Source: Hydrogenispora sp. (lineage in GTDB: Bacteria; Bacillota; UBA4882; UBA10575). From it: 64,000 nucleotides of DNA. Positions 1 to 64,000 of the stretch are shown here, piece by piece. The position numbers were made by a program, and so were the translations under genes. The notes under the pieces were generated by a model. The model saw only the letters and a program-made list of their open reading frames with translations. It was not told the origin of the DNA and ran no database searches. The stretch lies in contig DUQQ01000082.1 of NCBI GenBank assembly GCA_012837705.1, positions 1-64,000 of the forward strand, given 5' to 3'. The number at the start of each line of letters is the position of its first letter. Within the stretch, counting starts at the first letter, position 1.

Positions 1-194
1 CCGAATCCATCCTTGTTCAAGACTGGGCCTACCTAGATACGATCAGCCGGGACCGCCTGACAAGCGCCCTCTCCGGTTATCTGGGGATCACGAAAGACCT
101 AAGCGGTGCTATCTTAGCACGGGATTGGGAAAGGATTAAAGAGTTTGCCCGGATCGAACTGACCGCCATGGCTTTAGGAAAAATTCTGGGTTAA
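1..194 (+). CDS. C-terminal fragment of an unidentified protein
   Basis: An open frame enters from the left edge (codons in phase from base 3) and stops at a TAA at 192-194, leaving 63 residues of a C-terminus. It is a mixed helical stretch (tail ends ALGKILG) with no motif I recognise. An intrinsic terminator follows after 15 bases, which supports a real gene end. The start and the rest of the protein lie outside the window, so no function is assigned. Confidence 0.6.
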   Translation, partial: ESILVQDWAYLDTISRDRLTSALSGYLGITKDLSGAILARDWERIKEFARIELTAMALGKILG

Positions 195-209
195 AAAAAG
201 AAGACAGAA

Positions 210-241
210 ACCGCCCCAATCATTACAGGGGCGGTTTTTAT
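210..241. terminator. bidirectional intrinsic terminator
   Basis: Perfect 8-bp stem ACCGCCCC/GGGGCGGT with a 10-base loop, followed by a T run on the + strand. On the - strand it is followed by T-rich sequence as well, so it can end both the left-edge gene and the convergent L,D-transpeptidase gene. Confidence 0.85.
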
Positions 242-247
242 TCTTCC

Positions 248-1351
248 TCAAGGTCCAAGGGTGAGCACCCACTGTCCAGCATCGAAGTTTACTTCCAGCT
301 TTGGCCAGCACGCCACAAGGGTGGACAAAGGGAGCCACCGGTCTTCCGCTATGTCCGTCCCCAACAGTTCTGGCCGGTCCGGTGGCCCTAAATCACGTGC
401 CAGGAGTTGGGCGAGCTCCCGGGGGATATAAGGTTCTTCTTGAAACCAGCCGCGCTGGGGAAACAACCAGCCCTTATAGTAAATGCGTAATGTATGAAGG
501 TTGATCACCTTTGCTTGTTGGTCAAAGACGCCATAGACTTGTCCCGCCCGGGTCCGCATGAATTCCACCAGTTCAATGTAGGGCGTAGCGCTGACGTCAC
601 CCCATAAACCATTGAGCGTTGCCGGAAGATACGCCTGGTCGCCCCAGAGAAAAGCGGTCTCCGGGTATGCTTTTCCATCCAACACTAATTGGAGTTCTTG
701 GGGAAGTTCAATCACCTGCGGCCGGTCGTCTTCCAGCAACCACCAAAGGCCGTCCCAATGCACCGGATACCGCAAATTCTTCTGCGTCAATGCCGCTAAA
801 ATCTCCTCTTGGAGCCTGGGATACCGCTGATAATAATCGGGGTAAAGAGTTAACCAGCTTTTGTCCCCAGCCGTATCCACCTTAACGGTCTGGTAGATTA
901 TCTCCACCGGTGTTCCGACCCGTACCAACCCCACCAAAAGCTCCACATCCTGGTTGTGCATGCGGATGCAGCCGTTGGATTGCGGATAGCCAATGGAAAG
1001 TGGATTATTATTCCCATGGATTCCATAGCCTTTAAGACTTAAACCCAACCAGTAGCGGCCTAAAGGATTTTCCACCCCCGGCGGGATGGGGGACCGGCCC
1101 ATCGGATACCAGGTGGGATTCTCAATAATAACGTCAATCGTAAAGCGACCGAGCGGCGTCGGGGTGGACTGTTTCCCGACCGCAACCGGAAATCGGCGCC
1201 ACACTTCCCCATACCGCAGCAACTCCAGGGTGCTCGCCGGAATGTTAATGCGAATCATCCACTCGTCGTTGGTTTCGGCTGCTACCCCTCGTCCGATCAT
1301 CAGCATAAAACAGAAAAAGAACACTAGCTTTGCCCGCTTCAGCTCGGCCAC
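248..1351 (-). CDS. secreted L,D-transpeptidase (YkuD domain)
   Basis: Predicted cell-wall enzyme that makes 3-3 cross-links or attaches proteins to meso-diaminopimelate through a catalytic cysteine. Residues about 7-24 form a signal peptide or anchor. The YkuD domain spans about 30-155 with the hallmark HGNNN (His112) and SNGCIR (Cys128, Arg130). The remaining 210 residues have no LysM or peptidoglycan-binding repeat that I can recognise; parts resemble copper-amine-oxidase-N-type beta modules, but weakly. The start is a GTG with a poor Shine-Dalgarno; an in-frame stop lies just upstream, so the true start is here or a few codons later. The gene stands alone and shares its terminator with the left-edge gene. 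Confidence 0.85.
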   Translation of the reverse strand: MAELKRAKLVFFFCFMLMIGRGVAAETNDEWMIRINIPASTLELLRYGEVWRRFPVAVGKQSTPTPLGRFTIDVIIENPTWYPMGRSPIPPGVENPLGRYWLGLSLKGYGIHGNNNPLSIGYPQSNGCIRMHNQDVELLVGLVRVGTPVEIIYQTVKVDTAGDKSWLTLYPDYYQRYPRLQEEILAALTQKNLRYPVHWDGLWWLLEDDRPQVIELPQELQLVLDGKAYPETAFLWGDQAYLPATLNGLWGDVSATPYIELVEFMRTRAGQVYGVFDQQAKVINLHTLRIYYKGWLFPQRGWFQEEPYIPRELAQLLARDLGPPDRPELLGTDIAEDRWLPLSTLVACWPKLEVNFDAGQWVLTLGP

Positions 1352-1448
1352 CTCGCTCTTGGTTGGATTCCTATCCTAACTAGTTATCCTCTCCAAGAGC
1401 GTGGTGTTTATTCCTCCAGACTGAACTGGCGGGCGGTCCTGCTCCTAC

Positions 1449-2606
1449 TTATTTTAAAAAGCGCGCCCGGGTAATGGCGGTCTCGCCAAAACGATCCCGG
1501 ATCCGGTCGAGGGTCTGATGTAAAGAGCGCAGATCCTCATCATCCGCCGCGGCAAACAACGGTTCCTGGCTGTTTTCGCGGGTTTGTAAACCCGAAACAC
1601 TCACCCCAATTAAGCGAAGGGGTTTCCGCCCCCAAGCATTCTCCTCCGCCAACTGGCGGGCAGTTTGGAAGATCACTTCTTCAAAATCGGTTGCTTGGTA
1701 AAGGGTAGACCGCCGGGTTACCGTCTGAAAATCCTGATCCCTCATTTTTAGGGTGATCACCTTCCCGACTAAGCCTTGACGGCGGAGACGCCGGGCGACC
1801 TTTTCGGAAAGGCGCCACAGAATCCCTTCGAGGAACTCCCGGTCCGCGGTATCTTCTTGAAAGGTGGTTTCATGACCGATACTTTTTACGGTCTGGCCGG
1901 GTTCAACCGGACGGTCATCAATCCCGCGGGCTAAATGATAGAGGTGGATACCGAGATCACCCAAATTATCCCGCAGGTAAGTCAGGGAAAGCTCCTGTAG
2001 ATCACCGATGGTCTTCAGGCCCATTTTCTTTAATTGGGCCGTGGTCTTCGGACCTACCCCCCAGATCCGTGCGATGGGCAGTGGCGCGAGAAAAGAAAGA
2101 ACCTCTTCTTCCCCGATCACGACGAACCCGCGCGGTTTTTTCAAGTCCGACGCCAGTTTGGCCAAGAATTTATTGGGGGCAACGCCAACCGAAGCGGAAA
2201 GCTTCAGTTCGGAAGCAATGCGGTCAACAATTTGACGGGCGATTGCTTCCGCCGGTCCAAACAACTGCTCGGATCCGGTCACATCAAGGAAGGCTTCGTC
2301 GCAGGAAAGGGGCTCGACCAAGGGTGTGTATTCCCGGAGAAGTTGCATAATCGCCGCGGAAACTTCCTGGTATCTTTGCATCCGTCCCGGGACAAAGATC
2401 CCGTGGGGACAGCGGCGGGCCGCCTCGCGTAAGGGCATCGCCGAATGAATCCCATATTTCCGCGCTTCGTAGGAACAGGTAGAAACCACACCCCGCGCAT
2501 GGGGAGAACCCCCGACAATCACCGGCTTGCCACGGTAGGACGGATTGTCCAGCTGTTCGATGGCGGCAAAAAAAGCATCCATATCAAGATGAATAATCCG
2601 ACGCAT
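1449..2606 (-). CDS. dinB: DNA polymerase IV (Y-family, DinB)
   Basis: Error-prone translesion polymerase of the Y family, about 385 residues, the usual length. It opens with RRIIHLDMDAFFAAIE, containing the first catalytic Asp, and carries SCDEAFLDVT with the second acidic pair at about residue 100. Helix-hairpin-helix (IWGVGPKT) and little-finger regions follow. The ATG at 2606 is preferred over an in-frame ATG 15 bases upstream because GGAGGTGA sits just before it. A LexA-like box lies about 56-69 bases upstream. The leader between box and start is purine-rich with several Shine-Dalgarno-like copies. Confidence 0.95.
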   Translation of the reverse strand: MRRIIHLDMDAFFAAIEQLDNPSYRGKPVIVGGSPHARGVVSTCSYEARKYGIHSAMPLREAARRCPHGIFVPGRMQRYQEVSAAIMQLLREYTPLVEPLSCDEAFLDVTGSEQLFGPAEAIARQIVDRIASELKLSASVGVAPNKFLAKLASDLKKPRGFVVIGEEEVLSFLAPLPIARIWGVGPKTTAQLKKMGLKTIGDLQELSLTYLRDNLGDLGIHLYHLARGIDDRPVEPGQTVKSIGHETTFQEDTADREFLEGILWRLSEKVARRLRRQGLVGKVITLKMRDQDFQTVTRRSTLYQATDFEEVIFQTARQLAEENAWGRKPLRLIGVSVSGLQTRENSQEPLFAAADDEDLRSLHQTLDRIRDRFGETAITRARFLK

Positions 2607-2661
2607 CCCGCTCACCTCCATCTCCTTGCGCTTACCTCCACCTCCCCTAATTTTCCCATAC

Positions 2662-2675
2662 CAAACACCTGTTCG
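2662..2675 (-). promoter_or_regulatory. LexA/SOS-like box upstream of dinB
   Basis: The - strand reads CGAACAGGTGTTTG. It matches the Gram-positive LexA consensus GAAC-N4-GTTC with one mismatch in the last half-site base. It overlaps a TTGACG that could be the -35 hexamer of dinB. No clear -10 was found at ideal spacing, so the promoter itself is uncertain. Confidence 0.5.
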
Positions 2676-2681
2676 TCAAGG

Positions 2682-3878
2682 CTAATCCGTCTTTTTTTCG
2701 TGGATCTTCAGACCGAAGCGGGTCGGGAAGAAAAGATCCTTATATTGTTGATTGAAAAAATCATCGGTCATGGCGGCAATAAAATCAGCGGCAATCCGCG
2801 CCGGTGGATTCTTCCGGCTATATTCCGGGGTCATATTCGTGATAAAGTGGCGATAAATCGGCGAGGAATGATTCTGTGCCTCAATATCCTGCACATAGCG
2901 GCGGAAGAGGGATTGAAACAAACCTTGAATCTTCTGGTCCTGGCTTTTGACCATCGGATGGAAATAGATCTGCTCATAATTGAAGGCTTTCAGGTCCTGC
3001 AAAGCCCGGTAAATATCTTTGCTGAAACCGATATAATTCTGCCCATAGCTTTGCTGGATCACATCCAAGGCTAAAGTATTGATGATCTGATCATTACGGT
3101 CTCCAAGGACACGGACAATACTCCGGGGGAGATCCGTACGTTTGATCAAACCAACCGTAATCGCATCCTCAATATCCCGGCCAATATAGGCAATGATGTC
3201 GCAGACCCGCACCAAACAACCTTCCAAGGTCATGGGGTAGATCTCTTTACTATAGTCGGCAATCCGAAAACAGTTTTCATATTCGCGTAGAAACTGTTCC
3301 GCGGTCTTCCCGGTCACTGGTACCAAACGCTCGTTAAGAATCTCTCCGTTATGGGCTAAAATCCCGTCCAAGACCTGAAGGGTCAAGTTTAAGCCCCGTC
3401 CCCCCTGCTCCAACTCCATCAGAAAACGGACACTTTGGGCGTTATGGCAAAAAAAGCCGACCCCCGCCTCGATGCAGAGCTGATTGAGAAAGTGCTCCCC
3501 GTCATGACCGTATGGGCTATGCCCCAGATCATGACCGAGGGCAATGGCCTCAATCAAATCTTCATTTAACCGAAGACAACGACCGATCACCCGGGCAATC
3601 TTCGACACAAACTGGACATGTAAAACCCGGTGGGTTATATGGTCATTATCAAACAAAGCGAAAACCTGGGTTTTATCAATATAGCGGGTATAGGCCAAAG
3701 AGTGAATGATTTTATCGGTATCATGAAAAAAGGCCGGGCGGATATTCTCGGCATCGGGAATCTTTTCCGCCTCAGGGTTAAAACGGACCCCCAGCCGACT
3801 GGGGCAAGCATAGGGCGAGAGCAGCAATTCTTCCCGCCGGTGATTCTCGGCAATGATTTTTTGGTGCAAGGTACGCAC
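2682..3878 (-). CDS. dGTPase-like HD-domain nucleotide triphosphohydrolase
   Basis: Member of the deoxyguanosinetriphosphate triphosphohydrolase-like HD family, which cleaves dNTPs to nucleoside and triphosphate. Family marks: AYTRYIDKTQVF, then HITHRVLHVQFVSKIAR (first metal His), then ALGHDLGHSPYGHDGE (the HD pair and following His). A GTG at 3878 preceded by GGAGGTG at good spacing is chosen over an upstream in-frame codon, giving 398 residues. It runs in the same direction as dinB, 75 bases apart, suggesting a loose nucleotide/DNA-damage grouping. True substrate cannot be told from sequence. Confidence 0.88.
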   Translation of the reverse strand: MRTLHQKIIAENHRREELLLSPYACPSRLGVRFNPEAEKIPDAENIRPAFFHDTDKIIHSLAYTRYIDKTQVFALFDNDHITHRVLHVQFVSKIARVIGRCLRLNEDLIEAIALGHDLGHSPYGHDGEHFLNQLCIEAGVGFFCHNAQSVRFLMELEQGGRGLNLTLQVLDGILAHNGEILNERLVPVTGKTAEQFLREYENCFRIADYSKEIYPMTLEGCLVRVCDIIAYIGRDIEDAITVGLIKRTDLPRSIVRVLGDRNDQIINTLALDVIQQSYGQNYIGFSKDIYRALQDLKAFNYEQIYFHPMVKSQDQKIQGLFQSLFRRYVQDIEAQNHSSPIYRHFITNMTPEYSRKNPPARIAADFIAAMTDDFFNQQYKDLFFPTRFGLKIHEKKTD

Positions 3879-4124
3879 TTTTCCACCTCCGAACCGCAAT
3901 ACTCAAACTTTTACTATTTTCGCTAATCCCCCGGCAAGCCCTCTTCATTTCAGTAGAATCACCGCTTTCGATCCGGATTTGTCCAAAAAAAAGGTAAATA
4001 GTTATGTGGAGCCGAATTAATCTGTTACCGGATTGTTACCACTTTTCGCGAACAAAACGAAGACTCTTGACCGCAAATATCCTAGCTGAGGTGTTTGAAA
4101 CATCTTGACGGGAGGGAACACAAG

Positions 4125-5303
4125 ATGGTTGAAACCATTCCCAGGAGAAAGGATTTTCGGCTTCTTCCTGTTTTCGTCCTGTTGATCGCCGTTAATCTGA
4201 GCGCTACCATCCAGCCCTCTGCCGGCATGGAAGCGGCGGCGCCACCCGGGATCTCCCTCTCCGCCGTAGGCGATCTGATCATGCATATGCCGGTTGTCAA
4301 CTCCGCCTTTTCCCCGGAAGACCAAAACTTTGACTTTCGGTCGATTTTTGCCCCCCTGAAATCCACTTTAAGTGCCGCCGATATAACAGTTGGCGTGTTG
4401 GAAACCGTGTTGACCACAAGGTACGATCAATTATCCGGCTATCCCCGGTTCAACACCCCTTACCAACTGGCGGAGGCCCTGCGTTGGGCGGGTTTTGATC
4501 TGATCTTTACCGCCCATAATCATTCCTTGGATCAAGGGGTAAACGGAATTATTAGTACCCTTGACCATCTAGAAACCGCCGGTCTCCCAACCACCGGCAC
4601 CCGAAAGAGTCTTAAGCAAAAACCCTACTACATAATGGAAATCGCCGGAATCAAATTAGCTTTCCTCTCCTATACAACCATAACCAACGGTCTTTCCGCC
4701 CCGCCGGATAAACGTTGGATGCTTAATACCATTGATTTTGCGGAGATAGGGGGACAGATTCGCGAGCTAAAAGCCGCCGGAGTAGATGGGATCATCATGG
4801 CGCTCCATTACGGTGATGAGTACGTCCGTTATCCCACCAGCGCCGACCAACAGCTCTGCTACCGGCTCTGTGCCTTGGGCGTGGATGTGATCCTGGGTAG
4901 TCATCCCCATGTCATCAGACCCCTCGAAAAGGTAGTGATCACCGACCCTTTTACCAAATACCCCAAAACTTGTTTGATCGCTTATTCCTTAGGAAATTTC
5001 CTCTCCAACCAGCGCTGGCGCTATAGCGACTGCGGATTAATGCTCACCCTCCATCTCCGTAAAAAAATTTGGCCGCCCGGACTGGAAATCGAACTCCTCT
5101 CCTGTTCTCCCTTATGGGTCAACAGAGACCACCGTGGTTACCAGATTTTAAAGGTACCCCCGCCAGAACAGGCAAGAACGGTAGCCACTTCTCCCTTTCC
5201 CACACCCGTGCAAGTCAAGTTCCGAGAGGTTTGGGCCGATACAGAAGAAAACCTCACCACCTGGCCGGGCGGCCTTAAACAGATGGAATACCCCTTTTTT
5301 TAG
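4125..5303 (+). CDS. CapA/PgsA-like metallophosphoesterase-fold protein
   Basis: Belongs to the CapA family (poly-gamma-glutamate capsule synthesis protein fold, calcineurin-like). An N-terminal hydrophobic segment at about residues 12-30 acts as signal or anchor. Metal-site motifs are visible in order: SAVGDLIMH, TAHNHSLDQG, ALHYGDEY and GSHPHV. ATG 4125 is chosen because GGGAGGG lies 8-10 bases upstream. No other capsule genes (pgsB/C) are adjacent, so a role in poly-gamma-glutamate synthesis is not supported; stand-alone CapA homologues of unknown substrate are common in spore formers. Confidence 0.85.
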   Translation: MVETIPRRKDFRLLPVFVLLIAVNLSATIQPSAGMEAAAPPGISLSAVGDLIMHMPVVNSAFSPEDQNFDFRSIFAPLKSTLSAADITVGVLETVLTTRYDQLSGYPRFNTPYQLAEALRWAGFDLIFTAHNHSLDQGVNGIISTLDHLETAGLPTTGTRKSLKQKPYYIMEIAGIKLAFLSYTTITNGLSAPPDKRWMLNTIDFAEIGGQIRELKAAGVDGIIMALHYGDEYVRYPTSADQQLCYRLCALGVDVILGSHPHVIRPLEKVVITDPFTKYPKTCLIAYSLGNFLSNQRWRYSDCGLMLTLHLRKKIWPPGLEIELLSCSPLWVNRDHRGYQILKVPPPEQARTVATSPFPTPVQVKFREVWADTEENLTTWPGGLKQMEYPFF

Positions 5304-5361
5304 TTGTTTGATCGCCATTAGTCATCCGCTATAGGGCGCTGCAGCTTAATCAGTACATACC

Positions 5362-5391
5362 AAAAACCGCCCGAAAACAGGCGGTTTTTCA
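5362..5391. terminator. bidirectional intrinsic terminator
   Basis: Stem AAAAACCGCC/GGCGGTTTTT (10 bp) with an 8-base loop between the convergent capA-like and isocitrate dehydrogenase genes. The A/T tails on both sides let it work in both directions. Confidence 0.85.
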
Positions 5392-5447
5392 GCAGTACAC
5401 ACGAGCGCCGGTGTTTACCTTTGCTCCAGCGTAGGCGCTTACCTGAT

Positions 5448-6527
5448 CTAGTTTTCATTCAATTTCGCAATAATCGCATCAGCCATCTCACTGGTGCCGA
5501 CCGCAGTCGGATCGTTCCGGTCTTCTTTCATATCATACGTTACCGACTTTCCTTCACGAATAACCGCCGCAACGGCTTGTTCCAGACGGTCGGCCGCTGC
5601 TTCTTCTCCCAGATGGCGAAGCATCAAAACACCGGACAGAATCATCGCGCACGGATTCACCTTGTTCTGCCCTTTATATTTCGGAGCCGATCCATGGGTC
5701 GGCTCAAAAAGCGCCGCTTCCGTTCCGATGTTGGCCCCAGGGGCCACCCCTAAACCACCCACCAGTCCAGCGCAGACATCCGAAACGATATCCCCATAGA
5801 GGTTGGGCATGACCAGCACATCGAAGTTCTCCGGCCGCTGTACCAGTTGCATACAGAGAGCATCCACCAAGACCTCGTTGTATTCGATTACCCCTTCGTA
5901 TTCTTTGGCGATCTCCCGCCCAACCCGGTAAAAGAGGCCGTCGGTAAACTTCATGATATTGGCTTTTGCCACCGCGGTTACTTTGCGACGACCATGACGA
6001 CGGGCGTATTCAAAGGCATAACGAATAATCCGTTCGCTTCCAGCACGGGAGATCGGTTTAATCGAAATGGCCGCACCCGGGTCGATCTTGCCCGCCGGAG
6101 CCATATCAATGATCTTTTTGGCTTCCGGGGTCTCGGCGTCGAACTCCACGCCCGCATAAAGATCTTCCGTATTCTCCCGGACCAAAACAATGTCAACATC
6201 GCTGTACCGCGAGCGTACTCCGGGGTAGGATTTGCACGGCCGCACACAGGCATAGAGGTTCAAAGCCTGCCGCAAGGCCACGTTTACACTGCGAAACCCG
6301 GTGCCAATCGGAGTTGTAATCGGTCCTTTTAAAGCCACCTTATTCCGGCGGATCGAAGCCAACACCTCATCCGGCAGCGGTGTTCCTTTTTCCGCCAACA
6401 CGTCAACACCCGCATGTTGCACTTCCCATTCAATATCGACGCCCGTCGCTTCAATCACCCTTTTCGTCGCGGCGGTAATTTCCGGTCCGGTCCCATCACC
6501 TGGGATTAGAGTAATACGATACGCCAA
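5448..6527 (-). CDS. isocitrate dehydrogenase (short type)
   Basis: Beta-decarboxylating dehydrogenase of the isocitrate/isopropylmalate family, 359 residues, converting isocitrate to 2-oxoglutarate. It starts [12 protein letters not shown]. The substrate motif [13 protein letters not shown] has the Ser and Arg that mark isocitrate rather than isopropylmalate enzymes. The coenzyme loop reads [16 protein letters not shown]: Lys, Tyr and Val stand where the E. coli NADP enzyme has Lys344, Tyr345 and Val351, which favours NADP, but the residue equivalent to Arg395 appears to be Glu. Short IDHs like this are often annotated NAD-dependent, so the cofactor is uncertain. Its product 2-oxoglutarate also feeds the glutamate dehydrogenase at 18-19 kb. 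Confidence 0.88.
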
Positions 6528-6601
6528 CCAAATCGCTCCTTCCGCAAATTAATTATTTATGTTTTACTTACGGACCCAACAAAAGATTAGCTTTCATCGG
6601 T

Positions 6602-7099
6602 CTAATAGCCACTGATGTTTTCATTGTTCCAAATCCCCCGGTCCTGTTTCACCCAATCCTGCACCGCGTAGCGACACACCCCCCCATCGGGCGCATCCGT
6701 CACCACCCACTCAATTCCGGCATTAATGATCATTCTCGTACATAGTTTACAAGGACGGACTCCGGTCACCCGCTCTCCGGTCTCGGGCGCTAGACAAGCC
6801 AGATAAAGGGTGGCCCCCAGCATCTCGGTGCGGGCGGCGTGAATAATCGCGTTCATCTCCGCATGGACCGAACGGCATAGTTCATAACGTTCGCCGGAAG
6901 GGATCCCCGCTTTTTCTCGCGGGCAATCATTCAAATCAATACAGTTAATGCTACCGCGGGGGGCACCAACATACCCGGTACTGATAATCTGGTCGGCCTT
7001 GACGATAATTGCCCCAAAGTGCCGACGTAGGCAGGTTGAACGTTTCGCGACCGCGGCCGCAATATCCAGATAATAGTGGTCTTTATCCGGTCTCTTCAT
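6602..7099 (-). CDS. comEB: dCMP deaminase (ComEB-like)
   Basis: Zinc cytidine/deoxycytidylate deaminase, 165 residues, turning dCMP to dUMP for thymidylate synthesis. The active-site HAE is seen in CRSVHAEMNAIIHAA and the second zinc motif in RPCKLCTRMIINAG (PCxxC). The ATG at 7099 gives the usual N-terminus MKRPDKDHYYLDIA; the reading frame stays open upstream but lacks similarity. An AAAAGG/GGAGG purine run precedes it. The gene lies last in a three-gene row with the coiled-coil membrane protein and the DUF523 gene. Confidence 0.93.
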   Translation of the reverse strand: MKRPDKDHYYLDIAAAVAKRSTCLRRHFGAIIVKADQIISTGYVGAPRGSINCIDLNDCPREKAGIPSGERYELCRSVHAEMNAIIHAARTEMLGATLYLACLAPETGERVTGVRPCKLCTRMIINAGIEWVVTDAPDGGVCRYAVQDWVKQDRGIWNNENISGY

Positions 7100-7121
7100 C
7101 CTCCGTACCTTTTCCCCCCTT

Positions 7122-7694
7122 TTACTCTGGGACTTCCGTTTTCTTAGCCTCTGGCAGCTGAACCTGGATTTTAGCCACACCCGGTTGTTGGTCAAGACTG
7201 ACCACTAATAACAGTTCTTCCCGGGGATAAGCCACCAGTTCTCCCTCTAGAGACAATGTTTTTACCTCTTCCGGTTGAAAAGCCGATAGCGCGATCCGGC
7301 GCCACGAGGTACGCTGAAAAGCATCGGCCCCCGGATGCCGTAAGGCAAACAACAACTCACCACTTGCCGCCGGAATGTTTTGGCTTGTTCGGTTCGCCAC
7401 CGTGATTAGTAAGCGGTAAGATAGCCGGTTTGGGGCGTTGAAACCAACCGGTTCAAAGTTAAGCGCTTTTATGATCAGTCCAGGCCTTCCTTGGTCTAAA
7501 ACTTGCTGTAATTCTTTGTTTTCGTTCTGTAACTGTTGGTTGCTTTCCTCCAGGTTTTTTGCCTTTTCCTGCCAAGCATTACGCTCCGCCAATAGGTGGC
7601 TGTTTTCACGATAAAAACTGTTAACGATCAGAAAAAAGAGGACAACAGCCAACAACATTCCAGAAATCTTTAACCAGTAGTATTTCTTAGACAT
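7122..7694 (-). CDS. hypothetical single-pass membrane protein with coiled coil
   Basis: 190 residues of unknown function. Residues about 8-25 form one membrane helix, then a Glu/Gln/Asn-rich coiled coil at about 30-68. An extracytoplasmic beta-rich domain (about 72-190) has the look of an FxLYD/DUF-type Ig-like fold (YRLLITVANRTSQN). The start ATG overlaps the 3' end of the DUF523 gene by 8 bases and the dCMP deaminase gene follows after 22 bases, so the three are probably cotranscribed. I do not recognise a named family. Confidence 0.6.
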   Translation of the reverse strand: MSKKYYWLKISGMLLAVVLFFLIVNSFYRENSHLLAERNAWQEKAKNLEESNQQLQNENKELQQVLDQGRPGLIIKALNFEPVGFNAPNRLSYRLLITVANRTSQNIPAASGELLFALRHPGADAFQRTSWRRIALSAFQPEEVKTLSLEGELVAYPREELLLVVSLDQQPGVAKIQVQLPEAKKTEVPE

Positions 7695-8217
7695 CGTTGC
7701 CCCTCCTTTGCGCGGCCCAGTCCGTTTCCGCGATCACTTCAATCCCGTGTTTCTTCAGTAAAGCAGCGGTTACTCCTCGCCCCGCGACTAAGCGACGACT
7801 AAAGGTACCGTCATAGATCCGGTTACAACCACAAGATGGGCTATGGTCCTTTAAAATCGCCATTTTAACACCGTTTTTCTGCGCCAACTCCAGTGTTTTA
7901 CTGGCCCCCGCCCGAAAAGCTGTCGTAAAATCCCGACCTTCTTTCGTATATACGCTGGCCTGATCTGCCCAGACCAGCTCTCCGTCGCCCCCCCTGAGTT
8001 CGCATGGCGGACGCGGTACCGGTAATCCCCCCAATACTTCGGGGCAGGCGGGGACAACGGAATAACCACTAAGGCTCTCAACCAAGTCGGGTAAAGTATA
8101 GCCTTTCCCATTATAACGGCATTTTTCTCCTAAAAGACAAGCGCTGACCAAAACCGTAGTGCTTGGTGGCGAATTTCCTTTCCTCAGTTTCTTCCCCTGC
8201 CTCTGCTTGAAAATCAT
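7687..8217 (-). CDS. DUF523 family protein (YbbK-like)
   Basis: Small conserved protein of unknown role. The family signature is clear: VLVSACLLGEKCRYNG near the N-terminus, VPACPEVLGGLPVPRPP, and LKDHSPSCGC near the C-terminus, with conserved cysteines suggesting a metal or Fe-S ligand set (inference). ATG 8217 with an upstream GGGAGAAG is preferred over an earlier in-frame codon at 8256; it leaves about 20 residues before the first conserved block. It is the first gene of the row ending in dCMP deaminase. Confidence 0.85.
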   Translation of the reverse strand: MIFKQRQGKKLRKGNSPPSTTVLVSACLLGEKCRYNGKGYTLPDLVESLSGYSVVPACPEVLGGLPVPRPPCELRGGDGELVWADQASVYTKEGRDFTTAFRAGASKTLELAQKNGVKMAILKDHSPSCGCNRIYDGTFSRRLVAGRGVTAALLKKHGIEVIAETDWAAQRRGNDV

Positions 8218-8353
8218 CGTCGGTTCTTCTCCCGGTGCCAGAGGCACCGCTGCCAATGACCCGCTTGGTTAATAAACCAGCGTTAAAAGGCGGAAATACG
8301 ATTCATCAGATCGGAGCAACCGTAATATTAATATAATTAGGGAGGTGCCTTCC

Positions 8354-8896
8354 TTGAAACAACCACTGGTCAGTTCGTTGGCTAAGAAAAATTTTATCCA
8401 ATGGTTCCTCACCCATTGTGAATTCCGGGGTGAAGCCCCCCGGCGTATCCTTTTTGCTCTCCTTAAGGAAGAAGACACGTTAAAACGGATTAAAATCGTC
8501 GAAAAGGGGTGTATTCTCCGGCCGCTCTTAGTGATCTCAAGTCTTGGCACGGGAATGCCCCCGGCGGTGCTGCTCACATATAATTTGGTCCTCTCCGATC
8601 CCGCCGCGGTGATTGAATACATGTTAAACGCGGGCGCAAGTTGCTTTTATCTAACTTTTTATTTTCCCGGTCGGGACCGGTGCCTGCTCTTCCGCGAGGT
8701 TCTCGAAGAACTCCCGCTTCCGATCACACCGGAAAAAGTCGTCTGTCTCCAGATGGACCTGGAGATTAAACTCCTCTTAATCGAAGCCGAAAACGAAGTG
8801 CAAAGGACTAAATTGCTAGCCCAAATCGACGAAGCCCTCGCCAAGAAAGAGAAAAAGACCTTTCTCCGGCTCGCGCGTTTATTAAAAAGTCTTTAG
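8354..8896 (+). CDS. YpiB-like protein (UPF0302 with C-terminal IDEAL motif)
   Basis: About 180 residues. The N-terminal block KKNFIQWFLTH and RPLLVIS recall Bacillus YpiB (KKDFLRWFL, RALVMS). The C-terminus LLAQIDEALAKKEKKTFLRL is a full IDEAL motif, as in YpiB. The family is conserved in Bacillales and relatives; function is not established here. The TTG at 8354 has GGGAGG eight bases upstream and is preferred over the GTG at 8345 that overlaps it. Its TAG shares two bases with the stop of the convergent DUF362 gene, leaving no room for a terminator between them. Confidence 0.72.
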   Translation: MKQPLVSSLAKKNFIQWFLTHCEFRGEAPRRILFALLKEEDTLKRIKIVEKGCILRPLLVISSLGTGMPPAVLLTYNLVLSDPAAVIEYMLNAGASCFYLTFYFPGRDRCLLFREVLEELPLPITPEKVVCLQMDLEIKLLLIEAENEVQRTKLLAQIDEALAKKEKKTFLRLARLLKSL

Positions 8897-10011
8897 AGAA
8901 AACGCCCTAAAAACGGAGCCTTTAATTCTATGGCATCGTGGGGACAAAACTCCTGACAACAATAACAACGAATACACCGACGGTCATCAATTTTCACTTT
9001 ATCCGGGCCTACGGTGATCAACTGGGCCGGACAGGCCTGGAGACAGACCCCACATTTTCGGCAATTCTCCTTAATCACTGGGTAAGGCGAAACGAAGCGG
9101 CGGAAAAAGGCATTCACCACCGCCGGAACACGAAAGCCGATGCGGGTTGACGCCGGTGGCACCTTAAAATCGGCGATCATAAACGCGTCCAACTCTTCCC
9201 CCCGGATCTCAACCCCTGTTTCCTCAAGTCCGAGAAGCCCTCTTTTTTCGGCTAAAGCCAGGAGGGGAACGGTGGCGGGCTCGACGCCGATCAACCGGGC
9301 AATGGTCGCATCAACGGCGAAAGGATTGGCACCAGCAATGATTAAACCCATAAAACGTAAGGTCCCGTTGCGCGGGCCGGCTCCTTCCATCGCCATTACC
9401 CCGTCAACGATGTTCAGCACCGGTTTAACCGTTAAGGCCAGATCAATGAGCATCTCATGGAATACATCGGCGTGCTGAAGCCGAAAATGCATCTCTCCTT
9501 TGCGTAACCCGGCCACACAGCCGAAGAGATTTTTTACCGCCCCTGTCAGGCGGGTCAACCCGTGGGTTTTAACCCTTGGTAGATTAATTACCGCATCAAC
9601 TTGGGCGATCTCTTCGACCAGAGGAAAACTTTTTAGAATCTTCCCGTGGGGTGCCTTCACCTCAATTTCGCGGTCAAAAACGCCCAGCGGAACACCGAGT
9701 TCCTGACAGACTTGGGTGATACCAGCCTTTTGCGCTACCCGCGCCAAACTCCCGAGACCAGGGCTGTCACCCACCAGCGGGTTCGCCCCAATGGCTAAAA
9801 GTTCTTTGAGGACCGCCCGGACAACTTCCGGATGCGTATCAACTCCCCGCTCTGGTGGTTCCGCCGCCAAGAGATTGGGTTTGACCAATACCTTTTGGCC
9901 CGGACGGACGAAGCGCGAAAGGCCACCCAGTTCATGTAGGCTTTTGCGGACCGCGCTTTCCACCTCGCTCCGCTCGTAACTGCCACAACGGGCAAGCGCA
10001 ACTTTGGTCAT
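8893..10011 (-). CDS. DUF362 protein with C-terminal 2[4Fe-4S] ferredoxin domain
   Basis: 372 residues. The DUF362 domain (about 1-290) contains VLVKPNLL, DTHPEVVRAV and INLPRVKTHGLTRLTGAVKN. The C-terminal domain has two tetracysteine clusters, CRKCGVCLQACP and CIRCYCCQEFCP, each binding one [4Fe-4S]. Such proteins are common in anaerobes and the reaction is unknown. ATG 10011 is chosen for its AAGGAGAG ribosome site and the typical TKVALARCGSY start. Stop codons overlap with YpiB. Presence fits an anaerobic metabolism. Confidence 0.85.
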   Translation of the reverse strand: MTKVALARCGSYERSEVESAVRKSLHELGGLSRFVRPGQKVLVKPNLLAAEPPERGVDTHPEVVRAVLKELLAIGANPLVGDSPGLGSLARVAQKAGITQVCQELGVPLGVFDREIEVKAPHGKILKSFPLVEEIAQVDAVINLPRVKTHGLTRLTGAVKNLFGCVAGLRKGEMHFRLQHADVFHEMLIDLALTVKPVLNIVDGVMAMEGAGPRNGTLRFMGLIIAGANPFAVDATIARLIGVEPATVPLLALAEKRGLLGLEETGVEIRGEELDAFMIADFKVPPASTRIGFRVPAVVNAFFRRFVSPYPVIKENCRKCGVCLQACPAQLITVGPDKVKIDDRRCIRCYCCQEFCPHDAIELKAPFLGRFL

Positions 10012-10118
10012 CAGTACTCTCCTTCTCACTCTGCCGCTTAGAACAGAAAAAGTTCTCTGGTAAAATTTCTCCAAAGAACCGAAAGACTCCTTTGGCGAAA
10101 TCCCTTTTTTACTTGGTC

Positions 10119-11546
10119 TTAAATATGTTCCTTCGCCCTTTGCGCCTGCAGAAATTCTTCGCCAACCCGAAAGATATCACCCGCCCCCATGGTCAACACC
10201 AAATCCCCCGGCGCGGTCTCCTTTAGAAGATGTGTTTTAATCTCTTCCATCCCACCGAGGTACCGGACATCGGGATGGTTTTTACGGGTTTCGTCCGCTA
10301 AAAGCCGGCTGGAAACCTCGCCCCGGTCAACCTCACGGGCGGCATAGATATCTGCCAAGACCAGTATATCAGCGTCACGAAAAGCGCGGGAAAACTCGGT
10401 AAAAAGGTGTTTTGTACGGCTGTAAAGGTGAGGTTGGAATACACACCAGACTCGGCCCTTATATTGTTTCTTGACGGTGGCTAGGGTATTACGGATCGCA
10501 ACCGGGTGATGGGCGTAATCATCAACCACCACAACGCCACCGGCTTCTCCTTTTAATTCAAAACGACGGCGCACGCCAGTAAACGTTTGGAGATAACGGA
10601 GGCAATCTGCCAACGGCACACCGGCTTCCAACGCCACGATCAACGCCGCAAGCGCATTCCTCAGATTATGCTCGCCAGGGACTTTCAACACTAAATCTCC
10701 GCGATAATCCCCTTTGTAGTGCAGTTTACCTTTGATTCCCATCGGCGCAACCGGTTCAATCGCCGTACAGTACCAATCGGCTTCCGGGGATAAACCGAAA
10801 GTCAAAACCGGGGCCTTGGCCGCTTTCAACAATTCTTGGCGATTTGGATCTTCGTGCCAGAGAACAAGTTTTCCGTCTGGAGGCACCAGGGCGATGAATT
10901 CCTTAAACGTATCCACGACCGCACCCGCCGTGGGAAAACAATCGGGATGGTCCCAATCGACATTGGTAATTACCGCAATCTGGGGTGAGAGATATAGAAA
11001 AGAACAACGAAACTCGCAGGCTTCCACAACAAAGTAAGGACTTTTCCCGGTCCGGTGGTTCCCCTGTAGTTCGAGCATCTCCCCGCCCACTTCCACCGTG
11101 GGGTCTTTCCCTCCTTTAATGAGGAGCAAGGAAATCATTGCGGTCGTCGTTGTTTTGCCGTGGGTTCCAGCAACGGCAATACCCTTCCCTTTTTCTTTCA
11201 TCAATACGCCGAGAAGCTCAGCCCCTTCATAAAGGGGAAGTCCTTTTGCTCTGGCGGCCAGTAGTTCGGGATTTTGCTCTCCTACCGCATTGGTATAGAT
11301 CACCACATCAATATCGTCGCTAATCTGTTCTTCCCGGTGTCCGTAATAGATTTTAACCCCTTTGGCTTCTAATTCCGTAGTGTTGCGGCTGGACTTCCGG
11401 TCCGAACCGGTTACCCTGTAACCGCTTTCTAGCATTATCTTTGCTAAGGCGCTCAGACGCGCGCCCCCAATTCCAATAAAATACAGATGGTCTCCTGGTT
11501 TCAACCTGATCCGTCCCTTCTCGGCCAATCCTCTTTTTTTCCACAT
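10119..11546 (-). CDS. murC: UDP-N-acetylmuramate--L-alanine ligase (MurC)
   Basis: Adds L-Ala to UDP-MurNAc in the cytosol, the first step of the stem peptide. Seen: nucleotide loop FIGIGGARLSALA (usual GIGGxGMS is altered to GARLS), ATP loop GTHGKTTTTA, the EACEFRCSFL motif typical of MurC, NVDWDHPDCF, GEHNLRNALAA and DDYAHHP. Length 475 is normal. The ATG at 11546 has little Shine-Dalgarno and lies right at the predicted transcription start, so a TTG at 11504 with AAGGGA nearby is a serious alternative. It lies outside any dcw cluster; murD is 43 kb away in the same window. Confidence 0.92.
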   Translation of the reverse strand: MWKKRGLAEKGRIRLKPGDHLYFIGIGGARLSALAKIMLESGYRVTGSDRKSSRNTTELEAKGVKIYYGHREEQISDDIDVVIYTNAVGEQNPELLAARAKGLPLYEGAELLGVLMKEKGKGIAVAGTHGKTTTTAMISLLLIKGGKDPTVEVGGEMLELQGNHRTGKSPYFVVEACEFRCSFLYLSPQIAVITNVDWDHPDCFPTAGAVVDTFKEFIALVPPDGKLVLWHEDPNRQELLKAAKAPVLTFGLSPEADWYCTAIEPVAPMGIKGKLHYKGDYRGDLVLKVPGEHNLRNALAALIVALEAGVPLADCLRYLQTFTGVRRRFELKGEAGGVVVVDDYAHHPVAIRNTLATVKKQYKGRVWCVFQPHLYSRTKHLFTEFSRAFRDADILVLADIYAAREVDRGEVSSRLLADETRKNHPDVRYLGGMEEIKTHLLKETAPGDLVLTMGAGDIFRVGEEFLQAQRAKEHI

Positions 11547-11551
11547 TTCCT

Positions 11552-11580
11552 ATTCTATGACGATTGACTAAATAAAACAA
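11552..11580 (-). promoter_or_regulatory. probable sigma-A promoter of murC
   Basis: On the - strand TTGTTT, 17 bases, TAGAAT. The -10 ends only five bases before the annotated ATG, so transcription would start at about that ATG (leaderless) unless the real start is the TTG at 11504. Confidence 0.5.
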
Positions 11581-11749
11581 TAGTTCTTTTCGCAAAAAGG
11601 CCAAATCTTTCTTTTAAAACCCGTTTTAGATGAAAAGATTCCGATCAATTCCACATAAAATTATTCCTTATTTTATCCATTTTTGTTAAGTTTAATCATT
11701 TGGGCCTTTCACATATCCGCGCGCGCAAACCTGACTTTCGTCCCAAAAT

Positions 11750-11775
11750 AAAAAGAAACCCGGTTTTCCGGGTTT
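11750..11775 (-). terminator. intrinsic terminator of the zinc-ribbon gene
   Basis: Stem AAACCCGG/CCGGGTTT with TTTT loop; on the - strand it is followed by CTTTTTATTTT. It sits just after the stop of the small zinc-ribbon gene. Confidence 0.85.
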
Positions 11776-11783
11776 AACGAGGC

Positions 11784-11984
11784 TCAATAATCTTCATTGG
11801 AAGAATATAGCTGGTGTTCTTCAACGGTGGTAACCTGTCCTTCACAGACGGGGCAAGTCACCACTTCGTCGTCTTCATCATAGCCCAAAAGAATCATTGT
11901 TCCACACATCGGGCATTTAATACTTTCTTCCGCGTTATCCGCCCTTTCGGAAAGGCTAAGCGGTTGACGACCATCTCTACCCAT
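11784..11984 (-). CDS. small zinc-ribbon protein
   Basis: 66-residue protein with two CPxC knuckles (IKCPMCGTMILL and VTCPVCEGQVT), a classic rubredoxin-like zinc ribbon, and an acidic DEDDE stretch between them. The ATG at 11984 has GGGGGG/GGAG seven to ten bases upstream. It is divergent from the SASP gene and has its own terminator. I do not recognise a family; it could be a regulator or an adaptor. Confidence 0.7.
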   Translation of the reverse strand: MGRDGRQPLSLSERADNAEESIKCPMCGTMILLGYDEDDEVVTCPVCEGQVTTVEEHQLYSSNEDY

Positions 11985-12100
11985 CTTGATGCTCCCCCCT
12001 TGGTTTATATTGTCCTTTAATGCCTGCTTGAGTATGCATCTTTTTTTTGTCACGTGTTTTCCAGCGGTGATCGGAAATACTATTCTTGGGAGGTGGAGCT

Positions 12101-12286
12101 GTGGCGCGTCGTAGTATCGTTTCGGATGAGGTCAAATACGAAATTGCCAAAGAACTTGGTTTCGCTGACCGGATTCAACGAAACGGTGATCATTACGACT
12201 ACAGCAATCTCACTACCCGTGAAGCAGGCCTATTAGTACGCGGCCTCATTGAAAAAGCCGAGCAACTAATGGCCAACCAAAAATAG
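12101..12286 (+). CDS. alpha/beta-type small acid-soluble spore protein
   Basis: 61-residue DNA-binding protein that coats and protects spore DNA. The first conserved block SDEVKYEIAKELGF contains the Glu-Ile bond where the germination protease GPR cuts related SASPs. The second block TTREAGLLVRGLIEKAEQ matches the REAG...KRxIExAE region. The short MARRS head resembles the minor SspF-type SASPs. GTG 12101 is chosen with GGAGGTGG just upstream. This gene is direct evidence for endospore formation. In such genes transcription is normally forespore-specific (SigG), but I could not find a convincing SigG promoter. Confidence 0.88.
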   Translation: MARRSIVSDEVKYEIAKELGFADRIQRNGDHYDYSNLTTREAGLLVRGLIEKAEQLMANQK

Positions 12287-12292
12287 GGTTAG

Positions 12293-12312
12293 GGGGCGTT
12301 CGCGAACGCCCC
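12293..12312. terminator. G/C-rich hairpin after the SASP gene
   Basis: Perfect inverted repeat GGGGCGTT-CGCG-AACGCCCC immediately after the SASP stop. It lacks a strong T run, so it may protect mRNA 3' ends rather than terminate alone. Confidence 0.55.
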
Positions 12313-12392
12313 TTAATCCTTAAAATTATCGTTCTCCTTTCTTTCTTGGAACGGCAAATTTTCGGGCCTGAACAATGTTTGCCATAAATTCC

Positions 12393-12417
12393 ATTCCTGC
12401 CTTGAGCAGGGATTTTT
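12393..12417 (+). terminator. second hairpin with T run
   Basis: Stem of about 8 bp (core CCTGC/GCAGG, loop CTTGA) followed by TTTTT on the + strand, 80 bases after the first hairpin and upstream of the porin-like gene. Confidence 0.55.
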
Positions 12418-12508
12418 ACTAATTACGAGAATTTTAAAGAGCAAACGGGCGAAAAGACATTTCAGGCGAAACTTATAAAATTTGCAGAAAGAAACGGAGG
12501 AATTACCT

Positions 12509-13675
12509 TTGCTACGCCTTACTAAAAACCGTTTACCCTTCAGACCCCTTCTCTTTTTCTTATGCCTCACTTTGTGCGGTATTTTATGGGCAAACCCCGC
12601 CCATGGCGCCCCAGACAATATCACGAAACGCCTCTCCAACTTGGAAAGCCGCTGGGGCCATCTCCAGCTTGGCGGCGAATTCAGCTTGCTCGCCGATTAT
12701 AAGCAGCGGGCTTTTGAAGAATACCGCACTCCAGATTTTAAAAACTATCTCAACCTCTATCTGGATGCGCAGATCGACCGTAATTTCTACTTTTATCTTT
12801 TACTTTCCCATTATGATAATTACGGTTATCTTAACCAACTTTATATTAATGAAGCCGCAGTCCGGTACCGGTCACCCCAACTATTAATGGATTTAGGTAA
12901 ATTCCATTTTACCCTTGATCCGCTTGGTTTAATCGCCGACCATTCCGCTTCCCCAATTCAAGGTTTCGCCCTTCAAACCGGTAATACCGCTTTTTATCTC
13001 GGTGGTTTTTATTCCCGGCTCTTCCTGAACCCGGCCAGTATTGGTGAAGAAAAGATCGGTATTACCAGCGACGATCAGTTCGGGTTGCGAATTGCTGTAC
13101 CGAAACCCGGCTATATGCTAGGTATGACCTTGGTAACCACCCCGGACGGCGACCTCAGTGAAACCGCAATTGGACTCGACTTCATCACCAATGTTGCTGG
13201 CGGGGCCCTCCAAAGTGAAGTGGCCTGGTACAAACCGGGAGCAGATAGTTTCCAAAGCTACAAACATGATGGCGCTTTCGGGGGCTTGGTCACGTGGAAC
13301 AAGAACATTGCGGCCACAACCTATACCCTAAACGCCTGGTCTTTCCAGAAAGGATTTGCCCCGATCTCTTCGGTTTTAAACGATAGTTTCCTCGAAAAGG
13401 GCGAAATCTACGCCAACAACTCGTACGGGATCGGCGGTGGCTTCCAGCATAAAATGGCCAACAACTGGGAGGCGACGGTAAAAGCGGGGGTCCTGTTTTC
13501 CCCGGGCCAAACTTTCTCTGAACCCCAGTTGACTTTCTCCGGACGGCTCCGTAAAGCTTTTTCCATCGCCACCAACCTCGAATTCGGCTTTGACTCCGGG
13601 TTTGAAGCGGACGTTAACAAAATTGATCTCCACCGCTACAACCGGTTGTTTGTCGGGTTTAATACCATATTTTAG
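12509..13675 (+). CDS. outer-membrane beta-barrel (porin-like) protein
   Basis: 388 residues with a Sec signal peptide (basic head, hydrophobic core, cleavage likely after NPAHGA). The mature part begins with a short helix (ITKRLSNLESRW) and then alternating polar/aromatic strands throughout. The last residues, RLFVGFNTIF, alternate hydrophobic positions and end in Phe, the beta-signal recognised by the BAM machinery. No SLH domain precedes the barrel, unlike OmpM porins. TTG 12509 is chosen for GGAGG eight bases upstream. The amidase gene follows after 26 bases. Substrate unknown; carbohydrate-type porin (DcaP/LbtU-like) is possible. Confidence 0.75.
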   Translation: MLRLTKNRLPFRPLLFFLCLTLCGILWANPAHGAPDNITKRLSNLESRWGHLQLGGEFSLLADYKQRAFEEYRTPDFKNYLNLYLDAQIDRNFYFYLLLSHYDNYGYLNQLYINEAAVRYRSPQLLMDLGKFHFTLDPLGLIADHSASPIQGFALQTGNTAFYLGGFYSRLFLNPASIGEEKIGITSDDQFGLRIAVPKPGYMLGMTLVTTPDGDLSETAIGLDFITNVAGGALQSEVAWYKPGADSFQSYKHDGAFGGLVTWNKNIAATTYTLNAWSFQKGFAPISSVLNDSFLEKGEIYANNSYGIGGGFQHKMANNWEATVKAGVLFSPGQTFSEPQLTFSGRLRKAFSIATNLEFGFDSGFEADVNKIDLHRYNRLFVGFNTIF

Positions 13676-13701
13676 TTGTTGAACAAAAGGAGGAGTCCTC
13701 T

Positions 13702-14337
13702 TTGTTAAAGCATAAGCCTTTCGTCATTCTGATCCTAATGCTGGTCTTTCTGGTCACAACAGCAGCGACGGCCATCGCCGCCAAGCCCCTGGCGGGTGTA
13801 AAAGTTGTTGTCGATGCTGGTCACGGTGGTTGGGACCCGGGTGCCGTCGGTGTTAGCGGTTTAACCGAAAAACAAGTCAACTTACAGGTGGCCAAAGCGC
13901 TCCGCAACTGTTTGGTGGAATACGGGGGAGCCGATGTCGTCATGACCAGGACCGACGACACTTATGTGTCTTTAGCGGCCCGTGTGCAGAAAGCCAATAA
14001 CAGTGGGGCGGACCGTTTCATCTCCGTTCATCATAATGGTTCAGTCAATCCTGCGCATAATGGGACCTCCGTCTATTCGGCCAAAGTCGCCAGTGCTGCC
14101 AGCCATGACTTGCGGAACAAAGTCCAAAAACGTTTACTCCAAATGACCGGTCTTCGTGATCTCGGTGCCAATACCGCAAATTATTATGTCTTACGTAACA
14201 CGCGGATGCCCGCGATTCTCACCGAAGCCTCATTTATTACCAACCCCAAAGAAGAAGAGAAATTACGCGATCCGGGTTACCTTTGGCGGGAAGGCTACTA
14301 TATTTACCGGGGTCTGGTCGACCACATGGGAAAATAA
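13702..14337 (+). CDS. N-acetylmuramoyl-L-alanine amidase (Amidase_3)
   Basis: Secreted zinc amidase that cuts the MurNAc-L-Ala bond of peptidoglycan, 211 residues with a signal peptide (about 1-27, AIAA). Zinc ligands and catalytic Glu are present: VVDAGHGGWDPG (His), LTEKQVN (Glu), SVHHNGS (His) and ILTEASFITN (Glu). There is no cell-wall-binding domain, as in CwlD-type and AmiC catalytic modules. TTG start with AGGAGG ten bases upstream. It probably shares a transcript with the porin-like gene, and its strong terminator ends the unit. Confidence 0.92.
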   Translation: MLKHKPFVILILMLVFLVTTAATAIAAKPLAGVKVVVDAGHGGWDPGAVGVSGLTEKQVNLQVAKALRNCLVEYGGADVVMTRTDDTYVSLAARVQKANNSGADRFISVHHNGSVNPAHNGTSVYSAKVASAASHDLRNKVQKRLLQMTGLRDLGANTANYYVLRNTRMPAILTEASFITNPKEEEKLRDPGYLWREGYYIYRGLVDHMGK

Positions 14338-14348
14338 GTAGTTATCGA

Positions 14349-14394
14349 AAAGAAGACGGATACCTCGCATTGAGGGATCCGTCTTCTTTTTTTA
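14349..14394 (+). terminator. intrinsic terminator after the amidase gene
   Basis: Long stem AAGAAGACGGAT.CCTC/GAGG.ATCCGTCTTCTT with one mismatch, followed by TTTTTTT. Confidence 0.9.
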
Positions 14395-14494
14395 ACATAT
14401 TTTTCCTCGCCCGCAGGATAAAAACAGGATTTTTCCGTTTTATGTCTAATGTTTATGTTAACCATTTTCTATCTTTTGGGGGTGTTTGCAGATC

Positions 14495-15514
14495 ATGTCT
14501 TATCCGAGGCGAGTGGCTTTTTCCTTACTGCTCATGGCGGTCCTTTTCTGCGGCGGTTGTCTGTCCAAACCATATCTGCCCGGCAAAGATTTGGGTACAC
14601 TACACCTTCGAATTCAGCGGGCAGAAACACCCGCCGGACAAGAGCAATCTTCAATGATGGCGCTAAATAAACCGATCAATAAAATCGCGATCGTTCTTAC
14701 CAATAAAAAAACCGTCATGACGAAGACCGTAGAACCATACGTGGAAGGCAAAGTAATTACGGTTGATTCCATCTACCCGGGTACCTGGCAGATTGAAGTG
14801 AAATGCTATGACCCAAACGGGCAGTGGTTCCTTTACGGGGTGGCGACCAAGACGATTCAGCCGGGAGAAAACGTAGAACTATTGGTCATCATTCGACTGG
14901 CCCCGGGGGAGTTAACCATGGAAATGGATGTCGCCCCTCTCCTTGCCGCCGGCTATGATGCCTCCCGGGGCAGGTTATACGTTTATGAAGATCCGCAAAC
15001 CGATAAAGCCACCATTTTTGATCTGACCTTAGAAGGAAATCTCCTGAAACATAGGGAGCAAATATTACTACCACAGGGGACCTATAACGCCCGGATCTAT
15101 ATTCCAAATAAATCCAACTACTTTTATGAAAGTGATTATATTCAATTTCACGTTCTATCAGGCCAGGTTGAAACGGTCAATTTAAATGCGGATGCCAGCA
15201 TAATCATCGAAGGTCTTATTGACCTCCCGCCCGCTACTCCGGAAAACTTTGAAGTAACATTGGACAACGGCCAGCCTCTGCTCCGTTGGGATCCCGTTGG
15301 CGATCCCGATCTCGCCGGTTATAATGTTTACCGGACTAACCGGGACGGCAGGTTTGTTTTCCTGGACCAAGTCGATATTGCCACCCACTTCTACCATGAT
15401 ATCAAGGTTAAGATCGAAGATTACGAAGATAATCTTCTCGGTTACGCGGTCAGTAGCTATGACCTAAGAGGCAACAACAGCATTTGGACGGCCGCGCTTT
15501 ACTGGCCATTTTAA
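14495..15514 (+). CDS. predicted lipoprotein with C-terminal fibronectin-III-like domain
   Basis: 339 residues. An N-terminal signal ends in FCGGC, a lipobox with an unusual Cys at -3; lipid attachment at that last Cys is likely but not certain. The middle consists of repeated beta-sandwich segments (IEVKCYDPNGQW, YNARIYIPNKSN). Residues about 240-339 read as a fibronectin type III domain (PATPENFEVTLDNGQPLLRW, DLAGYNVYRT, YAVSSYDLRGN). ATG 14495 is chosen because GGGGGTG is ten bases upstream. Function unknown; surface adhesion or scaffold is inferred from architecture. Confidence 0.65.
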   Translation: MSYPRRVAFSLLLMAVLFCGGCLSKPYLPGKDLGTLHLRIQRAETPAGQEQSSMMALNKPINKIAIVLTNKKTVMTKTVEPYVEGKVITVDSIYPGTWQIEVKCYDPNGQWFLYGVATKTIQPGENVELLVIIRLAPGELTMEMDVAPLLAAGYDASRGRLYVYEDPQTDKATIFDLTLEGNLLKHREQILLPQGTYNARIYIPNKSNYFYESDYIQFHVLSGQVETVNLNADASIIIEGLIDLPPATPENFEVTLDNGQPLLRWDPVGDPDLAGYNVYRTNRDGRFVFLDQVDIATHFYHDIKVKIEDYEDNLLGYAVSSYDLRGNNSIWTAALYWPF

Positions 15515-15549
15515 AGAGAGGCCGCTAAGATCAACCGTGCTTTCAGAAA

Positions 15550-15574
15550 GGGGCCACCCGTTTCGGGTGGCCCC
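15550..15574. terminator. strong hairpin between convergent genes
   Basis: Perfect 10-11 bp stem GGGGCCACCC/GGGTGGCCCC with a short loop. T runs are weak on both sides (TTTCTGAAAG on the - strand), so termination is probable rather than certain. Confidence 0.55.
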
Positions 15575-15647
15575 ATGCTCCGCGTGTCCTTTATTGGTGA
15601 TCAGTAGATCTTGTTTCGCTTGCTTCTCTCAACCCTTACGTTATACC

Positions 15648-17045
15648 TTATTCCTTAGCAGGATTATTTTTTGCGGTCAAATACTGGTCAACCGCCCGGG
15701 CGGCCTTCTTCCCAGCCCCCATGGCGGCAATCACGGTCGCCGCGCCGGTAACGATATCACCACCGGCAAAGACCCCCGGAATACTGGTCATCATGGTTTC
15801 CGGGTCGACTTCGATATAACCCCGTTTATTCAGGTTCAGACCGGCGGTCCCTTGCAGGAGAATGGGGTTGGGGCCCTGACCAACGGCGACGATCACCGTA
15901 TCCACAGGTAGGGCTTCCTCCGAACCAGGGATCGGGACCGGTCTTCTGCGTCCCGAAGCATCCGGCTCCCCAAGGGACATTTTTTGACAGATCATCGTTG
16001 TCAGGTTGCCGTTTTCATCTCCCTCCAGGCGAACCGGGTTGGTGAGGAGGCGGAATTCGACCCCTTCCTCTTCGGCGTTTTCAATCTCTTCCAAACGGGC
16101 AGGCATCTCTTCGCGCGAGCGACGGTAGACAATGCTAACGGTTTCGGCCCCGAGCCGTAAAGCGGTACGCGCCGAATCCATCGCCACGTTCCCGGCCCCG
16201 ACCACCGCAACACGTTTACCGATGCGGATCGGGGTGTCGTGTTCTGGGAAGAGATAAGCTTTCATCAAGTTGACCCGGGTTAAAAACTCATTGGCCGAAT
16301 AAACTCCATTCAAATTTTCCCCAGGAATCTGGAGAAAATACGGAAGTCCAGCCCCAGTACCAATAAACACCGCTTCATAACCGGTGGCAAACAATTCGTC
16401 AATGGTGATCGTCTTTCCGATCAAAACGTTAGTTTGAATCTCAACCCCTAATTTCTCCAGGTTCCCGACTTCATAGTCGACAATGGTCTTCGGTAGCCTG
16501 AACTCGGGGATCCCGTAACGCAATACCCCGCCAGTGGCATGTAACGACTCAAAAAGGGTCACTTTATAGCCCATCAAAGCTAAATCGGCTGCCGCTGTCA
16601 GTCCGGCGGGACCGGAACCAACCACCGCCACTTTCCCCTTTACCGCGCACGACGGCGCACAGGTGGGTTCCACCGCTTCATTGGCCCGCCCCCAATCGGC
16701 ACAGTACCGTTCTAAAGCACCAATCGCCACCGACTCGCCCTTCCGCCCCAAAATACATTGCTTTTCGCACTGGTTTTCCTGGGGACAGACCCGGCCACAA
16801 ATGGCAGGCAGGCTATTTTTCTCTTTAATCTTGGCAAGGGCAGCATCCGGCTTCCCTTCGAGTAGTAATGTAATAAACTGTGGGATCTGAATCTCCACCG
16901 GGCAGCCTTGGACACAAAGGGGCTTTTTACAATTCAAACACCGCTTTGCTTCGGCGAGCGCCTGTTCGGCGGTGAAGCCGTGGGCAACTTCATCAAAGTT
17001 TCTCCGTCTAATCTCTGGATCCTGTTTCGGCATCTGTTGTCTCAT
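15648..17045 (-). CDS. nfnB: NfnB / GltA-type NADPH oxidoreductase, large subunit
   Basis: 465 residues. N-terminal Fe-S domain with cysteine sets CLNCKKPLCVQGCP and CGRVCPQENQCEKQC, then FAD (VVGSGPAGLTAAADLALMG) and NADPH (VVGAGNVAMDSARTALRLG) Rossmann motifs. The C-terminus has GVFAGGDIVTGAATV. Paired with the NfnA gene just upstream, overlapping by ATGA, it forms the NADH-dependent reduced ferredoxin:NADP+ oxidoreductase, an electron-bifurcating enzyme of anaerobes. The alternative name is glutamate synthase small subunit, but no GltB large subunit is here. ATG 17045 has AGGAGG nine bases upstream. Confidence 0.88.
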   Translation of the reverse strand: MRQQMPKQDPEIRRRNFDEVAHGFTAEQALAEAKRCLNCKKPLCVQGCPVEIQIPQFITLLLEGKPDAALAKIKEKNSLPAICGRVCPQENQCEKQCILGRKGESVAIGALERYCADWGRANEAVEPTCAPSCAVKGKVAVVGSGPAGLTAAADLALMGYKVTLFESLHATGGVLRYGIPEFRLPKTIVDYEVGNLEKLGVEIQTNVLIGKTITIDELFATGYEAVFIGTGAGLPYFLQIPGENLNGVYSANEFLTRVNLMKAYLFPEHDTPIRIGKRVAVVGAGNVAMDSARTALRLGAETVSIVYRRSREEMPARLEEIENAEEEGVEFRLLTNPVRLEGDENGNLTTMICQKMSLGEPDASGRRRPVPIPGSEEALPVDTVIVAVGQGPNPILLQGTAGLNLNKRGYIEVDPETMMTSIPGVFAGGDIVTGAATVIAAMGAGKKAARAVDQYLTAKNNPAKE

Positions 17046-17890
17046 TGTTGTTCTGCCTCCTCTAGTTTGCAACGGTGTATTGCTTCTTCTTCCTGATCCC
17101 GGTAATATCTTTGGCGCATCAGGATCTCCTGAAAATCGACGGTGGCACCGTCAAAGGTAGGCCCATCCACGCAGCAGAATTTCGTTTCTCCGCCGACCGT
17201 GACCCGGCAACCTCCGCACATTCCGGTGCCATCGATCATTAACGCATTTAAGCTAACAACCACCGGGACGTTAAACTCCTGGGCCACCTTAACGGCGGAT
17301 GCCATCATCGGCACGGGCCCGACCGCCACCACTTCATCCACCTTCTCACGGGCCAGCACAGCACGGAGGGGTTCGGTGATGAAACCATGGTGTCCAAAGC
17401 TGCCGTCATCAGTGCTGAAGTGCATCTCCGCACTGATTGCGGCCATCTCTTCGGTCATGATCAGCATCTCTTTCCGCTGGGCGCCGATCAAGCTGATTAC
17501 CTTATTCCCGGCTTCATACAGGGCTTTTGCTTTCGGATAAAGTGGAGCAACCCCTAATCCGCCAGCGACACAGACGACGGTACCCAGTTTCTTAATGGGA
17601 TAAGCTTTCCCTAAAGGTCCTAAAAGATCAATAAAAGAATCACCCACTTGCATCTGGTTAATCTCGCGGGTGCTCTTCCCGATTCCTTGGCAAACTAAGG
17701 TGATCGTCCCCTTTTCCCGGTCAAAATCGGCAATGGTTAGCGGGATCCGTTCACCATTTTCACGATGGCGCAAAATAATGAAATGTCCCGGTTGGGCTTT
17801 TTTTGCGATCAGAGGAGCTTCCACAAGGAATTGCATGATCTCTGGCGCAAGTTGTTTTTTGTCGATTATTTTCACTTCGTTCTCCTCCAT
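17042..17890 (-). CDS. nfnA: NfnA-type sulfide/dihydroorotate dehydrogenase-like FAD/NAD subunit
   Basis: 282 residues, ferredoxin reductase fold. The FAD region RIPLTIAD is followed by the NAD-binding GGLGVAPLYP and, at the C-terminus, a [2Fe-2S] cluster motif with cysteines in GTGMCGGCRV and KFCCVDGPTFDG. Together with NfnB it couples NADH and reduced ferredoxin oxidation to NADP+ reduction, supplying NADPH. A weak TACAAT -10 lies upstream. The stop overlaps the nfnB start by four bases, suggesting translational coupling. Confidence 0.88.
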   Translation of the reverse strand: MEENEVKIIDKKQLAPEIMQFLVEAPLIAKKAQPGHFIILRHRENGERIPLTIADFDREKGTITLVCQGIGKSTREINQMQVGDSFIDLLGPLGKAYPIKKLGTVVCVAGGLGVAPLYPKAKALYEAGNKVISLIGAQRKEMLIMTEEMAAISAEMHFSTDDGSFGHHGFITEPLRAVLAREKVDEVVAVGPVPMMASAVKVAQEFNVPVVVSLNALMIDGTGMCGGCRVTVGGETKFCCVDGPTFDGATVDFQEILMRQRYYRDQEEEAIHRCKLEEAEQQ

Positions 17891-18151
17891 GTTGTTTATT
17901 TATTAAAATGGAATAAATTTATCATCAATTATTGTAACATTAATTAGTAATTTTGAAAACCGTTTACGGTTCTTCTCCGCGAAAAGAAAGAGTTAATGAC
18001 TTTTCATCCGCGCTTCGTTAGCTGCTCATCGCGGCGAAAAGCCTATTTTCATTATAACATGCTGCTTTTGATTTGCAATGGAAACCACTACCGCTGACGT
18101 TTTGTTGGTGTGGTAACGATCGTTAGCTCCAACCATTTGGCGTCGAGAAAA
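17891..18151. other. intergenic region with a possible structured leader
   Basis: Between nfnA and the glutamate dehydrogenase terminator. Bases 18000-18041 can fold as CTTTTC..CGCG / CGCG..GAAAAG around a 17-base loop, on either strand. It would lie in a long nfnA leader. I cannot match it to a known riboswitch and see no small gene. Confidence 0.3.
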
Positions 18152-18174
18152 CAAAAAAGCGGGAAATTCCCGCT
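18152..18174 (-). terminator. intrinsic terminator of gdhA
   Basis: On the - strand AGCGGGA-ATT-TCCCGCT followed by TTTTTTGTTTT, nine bases after the stop. Confidence 0.85.
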
Positions 18175-18183
18175 CCTTGTCGT

Positions 18184-19431
18184 TTAAGCCCAACCGCGCA
18201 CCTGAATCGCCTCGGCCAGTCGGGCAATGGAATACATATAAGCCGCCATCCGCATCTCAACCCCATACTCCTGGCTCATCCGATAAATCTGATCAAAGGC
18301 TTCCACCATCTTCTGCTCTAACCGGGTGTTAACCTCTTCAGCGGTCCAATAGTAGTTCATGGTATTCTGCACCCATTCAAAGTAGGAGACGGTTACGCCT
18401 CCCGCGTTCGTCAGAATATCCGGGGTTAAAAAGATGCCCTTCTTAGCCAGGATTTCATCGGCTTCCGGAGTGGTCGGCCCATTCGCGGCTTCGGCCACAA
18501 TCTTCGCTTTAACCCGATCGGCGTTTTCCAGCGTAATCTGGTTCTCCAGAGCAGCCGGAACCAGAATATCGCATTCTAAAGCCAACAACCCTTCGTTATC
18601 AATGGGCTGGCAGCCCGGGAAGGTGGTGATGGTCCCGTTTTTCTCGCGGTACGCCAAAAGCGCTTCCGGATCAATCCCGTCTGGATTATAAATCCCACCG
18701 TCAATCTCCATAATGGCGATGATTTTTACTCCTTCTGCGGCCAAAAAGCGGGCGGTCGCACTACCCACATTGCCAAACCCTTGGATTACCGCCGTCGCGG
18801 TCTTGAGATCAATCCCCAGGCGTTTGGCCGTCTCCCGGATGATGATCACACAACCCCGCCCCGTCGCTTCGCCCCGGCCTAAGGAGCCACCAGCAATGAT
18901 CGGTTTCCCGGTGACCACGCCCGGGTAGGTGATCCCACCTTTATACTTGCTGAACTCATCCATCATCCACGCCATAATCTGTGGATTCGTATTAACATCC
19001 GGCGCCGGAATATCTTGATCCGGACCGATCAGCGGGGAGATTGCCCCGATGTACGCGCGGCTAAGCCGCTCCAGTTCACCACGGGATAAAGTCCGCGGAT
19101 CAACGGCAACGCCCCCTTTGCCACCCCCGTAGGGTAGGCCCAAAACCCCACATTTGAAGGTCATCCACATGGAAAGGGCTTTTACTTCCTCTAACGTCAC
19201 TTGCGGATGAAAGCGGATGCCGCCTTTGGCCGGACCGATCGCGTTATTATGCTGGGCCCGAAATCCCTTAAAAACGCGAACCGAACCATCATCCATCCGC
19301 ACCGGGAAATTCACTTCCAAAACCCGAGCCGGCTCCCTCAGGATGGCATGGACATTGGGATCCAGCTTAAGCTTTTCGGCCGCCAAATCAAGTTGCCGTT
19401 GGGCCACCGCCAGCGGACTAATCTCTTGCAT
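18184..19431 (-). CDS. gdhA: glutamate dehydrogenase (Glu/Leu/Phe/Val family)
   Basis: 415 residues, interconverting glutamate and 2-oxoglutarate plus ammonia. The Lys-rich glycine motif FKCGVLGLPYGGGKGGV holds the catalytic Lys, PAPDVNTNPQIMAWMMDE is the family block, and the dinucleotide loop GFGNVGSATARFLAAEG ends in an acidic residue region (IMEID), which usually favours NAD+. Length and similarity fit RocG/GudB-type enzymes. ATG 19431 is chosen for GAGGGGG upstream. A Fur-like palindrome lies 67-85 bases upstream, close to a TTGACT -35. Confidence 0.93.
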   Translation of the reverse strand: MQEISPLAVAQRQLDLAAEKLKLDPNVHAILREPARVLEVNFPVRMDDGSVRVFKGFRAQHNNAIGPAKGGIRFHPQVTLEEVKALSMWMTFKCGVLGLPYGGGKGGVAVDPRTLSRGELERLSRAYIGAISPLIGPDQDIPAPDVNTNPQIMAWMMDEFSKYKGGITYPGVVTGKPIIAGGSLGRGEATGRGCVIIIRETAKRLGIDLKTATAVIQGFGNVGSATARFLAAEGVKIIAIMEIDGGIYNPDGIDPEALLAYREKNGTITTFPGCQPIDNEGLLALECDILVPAALENQITLENADRVKAKIVAEAANGPTTPEADEILAKKGIFLTPDILTNAGGVTVSYFEWVQNTMNYYWTAEEVNTRLEQKMVEAFDQIYRMSQEYGVEMRMAAYMYSIARLAEAIQVRGWA

Positions 19432-19497
19432 AACAAATCCCCCTCGCAATTAAGTGTATGTTCATTCTACAATGATAACTTTTCCTTTGACATTAAG

Positions 19498-19516
19498 TCA
19501 ATATCATTATCATTGA
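19498..19516. promoter_or_regulatory. Fur/PerR-like palindrome
   Basis: TCAATATCATTATCATTGA, with inverted TCAAT/ATTGA ends and a TGATAATGATA core on the - strand, resembling the 7-1-7 Fur-family box. It lies between divergent gdhA and the DUF421 gene and touches a possible gdhA -35. A match by eye only. Confidence 0.35.
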
Positions 19517-19622
19517 TCAGAGAAAGTATATAGTATACATCGCTTGTCCCGTTATCGCTTTTCATCCGAAGTATAGATTTAAGCCTAAAGGGCCAATAAT
19601 AAAAGGTAATAAGGAGGCCAAA

Positions 19623-20318
19623 ATGCTGATCATTTTTGTACGAACCCTCTTACTCTACCTCTTAGTCGTCATCGTCACGCGTTTAATGGGAAAGCGGCAA
19701 ATCGGTGAGTTGCAGCCCTATGAGTTTGTAATTACCATCATGATCGCTGATTTGGTCGCCGTGCCTATGCAAGATCGGGGGTTATCCTTGTTCAGCGGCG
19801 TGATCCCCGTACTTACCCTCCTTCTTGTCCAGGTTGTCTTCTCCTACTGGTCCCTCAAAAGTCTAACCTTCCGCCGGATTCTTTGTGGAAAACCCAGTCC
19901 GATCATGGAAAAAGGACAGATCAACTGGGCCGAAATGCGGAGTAACCTATACCATATCCATGACCTTCTGGAACAACTCCGTTCCCAAGGTTATTTCAAT
20001 CTTTCCGAGATCGAGTACGCTTTGCTGGAAACAAACGGGAGTTTAACCGTTCTCCCCCGCGCCGAAAAACGCCCGGTGACCCTTGAAGATCTAAAGCTCA
20101 ATGCCCTACCGGAAAGTTTACCGCTTTTACTAATCCTCGACGGACAGATTGAAGAGGCCAATTTGGCGTCGGCTGGATTCACCCGCCAGTGGCTTCTGGA
20201 AGAACTAAAAAAACGCGGGGTCACCGATCCGCACACCGTCTTAATTGCGATGCTCGACACCCGCGGCCGCTTTTACTTTCAGACCAAACCAACGGGGAAA
20301 AGGGAGAAACTAGGATGA
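19623..20318 (+). CDS. DUF421 family membrane protein (YetF-like)
   Basis: 231 residues. Two or three membrane helices (about 2-20, 33-48, 58-75) are followed by a cytosolic YetF domain: RILCGKPSPIMEKGQIN, then FNLSEIEYALLETNGSLTVLP. The family motif GKRQIGELQPYEFVITIMIAD is intact. In Firmicutes these proteins are often tied to sporulation (YetF/YrbG type), with unknown biochemical role. A perfect AAGGAGG site precedes the ATG. Its TGA overlaps the ATG of the next gene (ATGA), so the two are coupled. Confidence 0.88.
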   Translation: MLIIFVRTLLLYLLVVIVTRLMGKRQIGELQPYEFVITIMIADLVAVPMQDRGLSLFSGVIPVLTLLLVQVVFSYWSLKSLTFRRILCGKPSPIMEKGQINWAEMRSNLYHIHDLLEQLRSQGYFNLSEIEYALLETNGSLTVLPRAEKRPVTLEDLKLNALPESLPLLLILDGQIEEANLASAGFTRQWLLEELKKRGVTDPHTVLIAMLDTRGRFYFQTKPTGKREKLG

Positions 20319-20695
20319 AGGTCTTCACCGGCGTTATCATCTTTTTTATCCTTTTTTTTACTCTAGGTTGGTATACGGAAGTGATCATTGCCCAACAAGC
20401 CGAAGAGATCCTCACGGAACTGGAAAGGCTGGCTACCTACGTTAAAACCGCCGATCCAGAAACAATTACAGCCCAACTCAAGGTCATCAACCAGCTCTGG
20501 GTTAAAGCCCGTAACTTCTGGGTTCTCCTCATCGATCATCATGACATGGACGATTTTGAAGTGGCGCTGGCGCGGACGAAATCGTTCCTCGACAACAACG
20601 CACCCGTCTTGGCCTTAAGTGGAATCGCCGAATTAAAACAGATCATCTACCGTATCCCCGACCAATTGCGCCTTAACTTAGAGAACCTCTTTTAA
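20315..20695 (+). CDS. DUF4363 family protein
   Basis: 126 residues: one N-terminal membrane helix (about 4-20), then an all-helical domain with regularly spaced Leu (ILTELERLATYV, LWVKARNFWVLLIDHHDMDD, FLDNNAPVLALSGIAELKQ). This matches the DUF4363 pattern and its usual place directly after DUF421. Translation start ATG overlaps the upstream stop. Probably an extracytoplasmic partner of the DUF421 protein (inference from coupling). Confidence 0.78.
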   Translation: MKVFTGVIIFFILFFTLGWYTEVIIAQQAEEILTELERLATYVKTADPETITAQLKVINQLWVKARNFWVLLIDHHDMDDFEVALARTKSFLDNNAPVLALSGIAELKQIIYRIPDQLRLNLENLF

Positions 20696-20705
20696 GGCCT
20701 CGTCT

Positions 20706-21626
20706 TTACTCTTGGCCTAACAGTGCAGAGGCAAACGCGGCGGCGTCAAAACGGCGTAGATCATCGGCCTGTTCGCCGATGCCCAGCCAAACAATGGGCA
20801 GGCCTAATTCGACCACGATCGCCAGCACAATCCCGCCTTTCGCCGTGCCGTCAAGCTTGGTTAGGATAATCCCATCAATCCCGATCGCCTCGTGAAAGAC
20901 GCGTGCCTGCTCCAGGGCATTTTGGCCTGTGGTTGCATCCAAGACTAAAAGGTTCACCAGTTTTCTGGAACCTAGATTCTGGGTGACTACCCGGTGGACT
21001 TTTTGCAGTTCGGACATGAGATTAACTTTGGTGTGCAAACGCCCCGCGGTATCGAAGATGACCACATCGGTCTTGCGGGCGTTCGCCGCAGATATACCGT
21101 CAAAGGCAACCGCCCCCGGATCGGCCCCCTCTTGGTGGCTAACAAAATCGGCCCCGGTTCTTTCCGCCCAGATCGCCAACTGATCGATGGCGGCGGCCCG
21201 AAATGTATCCCCCGCCACCAGCAGACAGGACCTGCCCTTCGCGCGAAACTGGGCGGTCAACTTGGCAATGGAAGTCGTCTTGCCGACCCCGTTCACACCA
21301 ACCACCAGACAAGCCAACGGCAAATCGGTCTCTAGATCCGCTGGCGGCGCCACCGACAGGAGTTCGGTGATTATCGTATGGAGATAATCCAGGACGGCTG
21401 CCGTATCATCGGCCCGTTCTGCCTTCACCTTTTCCTTTAATTTCTCCATCAGGAGCATGGTGGTCTTGATCCCCACGTCGGAAGTGATCAGGATCTCCTC
21501 CAACTCTTCATAAAACTCGGGACTGATCTTTTTGTGGAACTGAACTGCCTCTTCCAACGGGGCCAAAAGTTTCCGGCGGGTTTTATTTAAACTTGCTTTT
21601 AAACGTGCTACTAAACTGTCGGCCAT
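20706..21626 (-). CDS. ftsY: signal recognition particle receptor FtsY
   Basis: GTPase that docks SRP-ribosome complexes at the membrane. 306 residues, essentially the NG domain: N helices, G1 GVNGVGKTTSIAKL at about 110-123, DTFRAAAIDQL, DTAGRLHTKVNLM and TKLDGTAKGG. The acidic A domain of E. coli FtsY is absent, as is usual in Firmicutes. The gene follows smc by 11 bases and is probably in its operon. Confidence 0.97.
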   Translation of the reverse strand: MADSLVARLKASLNKTRRKLLAPLEEAVQFHKKISPEFYEELEEILITSDVGIKTTMLLMEKLKEKVKAERADDTAAVLDYLHTIITELLSVAPPADLETDLPLACLVVGVNGVGKTTSIAKLTAQFRAKGRSCLLVAGDTFRAAAIDQLAIWAERTGADFVSHQEGADPGAVAFDGISAANARKTDVVIFDTAGRLHTKVNLMSELQKVHRVVTQNLGSRKLVNLLVLDATTGQNALEQARVFHEAIGIDGIILTKLDGTAKGGIVLAIVVELGLPIVWLGIGEQADDLRRFDAAAFASALLGQE

Positions 21627-21637
21627 TCTTCTCCTCC

Positions 21638-24600
21638 TTAACTAGCCTGTTCCTTTAACTCGAGCGAAATAAGCTTGCTGATTCCTTTCTCTTCCATCGT
21701 GACGCCGTAGAGGACATCGGCCACTTCCATTGTTCCCCGTCGGTGGGTGATCACGATAAACTGGAGTTCCTTGCTAAAGATCCGCAGGAGCTCGGTGAAC
21801 CGTTGCACATTGGCCCCATCCAGTGTCGCATCAATCTCATCCAAGATACAAAACGGTGAGGGCTTTACCCGGAAAATCGCAAACAGCAGGGCTATAGCCG
21901 TCATCGCCCGTTCGCCCCCGGAAAGGAGGGACAAATTCTGCAGACGCTTACCGGGTGGTTGCGCCAAAATCTCAATCCCCGATTCCAGCGGTTGATCCGG
22001 ATCGGTCAACTGTAGATCCGCTTTACCTCCGGAGAATAATTGCTCAAAAAGTTCCGTAAACTCCTTTCGGATCTGCGCAAAAGTGGCTGTGAACTGCTTT
22101 TTGATCGTTTTTTCGATCTCATTAATCACTTTATGCAATGACTCCCGGGCCGCGTTCAGGTCGGTCAGCTGCTGGGAGAGGAAATCAACCCGCTCTTTCA
22201 AGGTTTGATAATCCTCGATCGCCTGCAGATTAACGGGCTCAAGCGCTTTCATCTGCGTTTTTAGGCGCAAAATCTCCTGGCGCGGATGGGCGGGTAGTTC
22301 CCATTCACTTTGCACCTCCTGCTGCCAGTCTTCCCCATAAACTTCCGTCAAATTAGCAGCCAGATTATCCCGGTTGATATTCAAGCGGTTAATCTGCAGT
22401 TCCAAACGGTGGAGTTCGGTTAACAACTCCCCTTCCCTTTTTTGCTGCTGGCGCAGGCTGATCTCCATCTGATTGGCGTTATCCAACGCCGCTTGCCATT
22501 CGGCCCGCCGCTGTTGCAACTCGGTTTCCTCGTGTGCCAAGTCCTGAGCGGTTTTTTCCATAGCGGCTTCTAACTGCACCCTTTCTGCTTCCAAACGACG
22601 CAGTTCTTCGGTCACCCGTATCCGTTCCTTTTCCTGCCGGGCCATCTCACTCCGTAATTCTTCCAGGTTACGTTGTATGTCTTGTAAGTTTTCTTGTTTC
22701 CCGACCCATTCCTGCTGGACACCGGCCAGGCGCGAAGAGAGCGTCGAAAGATCCATTAAACATTGTTCCCGTTCCTGAATCAGAACACTCTCCTGCTCCT
22801 CAAGGGCGCGAATTTCGGCGGCAATAAGCTCAATCTCCGTCTCGGAACGCATCATCTTTTCCTGTAACTCATTGACCGTTAATTCTTGTGCCGTTAATTC
22901 GTTGTTCAGTTTCTGGAGAGCCGTTTCAATCTGATCCCTTTGCTTGACCGTCTTTTCGTAACTGACGTTTAGGACCTCCATATCCTTCAGGGTAGAGTTT
23001 TGCTGAATACTAATTTCCTGACCCCGGTTCCGTTTCTCCTCGTGTTGCTGGGAAAGGTCCTTAAGCTCTGCTTGCAGCTGGTTTTCTTCGTTCAACCCCC
23101 GGTCTAAAAAGGCCAGGAGATCCTGCTTTTCCCCTTTTAACCGGCGGATCTCTCCTTTTCGACTCAGAAGGCCGCTTTGCCGACGCTCAAGATTACCCCC
23201 GGTGATCGCGCCGCCGGGAGCAATGATCTCCCCTTCCAAAGTCACCACCCGAAACTGCTTCCGGGTCTTTTCGGCCAATTCCACCGCTGTTTTTAAGTCG
23301 GGGGCCACCAAGGTACTACTCAATAAGTGGGAGACGACCGCCTGGTACTGTTGGTCATAGGAAACGGTTTCCGTCGCTGGTTTCGAGTTATACTCGGCAA
23401 GAATTGATTTATACTCCCGGAAGCGATCCGGTTTCCCTTCAATCAGGTTCAGCGGGAGAAAAGTCGCCCGCCCCAGTCGGTTTTGTTTAAGATAGTTAAT
23501 GGCTTGTCCAGCGTGGCGGTGGTGGGTAATCACCAAGTTTTGTAGTGCGGAACCAAGCGCCACTTCCAAAGCCAGTTCGTAGCCGGGTTCCGGGCGAATA
23601 ATATCCGCAATTATACCGTGGATCTCCTGGTGGAACGGTTCCCGCGTCGCTTGTAATAATGCTTTAACCCCTTGATAGTAACCCTGGTGGCTCCGTTCCA
23701 TCTCCGTTAGGACCGTGATCTTCGACTCCAGGCCCCGGAGGCGTTCCCGTATCTCCTGGTTCTTTTGGACTCGCTCCTCCAAATAGGCTTGGTGTTTCTG
23801 GATTGCCGCCGCCAATTGGCGCTCCTCGCTTTTCGCCTGCTCTGCTTCGTTCCTTAACGTCTCGAGTTTCGCTTTGATGGCGTTCAAACGTTCTTCCGTT
23901 TCGGCCATTTCTTTAACAGCCAGGTCCAACTCGGTTCGGAGTTCAACCTCTTTCTCCTGGCGAAAAACTTTTTGTGCCCCCGCCTCACTAATCTTCTGTT
24001 TTAAAAGAGAATCGGCAGCCAACTTATCGGTATAAAGGGTCTTTTTCGCACTTAAACTGTTCCGGAGCTCCTTAATCCGCTCCTCTTTCTCCACCAAGGC
24101 GCGCTCCAGGTCTTTGACCTCGCAAGCGAGCCGGTTCTTTTCCCGATCAATACCGGCCGTAGACTGACAAAGCTGTTCCTGTTTCTGCTCTAAAGCCTCA
24201 TTCTTCTCCCGGAGCGCCGCTAGATTCCCGGTCAACTCTTCTTGCCGGTTCTGGAGGGAGCGTTTCCGCTCCGCAAAAAGGTTAAGTTCACCCATCGCCC
24301 GTTCCCGTTGGGCCAACCCTTCCATCAACTGTTTCTGTCGAGTTTGGATCTGGTTTTCAAGGGCAGTCGCCCGCGCCTTCACTTCCTGCACCTTTTCCGA
24401 TAGGGTTTCAGCCTCACTTTGCAGGACAGTTAACTCTTGCTGTTTTGCCTGTTGTGTCGTCTCCAGCTTTTGTAAATTTTCACTGATCGTGTTAAGCTCC
24501 CGGTAGGAATGGTTAATCTCGACTTTTTTCAAGGTATCCCGGAGATCAATATACAAGGAAGCCCTCTCCGCCTGGATAGACAAAGGATCCAATTGTGCAC

Positions 24601-25195
24601 AGAGTTCTTGTAATAGATCCTCGATCCGTAAGATATTATTCTCCGTCTCGCTCAGTTTCTTCAAGGTTAAATTTTTTTTCACCTTATACCGCATGATACC
24701 AGCGGCTTCTTCAAAAACACTGCGCCGGTCCTCCGGACGAACGGAGAGAATCGCATCGATCTTCCCCTGGCTGATTACGGAATAGGCCTCTTTTCCCAAT
24801 CCGGTATCAAAGAAAAGTTCTTGAATATCGCGGAGACGGACTGGGGTCCGGTTGATCAGAAATTCACTCTCACCCGAACGGTAAACCCGTCTCGTCACCG
24901 CAACCTCGGTATACTCCAGCGGTAAGGCTTGGTCCGTATTATCCAGGACCAAGGTAACTTCGGCCATCCCCAAAGGCTTCCGGGCTTCACTACCAGCAAA
25001 GATCACATCTTCGTATTTCGTCCCCCGAATATTACGGAGATTTGATTCACCCATCACCCAACGTAAACTATCGGCAATATTGCTTTTCCCACTTCCGTTC
25101 GGGCCGACGATCGCGGTAATCCCTGGTTTAAAGACTAAATTAATCCGGTCGGCAAAAGATTTAAATCCATGAATTTCCAAACGCTTTAGATGCAA
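21638..25195 (-). CDS. smc: chromosome partition protein Smc
   Basis: About 1185-residue condensin ATPase. Walker A GPNGSGKSN and family start LHLKRLEIHGFKSFADR are at the N-terminus. A long coiled coil runs to a hinge at roughly 510-680 (GYELALEVALGSALQNLV, APGGAITGG), then the return coil. ABC signature LSGGERAMTAIALLFAI and Walker B FCILDEIDATLD close the head. TTG 25195 is chosen because GGGAGGGG stands five bases upstream and the family start follows at once. Order smc-ftsY is the classic Firmicutes arrangement; here the sigma factor and spoVS lie between rnc and smc. Confidence 0.97.
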   Translation of the reverse strand: MHLKRLEIHGFKSFADRINLVFKPGITAIVGPNGSGKSNIADSLRWVMGESNLRNIRGTKYEDVIFAGSEARKPLGMAEVTLVLDNTDQALPLEYTEVAVTRRVYRSGESEFLINRTPVRLRDIQELFFDTGLGKEAYSVISQGKIDAILSVRPEDRRSVFEEAAGIMRYKVKKNLTLKKLSETENNILRIEDLLQELCAQLDPLSIQAERASLYIDLRDTLKKVEINHSYRELNTISENLQKLETTQQAKQQELTVLQSEAETLSEKVQEVKARATALENQIQTRQKQLMEGLAQRERAMGELNLFAERKRSLQNRQEELTGNLAALREKNEALEQKQEQLCQSTAGIDREKNRLACEVKDLERALVEKEERIKELRNSLSAKKTLYTDKLAADSLLKQKISEAGAQKVFRQEKEVELRTELDLAVKEMAETEERLNAIKAKLETLRNEAEQAKSEERQLAAAIQKHQAYLEERVQKNQEIRERLRGLESKITVLTEMERSHQGYYQGVKALLQATREPFHQEIHGIIADIIRPEPGYELALEVALGSALQNLVITHHRHAGQAINYLKQNRLGRATFLPLNLIEGKPDRFREYKSILAEYNSKPATETVSYDQQYQAVVSHLLSSTLVAPDLKTAVELAEKTRKQFRVVTLEGEIIAPGGAITGGNLERRQSGLLSRKGEIRRLKGEKQDLLAFLDRGLNEENQLQAELKDLSQQHEEKRNRGQEISIQQNSTLKDMEVLNVSYEKTVKQRDQIETALQKLNNELTAQELTVNELQEKMMRSETEIELIAAEIRALEEQESVLIQEREQCLMDLSTLSSRLAGVQQEWVGKQENLQDIQRNLEELRSEMARQEKERIRVTEELRRLEAERVQLEAAMEKTAQDLAHEETELQQRRAEWQAALDNANQMEISLRQQQKREGELLTELHRLELQINRLNINRDNLAANLTEVYGEDWQQEVQSEWELPAHPRQEILRLKTQMKALEPVNLQAIEDYQTLKERVDFLSQQLTDLNAARESLHKVINEIEKTIKKQFTATFAQIRKEFTELFEQLFSGGKADLQLTDPDQPLESGIEILAQPPGKRLQNLSLLSGGERAMTAIALLFAIFRVKPSPFCILDEIDATLDGANVQRFTELLRIFSKELQFIVITHRRGTMEVADVLYGVTMEEKGISKLISLELKEQAS

Positions 25196-25338
25196 AGAGG
25201 CCCCTCCCGTACATAATTTAGACGAACTGGTCTTAACCAAATCAAACTATTATATTTTACCATATTTTCGTCATTTTTTCACCCTTGACCCTGATTTAGA
25301 AAATACTTCTCGTTATTCGTAGCTTACCATTTGTGTGA

Positions 25339-26031
25339 TTATATCACCTTTACCTCCATGGCCAGGTCTTCCCGTTTCCGGGTCCGCAACGGAATCTGCG
25401 GATTCAAAAGGGACCCGTACTGACGAATAATTCTTTGTAATTTCCGCCGTGCTCTGGTCTTTGCGTTATCCACCACCTTGCTGTCCAGACCGAGAAGATC
25501 ACCGATCTCCCCACAGCTCAATCCTTGGAGATATAGCCAAAAGACCACATATTCTATCTTTGTCAAGTAGACCTGTAGGACCTCGACCAAACGACGGACG
25601 TTCGATTTTTGGATCACTACTTCTTGGGGGTCCATCGCCGCTTGATCATCGATCATGTCCATCAGCTTTCTCGAGCTATCCCCAGTGAGGTGACCACATA
25701 GGGAGAGTGTGTTGGCGGTAAATTGGTATTTAAAAGAGGCATAATGTTTTTGCATGTTCAACATCTTTCTTAAGACGCAAATATAAGCGAACGTACTAAA
25801 CTTCACCGCATACTGATGACCGTTGTAATTTTCAATTGCCTTTAAGAGACTGATCAACCCCTCTTGGATCAGATCTTCAAATTCATATCCCGGTCGGTAT
25901 TTGCGCTTGACAATGTGTTTGACCATCGGCAGATATTTGGTGACTAGTTCTTCTTTGGCAGACCGATCCTGACCCACTTTAATTCTTTTTAGTAACTCCA
26001 AGTCCCGTCTTTGATTCGGAGTGGTCACCAC
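25339..26031 (-). CDS. sigma-70 family factor, SigH-like
   Basis: About 230 residues. Region 2 reads EELVTKYLPMVKHIVKRKY, YEFEDLIQEGLISLLKAIENY and VKFSTFAYICVLRKML. Region 4 (about 155-205) reads LTKIEYVVFWLYLQGLSCGEIGDLLGLDSKVVDNAKTRARRKLQR. The layout and the LIQEGLISLLKAI block resemble SigH, which starts sporulation in Bacillus, but the C-terminal extension (about 25 basic residues) is unusual. GTG at 26031 with AGGAGG is likely; a second GTG three bases on is equally possible. The next gene upstream is spoVS, a SigH target in Bacillus. Confidence 0.75.
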   Translation of the reverse strand: MVTTPNQRRDLELLKRIKVGQDRSAKEELVTKYLPMVKHIVKRKYRPGYEFEDLIQEGLISLLKAIENYNGHQYAVKFSTFAYICVLRKMLNMQKHYASFKYQFTANTLSLCGHLTGDSSRKLMDMIDDQAAMDPQEVVIQKSNVRRLVEVLQVYLTKIEYVVFWLYLQGLSCGEIGDLLGLDSKVVDNAKTRARRKLQRIIRQYGSLLNPQIPLRTRKREDLAMEVKVI

Positions 26032-26107
26032 GAACACCTCCTGCTAATCAAAGCTTTATTCCTTTCCTTCCTCGTAAATTATATGGTCAGGTTGTCCCTG
26101 ATATGCC

Positions 26108-26134
26108 CAAAAAAAAAAAACGCCCATAGGGCGT
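26108..26134 (-). terminator. intrinsic terminator of spoVS
   Basis: Stem CGCCC/GGGCG followed on the - strand by at least ten T residues, directly after the spoVS stop. Confidence 0.88.
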
Positions 26135-26137
26135 ATG

Positions 26138-26398
26138 TCACCTGGGCTGCACAATAAAGCGAATTGCTGTCCGTTCTTCTCCATCAATGTCAATCTCAGA
26201 AAAAGCCGGAATACAGACTAAATCAATCCCATTGGGGGCAACATAACCTCGGGCAATAGCAATGGCTTTTATGCTTTGATTAACAGCACCAGCTCCAACC
26301 GCTTGGACTTCAGCACTAGTGTTTTCACGGACAACTGCTGCCAGAGCACCGGCAACCGATTTCGGATTCGAGCTGGCCGAGACTTTTAGGATCTCCAA
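26138..26398 (-). CDS. spoVS: stage V sporulation protein S
   Basis: 86-residue Alba-fold protein, nearly full length match to the SpoVS pattern: EILKVSASSNPKSVAGALA, VQAVGAGAVNQSIKAIAIARGY and IDGEERTAIRFIV. In Bacillus it is needed for coat assembly and septation timing. The start is TTG, with GGGGGG seven to eight bases upstream. It has a strong terminator. An AGGAAAT at about 26490 might begin a SigH-type promoter, but the -10 match is poor. Confidence 0.95.
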   Translation of the reverse strand: MEILKVSASSNPKSVAGALAAVVRENTSAEVQAVGAGAVNQSIKAIAIARGYVAPNGIDLVCIPAFSEIDIDGEERTAIRFIVQPR

Positions 26399-26494
26399 AC
26401 ACTAACCCCCCTATTAATTATCGTCTCATTTTCTTTATGAGTATTTATGTGACATAATTTGATAGTTCCACAATTAACGGAAATTTCCTTCTTT

Positions 26495-27184
26495 CTATTC
26501 TAAGTCTTTCAACGCTTCCTCGGCCGCTTCCTGTTCTGCTTCTTTCTTGCTACGACCCACGCCTTGGCCTAAAAAGGATTTTCCGTTATAAACCGCCATC
26601 GTATAAAGGCGGTTGTGATCCGGACCTTCCGCTTTAACCAGCTTGTAGCGGGGAACAGAGCCTTTCGCCTGTAAAAGCTCCTGTAAATGGGTTTTCGGAT
26701 CGACCGGTAAAGCATGTTTCTCCATAAGGGCGAGCAGGGGTTGCCATTGTTCCAAGATAAATGTTTTCACCCGTTCCCACCCGTATTCCAAGTAAATCGC
26801 CGCGATCAAGGCTTCCATCGCGTCGGCCAAGATCGACCGTCTTTCCCGACCGCCCGACTTATCTTCACCCACGCCCAATAGTAGGTAGCGGCCAAGCCCC
26901 AGTTTCTTCGCCAAGCGCGCTAAACTATCGGTACTGACCAGATAAGCACGCCACTTGGAAAGGTCTCCTTCGGGCTTTTCCGGATGTTGATTAAAGAGAT
27001 GTTCGCTGATTACCAGTGATAAAACGGAATCGCCGAGAAATTCCAGGCGTTCGTTGGAATCTCCACCGGCTTCGTGTGTATAGGAGCGGTGGGCCAAAGC
27101 TTGTTTCAGTAATCGGCTGTTCTCTTGAAAAAGCCCGAGTTGCGTTATTAAGGTGTTGATTTCCGTAAAAGGTTCACCGTTCAT
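26495..27184 (-). CDS. rnc: ribonuclease III
   Basis: Double-strand RNA endonuclease, 229 residues. Catalytic signature NERLEFLGDSVLSLVISEHLF with the metal-binding Glu/Asp pair at about 42-50, second acidic site DAMEALIAAIYLE, and a C-terminal dsRNA-binding domain ending KKEAEQEAAEEALK. It follows fabF by 22 bases, the normal Firmicutes order. Confidence 0.96.
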   Translation of the reverse strand: MNGEPFTEINTLITQLGLFQENSRLLKQALAHRSYTHEAGGDSNERLEFLGDSVLSLVISEHLFNQHPEKPEGDLSKWRAYLVSTDSLARLAKKLGLGRYLLLGVGEDKSGGRERRSILADAMEALIAAIYLEYGWERVKTFILEQWQPLLALMEKHALPVDPKTHLQELLQAKGSVPRYKLVKAEGPDHNRLYTMAVYNGKSFLGQGVGRSKKEAEQEAAEEALKDLE

Positions 27185-27206
27185 CTTTCCATCCTTCGAT
27201 TACTCA

Positions 27207-28448
27207 TCATTCTTCATATTTCGCCAAAGCTAACGTGGCATTGTGTCCGCCAAACCCAAAGGAGTTGGAAAGGACCCGGGAAATTGGTTGGCGACGCGCC
27301 TGGTTTGGTACATAGTCCAGATCACAATCGGGATCGGGATGTTCGTAATTGATGGTGGGTGGGATGATCCCTTCTTGGATCGCCCGTAAACAGATGATTG
27401 CCTCGATCCCGGCGGCCGCACCTAAAAGATGACCGGTCATGGATTTGGTTGAACTAACAGCTAGTTGCGTCGCTTTTTCACCAAATAATTGTTTAATCGC
27501 CTTCGTTTCCAGCAGGTCATTTTGGAGCGTCGAGGTTCCGTGGGCGTTAATATAATCAACCGTTTCCAGCTCCCAACCGGCATCTTTTACCGCCATCGCC
27601 ATGGCTTTTAGCGCCCCCCGTCCTTCAGGATGGGGTGCCGTAATGTGGTAAGCATCCCCCGAAAGGCCGTAACCTTTAATCTCCCCGTAGATCTTGGCCC
27701 CCCGCGCTAAGGCATGGTTCAGTTCTTCTAAGATGAGCACCCCGGCCCCTTCACCCATGACAAAACCGTCTCTTTTCGCGTCAAAGGGGCGGCTGGCTTG
27801 CTCCGGATGATCATTGTTCGTCGATAAGGCCCCGGCGGAGTTAAATCCCGCCATCCCTAAGGGAGTGATGGTTGCTTCGGCGCCCCCGGCAATCATCACC
27901 TCGGCATCACCATACTGGATCAGACGGAAGGCCTCACCAATAGCGTGGGCCGCAGAGGCACACGCGGTAACCGCAGCAAGGTTCGGACCCTGCGCGCCGG
28001 TATAAATGGACACTTGGCCGGAAGCCATATCCGGAATGATCATTGGAATAAAAAAGGGACTGACCCGTCGTGGCCCCTTTTCTAATAACCGCCGCGTCTG
28101 TTCTTCCAGGGTTTTTAAACCACCGATTCCAGATCCGATGACCACACCAACCTGGTGGGCATTTTCCTCTGTAATTTTGAGTTGACTGTCGGTCAATGCC
28201 TGCTGGGCAGCCACAACAGCAAACTGGGTGAAACGGTCCATATGGCGCGCATCTTTTTTCTCCAAATAATTAGTTGGGTCAAAGTCCTTTACTTCGGCGG
28301 CAATTTTCGTCTGAAACTCAGTAGTATCGAAAGATTCCACCAAAGAAACGCCGGATTTACCGTTGATAATATTCGTCCAAAAGGTGTCTACGTCTAGACC
28401 AAGGGCCGAGATGACGCCCAGCCCTGTAACGACTACTCTTCTGCTCAT
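27207..28448 (-). CDS. fabF: beta-ketoacyl-ACP synthase II (FabF)
   Basis: 413-residue condensing enzyme of fatty-acid elongation. Catalytic Cys in [15 protein letters not shown], His in [11 protein letters not shown] and His in [13 protein letters not shown]-terminal [16 protein letters not shown] with GAGGTGG upstream. A hairpin between acpP and fabF may lower its expression relative to acpP. Confidence 0.97.
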
Positions 28449-28490
28449 ATGGCCACCTCATTTCCGTACAAGTTTCTACACTTATAAAAT

Positions 28491-28511
28491 ACCCCACCGT
28501 AACGGCGGGGA
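28491..28511 (-). terminator. attenuator-like hairpin between acpP and fabF
   Basis: On the - strand CCCCGCCG-TTA-CGGTGGGG followed by TATTTTAT, one mismatch. A second stem (28541-28561, GTCCCG../..CGGGAC) lies closer to the acpP stop. These could give the excess of acpP message that is usual. Confidence 0.6.
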
Positions 28512-28568
28512 AAAACAAAGATAAGACCTTTTTGTGGTAAGTCCCGAGAAATTCCCGGGACTATTTAT

Positions 28569-28805
28569 TTATTGAGCATTCTCTTTAATGTATTTCACCG
28601 CATCACCAACAGTGGCAATCTTCTCGGCATCCTCATCCGGAATCTCGGTTTCAAAAGCCTCCTCGAATGCCATGATCAACTCGACAATGTCTAACGAATC
28701 GGCACCTAAATCATCCACAAAAGAGGCCTTCATCGTCACCTCTTCCTCCTCAACACCCAACTGCTCTACCACTATCTCTTTTACTTTCTCAAATACCTTT
28801 TCCAA
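28569..28805 (-). CDS. acpP: acyl carrier protein
   Basis: 78 residues, strongly acidic. The phosphopantetheine Ser is in [22 protein letters not shown] start preceded by GGAAGGAGGTGA. It lies between fabG and fabF as expected. Confidence 0.97.
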
Positions 28806-28886
28806 CCCACTTCACCTCCTTCCAACGCTTCCTCAATTTCTATCTAAATTAAACGCAAATATCGCTTCGACCAGCTACAGAAAGTG

Positions 28887-29624
28887 TTACATCACCATTC
28901 CACCATCGATGTTTAAGACCTGTCCGGTAATGTAGTCCGCATCGGAAGAGGCTAAAAAGACAACCGCCTTGGCCACATCTTCCGGTAGTCCTAACCGAGA
29001 AAGGGGAATCTGCTTTTCCAACTCCGCTTTGACCTTATCCGGTAATACCTCAGTCATTTGTGATTTGATAAAACCCGGTGCGACGGCGTTGGCCCGAATC
29101 CCGCGGGAACCCAGTTCCTTGGCGACCGATTTGGTAAAGGCGATGACCCCGGCTTTCGAAGCGGCGTAGTTTGCTTGTCCCACGTTACCAATCTCACCAA
29201 TAATCGACGCAATATTAATAATTTTCCCGGTTTTCCTTTTAATCATAGGTTTAATTGCTGCTTTCGTCAAGTTAAAAGTTCCGGTTAAATTAATATTGAT
29301 CACTTTCTCCCAGTCTTCGGGGGGCATGCGTAGTAATAGATTATCCCTGGTAATACCAGCATTATTCACCAAAATATCAACTTGTCCATAATGCTCAATC
29401 GTCTGGTCCACCAGTTGCTGCGCCTGGTCAAAGCTGGCCACGTCACCGGTAAGCGCCAGAACCTCATAACCGGCTTGCCGCATCTCGGCAGCGGTGTCAT
29501 GAACAGCGGGCAGCAGATCGACCAGTACGACTTTGGCCCCTTCGCGCGCCAAAGCTTCGGCAATCGCGCGTCCAATCCCACGGGCTGCTCCGGTAATGAT
29601 TGCCACTTCCTGAGCCAACTTCAT
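28887..29624 (-). CDS. fabG: 3-oxoacyl-ACP reductase (FabG)
   Basis: 245-residue short-chain dehydrogenase that reduces 3-oxoacyl-ACP with NADPH. Cofactor loop GAARGIGRAIA, NNAGITRDNLL, and the Ser-Tyr-Lys triad in NIASIIGEIGNVGQANYAASKAG. Gene order fabD-fabG-acpP-fabF is conserved. Confidence 0.96.
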   Translation of the reverse strand: MKLAQEVAIITGAARGIGRAIAEALAREGAKVVLVDLLPAVHDTAAEMRQAGYEVLALTGDVASFDQAQQLVDQTIEHYGQVDILVNNAGITRDNLLLRMPPEDWEKVININLTGTFNLTKAAIKPMIKRKTGKIINIASIIGEIGNVGQANYAASKAGVIAFTKSVAKELGSRGIRANAVAPGFIKSQMTEVLPDKVKAELEKQIPLSRLGLPEDVAKAVVFLASSDADYITGQVLNIDGGMVM

Positions 29625-29639
29625 ATTACTAAACCTCCC

Positions 29640-30560
29640 TTACTTTTGCAAGTATTTTTTTATATCCTCCGCCTCCCGGAGGGAAATAACCCTCGCCCCT
29701 GCTTCGGTCTTTTTCACCAGTCCAGAGAGGACCTTCCCTCCCAGCTCTAAGAAGAGATCACAACCGGAAGCTAGCAAATGGCGCGTGGTGGCTTCCCACT
29801 GCACCGGTGAATAAATCTGCTTTTCCAGCAAAGAAGGGAGCTCCTCTGCCGCCGTCACCGCTTGTGCCGTCACGTTAGAGATGAGCGGTGTTTTCAATGG
29901 TAAAAATTTAGTGCGTGCCAGATCTTCGCGGAAACGCTGCGCCGCCGGTTCCATAATCCGGGAATGGAAAGCACCCTGCACGGCAAGGGGAATAGCCTTG
30001 CCAACTTTACTTTCTTTGACCCGAGCGACCAGCTCTTCGACCAGCCGTATTTCTCCGGAAACCACAATCTGACTTGGGGAGTTGAAGTTGGCAAGCGCAA
30101 TTACCCCATCGGCCGCCAACTCATTGACCAGTGCTTCAAGTTGGTCGAAAGGATAATTAACGATCGCCGCCATACCACCCGGTACCGAAACCGCCGCCAT
30201 GTACTCAGCCCGCTTTTGGACCAGTTGCAGGGCATCCGCGAAAGTCAGGGTTCCTGCCGCAATTAAAGCAGCATATTCACCTAGACTATGGCCCGCCACC
30301 CAAGTGGGGGTAACCCCTTCCTCGGCCAAAAGCCGGTAAATAATATATTCCAGCGTTAAAATCGCCGGTTGGGCGATCCGGGTCTTGGTCAGCTCGGTCA
30401 ATGGCCCTTCAAAACAGTATTTACGCAACGGTAAACCGAGCACTTCCTCCGCTTCGGTGAAGATGGAACGCGCCAGGGCAAATTCGGTGTATAATGAAGA
30501 GCCCATACCCACATATTGACTACCTTGTCCCGGAAAAAGATAAGCAATTTTTTCCGCCAT
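29640..30560 (-). CDS. fabD: malonyl-CoA:ACP transacylase (FabD)
   Basis: 306 residues. Moves malonyl from CoA to ACP. Seen: AYLFPGQGSQYVGMG, active Ser in GHSLGEYAALIAAG, and catalytic His in QGAFHSRIM. ATG 30560 is chosen for AAGGAGG upstream; the frame remains open nine codons further. It follows plsX by 27 bases; no fabH lies between, contrary to many Firmicutes. Confidence 0.96.
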   Translation of the reverse strand: MAEKIAYLFPGQGSQYVGMGSSLYTEFALARSIFTEAEEVLGLPLRKYCFEGPLTELTKTRIAQPAILTLEYIIYRLLAEEGVTPTWVAGHSLGEYAALIAAGTLTFADALQLVQKRAEYMAAVSVPGGMAAIVNYPFDQLEALVNELAADGVIALANFNSPSQIVVSGEIRLVEELVARVKESKVGKAIPLAVQGAFHSRIMEPAAQRFREDLARTKFLPLKTPLISNVTAQAVTAAEELPSLLEKQIYSPVQWEATTRHLLASGCDLFLELGGKVLSGLVKKTEAGARVISLREAEDIKKYLQK

Positions 30561-30587
30561 CGAAAGCCTCCTTGTTACCGTCTGCAC

Positions 30588-31574
30588 TTAGACAAAGGAA
30601 TTGCGAATCTTACCGATCATATCCTGCTGTACGGCATTGGCCGCTGCTTTGATCGCGTTTTTAAATGCTTTCGCGTCAGACCGGCCATGACTGATGATAC
30701 TTACCCCTTTTACACCCAGTAAGGGGGCACCACCATACTCCGCATAGTCAAAGCTGGCCTTCAGCTTCTTCATGCTCGGCTTGATCGCCAGGGCCCCGAG
30801 TTTGGTCACGGGGGATTGTAGCAAGGCCTCTTTCATCTTCTGGAATAGCGCAGCGGCCATTCCTTCCGCAAATTTTAGGATGATATTACCGACAAAACCA
30901 TCGCAGACAACAACATCCGCCATCCCCATTAAGAGATCTTTCCCCTCAACGTTACCGATAAAATCAAGACCACTCGTTTTGAGGAGCTGGTGTGCTTCTA
31001 CGACCAGTTTATTCCCCTTCGTCTCTTCTTCACCGATGCTGAGCAGGCCCACTTTGGCGCTTTCAAGTCCCAGAACCGACGAAGCGTAAATCGTGCCCAT
31101 TACCCCAAATTGGACCAGATCTTCCGGATCGTTTTCCGCATTAGCACCGGCGTCCAGTAAAACCGTGACCCCTTTAACCGTTGGCAAAGGAATGGCAATC
31201 GCCGGCCGGGAGATTCCCGGAATCCGTCCTAAAATAAACAAGGAGGCCGTCATCGCCGCCCCAGTATTTCCCGCGGAGATCACCGCATCGGCCTCTCCGG
31301 CTTTCACCAGTTGGTTAGCGACAACAATTGATGAATCCCGTTTCTTGCGCACCGCCATTGCCGGATGATCCGTAAACTCGACCACTTCCCGCGCATCCTT
31401 GATTGTAATCAGATCCTGCGGATAATCCTCATACTGGGCCAATTCTTGGCTTATCTCTTCGCTTCTCCCCACGAGCACCGAAGCGATCTGTTCTTCTTTC
31501 GCCGCCAGAACACAACCGAGAACGGCTTGTTGTGGCGCGTAATCGCCACCCATAGCATCAACTGCTATTCGCAA
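30588..31574 (-). CDS. plsX: phosphate acyltransferase PlsX
   Basis: 328 residues; makes acyl-phosphate from acyl-ACP for phospholipid synthesis. Family start RIAVDAMGGDYAP, plus SAGNTGA, LLDAGAN and VCDGFVGNIILKFAEG. TTG start with AGGAGGAGG upstream. Two TATACT boxes lie between the rpmF terminator and the start, so it probably has its own promoter. The regulator gene fapR, often before plsX in Bacillales, is absent here. Confidence 0.95.
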   Translation of the reverse strand: MRIAVDAMGGDYAPQQAVLGCVLAAKEEQIASVLVGRSEEISQELAQYEDYPQDLITIKDAREVVEFTDHPAMAVRKKRDSSIVVANQLVKAGEADAVISAGNTGAAMTASLFILGRIPGISRPAIAIPLPTVKGVTVLLDAGANAENDPEDLVQFGVMGTIYASSVLGLESAKVGLLSIGEEETKGNKLVVEAHQLLKTSGLDFIGNVEGKDLLMGMADVVVCDGFVGNIILKFAEGMAAALFQKMKEALLQSPVTKLGALAIKPSMKKLKASFDYAEYGGAPLLGVKGVSIISHGRSDAKAFKNAIKAAANAVQQDMIGKIRNSFV

Positions 31575-31730
31575 ATTAACACCTCCTCCTAGTATAAACC
31601 CTTAAAAAGAGTATAGCAAAGAAAAAAGCAGGAGTAAAGTAATAAATATGCAATCATGACTTGAAAATGTGCTTTTCCTAAGAAATATTATTTTCCTTTG
31701 CCTATTTTATGCCCAAAATTCCACGAAAAA

Positions 31731-31755
31731 GAAAAAAGGTCGTGAGAGACCTTTT
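31731..31755 (-). terminator. intrinsic terminator of rpmF
   Basis: Stem AAAAGGTC/GACCTTTT, 6-base loop, followed by TTTTCTTTTT on the - strand. It separates the DUF177-rpmF unit from plsX. Confidence 0.85.
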
Positions 31756-31778
31756 CTTTTTTATAATTTTTATCCGGA

Positions 31779-31964
31779 TTAACCTTGAGTTTTAACTTCC
31801 ACAACTTGTCGTCCCTTATACGTACCACAACTGGGGCAAGCATGGTGCGGTAAACGCGGGGCCTGACATTGTTCACAACGGGACAAAGCGGATAGTTTCA
31901 ATTTCCAATGTGTACGACGTAATCTTCCCCGGGTTTTAGTGTTCCTCCGTTTGGGATTGGCCAT
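31779..31964 (-). CDS. rpmF: 50S ribosomal protein L32
   Basis: 61 residues beginning MANPKRRNTKTRGRLRRTHW. The zinc ribbon is complete: CEQC and CPSC. This is the cysteine-containing C+ form. The ATG at 31964 has AGGAGG eight bases upstream. Its 5' end overlaps the DUF177 gene by 29 bases. Confidence 0.97.
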   Translation of the reverse strand: MANPKRRNTKTRGRLRRTHWKLKLSALSRCEQCQAPRLPHHACPSCGTYKGRQVVEVKTQG

Positions 31965-32493
31965 CATCTCCACCTCCTTTGTCTTGCTTCCATTTGAGCA
32001 GCATCGTCAATCTGGGGTCGAAGCTTTCAGTCTCACAGTCGCAGGCCACTGTATTCAAGTTTGTTCCACAGACCGAACATAACCCGCGACAAGTTGGGGT
32101 ACAAAGCACTTTCAACGGCATTTGCAGGATAATTGCTTCAATAATCGTCACCGATAGATCCAGTTCGTCTCCGTTATAACTTCTGGCCTCTTCTTCCTGT
32201 TGGGAAGGGGACTCCGGGAGGAAAAGGTCGTTGAACTCCGTTTCCAGAGGTAATTGAACCTTTTCTAAACAACGGTCGCAATCTAACCGGTAACTACCAC
32301 CTGTCTTTCCGTTTACTTGATACCCTCTTGAAACATTAGTTACTTCCAGTTCAATCCACCAGGGATTAACAAACTCCAGTAACCGGTCGCCCTCCCAATC
32401 AAGGTCGGGGAGGGTTATCTGGTCCCGAAGCTCCAACCTTGACCCGGATGAATCTTTGATCGAAGTAAGATCCACCTTATAAATGGGTTTCAT
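31936..32493 (-). CDS. DUF177 (YceD) family protein
   Basis: 185 residues. YceD proteins sit with rpmF across bacteria and are linked to rRNA precursor processing. Seen: YRLDCDRCLEKVQLPLETEF and a C-terminal cysteine set CTPTCRGLCSVCGTNLN...CDC that likely binds zinc. ATG 32493 is chosen with GAGGTGAG upstream. A near-consensus promoter lies 19-47 bases before the start. It overlaps rpmF, so the pair is translationally close. Confidence 0.88.
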   Translation of the reverse strand: MKPIYKVDLTSIKDSSGSRLELRDQITLPDLDWEGDRLLEFVNPWWIELEVTNVSRGYQVNGKTGGSYRLDCDRCLEKVQLPLETEFNDLFLPESPSQQEEEARSYNGDELDLSVTIIEAIILQMPLKVLCTPTCRGLCSVCGTNLNTVACDCETESFDPRLTMLLKWKQDKGGGDDGQSQTEEH

Positions 32494-32511
32494 GGTCAAA
32501 CTCACCTCTGT

Positions 32512-32540
32512 ATTATAAACGAGCAAGAATCGGTTGTCAA
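32512..32540 (-). promoter_or_regulatory. consensus sigma-A promoter of DUF177-rpmF
   Basis: On the - strand TTGACA, 17 bases, TATAAT: a full match to the vegetative consensus. Predicted start about 12 bases before the DUF177 ATG. Confidence 0.88.
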
Positions 32541-32576
32541 TTTAAAGAAACAAGCGGTCCGCCCATTCTTTCTTCG

Positions 32577-33245
32577 CTATTGCGCCGGGAGGAAAATACC
32601 GGCCGCCCCAATGATCCCAAGTACAATCAGTAAGATCCGGTTTGTTCTCCGCTCCTTCTCCAACTCCGTTTGGAGATTCTCCATGGCAACTTGTTGTTCT
32701 TCCTGTTTGGTTTCCAAGGTGGCCAGTCGCGTCTCCAGACGGTTTTTTTCCTCAAGGAGTTGGGCAACCTGAGTGCGGAGGGCGTTCAGCTCCGCATTTA
32801 GGGTTTGCATTCCGGCGGTGTTTTTCGTCTGGTCCTCGGCCAGGATTAAGCGGCCTTGTTCGATCTGAACCAACCTTGCTTCCAACTCCTTATTTTTCAG
32901 AGTTAAAAGCACCAGTTCGTTCTGGAATTCATTCGATAGTTTACGGAGCAAAGCCACATCATCTTGGCCCGCCCGGACGGCCCCTTCCCCAAAGTTCGTC
33001 AACAGCTTCGCCACAACCAGTGCGAAAGTGTGTCGATCAACCGGATTGTTGCCACGGAAAGTGCCATCTTCATAAAGTTCAAGGTAGCCGTTTTCCACCA
33101 GTTTTTTCACCGCTTGGTACGCCCAGTCGGGAACATCGGAGTAGGCCCGGCCTTGACCTAAGGCGGGTACCGCTACCAACAGGAAACTCAACCCCAGGAT
33201 CACCGTCTTCAACCACTTTTTACTGGTCAACCGTGATGGTGTCAA
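32577..33245 (-). CDS. SLH-domain protein with coiled coil and C-terminal membrane helix
   Basis: About 222 residues. A signal segment (WLKTVILGLSFLLVAVPALG) is followed at once by one S-layer-homology domain (YSDVPDWAYQAVKKLVENGY to DRHTFALVVAKLL), a module that binds secondary cell-wall polymer on peptidoglycan. Residues about 95-195 form a long Leu/Gln/Glu coiled coil. The end, ILLIVLGIIGAAGIFLPAQ, is a membrane helix. The likely start is TTG 33245 with AGGGGGG eight bases before it, overlapping the preceding gene by 26 bases. It is the last gene of the exbB operon. SLH plus coiled coil recalls OmpM of Negativicutes, with a helix in place of the barrel. Confidence 0.75.
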   Translation of the reverse strand: MTPSRLTSKKWLKTVILGLSFLLVAVPALGQGRAYSDVPDWAYQAVKKLVENGYLELYEDGTFRGNNPVDRHTFALVVAKLLTNFGEGAVRAGQDDVALLRKLSNEFQNELVLLTLKNKELEARLVQIEQGRLILAEDQTKNTAGMQTLNAELNALRTQVAQLLEEKNRLETRLATLETKQEEQQVAMENLQTELEKERRTNRILLIVLGIIGAAGIFLPAQ

Positions 33246-35349
33246 TCCGTACACCCCCCTGTTGATTTATGGAAATTTTTAAGCCTTCAACCTGGTAGTA
33301 AGGAATTTTCGCCACTGTACTTTGGAGTTTAAGGGCGGTCGGCACCAGCACCGCTTCGCCCGGTTCCTTACCAAGTTGAATATGGACCGTGGCCAGGGTT
33401 GCGCTGACCATCGCCGCCGTTTGCCGCTGGCCGCCGATCTGCATAACCACCCCGGTGGCGCTGTCGATCGTCCCCGGTTGCCAAGGGGTCATTGTTTGAT
33501 CCTCAATGAAGAACAACCCCCTTGATACCCTAATTATCTCCATTAACTCCGGATTATACGTTAAATCAAATTCGGCTCCGGTGAGCATCGGTAAGTTTTC
33601 AACCCGGACTTCTACCGGAAGGATCTCCCCGGCTTTCGCCGGTTTTACGGGTACTAAACGAACCTTCGGGATCAAGACCGGCAGTTGTACACCACTGATG
33701 TACATCACCGGTTTGGTCGAGTTTGATTCAAACTGAACCCCAAGGTAGGAACGTTTACCGATTCCTTCTGGTGTCAGATACCAGGTCAGCTTATATTCTT
33801 CCCCCGCTTTCAGGTTACCAATGTAACGGCGGAGAATCTCCTTCGGCGCCGGTTGCATCCCTTCTCCCAACTGCAAGCTACCGACTACGCCATAAGCCTC
33901 CGATTCCCCGGTATTTTTAATCACCGCCGTCACCGGATACGGAACCGGCACGAGTTGCTCATCCACCACTTTTAACCCCGGTGGTGGGGTAACCTTTAAG
34001 GTTAATTCGGCCGGTTTCAACACCCGAATGCTTCTTTCCACTTTGTTTTCGGGCACATTGATCGCCGAAGCCACCACCGAAAAGGGGGCGAGTGGACCGA
34101 AGACCGATCCGGTTGGCCTAACCTGCCAGTGTAACTGGGTTACTTCTCCCGGGTCCATCTTACCAATGTAAATATCGGCTGGTCTACCTCCCGCAATCCG
34201 AAGAGCCGACGGTAAATTCAACCGCGCCCGGACACTCATGGCGGGCGCTGCACCGGTATTCTGGATGTAAGCGACCACCGAGAAAGGTTCGGCATCGTCA
34301 GCGTAAACAACCTGTGCCGGTGAACTAACCCCCAATTGAAGTTGGCCCGGGACCACCGTTACCCCACCTAATCCGTAGTAGACAACATAAGTCATACTGC
34401 CGGCGGCCGGAATCGGAACCGGTTGCCAAAGGTAAACGGCGGCACTGTCTAATTCAAACTCCCCCGCCCGGGTAAAATCCCGATCCGGAACTAAAGGTGG
34501 TTCCCAGTGGTGATCGGCCACACTCCCCCAGTTTGTGAAGTAAAGGAGATCCGGGGGTGTTGCCTCTCTCCCCTTTAAGGTCCCCTGGGCAATCACCTTC
34601 GGGTCGGTCAACGTATCAAAGGCCTGCCAAAACTCGGGCAAGCGTTCTTTATCAAAGACCGCGTCCGTTTGCACCGCCGTTTCCCCGATCCGAAACGGCG
34701 CGCCGTCATTCTCTCCCAACATCGTATCGATCACAACCCGTAGCCCGATCTCGTGGGGCACCTGGTCCCGGTTCACAATGGAATACTTGATTTTGGTTGT
34801 ATCCGGATAACCGGTGGTTGTACTTTCTACGATCGAAATCTCCTGGATCACCTCGACGGCACCATAACGGCAGGTCATCGTGATACTTTGGGTCGCGCTA
34901 TCCCAGGTGGGTTTACTGACAACCGTTCCGTATTCACCGGTCCCCCCAGAACGCCGCCGCGTTTTTCCGCCAAATATGTAGTTCTTGCCATCCATCCGAA
35001 TGGTGGTGAAGGAGGTCCAAGGCATCTCATAGCCATAAATTAATGGTTTCTCCTCGTCTCCGGTCCGGAGGGGATCGCCACCGGTAACCTTAATTCCAAA
35101 CCGACCAGTAGCATCCGTAGAATTATTAACGGCCACCGCAATATATTCGTTCTCCAAAATTAAGCGTTCCGGATCCCGGTAGAGAGATTTTGGAACCCCC
35201 GGTTCGGCACTAACCCCCCCTGGATCAGCCCCATCGCTACCCGTCGCAAAAACCATTGGGCCTTGGGCCTGCAGCGTCAGGGCGGTTACGAAAAAGCTCA
35301 TACCGATTATTAAGCTAAAAAGCCATATATGCTTGCTTTTTACCTTCAA
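33220..35349 (-). CDS. large secreted protein with CARDB-like and C-terminal cohesin-like domains
   Basis: 709 residues, exported by a signal peptide (about 1-29, TLQAQG). Residues about 55-340 are a beta-rich domain I cannot name (EYIAVAVNNSTDATGRFGIK, YPDTTKIKYSIVNRDQ). Two Ig-like CARDB/NEW3-type repeats follow (about 345-450 and 455-560, each with a VVAYIQNTG or TAVIKNTG core). Residues about 565-695 resemble a cohesin fold (AGEILPVEVRVENLPMLTGAEFDLTYNPELMEI). No enzyme motif seen. It starts at the base next to the tonB stop and overlaps the SLH gene, so it is part of the exbBD-tonB operon. Confidence 0.7.
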   Translation of the reverse strand: MKVKSKHIWLFSLIIGMSFFVTALTLQAQGPMVFATGSDGADPGGVSAEPGVPKSLYRDPERLILENEYIAVAVNNSTDATGRFGIKVTGGDPLRTGDEEKPLIYGYEMPWTSFTTIRMDGKNYIFGGKTRRRSGGTGEYGTVVSKPTWDSATQSITMTCRYGAVEVIQEISIVESTTTGYPDTTKIKYSIVNRDQVPHEIGLRVVIDTMLGENDGAPFRIGETAVQTDAVFDKERLPEFWQAFDTLTDPKVIAQGTLKGREATPPDLLYFTNWGSVADHHWEPPLVPDRDFTRAGEFELDSAAVYLWQPVPIPAAGSMTYVVYYGLGGVTVVPGQLQLGVSSPAQVVYADDAEPFSVVAYIQNTGAAPAMSVRARLNLPSALRIAGGRPADIYIGKMDPGEVTQLHWQVRPTGSVFGPLAPFSVVASAINVPENKVERSIRVLKPAELTLKVTPPPGLKVVDEQLVPVPYPVTAVIKNTGESEAYGVVGSLQLGEGMQPAPKEILRRYIGNLKAGEEYKLTWYLTPEGIGKRSYLGVQFESNSTKPVMYISGVQLPVLIPKVRLVPVKPAKAGEILPVEVRVENLPMLTGAEFDLTYNPELMEIIRVSRGLFFIEDQTMTPWQPGTIDSATGVVMQIGGQRQTAAMVSATLATVHIQLGKEPGEAVLVPTALKLQSTVAKIPYYQVEGLKISINQQGGVRIDTITVDQ

Positions 35350-36183
35350 TTATGATCCTCCTTCCTCCGTTGAAAGGTAAGCTGCTTCCCCCACAGCCAC
35401 CGGTTCCACTTCATACTTGCCGTTCTCTTCATTATAAAAGTACCTGATTTCCATCTGCAGTTTATAGGGTTCAGACGCTGGTTTAAAGCGCAACTGCCCG
35501 GAAGCAATCAAACGCTGGCCATGCTCATCTAAAACACGATGACCGGAAGAAGCCAGCATCACCGGTTCTTTTAAGAAATTCCCTTCTGGGGACAGATAGA
35601 TTTCCATTAAAACCGTTCCTTCAACCCCCAGGTGTTCTGCATTTTTGGGAAAAGTAAAGCTGGGTATAAACCCAATCATCCCGCTGGCCCGCCCTAAAGG
35701 CGGTAAAACCGGCGCAGACGGTGTTTCGCTTTCGGCGGTCACTTCCCCCTCGCCATCAGTGGTCCCGTTTTCGGGTATTTCCCCCAGTTCGCTACGGTCT
35801 TCGTTGGTAGGAGAAGCTTCGAAAGCAACCTCCCCTGGTTCGGGTTGTGTTTCGCGGGGTGCTGATTTCTCCTGGTGTACTTCTTCAATTTTGGTTAAAG
35901 GTTGCTCCACCGCAGAAGCGGGTTGTTCCACCGCCGGTGTCTTTTGTGCCGGTGGTGTCGGCGGTTTGGGCGTAACTTGCGGCTTTGGCTGTTCCGCTCG
36001 CACTTCCCGCCGCACCGATTCAATCTCAACCAGACGTGGTTGAATCAAAGTATAGCCCAGTTCGTCCCCACCAGCCCCCCAGTACCCACTGGCCTGGATC
36101 ATGAAAAGGAGAGCATGCAACCCCACAGCCAGAAAAAAAGAAACCGCTTTTCTCGTCATTTCTCCGGAGCGGAGTTTATCCAT
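35350..36183 (-). CDS. tonB: TonB-like energy transducer
   Basis: 277 residues. N-terminal membrane helix KAVSFFLAVGLHALLFMIQA contains the conserved His (His23) that couples to ExbBD. Then a Pro-rich spacer first basic (EQPKPQVTPKPPTPPAQK), later very acidic, long enough to cross a periplasm. Residues about 165-250 form a TonB C-terminal domain (GVEGTVLMEIYLSPEGNF, SGQLRFKPA). AGGAGG precedes the ATG. It lies 38 bases after exbD. TonB normally drives outer-membrane receptors; none is in the window. Confidence 0.85.
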   Translation of the reverse strand: MDKLRSGEMTRKAVSFFLAVGLHALLFMIQASGYWGAGGDELGYTLIQPRLVEIESVRREVRAEQPKPQVTPKPPTPPAQKTPAVEQPASAVEQPLTKIEEVHQEKSAPRETQPEPGEVAFEASPTNEDRSELGEIPENGTTDGEGEVTAESETPSAPVLPPLGRASGMIGFIPSFTFPKNAEHLGVEGTVLMEIYLSPEGNFLKEPVMLASSGHRVLDEHGQRLIASGQLRFKPASEPYKLQMEIRYFYNEENGKYEVEPVAVGEAAYLSTEEGGS

Positions 36184-36221
36184 AACAAAAAAACCTCCTA
36201 GTGAGCACCGGTGGACAGCGC

Positions 36222-36620
36222 TTAATTTTTCTTTTCAACCGCTAAAGCCGGTTGCGCAACACCGGCGTCGGTGATCGCATCCATAACCGCAATCAATCTT
36301 CCATAAGTCACCTGGGTATCGGCATTGATCACTACTAATAAATTAGGATTCGCGGCGGCCAGCGGCGATAAACTTTCGGTAAGTTTCGATAAGGAGATCT
36401 CACGATCGTCAAAAAAGACTTTTTCTTGACGGTCAATGGTGACCATCACCCGTTCTTGCTCTAAGACCGTCGCCTGGTTAGAACTGGGTAATTCCAACGG
36501 AATCCCAGAAACCGAGGTTCGAAAGGTCGTAAAAACCATGAAAAAGAGCACGAGATAGAACATGACATCAATCATCGGGACAATATCCAAACGGGGTATT
36601 TCCGACTTACGTTGAAACAT
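36222..36620 (-). CDS. exbD: ExbD/TolR proton-channel subunit
   Basis: 132 residues. The single membrane helix carries the essential proton-carrying Asp in DIVPMIDVMFYLVLFFMVF (Asp18, equivalent to E. coli ExbD Asp25). A periplasmic domain follows (VVINADTQVTYGRLIAVMDAI). ATG 36620 has GAGGTG nine bases upstream and lies four bases after the exbB stop; the frame is open further upstream, inside exbB. Confidence 0.92.
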   Translation of the reverse strand: MFQRKSEIPRLDIVPMIDVMFYLVLFFMVFTTFRTSVSGIPLELPSSNQATVLEQERVMVTIDRQEKVFFDDREISLSKLTESLSPLAAANPNLLVVINADTQVTYGRLIAVMDAITDAGVAQPALAVEKKN

Positions 36621-36624
36621 GATG

Positions 36625-37236
36625 CTATTCACCTCGGTTCCCGTAGTTGTCAAGAAACTCCTTACCCATTTGGTTCATCATCTGGATCCGCTTCTCGATG
36701 ATCGCGTTGAACCAATGCACGATAAAGAGGGCGGGAATGGCAATGATTAACCCGAAAGCCGTTGTCAACAAAGCTTCGGCAATCCCCCCACTCAACTGTG
36801 CCGGTGAAGCCACGCCTTGTAATGCTTCTAAGACGTTGAGGCTACTGATGATCCCCGTCACCGTTCCTAGCAAACCAAGCAGCGGAGAAGCGGTGATAAT
36901 GACATTAAGCAGACCTAAGCCCCGTTCCATCTTGCGAATCTCCACTTCACCCGCTTCACGTAGCGAAACCTCCACTTCGAGTCGGGTTTTACCGTAATGA
37001 AGTAAAGCGGCCTGGTACATCCGCGCCACCGGCTGGTTTAATTTTTGTAAATATTGAATGGCTTCTAGAGGAGCATTCTTCTCCATCAGGCGGAAAACAA
37101 TTCGTCTGATCTCATCGATGTCCCCGCGCTGACTGACAAAAAACCAAAGTCGTTCAATGGTAATCGCCATGACCATTATCGAGCAGAATAACAAAGGAAA
37201 CATGACCGGACCGCCACTTAAGAACAATTGCCACAT
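36625..37236 (-). CDS. exbB: ExbB/TolQ/MotA-family proton-channel subunit
   Basis: 203 residues, three membrane helices (about 10-32, 108-132, 152-176). The family core ASPLLGLLGTVTGIISSL (Thr125, Thr127) and SGGIAEALLTTAFGLIIAIPAL (Thr158/159) is intact. With ExbD it forms the proton-driven motor powering TonB. ATG with GGGGGAG upstream. First gene of a five-gene - strand unit; TolQ cannot be excluded, but the adjacent TonB and absence of TolA/TolB favour ExbB. Confidence 0.93.
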   Translation of the reverse strand: MWQLFLSGGPVMFPLLFCSIMVMAITIERLWFFVSQRGDIDEIRRIVFRLMEKNAPLEAIQYLQKLNQPVARMYQAALLHYGKTRLEVEVSLREAGEVEIRKMERGLGLLNVIITASPLLGLLGTVTGIISSLNVLEALQGVASPAQLSGGIAEALLTTAFGLIIAIPALFIVHWFNAIIEKRIQMMNQMGKEFLDNYGNRGE

Positions 37237-37544
37237 GTTTTTCTCCCCCTCAGCACTTTTTCAAATCCTTATTCTGGTTGTATTTATTTTAGGTAAATCG
37301 GTTGGGAAAAGCGAAATTTACGAGCTCCATTATCTTTAGAGTTTCGCTGAGCAACATTAAATTCCTTCCATCTCTTACGCGGAGGAACAATTTCCCAGCA
37401 AACGCCAGTGCATGGACCAGATGGAATTTAACCGCCCTGCGCCAGCTTTTAATTTAAGACCGTTCGTGACTCCAGGTAACCGTTGAGAACACTTTGGTAA
37501 TCACCGGAAGCGGCCACCTTCTTCCATTATAATATAATGGCCCC
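37237..37544. other. exbB upstream region with a 17-bp palindrome
   Basis: About 300 bases with no credible gene. Bases 37524-37540 form CCATTATA-A-TATAATGG, a perfect dyad that contains TATAAT on both strands; it may be an operator or promoter element. If the exb promoter is there, its leader would be close to 290 bases. I could not match the leader to a known riboswitch. Confidence 0.4.
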
Positions 37545-37583
37545 GGCAAAAAAAGAAAAAAGAGCGGAGGACTTCCTCCGCTC
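37545..37583 (-). terminator. intrinsic terminator of the GH2 operon
   Basis: Stem GAGCGGAGGA/TCCTCCGCTC with a 2-base loop plus flanking unpaired bases, followed on the - strand by TTTTTTCTTTTTTT. Confidence 0.9.
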
Positions 37584-37642
37584 CCAATATGATCATTTGC
37601 GAACAAACTTTTATTTGCAGCTGTTCTATATCTCCGTGTTTT

Positions 37643-39892
37643 TTAGACCACTTCAAGGCGGACCGTTTTTTCCCCCACCGACTGGGAACGGACTGTTATG
37701 GTGATCACCCCTGGCGCGTTGCGGGTCTCCACCCAAAAGGCAATCGCCCCTCCTTTTAGCACCACTGTCGACGGTCCTTGGATCCGACCGGGGCCTTCCA
37801 CTTCCAAGTGGATGATCTCGTCAAGGAAAGGAAGTAAATTACCGCACTGGTCCAGTACTTTGACCACAACCCGGGTTGCGTCTTTCTGAGCAGCGTTTAA
37901 GATCTGATCATCGGCAGCAACCGACAAAACCGTGGGCACCGGGTCCGCGCAGAATCTTTTTTCGACGATCGGCTGATCACGGTAGTAACCGGTGAGGACC
38001 GCCCCCTCCCACTTTAACCCCCAAGCACCAACGACTTCGGGACTGAGCGCGGTATAATCGATGATCACCGGCGGATAAGGCACACCCGGATATTCCTCAC
38101 GCCGTGGGTAGAACTTCTGTTCCAACTTCTCCTCGCCAAATTGTAACTGAACGTAATCGCAGTTGGTATAGATCACCAAGGGGAGCACGCCACCGATACT
38201 TCTTTCCCCCCGGGCCCAGAAGGTCACCGGTTCCAGCACCGGCTCAACTGCGGGGGAAACCTGCGATTTATAGACATAGGAGGCGAACTTGGGCACCCGG
38301 AACATATCCATTACCCCGTGGTAACAGATGCGATCCCCAGCCCCAAAATCTTTATGGGTGTTGTAATCAAAAGCACACCAACCGATGGTTCCCGCAATGG
38401 AATCATCTAACCCGGCCGCATTCAAAATCCGTAAATACCGTAAAGAGTGTTCCATTTGCCTTTCTTCTTGGTCAAAGCGTTTCGTCGGAAACATGTGCCC
38501 GTTAAACTCCGTAACCATATAAGGAACTTTATGCGGCAAACCAGTAACTTCTTGCTGATCACGCAAGGGGCCCTTTTCGCCGTCATGGATAAAGTCATTA
38601 AAGGTGTAGACATCTTCCAACAAATTGCTGTCGGTTATATACCGCACACCCCCGGTCTGTCTGGTTGGGTCCAACTGTTTCGCTAGGCGGTTGGTTTCGG
38701 TATAAAATTCATCGTCATCCTGGGATTCGTTGATCCGTACGCCCCACAGTACGATCGATGGGTGGTTCCAGTCCCGTTCGATCATTTCCCGGAGATTTTC
38801 CCGGGCGACTTTTTTCCACTGGTCACCGCCGATGTGCTGCCAGCCTGGGAGTTCCGTAAAGACGAGAAGACCGAGTTCATCACATTTATTGAGAAAATGC
38901 ACGGACTGGGGATAATGGGAGGTCCGGACCAGGTTAACATGGAGCTCATTTTTTAGAATCTCCGCATCCTTCTCCTGGACCCGCCGCGGCATGGCGTACC
39001 CCACATACGGGTAAGATTGATGGCGGTTTATCCCGACGATCTTGACCCGTTTCCCGTTTAGATAAAAGCCGTCTGGACGAAACGCGGCCGTACGAAAACC
39101 GATCCGGTCCCGGTAGTAATCGGAATAGCCATTAACCTCCAGTTCAACCTGGATTTCATATAAATTGGGTTCCTCCAAATCCCATAACTTGATCCCTTTA
39201 AGTCCCGTTAATTTAAATTCCAAAGGATTGGCCCCAGAATTCAGCGTAGCCGGAAAAGTTTGCGTCTGCACGACAGCACCCGCCGCGTCTTGAAGGGTAA
39301 TGCGGACCGTACCATCTCCTTGCACCGCCGATGTATTTTCGAGAAAGACCTTAACCTTCAGGTCTTTCTCCGCCGCTAGAACCTGTTCCGTCTCGACCTT
39401 AATGTTTTTGATGAAAACCGGATCATACAGACCAAGACTTACTTCCCGGTAAATTCCGCCGTAGGTCAAATAGTCAATCTGTCCCCCAAAGGGCGGAATG
39501 TCCTCCAGTTCCCGCGAGTCCACCATCACGGTGACGAGATTATGCTCCCGGTCAAAATCATAAACCGGATCAATGCGTACCGCGAAAGGAGTGTAGCCAC
39601 CCCGGTGCTCGCCGAGGAAACTACCGTTTAAGTAGACGCGCGCATAAGCCATTACTCCTGAAAAATGGAGGTAGCATACCTTCCCTTGGGCGTGGCGGGG
39701 AATCTGCAATAAATACTTATAACAGGATTGAAACTGAAAGTTCTTTTCGTCGAAGTAATTGTAAGGCAACTCAATGTTGGTATGGGGCAGATCGACTTGG
39801 GTAAATCCGCTTAAATCATCTTGCTGTTCCATTCCCTCATGATATTCTGCTTTATAATACCAGCCATTGTTTAGATCAATAATCTCTCTCAT
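37643..39892 (-). CDS. glycoside hydrolase family 2 protein (beta-galactosidase/mannosidase-like)
   Basis: 749 residues with no signal peptide, so cytoplasmic. Sugar-binding domain (about 1-165, YLNGSFLGEHRGGYTPFAVRI), Ig-like domain (about 170-265), TIM barrel (about 270-560) and a C-terminal Ig-like domain (about 660-749, VLDQCGNLLPFLDE). Acid/base Glu is in WGVRINES, nucleophile Glu in MVTEFNGHM. The motif GINRHQSYPYVGYAMP is the GH2 barrel start. Substrate cannot be decided among beta-galactoside, -mannoside and -glucuronide. It ends the operon led by the binding protein, so it likely cleaves the imported oligosaccharide. Confidence 0.88.
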   Translation of the reverse strand: MREIIDLNNGWYYKAEYHEGMEQQDDLSGFTQVDLPHTNIELPYNYFDEKNFQFQSCYKYLLQIPRHAQGKVCYLHFSGVMAYARVYLNGSFLGEHRGGYTPFAVRIDPVYDFDREHNLVTVMVDSRELEDIPPFGGQIDYLTYGGIYREVSLGLYDPVFIKNIKVETEQVLAAEKDLKVKVFLENTSAVQGDGTVRITLQDAAGAVVQTQTFPATLNSGANPLEFKLTGLKGIKLWDLEEPNLYEIQVELEVNGYSDYYRDRIGFRTAAFRPDGFYLNGKRVKIVGINRHQSYPYVGYAMPRRVQEKDAEILKNELHVNLVRTSHYPQSVHFLNKCDELGLLVFTELPGWQHIGGDQWKKVARENLREMIERDWNHPSIVLWGVRINESQDDDEFYTETNRLAKQLDPTRQTGGVRYITDSNLLEDVYTFNDFIHDGEKGPLRDQQEVTGLPHKVPYMVTEFNGHMFPTKRFDQEERQMEHSLRYLRILNAAGLDDSIAGTIGWCAFDYNTHKDFGAGDRICYHGVMDMFRVPKFASYVYKSQVSPAVEPVLEPVTFWARGERSIGGVLPLVIYTNCDYVQLQFGEEKLEQKFYPRREEYPGVPYPPVIIDYTALSPEVVGAWGLKWEGAVLTGYYRDQPIVEKRFCADPVPTVLSVAADDQILNAAQKDATRVVVKVLDQCGNLLPFLDEIIHLEVEGPGRIQGPSTVVLKGGAIAFWVETRNAPGVITITVRSQSVGEKTVRLEVV

Positions 39893-39905
39893 TGCTCGTC
39901 TCCTC

Positions 39906-40724
39906 TTATTGTTTTACAGACCCAGTAATCCCGCGGACAAAATAGTTTTGTAAGCTGAAGAAGATCACGATCATCGGTAAAGTTGAGATCAGAATCGCAT
40001 TCATCACAACACCGTATTCGGGGAAATAGGCGGAAGCCAGGCTTGAAACAAATAGTTGCATCGTTTTCTGGTTGTTACTCTGCAAAACGATCAAGGGCCA
40101 CATATAATTATTCCAACTGGTCATAAAGGAATAGATCGCAGCCGCCGCGTAAGTGGCCTTCATGGCCGGTGCCACAATCGACCAGAAAATCCGGAACTCA
40201 CCGGCCCCGTCCACCCGAGCCGCCTGGATTATCTCCTTCGGAAACGACTTATAGCTTTGCCGGAAGAAAAAGATCAAAAACACCGAAGCCAAAGAAGTAA
40301 GGATCAATCCAGTATGGGTGTCAAGCAGATGAAACCGGACAATCAAGCGAAAAAGCGGGATCATCAAAGCCGCAAAGGGCACCATCATTGTCAATAAAAC
40401 CGCCCGATAAACCCGTTCCCGCGCCTTCGAAGCGAAAAATTCAAAACCATAGGCGGCCATAGAAGAGATGAGTAACTGTCCGATCAGGGTTAAAATTGAA
40501 ACTTTACACGAATTCCAAAAGATCCGGCCCACATCATAATCGGCAAACAGTTTTTTTAAGTTTGGAATCAATTGGTCGCCAAAGGTTATCTTTCCCTTAA
40601 TAATATCGACCGCACTGTTGGTCGTTCCAACCACCATCCAATAAAAGGGGAAAACGGCAAGCACAAAAGCAGTCACCAAAAAGACGTATTGGACACAACG
40701 GAAGAAGTAACTTTTCACTTTCAT
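39906..40724 (-). CDS. carbohydrate ABC transporter permease (MalG type)
   Basis: 272 residues, six predicted membrane helices. The EAA loop that docks the ATPase reads EIIQAARVDGAGEFRIFWSIVAP. The C-terminus FSLQNYFVRGITGSVKQ is typical of MalG/UgpE permeases. Its ATG overlaps the stop of the partner permease by four bases. No ATPase gene is in the locus, so a shared MsmX-like ATPase elsewhere is likely. Confidence 0.93.
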   Translation of the reverse strand: MKVKSYFFRCVQYVFLVTAFVLAVFPFYWMVVGTTNSAVDIIKGKITFGDQLIPNLKKLFADYDVGRIFWNSCKVSILTLIGQLLISSMAAYGFEFFASKARERVYRAVLLTMMVPFAALMIPLFRLIVRFHLLDTHTGLILTSLASVFLIFFFRQSYKSFPKEIIQAARVDGAGEFRIFWSIVAPAMKATYAAAAIYSFMTSWNNYMWPLIVLQSNNQKTMQLFVSSLASAYFPEYGVVMNAILISTLPMIVIFFSLQNYFVRGITGSVKQ

Positions 40725-41659
40725 CGGCGTTCACCTGCCAATTTAAACTGTACGAACGAAAGAATCGCCACAATAATCACGATCACATAAGCAATAGTCG
40801 CCGCATACCCGAAGTTAGGCATGTATTTAAAGCATAAATTATAAATGTAGACGGCAATCGTCAAAAGGGAATTCCCGGGTCCAATCGTTGCCGCCGTTAC
40901 ACCACCCGAGGCAAAGTTGGTCGGTTCATCAAATAACTGTAGCGTGCCAATGGTCGAGGTAATCGCGGTAAAAAGAATAATCGGTTTTAATAAGGGAACG
41001 GTGATCCGGGCAAACTGCTGATAGGCGTTGGCCCCATCGATCTTCGCCGCTTCATAAAGCTCATCCGGGATATTTTGCAATCCAGATAGATAAAAGATCA
41101 TGTTGTATCCGGTCCACCGCCAGGTCATCGCGATCATCACCGTAATCTTCGCCCAAAAGGGATCAACTAGCCAGGGGATCGGTGTGCTAATCAATTTGAT
41201 GTTAAGAAGAAACTTATTGACCAATCCTTCCAGGCTAAACATCATTTTAAAGAGCGTGGAATAGGTCACTAAGGAGGTGACGGCCGGTAGAAAGATCCCC
41301 GTGCGGAAGAGACCCCGAAATTTAATGTCCTTGTTATTCAAGAGCGTGGCAATGAGCAACGCCAACAAAAGCATAATCGGTACTTGGACAATAAAGAAGA
41401 TTAACGTGTTTTTCAACGCTTGTAAAAATACGCGGTCTTTAAGCAGGCGTTGGTAGTTACCCAAACCAACAAAACGTTGGATCATGCCCCGCGACGAATA
41501 GGTCGACATGATCAGCGAACTAATAATCGGGTATAGCATAAAGAGCGCCAGAACAAGCACAGCAAAGGAGATGAAAAACCAGCCATATCGATGATAACGG
41601 GATAGAGTCCACCTCGGCCGTCCGTAGTTGGGCATTTTAATCGGTTTTTCGGTCATCAT
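40721..41659 (-). CDS. carbohydrate ABC transporter permease (MalF type)
   Basis: 312 residues with six membrane helices. EAA loop ELYEAAKIDGANAYQQFARITVP. Partner of the MalG-type permease. AAAAGGTGAG precedes two consecutive ATG codons; the first is used here. It lies behind a strong hairpin that separates it from the binding-protein gene. Confidence 0.93.
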   Translation of the reverse strand: MMTEKPIKMPNYGRPRWTLSRYHRYGWFFISFAVLVLALFMLYPIISSLIMSTYSSRGMIQRFVGLGNYQRLLKDRVFLQALKNTLIFFIVQVPIMLLLALLIATLLNNKDIKFRGLFRTGIFLPAVTSLVTYSTLFKMMFSLEGLVNKFLLNIKLISTPIPWLVDPFWAKITVMIAMTWRWTGYNMIFYLSGLQNIPDELYEAAKIDGANAYQQFARITVPLLKPIILFTAITSTIGTLQLFDEPTNFASGGVTAATIGPGNSLLTIAVYIYNLCFKYMPNFGYAATIAYVIVIIVAILSFVQFKLAGERR

Positions 41660-41677
41660 GTCTCACCTTTTCTTTTT

Positions 41678-41727
41678 AAAAAGAGGAATAATCCGCTTTT
41701 GGTGCGTTCGGTATTATTCCTCTTTTT
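41678..41727 (-). terminator. attenuating hairpin between binding protein and permease genes
   Basis: Perfect 15-bp inverted repeat AAAAAGAGGAATAAT/ATTATTCCTCTTTTT with a 20-base loop; the downstream arm supplies a T run on the - strand. Such partial terminators commonly keep binding-protein mRNA more abundant than permease mRNA. Confidence 0.75.
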
Positions 41728-41889
41728 ACTAATCTTTTTATCCAGCCTTAAAAAATCTTGCCGGTCATTCTCCCGGCGCCAAGGCACCGCGACCATGACC
41801 AGCTGCTGTTGGCCTTCGCGGCTTGTCCACCACCTGGCTTTGTTTTAATTCACTCCGCAAAATTGAAGTGGCCAGCGTGGGCGACTGCC

Positions 41890-43164
41890 TTAGAAAGCAA
41901 TCTGGTTCTCTAGCTGGACAGCAGCCCGTTGTAATGCCGTATCAAGATCAATGCGTCCGGCGATGTAATCCGGCATCACCGCCATCAGAGCGGAATCGGC
42001 TTCGTAGGTGAATAAACCGTAGTTAACCGGCGGGATCTCCCGCATCCAAGCCGCCAAATCAGCGAACACCTTTTGTCCGCCAAAGAAGGGATCCGGCTCA
42101 GTAAAGGCCGGGCCATCTTGGGCTGGTAGATAGGAACCCAATGCGCCTTGGCCAACGAGAATTTTTTGGTAGAAGTCCCGATCCGCCGCAAAGGTGGTTT
42201 TCATGAAATCCTCAGCCACTTGCCGATTCCGGGATCTGGCTGTTATGTACCAGCTGGAGCCGCCTAAGTTCGAGTAGTTAACGGAATTTTTCAGATTTAA
42301 GCGCGGTGTCGGCGCAACCCCCCAAAGCCCCGACTGGCTCTTTTCGGCCTTAATCGAGCCGATAATCCAACAGCCGGTAATCACCGCTGCCGAATCACCA
42401 TTGTTGAAACTGGCCACCCATTCATTCCAGCCGCTGGTCTGTTTAATAATTCCGGAATCCATGAGCTTCTTATAGATCTTAAATGCTTCTCTGATTGCTT
42501 CGTTATTGACAATTTTGGGATTACCTTGCTCATCAAAATACCACTCACCGGTGGATTGCATCATGATCCGGATCAGGCCGCCGTCGGCGGGGTCAAAACC
42601 GAGGAGCGCTTTACCGGTTTTGGCTTTAACCTTTTTCCCGATCTCAATCAATTGGTCCCAGGTTATGTTATATAGATCTTCCGGTTTGTAGCCCGCTTCC
42701 GCCAAGATGTCACGGCGGTAAAATAGCGCACTGACCCCTGAGTCAAAGGGGACACCGTAGATTTTCCGGTTGAGGGTCATTAGTTCGGTTTTGTAGGCGG
42801 CAAATTCTTTAAAGTTAATTGCTTTCGTCAAGTCGACAAACGCACCGGGATAAGCTTGTAGATACTTTTGTGCATTGTAATCCTCAATCAAAACAATATC
42901 CGGTAACCCTTCCCGGGCGCCGGAAGCAAGGACCGTATTTAGCCTTTGTTCCACATCGGCCTTGGCCATTTCGACAATTTCAATTTCCACCTTCGGATTA
43001 AGCTTTTGGTACCTTGCCTTCGCTTCCGCCATCACCGGGATGTTGAAGTTCGGATCCCAGGCCCAGATGGTGAGTTTACCCTTTTTTTCCGCTGCTATCC
43101 CTACGGTTCCGAGGATTGACACGCAAAGCAATCCCACCAATACTAGGGATAATAACCTTTTCAT
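41890..43164 (-). CDS. extracellular sugar-binding protein (ABC transporter)
   Basis: 424 residues, family 1 solute-binding protein. Signal peptide about 1-25 (cleavage near VGIAAEKK). I see no acceptable lipobox (GLLC has Leu at -1), so the mature protein would be soluble, as in diderm periplasms. The fold marks are KLTIWAWDPN, PDIVLIEDYNAQKYL, GVPFDSGVSALFYRRDI and WYITARSRNRQVAEDFM. GGAGGG upstream of ATG. Promoter and operator lie 58-102 bases upstream; lead gene of the GH2 operon. Confidence 0.92.
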   Translation of the reverse strand: MKRLLSLVLVGLLCVSILGTVGIAAEKKGKLTIWAWDPNFNIPVMAEAKARYQKLNPKVEIEIVEMAKADVEQRLNTVLASGAREGLPDIVLIEDYNAQKYLQAYPGAFVDLTKAINFKEFAAYKTELMTLNRKIYGVPFDSGVSALFYRRDILAEAGYKPEDLYNITWDQLIEIGKKVKAKTGKALLGFDPADGGLIRIMMQSTGEWYFDEQGNPKIVNNEAIREAFKIYKKLMDSGIIKQTSGWNEWVASFNNGDSAAVITGCWIIGSIKAEKSQSGLWGVAPTPRLNLKNSVNYSNLGGSSWYITARSRNRQVAEDFMKTTFAADRDFYQKILVGQGALGSYLPAQDGPAFTEPDPFFGGQKVFADLAAWMREIPPVNYGLFTYEADSALMAVMPDYIAGRIDLDTALQRAAVQLENQIAF

Positions 43165-43221
43165 ACATTTCCCTCCTTAAAAATATTTAGTTACGCCTTG
43201 AATCAGGCAGGCTGCAATTAA

Positions 43222-43250
43222 ATATTAAAACCCAATTTACATTTTGTCAA
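43222..43250 (-). promoter_or_regulatory. sigma-A promoter of the sugar-transport operon
   Basis: On the - strand TTGACA, 17 bases, TAATAT, followed by a leader of about 50 bases to the binding-protein ATG. Confidence 0.8.
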
Positions 43251-43256
43251 TACTAA

Positions 43257-43266
43257 TTTACTAAAC
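43257..43266. promoter_or_regulatory. operator-like site O1
   Basis: TTTACTAAAC, in the - strand context AATAAATGTTTAGTAAAT. It ends six bases upstream of the -35 of the binding-protein promoter and shares AATAAATGTTTA with site O2 near the lacI-type gene. Confidence 0.6.
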
Positions 43267-43406
43267 ATTTATTACTTTTCTCCATCCCTTCCCTTGCTTT
43301 AGGTGTGCAGCACGGACCAATCTCCTGTAAAAAGAGCAAAACAACAGTGGTTCCACCGCTTTTATCCGCTATAACCGCCCACCACCGGTCCCGATCCTCA
43401 ATAAAT

Positions 43407-43417
43407 GTTTACTAAAC
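43407..43417. promoter_or_regulatory. operator-like site O2
   Basis: GTTTA-C-TAAAC perfect palindrome, within AATAAATGTTTACTAAAC. It ends seven bases upstream of the -35 of the regulator gene; centre is 151 bp from O1. Likely bound by the adjacent LacI-family protein. Confidence 0.65.
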
Positions 43418-43424
43418 TTTATTG

Positions 43425-43453
43425 TTGTCAAGTTGTTTCAAGTAGTTTATAAT
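43425..43453 (+). promoter_or_regulatory. sigma-A promoter of the lacI-type gene
   Basis: TTGTCA, 17 bases, TATAAT on the + strand, 35 bases before the ATG. Confidence 0.85.
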
Positions 43454-43476
43454 TAAGAAAAACACTAATTTAATGA

Positions 43477-44502
<1,026 letters not shown>

Positions 44503-44537
44503 GACGGGAAGAAACATGGAAAGCCGGGTGAATAAGG

Positions 44538-45104
44538 ATGAAGAAAACGCTCCGTGATCAACTGGAAGCCCACCCTATTATCGCGGCGGTCCGCGATGAT
44601 GAAGCGCTCCAGTTCGCCCTTTCTTCGCCGGTCAAGATCATTTTTCTCCTGGCCGCCTCCCTGTGTGACCTGCCGCAAAAAGTAATGATGATCAAAGACC
44701 AGCAAAAAAAGGTCTTTATTCATCTAGAGATGGTCGCCGGTTTAAGTAAAGATCCCGCCGCCGTTGACTATATCGGTTCGGCGATCAAACCAACCGGGGT
44801 GATCACCACCAAGCCCAACTTGACGGCAACAGCGCGGCAATACGGACTGCAGACGGTCCAACGTCTCTTTATGTTGGATTCGCTCTCGATCCAGACCGGT
44901 TTAAAGATGGTCCGCACCACCCAGCCGGATTTCATCGAAATCATGCCGGGAATCATTGCAAAAGTCATTCCGGAACTGAAGGAGAATACTCCGATCCCAA
45001 TCATCGCTGGCGGAATGATCAGTTGTAAAAAAGAGATCATTACCCTGTTAAAAGCGGGGGTTTTAGCCGTCTCCACGAGTAAAAAAGAACTTTGGCACCT
45101 TTAA
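44538..45104 (+). CDS. glpP: glycerol-3-phosphate-responsive antiterminator GlpP
   Basis: 188-residue TIM-barrel-like RNA-binding regulator that, with glycerol 3-phosphate, allows read-through of leader terminators. Seen: HPIIAAVRDDEALQFAL, FIHLEMVAGLSKDPAAVDY, KPTGVITTKPNL, FMLDSLSIQTGLKM, DFIEIMPGI and IIAGGMISCKKEI. The expected target terminator is in the 134-base gap to the next gene. Confidence 0.94.
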   Translation: MKKTLRDQLEAHPIIAAVRDDEALQFALSSPVKIIFLLAASLCDLPQKVMMIKDQQKKVFIHLEMVAGLSKDPAAVDYIGSAIKPTGVITTKPNLTATARQYGLQTVQRLFMLDSLSIQTGLKMVRTTQPDFIEIMPGIIAKVIPELKENTPIPIIAGGMISCKKEIITLLKAGVLAVSTSKKELWHL

Positions 45105-45154
45105 AGAGGGAACGGCGGTTGTTACAATTTAATAATTGTCCGTGAGAGCAAGAG

Positions 45155-45200
45155 AAGGACGATCACCTGCTGGTTTGGCGGGTTGATCGTCCTTTTTTCT
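45155..45200 (+). terminator. leader terminator, likely GlpP antitermination target
   Basis: Stem AAGGACGATCACC/GGTTGATCGTCCTT (one mismatch) followed by TTTTTTCTTT, upstream of the glycerol-3-phosphate dehydrogenase gene. The motif GAGAGCAAGAG just before the stem resembles GlpP leader regions. A plain glpP terminator is the alternative. Confidence 0.7.
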
Positions 45201-45238
45201 TTCCAAACAATGGCATAAAACAAACAGGAGGCAAAAAG

Positions 45239-46738
45239 ATGAAACCAATCCGAACAGAGCTCCTCATCATCGGCGGCGGGGTTGTCGGGGCCGCCATCGC
45301 CCGGGCCCTATCCCGCTACCAACTCCAGGTTGCCCTGGTTGAGAAGGAAGTGGATGTGGCCTTTGGCGCTTCCAAGGCCAATAGTGGGATTGTCCACTCC
45401 GGCATCCATGACCGGCCAGGTAGTCTCAAGGCCCAACTCTGTGTGCGGGGGAACCAACTCTTTCCGCAGCTCGTGGAAGAACTGGCGGTTTTGTATAAAA
45501 AGAACGGCCAACTGATCGTCGCCCGCAATGCAGAAGAACTACCGTTACTTGACGAATTGCTCGCCCAAGGTCGGACCAACGGTGTAACTGGAATCGCTTG
45601 GGTTAACCAAGAAGACCTCCACAAACTCGAACCCAACCTGGCCCCTTCCTTATGCCGGGGATTACTGGTGGAAGCAGCCGGAATCGTGGTTCCGTTCGAT
45701 CTGGTCCAGGCCCTAATGGAAAACGCGGTTGCCAATGGCGTGCAGTTAAAACTAGGACGACGGGTTGTTAAGATTGAGGTGGTAAACGACGAGTTTATCG
45801 TCTATACCAACCATGAGCCGATTATTGCGAAAACCGTCATCAACGCAGCCGGACTTGGAGCCGGAGAGGTGGCTGCTTTAATCGGCGACGACTCCATTCA
45901 GATCCAGCCGCGGCAGGGCGAAGAATACATCCTCGATCGCCAGCTGGAAGGTTTGGTATTACGGACTATTTTCCCGTTACCCACGTCCACCTCAAAGGGG
46001 ATCTTGATCATCCCCACCGTTGAGGGCAACATCATGCTTGGCCCCACCGCCCACTCCGTCGATTTCACCACCGATCGGGGCACCAGCCTTCGCGGTTGGC
46101 AGGAGGTTTACCAGATGGCACAAGTATTGGTTCCCGGGGTACCGGACAACGCGGTGATCGCCTCTTTTGCGGGTGTTCGTGCTTCCGTTCCGGCTAATGA
46201 TTTTATCATTGGTCCCTCGCCGGTCTCCCCCGGTTTCATCAATGTGGCCGGAATCGATTCTCCCGGCCTGACCGCCGCGCCCGCCATTGCCGAATACGTC
46301 GTCGCTTTATTGAAGGAGGCTGGCCGCCTCGGGAAGGAAAAAAGGGACTTTAATCCACGCCGGACTGTCCTCCGCCCGTCGCGTCTGAACCTGCAAGCCT
46401 GGAATGGGTTGATCCGAAACGAACCGGCCTATGGACAGCTAGTCTGCCGCTGCGAACAGATCAGTGCCGCCGAGATCAAAGCGGCGATCAAACGCGGGGC
46501 CACCACCTTAGACGGGATTAAACTACGAACCCGGGCGGGAATGGGCCGCTGCCAAGGGGGTTTTTGTTCTCCCCACCTGATCATGCTCCTCAGTTCGGAA
46601 CTGGGCTTGCCTCCGTGGCAAATAACCAAAAACGGTCCGGGCAGTGAACTTTTAGCCGGGCCTTTACGGGGAAAAACAGTAGCTAACCTAGAGGAAGGAG
46701 GCCATGAAGAAAAATGCGTCGATCCAGAATCGATCTAG
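45239..46738 (+). CDS. GlpA-like glycerol-3-phosphate dehydrogenase, FAD subunit with BFD Fe-S domain
   Basis: 499 residues. FAD loop IIGGGVVGAAIARALSRY, NSGIVHSGIHDRPGSLKA, VINAAGLGAG and GVRASVPANDFIIGPS match the GlpA/L-2-hydroxyglutarate oxidase family. The C-terminal [2Fe-2S] BFD domain has cysteines in LVCRCEQIS and GMGRCQGGFCSPH. It likely oxidises glycerol 3-phosphate to dihydroxyacetone phosphate, by context with GlpP. AGGAGG precedes the ATG. The next gene overlaps its 3' end by 25 bases. Confidence 0.85.
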   Translation: MKPIRTELLIIGGGVVGAAIARALSRYQLQVALVEKEVDVAFGASKANSGIVHSGIHDRPGSLKAQLCVRGNQLFPQLVEELAVLYKKNGQLIVARNAEELPLLDELLAQGRTNGVTGIAWVNQEDLHKLEPNLAPSLCRGLLVEAAGIVVPFDLVQALMENAVANGVQLKLGRRVVKIEVVNDEFIVYTNHEPIIAKTVINAAGLGAGEVAALIGDDSIQIQPRQGEEYILDRQLEGLVLRTIFPLPTSTSKGILIIPTVEGNIMLGPTAHSVDFTTDRGTSLRGWQEVYQMAQVLVPGVPDNAVIASFAGVRASVPANDFIIGPSPVSPGFINVAGIDSPGLTAAPAIAEYVVALLKEAGRLGKEKRDFNPRRTVLRPSRLNLQAWNGLIRNEPAYGQLVCRCEQISAAEIKAAIKRGATTLDGIKLRTRAGMGRCQGGFCSPHLIMLLSSELGLPPWQITKNGPGSELLAGPLRGKTVANLEEGGHEEKCVDPESI

Positions 46739-47961
46739 CCGTAATTGGGGCCGGTCCCGCGGGTTTAGCCGCCGCGATCGCGGCGGCTAAAGCCGGTGTA
46801 GGCCGGATCGCACTTTTTGAACGCCAGACCGAACCCGGTGGTATCTTACAACAATGTATCCATAATGGCTTCGGACTGTACTATTTTCGGGAGGAATTAA
46901 CCGGACCCGAATATGCCCAACGTTTTATCGACCGGTTGACCGACTACCCACAGATCCATTTGCAAACCGCAAGTACGGTAGTGAAAATCACACCGCAGCG
47001 GGAGATTTATGTGGTTAATGAACAAACCGGTATCCGTTACTACCAGGCCAAAGCAATTATCCTGGCCATGGGGTGCCGTGAACGGCCCCGTGGTGCCCTC
47101 AAAATTCCCGGCACCCGTCCTGCCGGAATCTTTACGGCAGGTACCGTTCAACAGCTCATGAATATTTATGGTTTAGCACCCGGCAAAGAAGCCGTTATTC
47201 TCGGTTCCGGGGACATTGGCTTGATCATGGCCCGCCGCCTCACCCTGGAAGGAATCAAGGTCCGCGCAGTCGTCGAGATTCTTCCCTGCTCCACTGGGCT
47301 GAAGCGTAATCTCGTCCAGTGTTTAGAGGACTTTTCCATCCCCCTCTATTTGCGCCATACGGTAACCCGGATCAATGGCGAAAAAAGATTGACCAGCGTT
47401 ACGGTGGCCCCGGTTAACCAGGACTTGCAACCAATCAAGGAACAAGCCTTCACTCTGCCCTGTGATACGTTGATCCTATCGGTCGGTCTCATCCCCGAAA
47501 ATGAACTCTCGCTGATGGCCGGCGTGGAGCTGGATCCGGTGACTAAAGGGCCGTTACTGACTTCAACTTACCAGACCACTGTTCCGGGCATTTTCGCCTG
47601 TGGTAATGTGGCCCATGTCCACGATTTGGTCGACGATGTCAGTATCGAGGGCGAAATTACCGGTCAGGCGGCCGCCGCCTTTCTCAACGGGGAAAGCCCA
47701 ACCGAACCTTACATCCCACTCCGTACTGGCCGTAACATTCGTACGGTCGTTCCCCAGTATGTGTCGTTGTCCAATACGACGACGCTCTATATCCGCCCCC
47801 TTTTTCCGGAAGAAGATGTGACGCTTAAAGTCGGCCCGGCGACCCGCCGGTTCAAGGCCGTAACACCCGGTGAAACCATCCGTTTCCGTTTCGACCCGAC
47901 ACAACTCAAAAGCAAACCGGAAAAGATCCCGGTCAGCCTGGAGGTGGAGACCTGTGACTAA
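46714..47961 (+). CDS. NAD(P)/FAD-dependent oxidoreductase (HcnB/GlpB-like)
   Basis: 415 residues, pyridine-nucleotide-disulfide oxidoreductase fold with two dinucleotide loops: VIGAGPAGLAAAIAAAKAG and VILGSGDIGLIMARRL, then TTVPGIFACGNVAHVHDLVDDV. Clostridial glp operons carry this enzyme between the GlpA-like and DUF1667 proteins, where it probably passes electrons from the dehydrogenase to NAD. It overlaps both neighbours (25 and 8 bases), consistent with a complex. Confidence 0.85.
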   Translation: MRRSRIDLAVIGAGPAGLAAAIAAAKAGVGRIALFERQTEPGGILQQCIHNGFGLYYFREELTGPEYAQRFIDRLTDYPQIHLQTASTVVKITPQREIYVVNEQTGIRYYQAKAIILAMGCRERPRGALKIPGTRPAGIFTAGTVQQLMNIYGLAPGKEAVILGSGDIGLIMARRLTLEGIKVRAVVEILPCSTGLKRNLVQCLEDFSIPLYLRHTVTRINGEKRLTSVTVAPVNQDLQPIKEQAFTLPCDTLILSVGLIPENELSLMAGVELDPVTKGPLLTSTYQTTVPGIFACGNVAHVHDLVDDVSIEGEITGQAAAAFLNGESPTEPYIPLRTGRNIRTVVPQYVSLSNTTTLYIRPLFPEEDVTLKVGPATRRFKAVTPGETIRFRFDPTQLKSKPEKIPVSLEVETCD

Positions 47962-48307
47962 ACTGACTTGTATTGTATGCCCGCTTGGGTGCCAGATCAC
48001 GGTTGCCGACCCTAAAATGTCGGGCGAACTACATATTACCGGACACCGCTGCGTCCGCGGCCGTACCTACGCCCAAACGGAAATCACGACCCCCCGGCGG
48101 GTTTTAACCGCGGTTGTGGCCATCGAAAACAGTCCGCGGCTACTACCCGTCAAAACTGACCGGCCTTTACCAAAAGAACTGCTTTTCACCGCTATGGAAG
48201 AAGTAAAAGGGATCCGCGTCAAACTACCTGTTAAAGTTGGGACCGTTCTCAGGGCAAATCTGGCGGGGAGCGATGTTAATCTGGTCGCCAGCAAAAATAT
48301 GGCGTAA
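47954..48307 (+). CDS. DUF1667 family protein
   Basis: 117 residues starting at a GTG with GGAGGTGGAG upstream. N-terminal cysteine motif LTCIVCPLGCQITV and a later Cys in GHRCVRG make a probable Fe-S site. The C-terminus (MEEVKGIRVKLPVKVGTVL) is the DUF1667 pattern. It is the third member of the glycerol-3-phosphate oxidation unit. The overlap with the preceding stop suggests translational coupling. Confidence 0.85.
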   Translation: MTKLTCIVCPLGCQITVADPKMSGELHITGHRCVRGRTYAQTEITTPRRVLTAVVAIENSPRLLPVKTDRPLPKELLFTAMEEVKGIRVKLPVKVGTVLRANLAGSDVNLVASKNMA

Positions 48308-48379
48308 TCATCAGTCCCCCTTTGGCGGTAGGCGGGATTTTTACTGTCGCTTTGTAGCGGACAAAATAATATTAATAAG

Positions 48380-48393
48380 GTATACTTGTATAC
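48380..48393. promoter_or_regulatory. GTATAC-TT-GTATAC operator-like palindrome
   Basis: Two GTATAC hexamers two bases apart, forming a dyad 14 bp long. It ends 13 bases upstream of the -35 of the aminotransferase promoter. The regulator is unknown; GntR-family sites sometimes look like this. Confidence 0.4.
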
Positions 48394-48406
48394 TTTCACA
48401 ACTTGG

Positions 48407-48435
48407 TTGCTTTTCGATCCCGCCTTACTTATAAT
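48407..48435 (+). promoter_or_regulatory. sigma-A promoter of the aminotransferase gene
   Basis: TTGCTT, 17 bases, TATAAT, then about 40 bases to the ATG at 48475. Confidence 0.8.
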
Positions 48436-48474
48436 AAAAATAATGACTATTCATTTTTGCAGGGGGATTATTTT

Positions 48475-49806
48475 ATGGTGGACTTTTTGACTTTAGATAC
48501 GGATACCCTACGCCATATGCAAAAACAGTTAACCTTGAAGTATGAAAACTTCAAACAGAAGAAGCTGAAACTCAACATGTCCCGTGGCAAACCTTGCTCC
48601 GAACAGTTGGACCTGTCCTCTGGTTTATTGGAAAGCCTTAACCGTAACTACCAAGCGGAAGACGGCACCGATTGCCGGAATTACGGTGGGCTCGGGGGAC
48701 TACCAGAAGCCCGCCGTCTTTTTGCCGAATTACTGGAAGTCCAACCGGACGAGATTATTGTCCACGGTAACTCGAGTTTAGCTTTGATGCATGATCTAAT
48801 AACCCGGGCCCTAATTTTCGGCGTAGACGGGCAGGAAGCCCCCTGGGGACAGCAACCGATCAAGTTCCTTTGTCCCAGCCCTGGTTATGACCGGCATTTT
48901 GCCATTTGTGAATTTTATAATATAGAAATGATCACCATTCCGATCCGGGAGGACGGACCCGATATGGATCTCGTCGAAAAGCTGGTGGCGACGGATGAAA
49001 CCATCAAGGGAATCTGGTGCATTCCCAAGTATAGCAACCCCACCGGCGTTACTTATTCGGATCAGGTCGTCACCCGTCTGGCGCGGATGAAAACAAAAGC
49101 TCCGGATTTCCGGATTTTCTGGGACAACGCCTATGCCTGGCATGACCTTTCCTCCGATCCGGTTCCTTTAAAAAACATTCTGACCGCCTGTAAAGAGGCC
49201 AATCATCCCGACCGGGTCTATATTTTCAGTTCAACATCGAAGATTACGTACGCCGGGGCAGGACTGGCCATGGTCGCTTCCAGTGTACCGAATATCAACC
49301 GTCTCAAAAAACAGATGGGCATCCAAACGATCGGGCCGAACAAACTCAACCAGCTGGCCCATATCCGCTTCTTTAAAAATGCCCAAAATGTCCGCTTGCA
49401 CATGAAAAAACACGCGGCTGTGCTCCGCCCCAAATTTGACCTGGTCCTTAACCTTTTAGAAACCGAATTGGGTGGTAAGAAGATCGCATCCTGGAGCCGT
49501 CCCCAGGGCGGATATTTCATCAGCTTTAATACCTTACCCGGCTGTGCCAAGAAAGTCGTCCAAATGGCGGCTGACGCCGGCGTCGAACTGACCAAAGCCG
49601 GGGCGACTTTCCCCTACGGGATCGATCCCAACGATGAAAACATCCGTATTGCGCCAACTTACCCGCCGTTGGCCGAACTGAAAACAGCCATGGAATTGTT
49701 TACCCTCTGTGTGCAGCTGGTTAGCATCGAAAATATTCTCCGTAGCCGGGAGCACTCGTCAACAGAGCTCCTGCTCCATGAGGAAAGCAGAGTACAGATT
49801 GTTTAA
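48475..49806 (+). CDS. class Ic-type aspartate aminotransferase (PLP)
   Basis: 443 residues. It matches the MocR-free 'Asp_aminotransf' type: LNMSRGKPCSEQLDLS, FLCPSPGYDRHFAI, IWCIPKYSNPTGVTY, IFWDNAYAWHDL, and the PLP Lys in IFSSTSKITYAGAGLA. Substrates are probably aspartate/glutamate and oxo acids, but this subgroup was long annotated only as aminotransferase. ATG 48475 with AGGGGG upstream; the open frame extends 24 codons further without similarity. Its oxaloacetate/aspartate role would feed the aspartokinase and asparagine synthetase genes downstream. Confidence 0.85.
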   Translation: MVDFLTLDTDTLRHMQKQLTLKYENFKQKKLKLNMSRGKPCSEQLDLSSGLLESLNRNYQAEDGTDCRNYGGLGGLPEARRLFAELLEVQPDEIIVHGNSSLALMHDLITRALIFGVDGQEAPWGQQPIKFLCPSPGYDRHFAICEFYNIEMITIPIREDGPDMDLVEKLVATDETIKGIWCIPKYSNPTGVTYSDQVVTRLARMKTKAPDFRIFWDNAYAWHDLSSDPVPLKNILTACKEANHPDRVYIFSSTSKITYAGAGLAMVASSVPNINRLKKQMGIQTIGPNKLNQLAHIRFFKNAQNVRLHMKKHAAVLRPKFDLVLNLLETELGGKKIASWSRPQGGYFISFNTLPGCAKKVVQMAADAGVELTKAGATFPYGIDPNDENIRIAPTYPPLAELKTAMELFTLCVQLVSIENILRSREHSSTELLLHEESRVQIV

Positions 49807-49833
49807 ACCAGCTTAAACGCTGGTTTCTTTTTT
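49806..49833 (+). terminator. intrinsic terminator of the aminotransferase gene
   Basis: Stem AACCAGC/GCTGGTT, 6-base loop, then TCTTTTTTTT. It overlaps the last codons of the convergent DUF445 gene. Confidence 0.85.
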
Positions 49834-50949
49834 TTCGACCGTGCGGCGGTAAACCAACCACAGAACAAATCCAACCAACAAAAATACCGGACGCAAGGAA
49901 GGATACAGAATGGCTAGTCCCACCAGGAAGCCGAAAATACCACCGGAAGTCTGGATAAAAACCAGTTCTGCGGAGATATTGGAGGTTAACAAGTGTTCAA
50001 GGGCGGAAGGGTCCATCTTGGCTAATTGTTCGCGGATCACCTTTTCCAGATCAATGCTTCTCACCCCGTCAGCTATCAAATCCGCCACCAATGGTTCCAC
50101 CGCTTTCTCCCCAGCAACCAACTTATCCGGAAGGGTTTCCAGATAGGCCATGATCCGGGGCATAAAATAATCCGTACTTGCCGGTAACTGCGCCAGTAAT
50201 CCCATGATCTGTTTGCGCAAGGCTTTTGCCCAAAGCTCCTTCGTCCACGCCAATACTTTCCCGCCAACGCTTTCGGGGCTCCACTCTTCGATAATATGGT
50301 CAAGATACTGATCAAGTTGCGCTTTGGTCCGCGGATCAGTGCTGAACCGGGTCAGTAAATCCACGACGACTTCCCGTAATTCCTGCTGAAACTCGGGTTC
50401 CCGGATCACGCCATCCATTGTCCCGGCCAAAATCGTCGTCAAATTATTCAGAACACCATGCTCATAAAGGTAATCCCGGATAATCTCCGGCGCAATCATT
50501 TCCGACTGGATCCCCGCTGCCAAGTTAATGATCAGGTCATCCCGCCGGGCGTGGATTAACCCCCACCAAACCGCGTTTTTACGCTGGGGATGAAAAATCA
50601 TCTTAATCGCCAGCCAATTGGTCCAGTAGCCTACCGCGGCCGGTCCGAAAACTGCCACCAACGGCTGGCTATAAGTTTGAACTTTGACCCGTAGCTCCGA
50701 CGGAAGAAAAGGGGCGGACAGGTATTCGAAAACAAGCCAACAGCATAAAACAATCCCGGACCAAAACAGGGGGTAGTTCAGAAGATTTAACACCAGGGCG
50801 ATCCGGATCGAAAGGGCGCGTTTTCCCTCCCCCGGACGCTCTTCTTTACGGTTTGGCACCGCCCCGTCGGGACGCAGGCGGCGTCTCAGATCGGATTTGA
50901 GCTTACCCAGCCACTTATAGACAAATGATTTTTCTGCCGAAAAGGCCAT
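49813..50949 (-). CDS. DUF445 family membrane protein (YheB-like)
   Basis: 378 residues. Two membrane helices near the N-terminus (about 45-70 and 95-115), a long helical region and one C-terminal helix (about 345-370). Family marks are GPAAVGYWTNWLAIKMIFHP and LINLAAGIQSEMIAPEIIRDYL. Bacillus YheB and relatives have no known function. AAGGAG before the ATG. Its stop lies inside the terminator of the convergent aminotransferase gene. Confidence 0.85.
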   Translation of the reverse strand: MAFSAEKSFVYKWLGKLKSDLRRRLRPDGAVPNRKEERPGEGKRALSIRIALVLNLLNYPLFWSGIVLCCWLVFEYLSAPFLPSELRVKVQTYSQPLVAVFGPAAVGYWTNWLAIKMIFHPQRKNAVWWGLIHARRDDLIINLAAGIQSEMIAPEIIRDYLYEHGVLNNLTTILAGTMDGVIREPEFQQELREVVVDLLTRFSTDPRTKAQLDQYLDHIIEEWSPESVGGKVLAWTKELWAKALRKQIMGLLAQLPASTDYFMPRIMAYLETLPDKLVAGEKAVEPLVADLIADGVRSIDLEKVIREQLAKMDPSALEHLLTSNISAELVFIQTSGGIFGFLVGLAILYPSLRPVFLLVGFVLWLVYRRTVEKKETSV

Positions 50950-51170
50950 GATGCCGTTGTCTCCTTTTTGGTTAAACTATTTTGGTTATAACATCCGATC
51001 TTGGTCTTCGCTTTTATCATTCCATAACCTTCCCGTAAGCCACACCATATTTAGCAAAGATCCCGGCCAAAGTATTAAATATTAGTAAAGAAGAAGGCGT
51101 TAAATTTTTTACGCCTAATATCTCTTAGAGTCAGACTCCATCGGGCCGGAATTTGTAAAGGAGGAAACAG

Positions 51171-52505
51171 ATGGATATTAAAGTTACAAAATTCGGTGGA
51201 TCATCCCTTTCCGATGCCGCCCAGTTCCGAAAGGTCCGGGCGATTGTGGCGGCGGATCCCGCGCGTCGGTACGTGATTCCTTCTGCCCCCGGAAAAAGAG
51301 GCAAGCATGATCATAAGGTTACCGACCTTCTATATAAATGTCATGCCCTCGCCCAAGAACAACGTTCCATCACCGAAGTCTTCGGCCTCGTCAGAGAGCG
51401 GTATCTCTCCATCTGCACCGAACTGGGCCTGACCCTTGATCTTAATTCGGAACTGGCCGAAATTGAAGCCCAGATCCAAGCAGGCGCTTCCGCCGATTAT
51501 ACAGCCAGCCGTGGTGAATATCTCAACGGCAAAATCCTCGCTGCCTACTTAGACTTTGCCTTTGTGGATGCGGCCACTGTGATCTTCTTTGACGCGGAGG
51601 GCCGCTTTGACGCGGAAAAAACGCAAAACGTACTCAGCCAGGAGCTGAGCCGGTATCCACAGGCGGTCATCCCCGGCTTTTACGGGTCAACCCCCGACGG
51701 CCGGATCCGCACCTTCTCCCGGGGCGGTTCGGACATTACCGGTGCCATCGTTGCCCGCGGCGTAAACGCCACACTCTACGAGAACTGGACCGATGTCTCC
51801 GGATTTCTGATGGCCGATCCCCGCATCGTAAAAAATCCGAAACCGATCAAGGAGATCACCTACCGGGAACTACGGGAATTAGCCTATATGGGTGCTTCGG
51901 TCCTGCATGAAGAGGCGATCTTTCCGGTACGGGAGGCCAAGATTCCGATCAATATTAAAAACACGAACGATCCGGACGCTCCCGGCACCTTGATTGTGAA
52001 TGATAACGGGAATCTCCGTACCCCCGGTTCGATTACAGGCATTGCCGGGCTAAAAGGGTTCACCATCATCGCCATCGAAAAAACCTTGATGCATTCGGAA
52101 CTGGGCTTTGGACGGAAACTGTTGTCGGTCATCGAAGACCATGGGATCTCCTTTGAACACATGCCTTCCGGAATCGACACCATCTCCCTGGTTATTGCCG
52201 ACTCCCAACTCAACAACAAATTGGAAAAGGTTCTGACCGATATCAACCGCGTCTGTAAGCCCGACGCCATTGAAGTCTTCCATGATATTGCGCTGATTGC
52301 AACCGTTGGCATTGGCATGGCTTACACACCCGGAATCGCGGCCAAACTCTTTACGGCCCTGGCCGAAGGCGGGATCAACGTCCGGATGATTGACCAAGGT
52401 TCCAGCGAGATCAATATCATTGTCGGTATTGAAAACAAAGATTTCGAAGAAGCAATGCGCCGGATCTACCATGCTTTTGTCCCCTCCGAAACGGCTCCCC
52501 GTTGA
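51171..52505 (+). CDS. aspartokinase
   Basis: 444 residues, monofunctional; phosphorylates aspartate as the first step to lysine, threonine, methionine and diaminopimelate. The start VTKFGGSSLSDAAQFRKV, RGEYLNGKILAAYL, TFSRGGSDITGAIVA, and two C-terminal ACT domains (about 300-440, ending EGGINVRMIDQGSSEINI) are intact. It resembles Bacillus YclM-type (aspartokinase III). AAGGAGG before the ATG. The 221-base upstream region holds a small hairpin (51095-51116, AGGCGT/ACGCCT) but no lysine riboswitch or T-box that I can recognise. Confidence 0.94.
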   Translation: MDIKVTKFGGSSLSDAAQFRKVRAIVAADPARRYVIPSAPGKRGKHDHKVTDLLYKCHALAQEQRSITEVFGLVRERYLSICTELGLTLDLNSELAEIEAQIQAGASADYTASRGEYLNGKILAAYLDFAFVDAATVIFFDAEGRFDAEKTQNVLSQELSRYPQAVIPGFYGSTPDGRIRTFSRGGSDITGAIVARGVNATLYENWTDVSGFLMADPRIVKNPKPIKEITYRELRELAYMGASVLHEEAIFPVREAKIPINIKNTNDPDAPGTLIVNDNGNLRTPGSITGIAGLKGFTIIAIEKTLMHSELGFGRKLLSVIEDHGISFEHMPSGIDTISLVIADSQLNNKLEKVLTDINRVCKPDAIEVFHDIALIATVGIGMAYTPGIAAKLFTALAEGGINVRMIDQGSSEINIIVGIENKDFEEAMRRIYHAFVPSETAPR

Positions 52506-52524
52506 CAAACGGGAAAAAAGAAAA

Positions 52525-52603
52525 CCCCTTCAGGTTGACAGTTTGATAATAGAGCTCAACTGTCAACCCTAAAGGGCATAAGCCGAAGCCGGAGGCTTTT
52601 TTT
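52525..52603. terminator. tandem hairpins between convergent aspartokinase and asparagine synthetase genes
   Basis: First hairpin: inner stem GGTTGACAGTT/AACTGTCAACC (52533-52543 with 52558-52568), extended by CCCTT/AAGGG outside. Second: AAGCC/GGCTT followed by TTTTT (52580-52603). On the - strand the second comes first and the first ends in GGGGTTTTCTTTTTT, so both directions are served. Confidence 0.8.
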
Positions 52604-52608
52604 AGCTT

Positions 52609-54009
52609 TTAAAACGACGCGGGCTCACAAGGAGCGCCTTTCGTCCGCCCGACAAAATCCAAATCCGTAAGGGAGCCAAAATGCTCTTTGAAGATACGGT
52701 AGTAGAACAGCTCTTCTTTGGTGTTAAGATAAGAACCATCCGGCAAACGGCGTTCGTTGCGGAAATCGGCATCGCTGATCTGGGCTTCGGCATAAGCCGC
52801 AATCTGATCTTCCACCCCGGCACCCTCCCAGAATTTCACTTTCGGCCGCCAGAGAACATCCTCCGGGAGTAAATCCTCCACTGCTTTTCGTAAAATCCAT
52901 TTCTCCACCGGCTCTTCATCGGCTTTTTGGTACAGTTTATACTCGACTGGGATCCGCACCGCCAGTTTAACCACCGGTGGCGCGAGGAACCCGACATAAG
53001 CTTCGGTTCCGTAGGCAGCGGCGGAGCGGTCAACCCGTTGTAGAGCCGTATTATGCAGCCGGTTAATACTCTCGATCAGCTCTTCGTTGAGGGTTTCCGG
53101 TTCCATTTCTTTGTAGTAATCATAACCGGCAAACAGCTCATCCCCACCTTCGCCGGAAAAAGCAGCCGGTACATAATCGGAGACCACCTTGGACACCAAA
53201 TAATGGGTCACGGCGGAACGGATGAGGAGAGCATCAAAGGACTCCAGATGGTAAATCACATCCGGGAGGGCCCGCCATAGATCCTTAACCGAATAGACTG
53301 CCTCGTGGTGAATAGAACCGATATAATCCGCCACTTCCCTGGCATACTCCAGATCAGAAGCCCCTTCCATCCCGCAAGCAAAGGTGTGTAACCGGTCCAC
53401 ACGCCGACGGGCTAAAGCCGCTAGAGTACTGGAATCCAGACCACCCGAGAGCAGAGAGCCAACCTCCGTTTGGTCTTTAATATAATCAGAAACCGCTTGC
53501 TCTAATGCTTTCCGCAAACGGTACGCGGCTTCCTCTTTTGGCAACGGCCAGGTCTCAACCGGTTTTAAACCAAAAAACTGTTGAAAACCTTCGCCGGTAA
53601 TATATTTATAACCGGGGGGAAACTCCCGAATTCGGTTGGCGATCCCCACCAGCGCTTTTACCTCTGAAGCAAAGACCAAAGTGCCATCGACTTTACCGTA
53701 GTAGAGCGGGGAGATACCAAGCCCATCCCGGACGAGCATAACTTTCCCGTCCTTCACGGCGGCTAACGCTAAAGGGGTATCGGTCTCCACCCGGTCCAGA
53801 TCGCGGGAGAAACGTCCATCCCAGACGGCGCTGCACCGGGGCCGGTTTAGGAAAGGCGGCCGCGCGCCCTTACGGTAAACCACCCCCAGGACGCCCCCTT
53901 TTCGCGCCATCACTTTCTGACCACCCGGTCCGCGATGGCCAATCTTCGCCAGCATTTTTTCCACCAGATCACTTTCGCCTGTTCGGCAGACACCTACAAT
54001 ACCAGACAT
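52609..54009 (-). CDS. asparagine synthetase B-like protein lacking the glutaminase cysteine
   Basis: 466 residues. The C-terminal synthetase domain is intact: ATP-pyrophosphatase loop GSLLSGGLDSSTLAAL (about 185-199), FSGEGGDELFAGYDYY, and EKWILRKAVEDLLP. The N-terminal Ntn-glutaminase domain is degenerate: it begins MSGIVGVC, with Ser in place of the catalytic Cys2, RGPD has become RGPG, and NGEIYN has no clear counterpart. So it probably uses free ammonia, or has another acceptor. Length is below the usual 550-630 of AsnB. AAGGAGG site at the ATG. Confidence 0.85.
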   Translation of the reverse strand: MSGIVGVCRTGESDLVEKMLAKIGHRGPGGQKVMARKGGVLGVVYRKGARPPFLNRPRCSAVWDGRFSRDLDRVETDTPLALAAVKDGKVMLVRDGLGISPLYYGKVDGTLVFASEVKALVGIANRIREFPPGYKYITGEGFQQFFGLKPVETWPLPKEEAAYRLRKALEQAVSDYIKDQTEVGSLLSGGLDSSTLAALARRRVDRLHTFACGMEGASDLEYAREVADYIGSIHHEAVYSVKDLWRALPDVIYHLESFDALLIRSAVTHYLVSKVVSDYVPAAFSGEGGDELFAGYDYYKEMEPETLNEELIESINRLHNTALQRVDRSAAAYGTEAYVGFLAPPVVKLAVRIPVEYKLYQKADEEPVEKWILRKAVEDLLPEDVLWRPKVKFWEGAGVEDQIAAYAEAQISDADFRNERRLPDGSYLNTKEELFYYRIFKEHFGSLTDLDFVGRTKGAPCEPASF

Positions 54010-54109
54010 TATATCCTCCTTAAAACTACTCAGCTCGGCTTATTCTTCAGCTCGGCTCGACTCCTCTCTTTATCCTTCATCATCCGGGTGCGGTTTCCTC
54101 TTTCGATTT

Positions 54110-55549
54110 CTAAATCGCCTTTTCTGGCTTGGCCGCCAAGGCCCTTACTTCTTGCTTAAAAAGGTCGCCCCGCTCTTTATAGTTCTTGAATAAATCAAAA
54201 CTGGCACAGGCGGGCGAAAGCAGAACCACATCACCGGGCTTTGCTATCTCGCGCGTGACCGCCATGACCTTCGCCATATCGGTACCGCCATCCACCAAAA
54301 AGGGAACCTTCCCTTTTTCCGTTCCCAGCCTAATAATGAGCTCCTTAAGAACCGGGGCCATCTTCCCAATGAGCACAACAGCCTTAACCGAACTAGCTAA
54401 AATCTCCTCCACCAAAGGCAAGTAGTCGACGCCTTTATCGACACCCCCGGCGATCAACACGATAGGTTCCTTAAACGCACGCAAGGCAACGATGGTTGGT
54501 TCGGGCGCAGTCGCAAAGGAGTCATCAAAGTATTGGACCCCATCAACGGTCGCCACGTACTCCAGACGGTGCTCTAAACCATGGTAAGCGCTGATCGCAC
54601 CAACGATGCTGTCCCGGTCGGCACCCGCCTGCGCCGCCGCCAACGCTGCCGCCGCAATATTTAAAAGGTTGTGTTCACCCCGGAGTTTAATCCGGTCACT
54701 CCCGATCAACTCTTCCTGCTCCCCAGCCGGGTTCCAAAAGAGCTTATATTGGCCGTCCCTGGTCGGTTCATACCAGGCACCCGGCGACTGGGGGCTGCTT
54801 CCGTAAAGAAGCAATGTTCCCGGGGCCATCTCCTTTAAGGTGCGACAGGTCGGATCGTCATTATTCAGAATTGTGATCCCGGAAGCATCCTGATGGCGGA
54901 AGAGATTCGTCTTCGCCTGGACATAAGCTTCGCGAGAGCGATGGTAATTGGGGTTGTTAGGATCCGCCGCCGTTAAGTGATCTTCAGTAATATTCGTCAC
55001 GACCGCAATCGGCACACTCTCGACCATATCCTCCAACTGAAAACTGGAGAGCTCCAAAACGACCACATCAGCAGCGGTCAGTTGCGGTAGGAACGAAAAA
55101 GGGGCAATCCCGATATTCCCGCCCAAGTAGGCTTGGGCACCACACCGACGCTGACTTGCCACCAGCATCCGGTGGATCAACGCCGAAGTAGTCCCTTTCC
55201 CTTTGGTTCCGGTTACCCCCACAATCGGACAAGGGCAGAGCATAACAAAAAGCCGCATCGCGCTGGTCACCTCCACCCCCTGGCGCATAGCGTCAACCAA
55301 CTCCGGTTGGAATAAGGGTAATCCCGGTGAACGAAATAATACATTGAAATCTTCTAATCCTTCCAGGTAAGACGAGCCCAGCCGAAAATCAACCCCTAAA
55401 TTATGTAAGGTTGTATAACGTTCGCCCAGTTGCTGTGGGGTTCGCCGGTCACAAACCGTTACATGCGCCCCCTTTTGTAATAAATAATCGGTTAAGGCCA
55501 GGTTTTCTATGCCCAGCCCCAACACTGCCACCCTCTTTTTCCGTTCCAC
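54110..55549 (-). CDS. murD: UDP-N-acetylmuramoylalanine--D-glutamate ligase (MurD)
   Basis: About 479 residues. Adds D-Glu to UDP-MurNAc-L-Ala. Nucleotide head VAVLGLGIENLALTDYLL, ATP loop VGVTGTKGKGTTSALI, NITEDHLTAADPN, RGEHNLLNIAAA, YFDDSFATAPEPT, and the MurD C-terminal signature LLSPACASFDLFKNYKERGD. GTG at 55549 is chosen because GGAGAGG stands six bases upstream; GTG 55552 or a TTG at 55576 are alternatives. It stands alone rather than in a dcw cluster. Some MurD-like enzymes are not MurD, but the signatures support the name. Confidence 0.88.
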   Translation of the reverse strand: MERKKRVAVLGLGIENLALTDYLLQKGAHVTVCDRRTPQQLGERYTTLHNLGVDFRLGSSYLEGLEDFNVLFRSPGLPLFQPELVDAMRQGVEVTSAMRLFVMLCPCPIVGVTGTKGKGTTSALIHRMLVASQRRCGAQAYLGGNIGIAPFSFLPQLTAADVVVLELSSFQLEDMVESVPIAVVTNITEDHLTAADPNNPNYHRSREAYVQAKTNLFRHQDASGITILNNDDPTCRTLKEMAPGTLLLYGSSPQSPGAWYEPTRDGQYKLFWNPAGEQEELIGSDRIKLRGEHNLLNIAAAALAAAQAGADRDSIVGAISAYHGLEHRLEYVATVDGVQYFDDSFATAPEPTIVALRAFKEPIVLIAGGVDKGVDYLPLVEEILASSVKAVVLIGKMAPVLKELIIRLGTEKGKVPFLVDGGTDMAKVMAVTREIAKPGDVVLLSPACASFDLFKNYKERGDLFKQEVRALAAKPEKAI

Positions 55550-55689
55550 CACTATCCTCTCCCTGCAATCACCCAAAAGTTTTAAGGCCCCTTCTTTGGC
55601 CGCATACCGTAGTCGGTGTCAACGACTACCTTTTATCTTATTATATATAAACCAATCTTGACAAGGGAAAAGCGAAACAATCCTCGCCT

Positions 55690-55824
55690 TTAGTTTTCAG
55701 GTGTCTCTTCCTTCTTCTGCTGCGTCTCATGGCGCCATAAACGGACCAGCCAAACAAGGATCGCAACCAGTGTCACCTTGTGTAAATACCAGAAAAAAAG
55801 GTCGCAATAATAGAGCAATCTCAT
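55690..55824 (-). CDS. 44-residue single-pass membrane micropeptide
   Basis: Short frame starting at ATG 55824 with a GGGGGTGTAAAGG purine run just upstream. Sequence: MRLLYYCDLFFWYLHKV, then a hydrophobic stretch TLVAILVWLVRLW, then a charged tail RHETQQKKEETPEN. One membrane helix with a cytosolic acidic/basic tail is the likely form. Family unknown. It lies upstream of murD on the same strand, with 140 bases between. Confidence 0.5.
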   Translation of the reverse strand: MRLLYYCDLFFWYLHKVTLVAILVWLVRLWRHETQQKKEETPEN

Positions 55825-55933
55825 CCTTTACACCCCCATTTCCCTTTTGGGATTTTTTAGTATAACCACTTTTTACCGTAATCATACTTCCCAGGATAGG
55901 GGGCTTTTTTACCGTCGGCGCACCCCGCTTTTA

Positions 55934-55962
55934 TTGAAGAAAATGGTGCTCTCCGGTATAAT
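55934..55962 (+). promoter_or_regulatory. sigma-A promoter of the TPR gene
   Basis: TTGAAG, 17 bases, TATAAT on the + strand, about 89 bases upstream of the ATG at 56051. The rest of the 226-base gap to the micropeptide gene shows no further gene. Confidence 0.75.
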
Positions 55963-56050
55963 AGTATTATTCGGCCTCCAACTGATTCCTGAAGGCCTCT
56001 TTGCGTGGGGATGCATTTTCAAAATCACTAGTTTCAAGCGAGGGATAAGA

Positions 56051-56941
56051 ATGCTTAAACGTTTATGGGAAGAAAAAATCCAATGGGTCCTTGTTGCTTG
56101 GTGCGTATTGGCCCTGTTTATCCGGCCCGGTTGGCTCCCCTTCGGCCTCGGCGTTGCCGTTTGGGTGATCCTCCTTTACTTTACCGCCCCGGGTAAGTTC
56201 TGGAGCATAATCGCTCTGGTAAATGTCGATCGGGATAAAGTCGAGGCTTATTTACGAAAAGCCATCGCTTTCGAACCGGCGAGCCCGAAACCATACATTA
56301 ATTTAGCATTAGTTACGGCGCAGAAAAAAAAGTGGGCCGAAGCGGCCACTCTGTTGGAAACGGCAGACAAAAAACCTGGTAAGCCCCTGTCGCCAAAGCT
56401 CCGCAATGTCTTGGCCGTTTGTTACCGTGAGATGGGGAATCTCGACCAAGCACTAACCATCATCAATAACCTTATAAAAGAGGATTATGCGGACGGTAAG
56501 GTCTATTATAACTTAGCTTATACCAATTATAAAGCCGGCCATTGGGAAGAAGCGCTCCAAGCCGCCAAAAAGGCCCGTTCCTTTAACCTGAGCGATCCGG
56601 ATCCGGTCCTTTTAAGCGCAAAAATCTACTTTGAGCAAGGCGATTACACCACTGCGAAAGATAATTACGAGTGGTGTCTTAAGCACTTGTCATGGCCGGT
56701 CGAAACCTACTACTGGTTAGGCCGTTGCGAATTGGAACTCGGCCTTATCGAACAGGCCTGCGACCATTTGGCCACCGCCGTCGAAAGAATCACTTCCGAT
56801 CCAGAACTCTCCGATGTCCCGCGGGAGGAAGCCCAGAAGTGGCTTGACGAAGCAAACCGCCTCCGCCCGGCGGATAGTACCACCGAGCTGGAAAATTCTA
56901 CCCTTGAACCAACTGCTGAAACCGAACCCAATCAGTCGTAG
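56051..56941 (+). CDS. membrane-anchored TPR-repeat protein
   Basis: 296 residues. Two closely spaced N-terminal membrane helices (about 9-24 and 28-45). Then five or six tetratricopeptide repeats (about 57-255), visible as [56 protein letters not shown] and [19 protein letters not shown]. The tail is acidic, Thr/Glu-rich. Role unknown, probably a scaffold. ATG 56051 with GAGGGA upstream; the open frame before it has no coding character. Its last 44 bases overlap the convergent YyaL gene. Confidence 0.75.
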
Positions 56942-58997
56942 GTAGACTACACCGGTAATTTTGGCAAACATAAGCGGTGGTCTTTCCCGCCAGCGCCGTC
57001 AGTTCTTTGGTAAAAGGGGCCAGACGGGTTAGGAGCGGATTTTCTTCAACCGCCGGACGGAAAAGGTTAATCGTCCGCGGATGATAAGTAGTTTGGATGA
57101 AGGCCAACATCCTTTCGGTCGTTTCTTCGCCCCTCTCCCCCGCGATGACGATCTCCCGTCCGGGACCAAAGGCAAAATCTAAAGCGGAAAGGAACTGAGT
57201 GTAATTGACCGGCGTCCGTTCAACCCGGTCACCAAAGAACACACTGCTTCTTTCCGCTTCTTGCTGCAAAGACGGATCACCGGTGATGCGGGCCAGTTTT
57301 AGCAGGTTTAATAGCATTACCGAATTACCGGAAGGGACGGCCCCATCGTACAATTCTTTCTGGCGTACCGGAACTTGTGCGGCGTTGACCGCCGTTTGAA
57401 AATAGCCGCCGTGGGCGGAATCAAGGAAATTACGCTGCAGATAAGTGTTTAATGCCAAGGCTTCCTTTAAATAGCGGGCTTCAAAAGTAGCCTCATAAAG
57501 CTCTAATAAACCCCAGATTAAGAAGGCATAGTCCTCAAGAAAGCCGTGAATCCCCGCTTCTCCCCGGTAATAGCGGTGCCATAAGCCGCCGTCGGGCGCA
57601 CGCATCACCGTCAGGAGAAAACGGGCTGTCTCTTCCGCCGTTTGGACCCATTCTTCTGCTTGTAGGACCCGTCCACCTGTGGCCAACGCCGCCAGGAGTA
57701 ACCCGTTCCAATCGGTGAGAATCTTCTCGTCTTTAAAGGGGTGCACACGCTGCTCACGGTGGGCCAGGAGTTTTGCTTTCGCAGCGGCAAGAAGCGCCTC
57801 CGCCTGCGCCGGGTCTATCCCTAAACGCCGGGCAACCGTGGTCAACTCCGCTGTGATGTGAAGAATATTGGCTCCATCCGGAACTTCCAAGCCGCGGAAG
57901 TTACCGGCCGTTTCCAAGTTGAAATAGGCGGTAACCAGCTGCGCTTCCTCTGGCGTTAACACCTGGGCTACTTCCGACCACGACCATAAATAAAACTTCC
58001 CCTCCACGCCTTCACTATCGGCATCTTCCGCACTATAAAACCCACCGCTGGGATCACGCATCACCGTTATCAGGTAGGTATACACCTCTTCCGCTGTCTG
58101 CCGGAATAAACTATTTCCAGTCACCTGATATGCTTCTAAATAGGCCAAAAGGAGCATTGCTTGGTCGTAGAGCATCTTTTCAAAATGAGGGGCAAACCAC
58201 CGTTCATCGGTGGAGTAACGGTGAAAACCCGAACCAAGTTGATCGTAGATCCCCCCCTTACGCATTACCGTCAGGGTGTGTTCGACCATGGATAAGGCCT
58301 CTTCTTCCCCGGTCCGCTGCCAATAACGGAGTAAAAAAAGGAGGTGGTGGGGGGTGGGAAACTTAGGGGCAAAACCAAAACCACCGTATCTTTCATCATA
58401 AGCCTGGGCCATTTCGGAAAAAGCCCGGTCCAGGATGTCCGGTTGCAACTGTACGCCCGCGCTCTTTTCTTCCGCCGCTTCCAATGCAGCCAAATTGTGA
58501 TCGGCGACGGCGAGCAATTCGTCCCGCCGGGTCTGCCACAGCGCTTGAATCCTCTTCGCCAGCTCCAACAGGCCGGTCCGCCCGAAACTGCTTTTTTTCG
58601 GAAAATAGGTTCCGGCAAAGAAGGGCTTTTGCTCGTGGGTCATAATAATGGTTAAAGGCCATCCCCCGCTTCCGGTCATGGCTTGACAGACCGTCATATA
58701 GATCCCATCCAGATCGGGTCTTTCCTCCCGGTCTACTTTAACCGCAATAAAGGCTTCATTGAGCACCGTAGCCACTTCCGGATCGGCAAAAGACTCCCGT
58801 TCCATCACATGACACCAGTGACAAGTCGAATACCCAATACTCAAAAAAATTGGTTTGTCCGCCGCCTTCGCCGCCGCAAAGGCCTCTTCACCCCAGGGAT
58901 ACCAGTCAACGGGGTTCGTAGCATGTTGCCGTAAATAAGGTGATTTTTCTTTTGCTAAGCGATTCTGCTTAATGTTTCCCCTGGTTATCGGAACCAT
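56898..58997 (-). CDS. thioredoxin-fold protein of the YyaL/spermatogenesis-associated 20 family (DUF255)
   Basis: 699 residues. N-terminal thioredoxin-like domain (about 10-165) with [34 protein letters not shown] (CxxC) and [14 protein letters not shown]. The rest is an alpha/alpha toroid like N-acylglucosamine 2-epimerases: [48 protein letters not shown], and [12 protein letters not shown]. The family is widespread; the activity is not established. ATG has a modest AAGGATGG upstream. Its 3' end overlaps the TPR gene by 44 bases on the other strand. Confidence 0.9.
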
Positions 58998-59003
58998 CCT
59001 TCC

Positions 59004-59438
59004 TTATTGTTTTCCTTTCAAAATGAACTTTTTCAGAATATAGCCGATGATTAGACCGCCAGTGGCGGCCGCAGAGGCATGCACATAGTTACCGCTAACA
59101 CTCTGGACTAATTCACTTTGACCGCCCAGGATCCCATAAATACTAAAGATCAGGGCTTGACAGGTCATCAAAATCAGCATTCCTTTAAGGGGTAAATAAT
59201 CGGTCCCCCAAATTTTTGTACTAAGATAGACCAACAAACTTTCCCAGGTACTTACGCCGAAAAAGGCTAATACCCCCAATACCCAGTTGGGCTCCCGCAT
59301 CCACATCAAGCTTAAAGCTTCCAGCGCGGTCAGATTGGTATAACCAAAATGCTTCATGAGCCGGGTATATCCTTCGGCTAAGGGTAAACCAGGTAACTGA
59401 TACAAGATTAAAAGGAGAGGCTTCTTAATTCGCATCAT
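59004..59438 (-). CDS. hypothetical polytopic membrane protein (possibly YqhR-like)
   Basis: About 144 residues with four predicted membrane helices (about 8-22, 48-68, 83-105 and 120-138). The layout recalls the YqhR family of spore formers, but identity by eye is weak. The start is one of two neighbouring ATG codons preceded by AAAGGTG. It follows six bases after the upstream YyaL gene start region on the same strand, in the order this gene then YyaL, so cotranscription is likely. Confidence 0.5.
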   Translation of the reverse strand: MMRIKKPLLLILYQLPGLPLAEGYTRLMKHFGYTNLTALEALSLMWMREPNWVLGVLAFFGVSTWESLLVYLSTKIWGTDYLPLKGMLILMTCQALIFSIYGILGGQSELVQSVSGNYVHASAAATGGLIIGYILKKFILKGKQ

Positions 59439-59514
59439 ATCCGCACCTTTCCCTATTAGCATTCCTTTAATCTTCCTTCCCTATGAAGGCTTTACCAGTC
59501 TCCGGTCAAACCGG

Positions 59515-59551
59515 TAAATAAAAAACCAGGCAAGATTGGATCTCCCTGGTT
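59515..59551 (-). terminator. intrinsic terminator after the micropeptide gene
   Basis: Stem AACCAGG/CCTGGTT with a 14-base loop, then TTTTTTATTT on the - strand. It ends transcription coming from the two micropeptide genes. Confidence 0.75.
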
Positions 59552-59622
59552 AGATAAGGTCGTTCACCTGGCTTTATTTTATTCCCTTCGTGAACTTATT
59601 GTCGCCAGTACGTGCGGCTATT

Positions 59623-59706
59623 TTAGGCAAAACCGAGAATCAATAAGATTAAAATTAAGAAAAGAATGAAGGGAGAGATGTTTAAACCGGCAAACTTCAG
59701 ATTCAT
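59623..59706 (-). CDS. 27-residue hydrophobic micropeptide (YjcZ-like)
   Basis: ATG 59706 with GGAGGAGG eight bases upstream. The peptide starts MNLKFAGLNISP and is then an uninterrupted hydrophobic helix FILFLILILLILGFA. It shares the PF(L/I)xFLILILLILG core with the next micropeptide. Similar to the short, single-helix YjcZ-type sporulation peptides, but lacking their Gly/Tyr-rich head. A terminator follows. Membrane insertion is nearly certain from composition; the role is inferred. Confidence 0.6.
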   Translation of the reverse strand: MNLKFAGLNISPFILFLILILLILGFA

Positions 59707-59821
59707 CCTGGACCTCCTCCCGTAACATAGGTTTCCACCACCGGTAGCCAAAGGAAAAAGCGGAGACCGGGGTGGCCCGCTCCCCCCGGTTTTTCCAACT
59801 TAATTTTTACAGCTAAAAGCG

Positions 59822-59917
59822 CTAGTAGCCGACACTACCCAAAATAAGTAAAATAAGGATCAAGAAAATTAAAAAAGGCATATAACTATAGTTTTTCCCG
59901 TAAGAACCAGCGGTCAT
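59822..59917 (-). CDS. 31-residue hydrophobic micropeptide (YjcZ-like)
   Basis: ATG 59917 with GGGGAGGAG upstream. A Gly/Tyr-rich head (MTAGSYGKNYSYM) precedes a membrane helix PFLIFLILILLILGSVGY. This is the YjcZ architecture: short polar Gly/Tyr head, then one helix. It is a paralogue of the 27-residue peptide 115 bases downstream. In between is a strong G/C hairpin (59766-59790) whose T run points along the + strand. Confidence 0.62.
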   Translation of the reverse strand: MTAGSYGKNYSYMPFLIFLILILLILGSVGY

Positions 59918-60042
59918 GTCTTCTCCTCCCCTAATCTTGTTTACTATCATTATATGAATTCACCCGGGAGAGGGAATCTCTACCGCTGGTTTTTTTCGTT
60001 CAAAACCGGTTTATGCCGAAAGCCCACCTGGTAAAAACCCAC

Positions 60043-60282
60043 TTAACGTCCGGCCACCATTTGGCCGTGTTTCGTTAAGATTTCTGCGTTACCGCGGATC
60101 TTAATGGCCGACGTGTGCTGCGTAAACTGGAAGATCATCACTTCCCCCTGGTCCAGTTTTTCTGTATGGTGAAACCTGGTCTCTTTACCCCGGGTTAATC
60201 CGATGATCGTCACCCCATCTTCCAAGGCTTTGACTATAATAAAATCGCCGAGCACTTCTCCTTTATTCAGATCTGTTTCCAT
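60043..60282 (-). CDS. mtrB: tryptophan RNA-binding attenuation protein (TRAP)
   Basis: 79-residue subunit of the 11-mer ring that, with bound tryptophan, wraps (G/U)AG-repeat RNA to terminate trp operon transcription. Nearly the whole protein matches Bacillus Mtr[41 protein letters not shown] and [13 protein letters not shown]. The KxR motif that contacts RNA is seen in AIKIRG. Preceded by AAGGGAGGA. It lies downstream of the membrane RCK_C gene, not beside folE as in Bacillus. No trp genes are in the window. Confidence 0.95.
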
Positions 60283-60303
60283 GCCTGATCCTCCCTTCGT
60301 ATA

Positions 60304-60927
60304 CTACTCCCCTTCTACTCCGAAACCACCGAGCGGTTCCGCCGGTAAGGTTGCTGTTTTCCCGAAGACCAATAAGCGGTCGTCGTCGAAGAGCACCTCG
60401 GGTCCTTTTGGGAAAATAATTACCTTTCCCGCACGGGCGATTGACAAGACCAACAATTCCTTACGCCGCAGATCCAATTCGGCTAAGGTGGTACCAACCC
60501 ACTCGCGGGCGGGGCCGGAAGGCCCGAGGACAATCTCATAGACACCGTAATCATCGGTTAAGGGATAGACACACTGTATCTTGTTAGTCCCGCTCCGGAA
60601 CGAGGCTAGATAATAGAGGGCAAAAACTCCCGCGCCCAGAATTAACAGTACCAGAACCACCTCTCCCCACCTGGTCACCCAAAAAAGACGCCACAAAAGC
60701 ACCAAGCAAAGCAGTTCACCGCCTTTGACCAAGAGGCCAATCTTTATCAATTCCCGGTATTGGCCCCCATTAAGGCTTGCCGTAAGCGGATAATCCCGGA
60801 GTATGATCCGGTAGACAAAGGCCGCCGCCCCGGCCGTACCCCATTGCTGACATATCCTTTTAAAATGGTAAAAAGCAGCGCCTGACCATAGGAGAACAAG
60901 AAGGTAGAAAAAAATAGCATTTTTCAC
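60304..60927 (-). CDS. membrane protein with C-terminal TrkA-C (RCK_C) domain
   Basis: 207 residues. Three membrane helices (about 3-20, 58-78, 84-107), then a cytosolic RCK_C domain: YEIVLGPSGPAREWVGTTLA, ELLVLSIARAGKVIIFPKGP, and DDDRLLVFGK. Such domains sense nucleotides or c-di-AMP and gate K+ or other transporters. The membrane part has no channel signature. GTG 60927 is chosen with GGAGGG seven bases upstream. The gene lies 21 bases before mtrB, so they are probably cotranscribed. Confidence 0.72.
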   Translation of the reverse strand: MKNAIFFYLLVLLWSGAAFYHFKRICQQWGTAGAAAFVYRIILRDYPLTASLNGGQYRELIKIGLLVKGGELLCLVLLWRLFWVTRWGEVVLVLLILGAGVFALYYLASFRSGTNKIQCVYPLTDDYGVYEIVLGPSGPAREWVGTTLAELDLRRKELLVLSIARAGKVIIFPKGPEVLFDDDRLLVFGKTATLPAEPLGGFGVEGE

Positions 60928-61061
60928 CGGACACCCTCCTCTTTGCACCGATCGGTCTCGGTCCAAACGCCAGCCATAACCGCCTGGACCATAGTTCTTT
61001 ATAAACTATGAACCAAGAGAAGGGTTTATGTCCTTTTTTCCCAGTCCCCATCAAGCCGGGC

Positions 61062-62288
61062 CTACCAGGGTCCGAACTGTTCCTCTAGAGAAACACGCAA
61101 TTGCTTGGCCTCAAGCGCTATCGTCGCCACCCCTGCCTTTAGCGCTTCGGTTCCGACGGCCCAGGCTACGGCTGGTACCACCCGACGGTCAAAGGGATTA
61201 GGAATAATATATTCGGTCGTCAACTCCTCCGGGCTAATCAGACCGGCAATGGCCTGCGCTGCGGCCAACATCATCGCCTCGGTCACCTTAGTGGCCCGGA
61301 CGGCCAGCAGTCCACGGAAGATCCCGGGGAAACCAAGGAGATTATTGATCTGATTGGGGTAATCGGAACGACCGGTCCCCACGACCGCGGCCCCACTTTC
61401 TTTTGCTTCCTCCGGACGGATCTCCGGATCCGGGTTGGCCATAGCGAAGATCACCGGTTGCGGGGCCATCGTCTTAACCATCGCGCCAGAGACCAGATTA
61501 GCGGCGGAAACTCCCACAAAAACATCGGCGTCACGTAAGGCGGTTGCCAAATCACCCTGTTCACCCCGGGGGTTGATCATCTGCGCCAGGTCTTCCTGGT
61601 AGGGGTTCATGCCCGCCTTCCCCGGATAGATAATCCCCCGCCGGTCACAAACCAACAGCCGACGGGCTCCGGCCCGGTACAACAGACGCGCAATTGCCTG
61701 GCCGGCGGCACCCGCACCGTTAATCACGATCTTCACTCGGGACAACTCTTTATCTACAACCCGTAAAGCGTTGAGAAGCGCTGCCAAACAGACCACCGCG
61801 GTTCCGTGCTGATCATCATGGAAAACCGGGATTGATAGCCGCGCCCGTAAAGCCTCCTCGATGGCAAAACAGCGGGGCGCCGCAATATCCTCCAGGTTGA
61901 TCCCGGCAAAGTTCGGCGCCAGGCGTACCACGGTCTCCACGATCTCCTCCACCTTGGTCGTATTGAGCGCCAGCGGAACCGCATCGAGCCCGGCAAAGCG
62001 TTTGAAAAGGATCGCTTTCCCTTCCATCACCGGTAGTGCTGCTTCGGGACCAATATCACCCAAACCAAGCACCGCGGTACCATCGGTGACCACGGCTACC
62101 GTATTTCCTTTATTCGTATAATCATAAACCAAACTCGGTTCCTGATGGATCGCCCGGCACGGGGCGGCTACCCCAGGGGAATAGGCCAAACTTAGTTCAG
62201 CCGGGCTGTTGATCTCTACTTTGCTCCGCATCTCAATTTTGCCCCGGTTTTCTTTATGTAAACGTAACGCTTCCGTGTCAATTCCCAT
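61062..62288 (-). CDS. malic enzyme (NAD-type, short bacterial form)
   Basis: About 408 residues; decarboxylates malate to pyruvate with NAD(P). Seen: LSLAYSPGVAAPCRAI, NTVAVVTDGTAVLGLGDIGP, VPVFHDDQHGTA type block SIPVFHDDQHGTAVV, NAD loop INGAGAAGQAIARLL and ANPDPEIRPEEA. Start between two nearby ATGs; the second (62288) has GGAGG seven bases upstream. Together with isocitrate dehydrogenase it supplies NAD(P)H and pyruvate. The methyltransferase gene lies 21 bases upstream on the same strand. Confidence 0.94.
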   Translation of the reverse strand: MGIDTEALRLHKENRGKIEMRSKVEINSPAELSLAYSPGVAAPCRAIHQEPSLVYDYTNKGNTVAVVTDGTAVLGLGDIGPEAALPVMEGKAILFKRFAGLDAVPLALNTTKVEEIVETVVRLAPNFAGINLEDIAAPRCFAIEEALRARLSIPVFHDDQHGTAVVCLAALLNALRVVDKELSRVKIVINGAGAAGQAIARLLYRAGARRLLVCDRRGIIYPGKAGMNPYQEDLAQMINPRGEQGDLATALRDADVFVGVSAANLVSGAMVKTMAPQPVIFAMANPDPEIRPEEAKESGAAVVGTGRSDYPNQINNLLGFPGIFRGLLAVRATKVTEAMMLAAAQAIAGLISPEELTTEYIIPNPFDRRVVPAVAWAVGTEALKAGVATIALEAKQLRVSLEEQFGPW

Positions 62289-62309
62289 CATTTCGCCTCC
62301 CGTTAACAT

Positions 62310-63125
62310 TCATCCCTCTCGGCCCGTTCCGGTCAGACGCTGGCGTAGCGCTTCATAAATCAAGATCGCCGCGGAGATCGAAACATTCAAAGATTCGGCT
62401 CCACCCGGTACCGGGATGCGCACACCCGCGATCCCCCAGTCTTGATCGAGCTTTGTCCACTCAAAACCACGGGCTTCATTACCTAATAAGAAGAGGGTGG
62501 GCCCGGTCAAATCCTGCTCAAAATAGAGTTTATTCGCCCGGGGATCGCCAACCCATACTTTAACCCCATGGGCTCGAGCCCACTCTAAAATTGCCTCCAG
62601 AGTTTGGAAATAAAGGTGAAGATTGAAGATCCCACCCTGGCTGGAACGGACCACCTTTCCCCCATAAGGGTCGACCGTCCCGGGCGTAATAAAAAGGTTG
62701 GTCACTCCGGCCGCCCACGCTGTACGCATGATCGTCCCCAGGTTCCCGGGATCCTGAATCTGATGGAGGAGCAATGCGCAAAAATCCGGTCCAACCGAAG
62801 GAAAGCTTCCAGCTTCACCCGGTTGTTCGACAACTGCCAACACATCCTGGGGCGTTTGCGTCTCGGTTAAGGCCGGAAAAAGGCGGGCGGAAACCTGGTA
62901 AACAGGAACCCCATGCGTCTTCACCAACTCCCCCAAAGGACCCGAACAAGAAGCTCCTTCCTTCACAAGGACATTCCGCACCTTGAACGAGGAGCGCAAA
63001 GCTTCCTCCAGGAGATGCGGGCCTTCTGCCAAAAAAAGGCGGTGTTTCTGACGCCCTCTTTTCCTTTGTAAAGAGATAACGGTCTTGATTATCGGATTAT
63101 CGCGACTGGTCAGTACGGTCACCAC
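62310..63125 (-). CDS. SpoU/TrmH-family RNA 2'-O-methyltransferase
   Basis: 271 residues. N-terminal substrate-binding domain, then SPOUT fold with all three motifs: LHQIQDPGNLGTIMRTAWAA, LFLLGNEARGFE and IPVPGGAESLNVSISAAILIY. This is the type placed beside rplT in Firmicutes (YsgA-like), expected to methylate a guanosine or other ribose in rRNA or tRNA; the exact target is unknown. Start GTG with GAGGAGG upstream (a second GTG follows immediately). Confidence 0.92.
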   Translation of the reverse strand: MVTVLTSRDNPIIKTVISLQRKRGRQKHRLFLAEGPHLLEEALRSSFKVRNVLVKEGASCSGPLGELVKTHGVPVYQVSARLFPALTETQTPQDVLAVVEQPGEAGSFPSVGPDFCALLLHQIQDPGNLGTIMRTAWAAGVTNLFITPGTVDPYGGKVVRSSQGGIFNLHLYFQTLEAILEWARAHGVKVWVGDPRANKLYFEQDLTGPTLFLLGNEARGFEWTKLDQDWGIAGVRIPVPGGAESLNVSISAAILIYEALRQRLTGTGREG

Positions 63126-63143
63126 CGCGCCTCCTCGCTGAAA

Positions 63144-63167
63144 ATTAAAAAACGGCCGATGGCCGTT
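63144..63167 (-). terminator. intrinsic terminator of the infC operon
   Basis: On the - strand AACGGCC-ATC-GGCCGTT followed by TTTTAATTTT, just after rplT. Confidence 0.88.
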
Positions 63168-63171
63168 TTGT

Positions 63172-63525
63172 CTACTGTTGCTGTTTTGCTACGGAAACAA
63201 GTTTCTCAAACGCTGCGCCGTCGTTCACGGCCAGATCCGCCAAGACCTTACGGTTAATCTGAACTCCAGCCTTCTTTAAACCGCTGATAAACATACTGTA
63301 AGACATACCGTTCATCCGCGCGGCCGCATTAATACGGGCAATCCAAAGTCTGCGGAAGTCCCGCTTTTTCGTCCGCCGGTCCCGGTAAGCATAGCTCAAA
63401 GATCTTAAGACTTGCGGGTTAGCAACTCTAAATAAACGACTTTTTGACCCGCGATATCCTTTCGCCAATTTCAAAATTTTTTTATGACGTCGACGTGTGT
63501 TCGTACCACGTTTCACCCGTGCCAA
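63172..63525 (-). CDS. rplT: 50S ribosomal protein L20
   Basis: 117 residues, complete: [51 protein letters not shown]. Third gene of infC-rpmI-rplT. A strong terminator follows. L20 usually represses this operon from a leader site, which would lie beyond the window edge. Confidence 0.98.
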
Positions 63526-63561
63526 AGCAATTCCTCCTATCTATTCCCCATCAAGTCATAA

Positions 63562-63759
63562 TTATTGTAAACCTAACATCCGCTTAACCCGTTTGGAATC
63601 CGCCGCCGTTACTAACTCAGCTTTACGCAAATTCCGTTTGCGGTCGGGCGCCTTCTTTTCCAATATATGGCTGCGAAATGCTTTGTTCTTTTTGATCTTT
63701 CCCGTCCCGGTCAGCTTAAACCTTTTTGCTGCACCACGGTGGGTCTTCATCTTTGCCAT
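63562..63759 (-). CDS. rpmI: 50S ribosomal protein L35
   Basis: 65 residues: [20 protein letters not shown] and [14 protein letters not shown]. Between infC and rplT, 36 bases from rplT. Confidence 0.98.
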
Positions 63760-63796
63760 TTGCTTCTCTCCTTGTCATGTTATTCCATAACTGTTA

Positions 63797-64000
63797 TTAT
63801 TCCTGTTTGGCCGAAAGAATCATGATCATATTTCTTCCTTCAACCTTCGGCTCCCGTTCCAGGGTAGCCTTTTCTTGAACGGCCTCGTAAAGCTGCATAA
63901 GAAGTTTTCTCCCCAAGTCGGCGTGGACAATCTCCCTGCCCCGGAATCTAACGGAAACCTTAACCTTGTCACCACTCTCCAAAAACTTCAACGCCCGTTT
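63797..64000 (-). CDS. infC: translation initiation factor IF-3, C-terminal part (truncated by window edge)
   Basis: 67 residues of the C-terminal domain: RALKFLESGDKVKVSVRFRG, REIVHADLGRKLL and MIMILSAKQ. The 5' part, with the start and any autoregulatory leader, lies beyond the right edge. The position before rpmI-rplT confirms it. Confidence 0.97.
   Translation of the reverse strand, partial: KRALKFLESGDKVKVSVRFRGREIVHADLGRKLLMQLYEAVQEKATLEREPKVEGRNMIMILSAKQE

Follow-up and report, generated by a model that had tools for sequence, protein, structure and literature searches.

Three kinds of described system come closest to the locus analysed here: the Tol-Pal system, the Ton system, and outer-membrane tethers that carry SLH domains. 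The core tol-pal genes are ordered tolQ, tolR, tolA, tolB, pal (PMC7391070), and a 2025 survey found Tol-Pal only in Gracilicutes, reporting it absent from Bacillota; the same survey located the Ton systems of diderm Firmicutes in Negativicutes alone, and expected further outer-membrane-stabilising systems to exist (PMC12204202). Absence of tolB and pal has also been reported for atypical diderms (PMC8871954). OmpM of Negativicutes, SlpA of Deinococcus and Omp-alpha of Thermotoga are outer-membrane tethers (PMC3387000, PMC10628300). In Halothermothrix orenii, ExbB, ExbD and TonB were found together in 2009 without detectable receptors, with their function left open by the authors (PMC2626281). 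That report resembles ours in describing a receptorless motor with TonB in the Halanaerobiales, but noted three genes only. In the literature searched, no earlier account of the five-gene unit was found, and one in the subscription literature is possible.

Within the window (the whole stretch of 64,000 nucleotides that was analysed), five ORFs on the minus strand occupy positions 32577 to 37236 in the order exbB, exbD, tonB, a gene for a 709-residue protein, and an SLH gene, with spacings of −35 to +38 bp. The first (36625..37236) encodes an ExbB/TolQ-like proton-channel subunit of 203 aa (Pfam MotA_ExbB, 1.1e-29), and is overlapped by 29 bp by the gene for a 143 aa ExbD/TolR-like subunit (36222..36653; Pfam ExbD, 5e-30). 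After a gap of 38 bp there follows a TonB-type force transducer of 277 aa (35350..36183; Pfam TonB_C, 1.9e-7), with an N-terminal transmembrane segment containing His23, a proline-rich linker and the TonB_C domain. The gene for the 709 aa exported beta protein (33220..35349; Pfam CARDB, 7.7e-6, and Cohesin, 4.8e-5) abuts tonB with a gap of 0 bp, and is overlapped by 35 bp, given a GTG start, by the gene for a 225 aa protein with an SLH domain, a coiled coil and a terminal hydrophobic helix (32577..33254; Pfam SLH, 1e-7). The ORF coordinates and Pfam matches agree with the first-pass annotation, which had described five co-directional genes with gaps of 0–38 bp or overlaps. A sugar operon with a GH2 gene lies upstream of exbB, and the interval between them holds a terminator-like hairpin of 11 pairs with a T tail (37560..37585, minus strand; pattern only). 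At the other end, a second terminator-like hairpin is located directly 3′ of the SLH gene (32548..32568, minus strand; pattern only), and a TTGACA-17-TATAAT promoter-like site with a perfect 12/12 match (32512..32540, minus strand; pattern only), lying past the SLH gene and before yceD-rpmF-plsX, marks the predicted end of the cassette. No promoter-like sites were seen by pattern search on the coding strand inside the five genes.

The gene order is strongly conserved. The 709 family is present in all 29 genomes of the window genome's class, spanning 16 genera, and in each of them, where contigs allow, exbB-exbD-tonB precede the 709 gene and the SLH gene follows it; in three loci (L053, L056 and L030) a divergent tonB escaped the initial search and was identified by direct reading. 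A profile scan of genome contigs yielded 189 relatives of the 709 family, and the best 80 of these 189 were examined for gene order; they belong to Limnochordia-type MAGs and to Halanaerobiales (Halanaerobium, Halanaerobacter, Frackibacter and Halobacteroidaceae). All of these 80 fetched loci keep the order, 68 of them complete (67 by script, plus L118, in which the start of the TonB ORF was misplaced) and 12 ended by contig edges, with median intergenic gaps of −4 to 17 bp. The flanking genes vary by lineage, with yceD in the window's family and SpoVAC-type, CheW-like, NDK-like (the latter two labelled by eye) or Hydrolase_2 peptidoglycan hydrolase genes elsewhere; in Halanaerobium and its relatives the peptidoglycan hydrolase gene directly follows the cassette. 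A constant order in unrelated flanks identifies the five genes as the unit, and its recurrence in every class genome and every fetched locus is far above chance. The linkage of the last two genes to exbBD-tonB, which had been singled out earlier as the point to check in relatives, is thus kept throughout, and the 709 and SLH genes are a genuine part of the cassette rather than incidental neighbours.

The residues associated with motor function are likewise conserved. Equivalents of the pore threonines Thr148 and Thr181 of ExbB are present in 73/73 homologues, as is the equivalent of the proton-carrying Asp25 of ExbD (73/73), and the membrane histidine of TonB is found in 71 of 75, the other four being ORFs that are truncated or have a wrong start. 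In the window ExbD this aspartate is Asp29 counted from the TTG start and Asp18 counted from an internal ATG; the earlier statement that ExbD Asp18, TonB His23 and the ExbB threonines are intact holds in the window and in the family alignments. In a PDB search the window ExbB matches both solved ExbB and solved TolQ structures. The cassette motor proteins score higher with the NCBIfam models for TolQ/TolR than with those for ExbB/ExbD, yet fall under both cut-offs; descent from Tol was considered on this basis and dropped, because receptor-linked ExbB and ExbD proteins of relatives show the same preference. In an ExbB tree the cassette copies stand largely apart from the receptor-linked copies but do not form one clean clade; E. 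coli ExbB and TolQ group with each other on a long branch, and the tree does not separate TolQ from ExbB descent.

The distribution of the cassette follows that of the outer membrane. With BamA (PF01103) taken as an outer-membrane marker in a sample of 300 Bacillota genomes, BamA was found in 78 and a full-length 709 homologue in 68, all of which lie within the 78; the family is therefore present in 68/78 BamA-positive and 0/222 BamA-negative genomes (Fisher value 4e-57, which ignores relatedness and is descriptive only). The window genome is itself BamA-positive. The ten BamA-positive genomes that lack the cassette belong to three families (f31, f61 and f72), which we take to be Negativicutes, and most of them carry TonB receptors, as many as 15 per genome.

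Several likenesses to Tol-Pal emerge. First, the five-gene order is shared, with a motor pair, a transducer, an exported beta protein and a wall-binding envelope protein, the cassette roles being assigned by analogy. Secondly, the transducer has a membrane histidine and a TonB/TolA-type C-terminal domain. Thirdly, the cassette occurs only in outer-membrane-bearing cells, and independently of TonB receptors. The first-pass annotation had noted neither the likeness to the tolQ-tolR-tolA-tolB-pal layout nor the confinement to outer-membrane Bacillota. The last two proteins differ, however. TolB consists of TolB_N and a six-bladed propeller, whereas the fourth cassette protein has supersandwich and Ig-like domains and no homology to it; Pal is an OmpA-domain lipoprotein, whereas the fifth cassette protein is a rod made up of an SLH domain, a coiled coil and a terminal helix, again without homology. 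Neither TolB_N nor a propeller was found in the 709 protein with Pfam or with AF2 and Foldseek, and TolB_N was found in 0/300 of the Bacillota genomes. The window genome yielded no Pal, and its only OmpA-domain protein is MotB, beside MotA; other OmpA-domain proteins occur in some class members. By TolB and Pal homology the cassette is thus outside Tol-Pal, and our proposal is that it works like Tol-Pal.

We propose, with a probability of about 0.5, that the cassette encodes a dedicated proton-powered machine of outer-membrane-bearing Bacillota that tethers the outer membrane to peptidoglycan in the manner of Tol-Pal. Beyond the linkage of the five genes, we infer a mechanism in which the inner-membrane ExbB-ExbD motor would use protons to move TonB, whose C-terminal domain would span the periplasm and pull on the 709 protein in a TolB-like role. 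The 709 protein would in turn engage or release the SLH rod, in a Pal-like role, with the SLH domain of the rod on peptidoglycan and its C-terminal helix probably in the outer membrane. The outcome may be active positioning or tightening of the links between outer membrane and wall, e.g. at division, with a possible role in division or stability. The 'TonB-powered envelope machine' of the first-pass annotation survives in part: the conserved unit, a TonB that does not track receptors and a tether-type SLH protein favour it, but the genome is not free of receptors, and 'cohesin scaffold' reads too much into the 709 protein.

The 709 protein comprises a signal peptide, a supersandwich domain (about residues 57–340), Ig-like domains of the CARDB/NEW3 type and a cohesin-like C-terminal domain, and the AF2 model of the whole protein has a pLDDT of 88.7 and a pTM of 0.80. 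The N-terminal domain of about 280 residues (34324..35181, minus strand) has a strongly conserved core, belongs to no Pfam family, and has a predicted galactose-mutarotase-like supersandwich fold; modelled alone it has a pTM of 0.88, and Foldseek matches it, with modest TM of about 0.5, to the N-domains of GH94 and GH116, to mutarotase/aldose epimerases and to the periplasmic domain of YidC. The whole model gives generic multi-Ig matches only, and when the 709 profile is run against the sequences of solved structures, weak cohesin matches are all that appears. The Cohesin match in the window protein (4.8e-5) is just under the cut-off, and reaches 5.7e-13 in a Halanaerobacter homologue. No dockerin Pfam match was found among the cassette proteins, and reading the 709 protein as a cohesin scaffold was an overinterpretation: 'cohesin-like' describes the fold of that domain, and it is the supersandwich that forms the conserved core. 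We also considered a conserved N-terminal TonB/TolA box on the 709 protein, and rejected it; it is absent outside the window's family, where the mature protein begins directly with its first domain.

These features have a bearing on a different reading, in which the cassette is a machine for glycan, LPS or exported protein, the mutarotase-like domain binding a glycan that is moved through or onto the outer membrane and the SLH rod acting as a wall anchor. The supersandwich fold is common in carbohydrate-active proteins, NEW3/CARDB and cohesin-like domains are frequent in glycan-active proteins, and in BamA-negative Bacillota related N-domains open giant exported surface proteins of the RHS, RCC1 or SLH kind. 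The same fold, however, is found in the YidC periplasmic domain and so is no proof of sugar binding, and neither an outer-membrane channel nor a glycan gene is conserved next to the cassette; we consider this reading unlikely.

The fifth protein has a signal peptide, one SLH domain of the OmpM/SlpA type, a coiled coil and a C-terminal hydrophobic helix, and no lipobox cysteine was seen in it. The helix is present in 69/77 SLH homologues, the others being truncated or borderline. Almost no residues follow the helix, and its topology fits either the inner or the outer membrane. The homologues range in size from about 200 to 1447 aa with coiled coils of highly variable length, giving rods of about 120 to over 1300 residues. 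The closest solved relatives in the PDB are Veillonella OmpM (5e-13) and Deinococcus SlpA (3e-10), which share the tether-type SLH domain and coiled coil but bear a beta-barrel (C-terminal and 16-stranded in OmpM) where the cassette protein has a single C-terminal helix. The layout is also that of Thermotoga Omp-alpha (OmpA1), with an N-terminal SLH domain, a long coiled coil and about 20 hydrophobic C-terminal residues (PMC3387000). The T. maritima control genome yielded neither TonB_C nor ExbD. We know of no motor cassette linked to Thermotoga Omp-alpha. This architecture supports the earlier suggestion of a peptidoglycan anchor, and the SLH rod is probably bound to peptidoglycan and anchored in the outer membrane through its C-terminal helix.

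A rod beside the motor could instead act as an inner-membrane stator that fixes ExbBD-TonB to the wall, as MotB does for the flagellar motor. The coupling of the SLH gene to the motor genes is absolute, and a helix suited to either membrane would allow this. The nearest relatives by sequence and layout are nevertheless the outer-membrane tethers OmpM, SlpA and Omp-alpha, and so wide a range of rod lengths would be odd for a fixed motor clamp, making a stator rather improbable.

Slightly less probable still is an ordinary Ton system, in which the motor energises receptors encoded elsewhere, with the 709 and SLH proteins as accessories for substrate binding or anchoring. The cassette shares with Ton systems the ExbB-ExbD-TonB families, the TonB_C domain and the catalytic residues (proton Asp, pore Thr and membrane His), but has two extra genes that are always linked, and usually no detectable receptor in the genome. 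Of the 68 cassette genomes, 23 have a detected Plug domain, usually a single one, and in the remaining 45, which keep the cassette nonetheless, none was detected. TonB_C domains number one in 34 of these 45 and none at threshold in 11, never more than one, whereas 17 of the 23 Plug-bearing genomes have two and one has three; in all of these counts Pfam may miss divergent receptors, and the draft genomes are incomplete. It is thus the extra TonB that goes with receptors, not the cassette TonB. Where receptors occur there is a separate receptor-linked TonB, the receptor-linked ExbB copies are mostly on separate branches of the tree, and the receptor-bearing, BamA-positive families f31, f61 and f72 lack the cassette. 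The window genome itself does point to a link with import: it encodes one TonB-dependent receptor (608 aa) beside a second TonB, with no exbB or exbD there, and no ExbD other than that of the cassette was found. The cassette motor therefore probably serves both TonBs, a single ExbBD being shared between the cassette and the receptor-linked TonB, and so probably serves import too. The earlier remark that no receptor is encoded here is correct for the 64-kb window but not for the genome.

That the cassette serves sporulation or engulfment in spore-forming diderms is very improbable: the host was called a spore former in the first-pass annotation and some cassettes adjoin spoVAC-type genes, but the flanking genes vary and the cassette is kept in Halanaerobium (loci L095, L129 and L131), a genus not, to our knowledge, known to sporulate.

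If the cassette does work as a Tol-Pal-like tethering machine, a broader possibility, which we advance tentatively, is that diderm Bacillota other than Negativicutes possess a separate equivalent of Tol-Pal, built on the same motor and transducer families but with TolB replaced by an unrelated beta protein and Pal by an SLH rod; energised tethering would then either have arisen twice or predate the Pal-type system found in Gracilicutes. An outer membrane has to be actively coupled to the cell wall, and the cassette is a concrete, testable candidate for energised tethering in non-Negativicutes diderm Bacillota. As a near-universal combination of motor and putative tether in these organisms, it addresses the H. 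orenii question left open in 2009. Its absence from every sampled BamA-negative genome also bears on how Firmicutes lost the outer membrane.

The length of the SLH protein and the neighbours of the cassette vary among loci of Bacillota genomes (L numbers). The SLH protein reaches 1447 aa at L111:11936-16279, where its coiled coil spans about 1300 residues and may form a rod of great length. A gene for a cell wall hydrolase (Hydrolase_2) comes after the cassette in loci of Halanaerobium, Halanaerobacter and relatives (L095:12708-13292, L102:12602-13210, and also L131, L139, L129 and L099) and may be a sixth member. The N-terminal domain of the 709 aa protein is uncharacterised and apparently belongs to a family with no Pfam entry; it also stands at the start of very large exported surface proteins of the RHS-repeat, RCC1 and SLH kinds in BamA-negative Bacillota (L181:2954-9172, L183:3030-7490, L184:3571-10308, L185:7111-14853, and L186).

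In the window, a minus-strand sigma-70 promoter-like site of perfect consensus (TTGACA-17-TATAAT, 32512-32540) lies at the start of yceD-rpmF-plsX; because the called yceD start, a TTG at 32526, falls within it, the real start is probably further downstream.

Elsewhere in the genome, contig C2 encodes a second Omp-alpha-like protein, of 201 aa (L214:1423-2028) with a signal peptide, single SLH domain, coiled coil and C-terminal hydrophobic helix, without linkage to a motor; an SLH search of the genome found no OmpM of the SLH-barrel type. Contig C83 carries a TonB-dependent receptor (608 aa) and an adjoining, better-scoring second TonB (L178:212-3032), with neither exbB nor exbD beside them. 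A second motor appears to have been lost in this genus, and the receptor-linked TonB appears to share that of the cassette.
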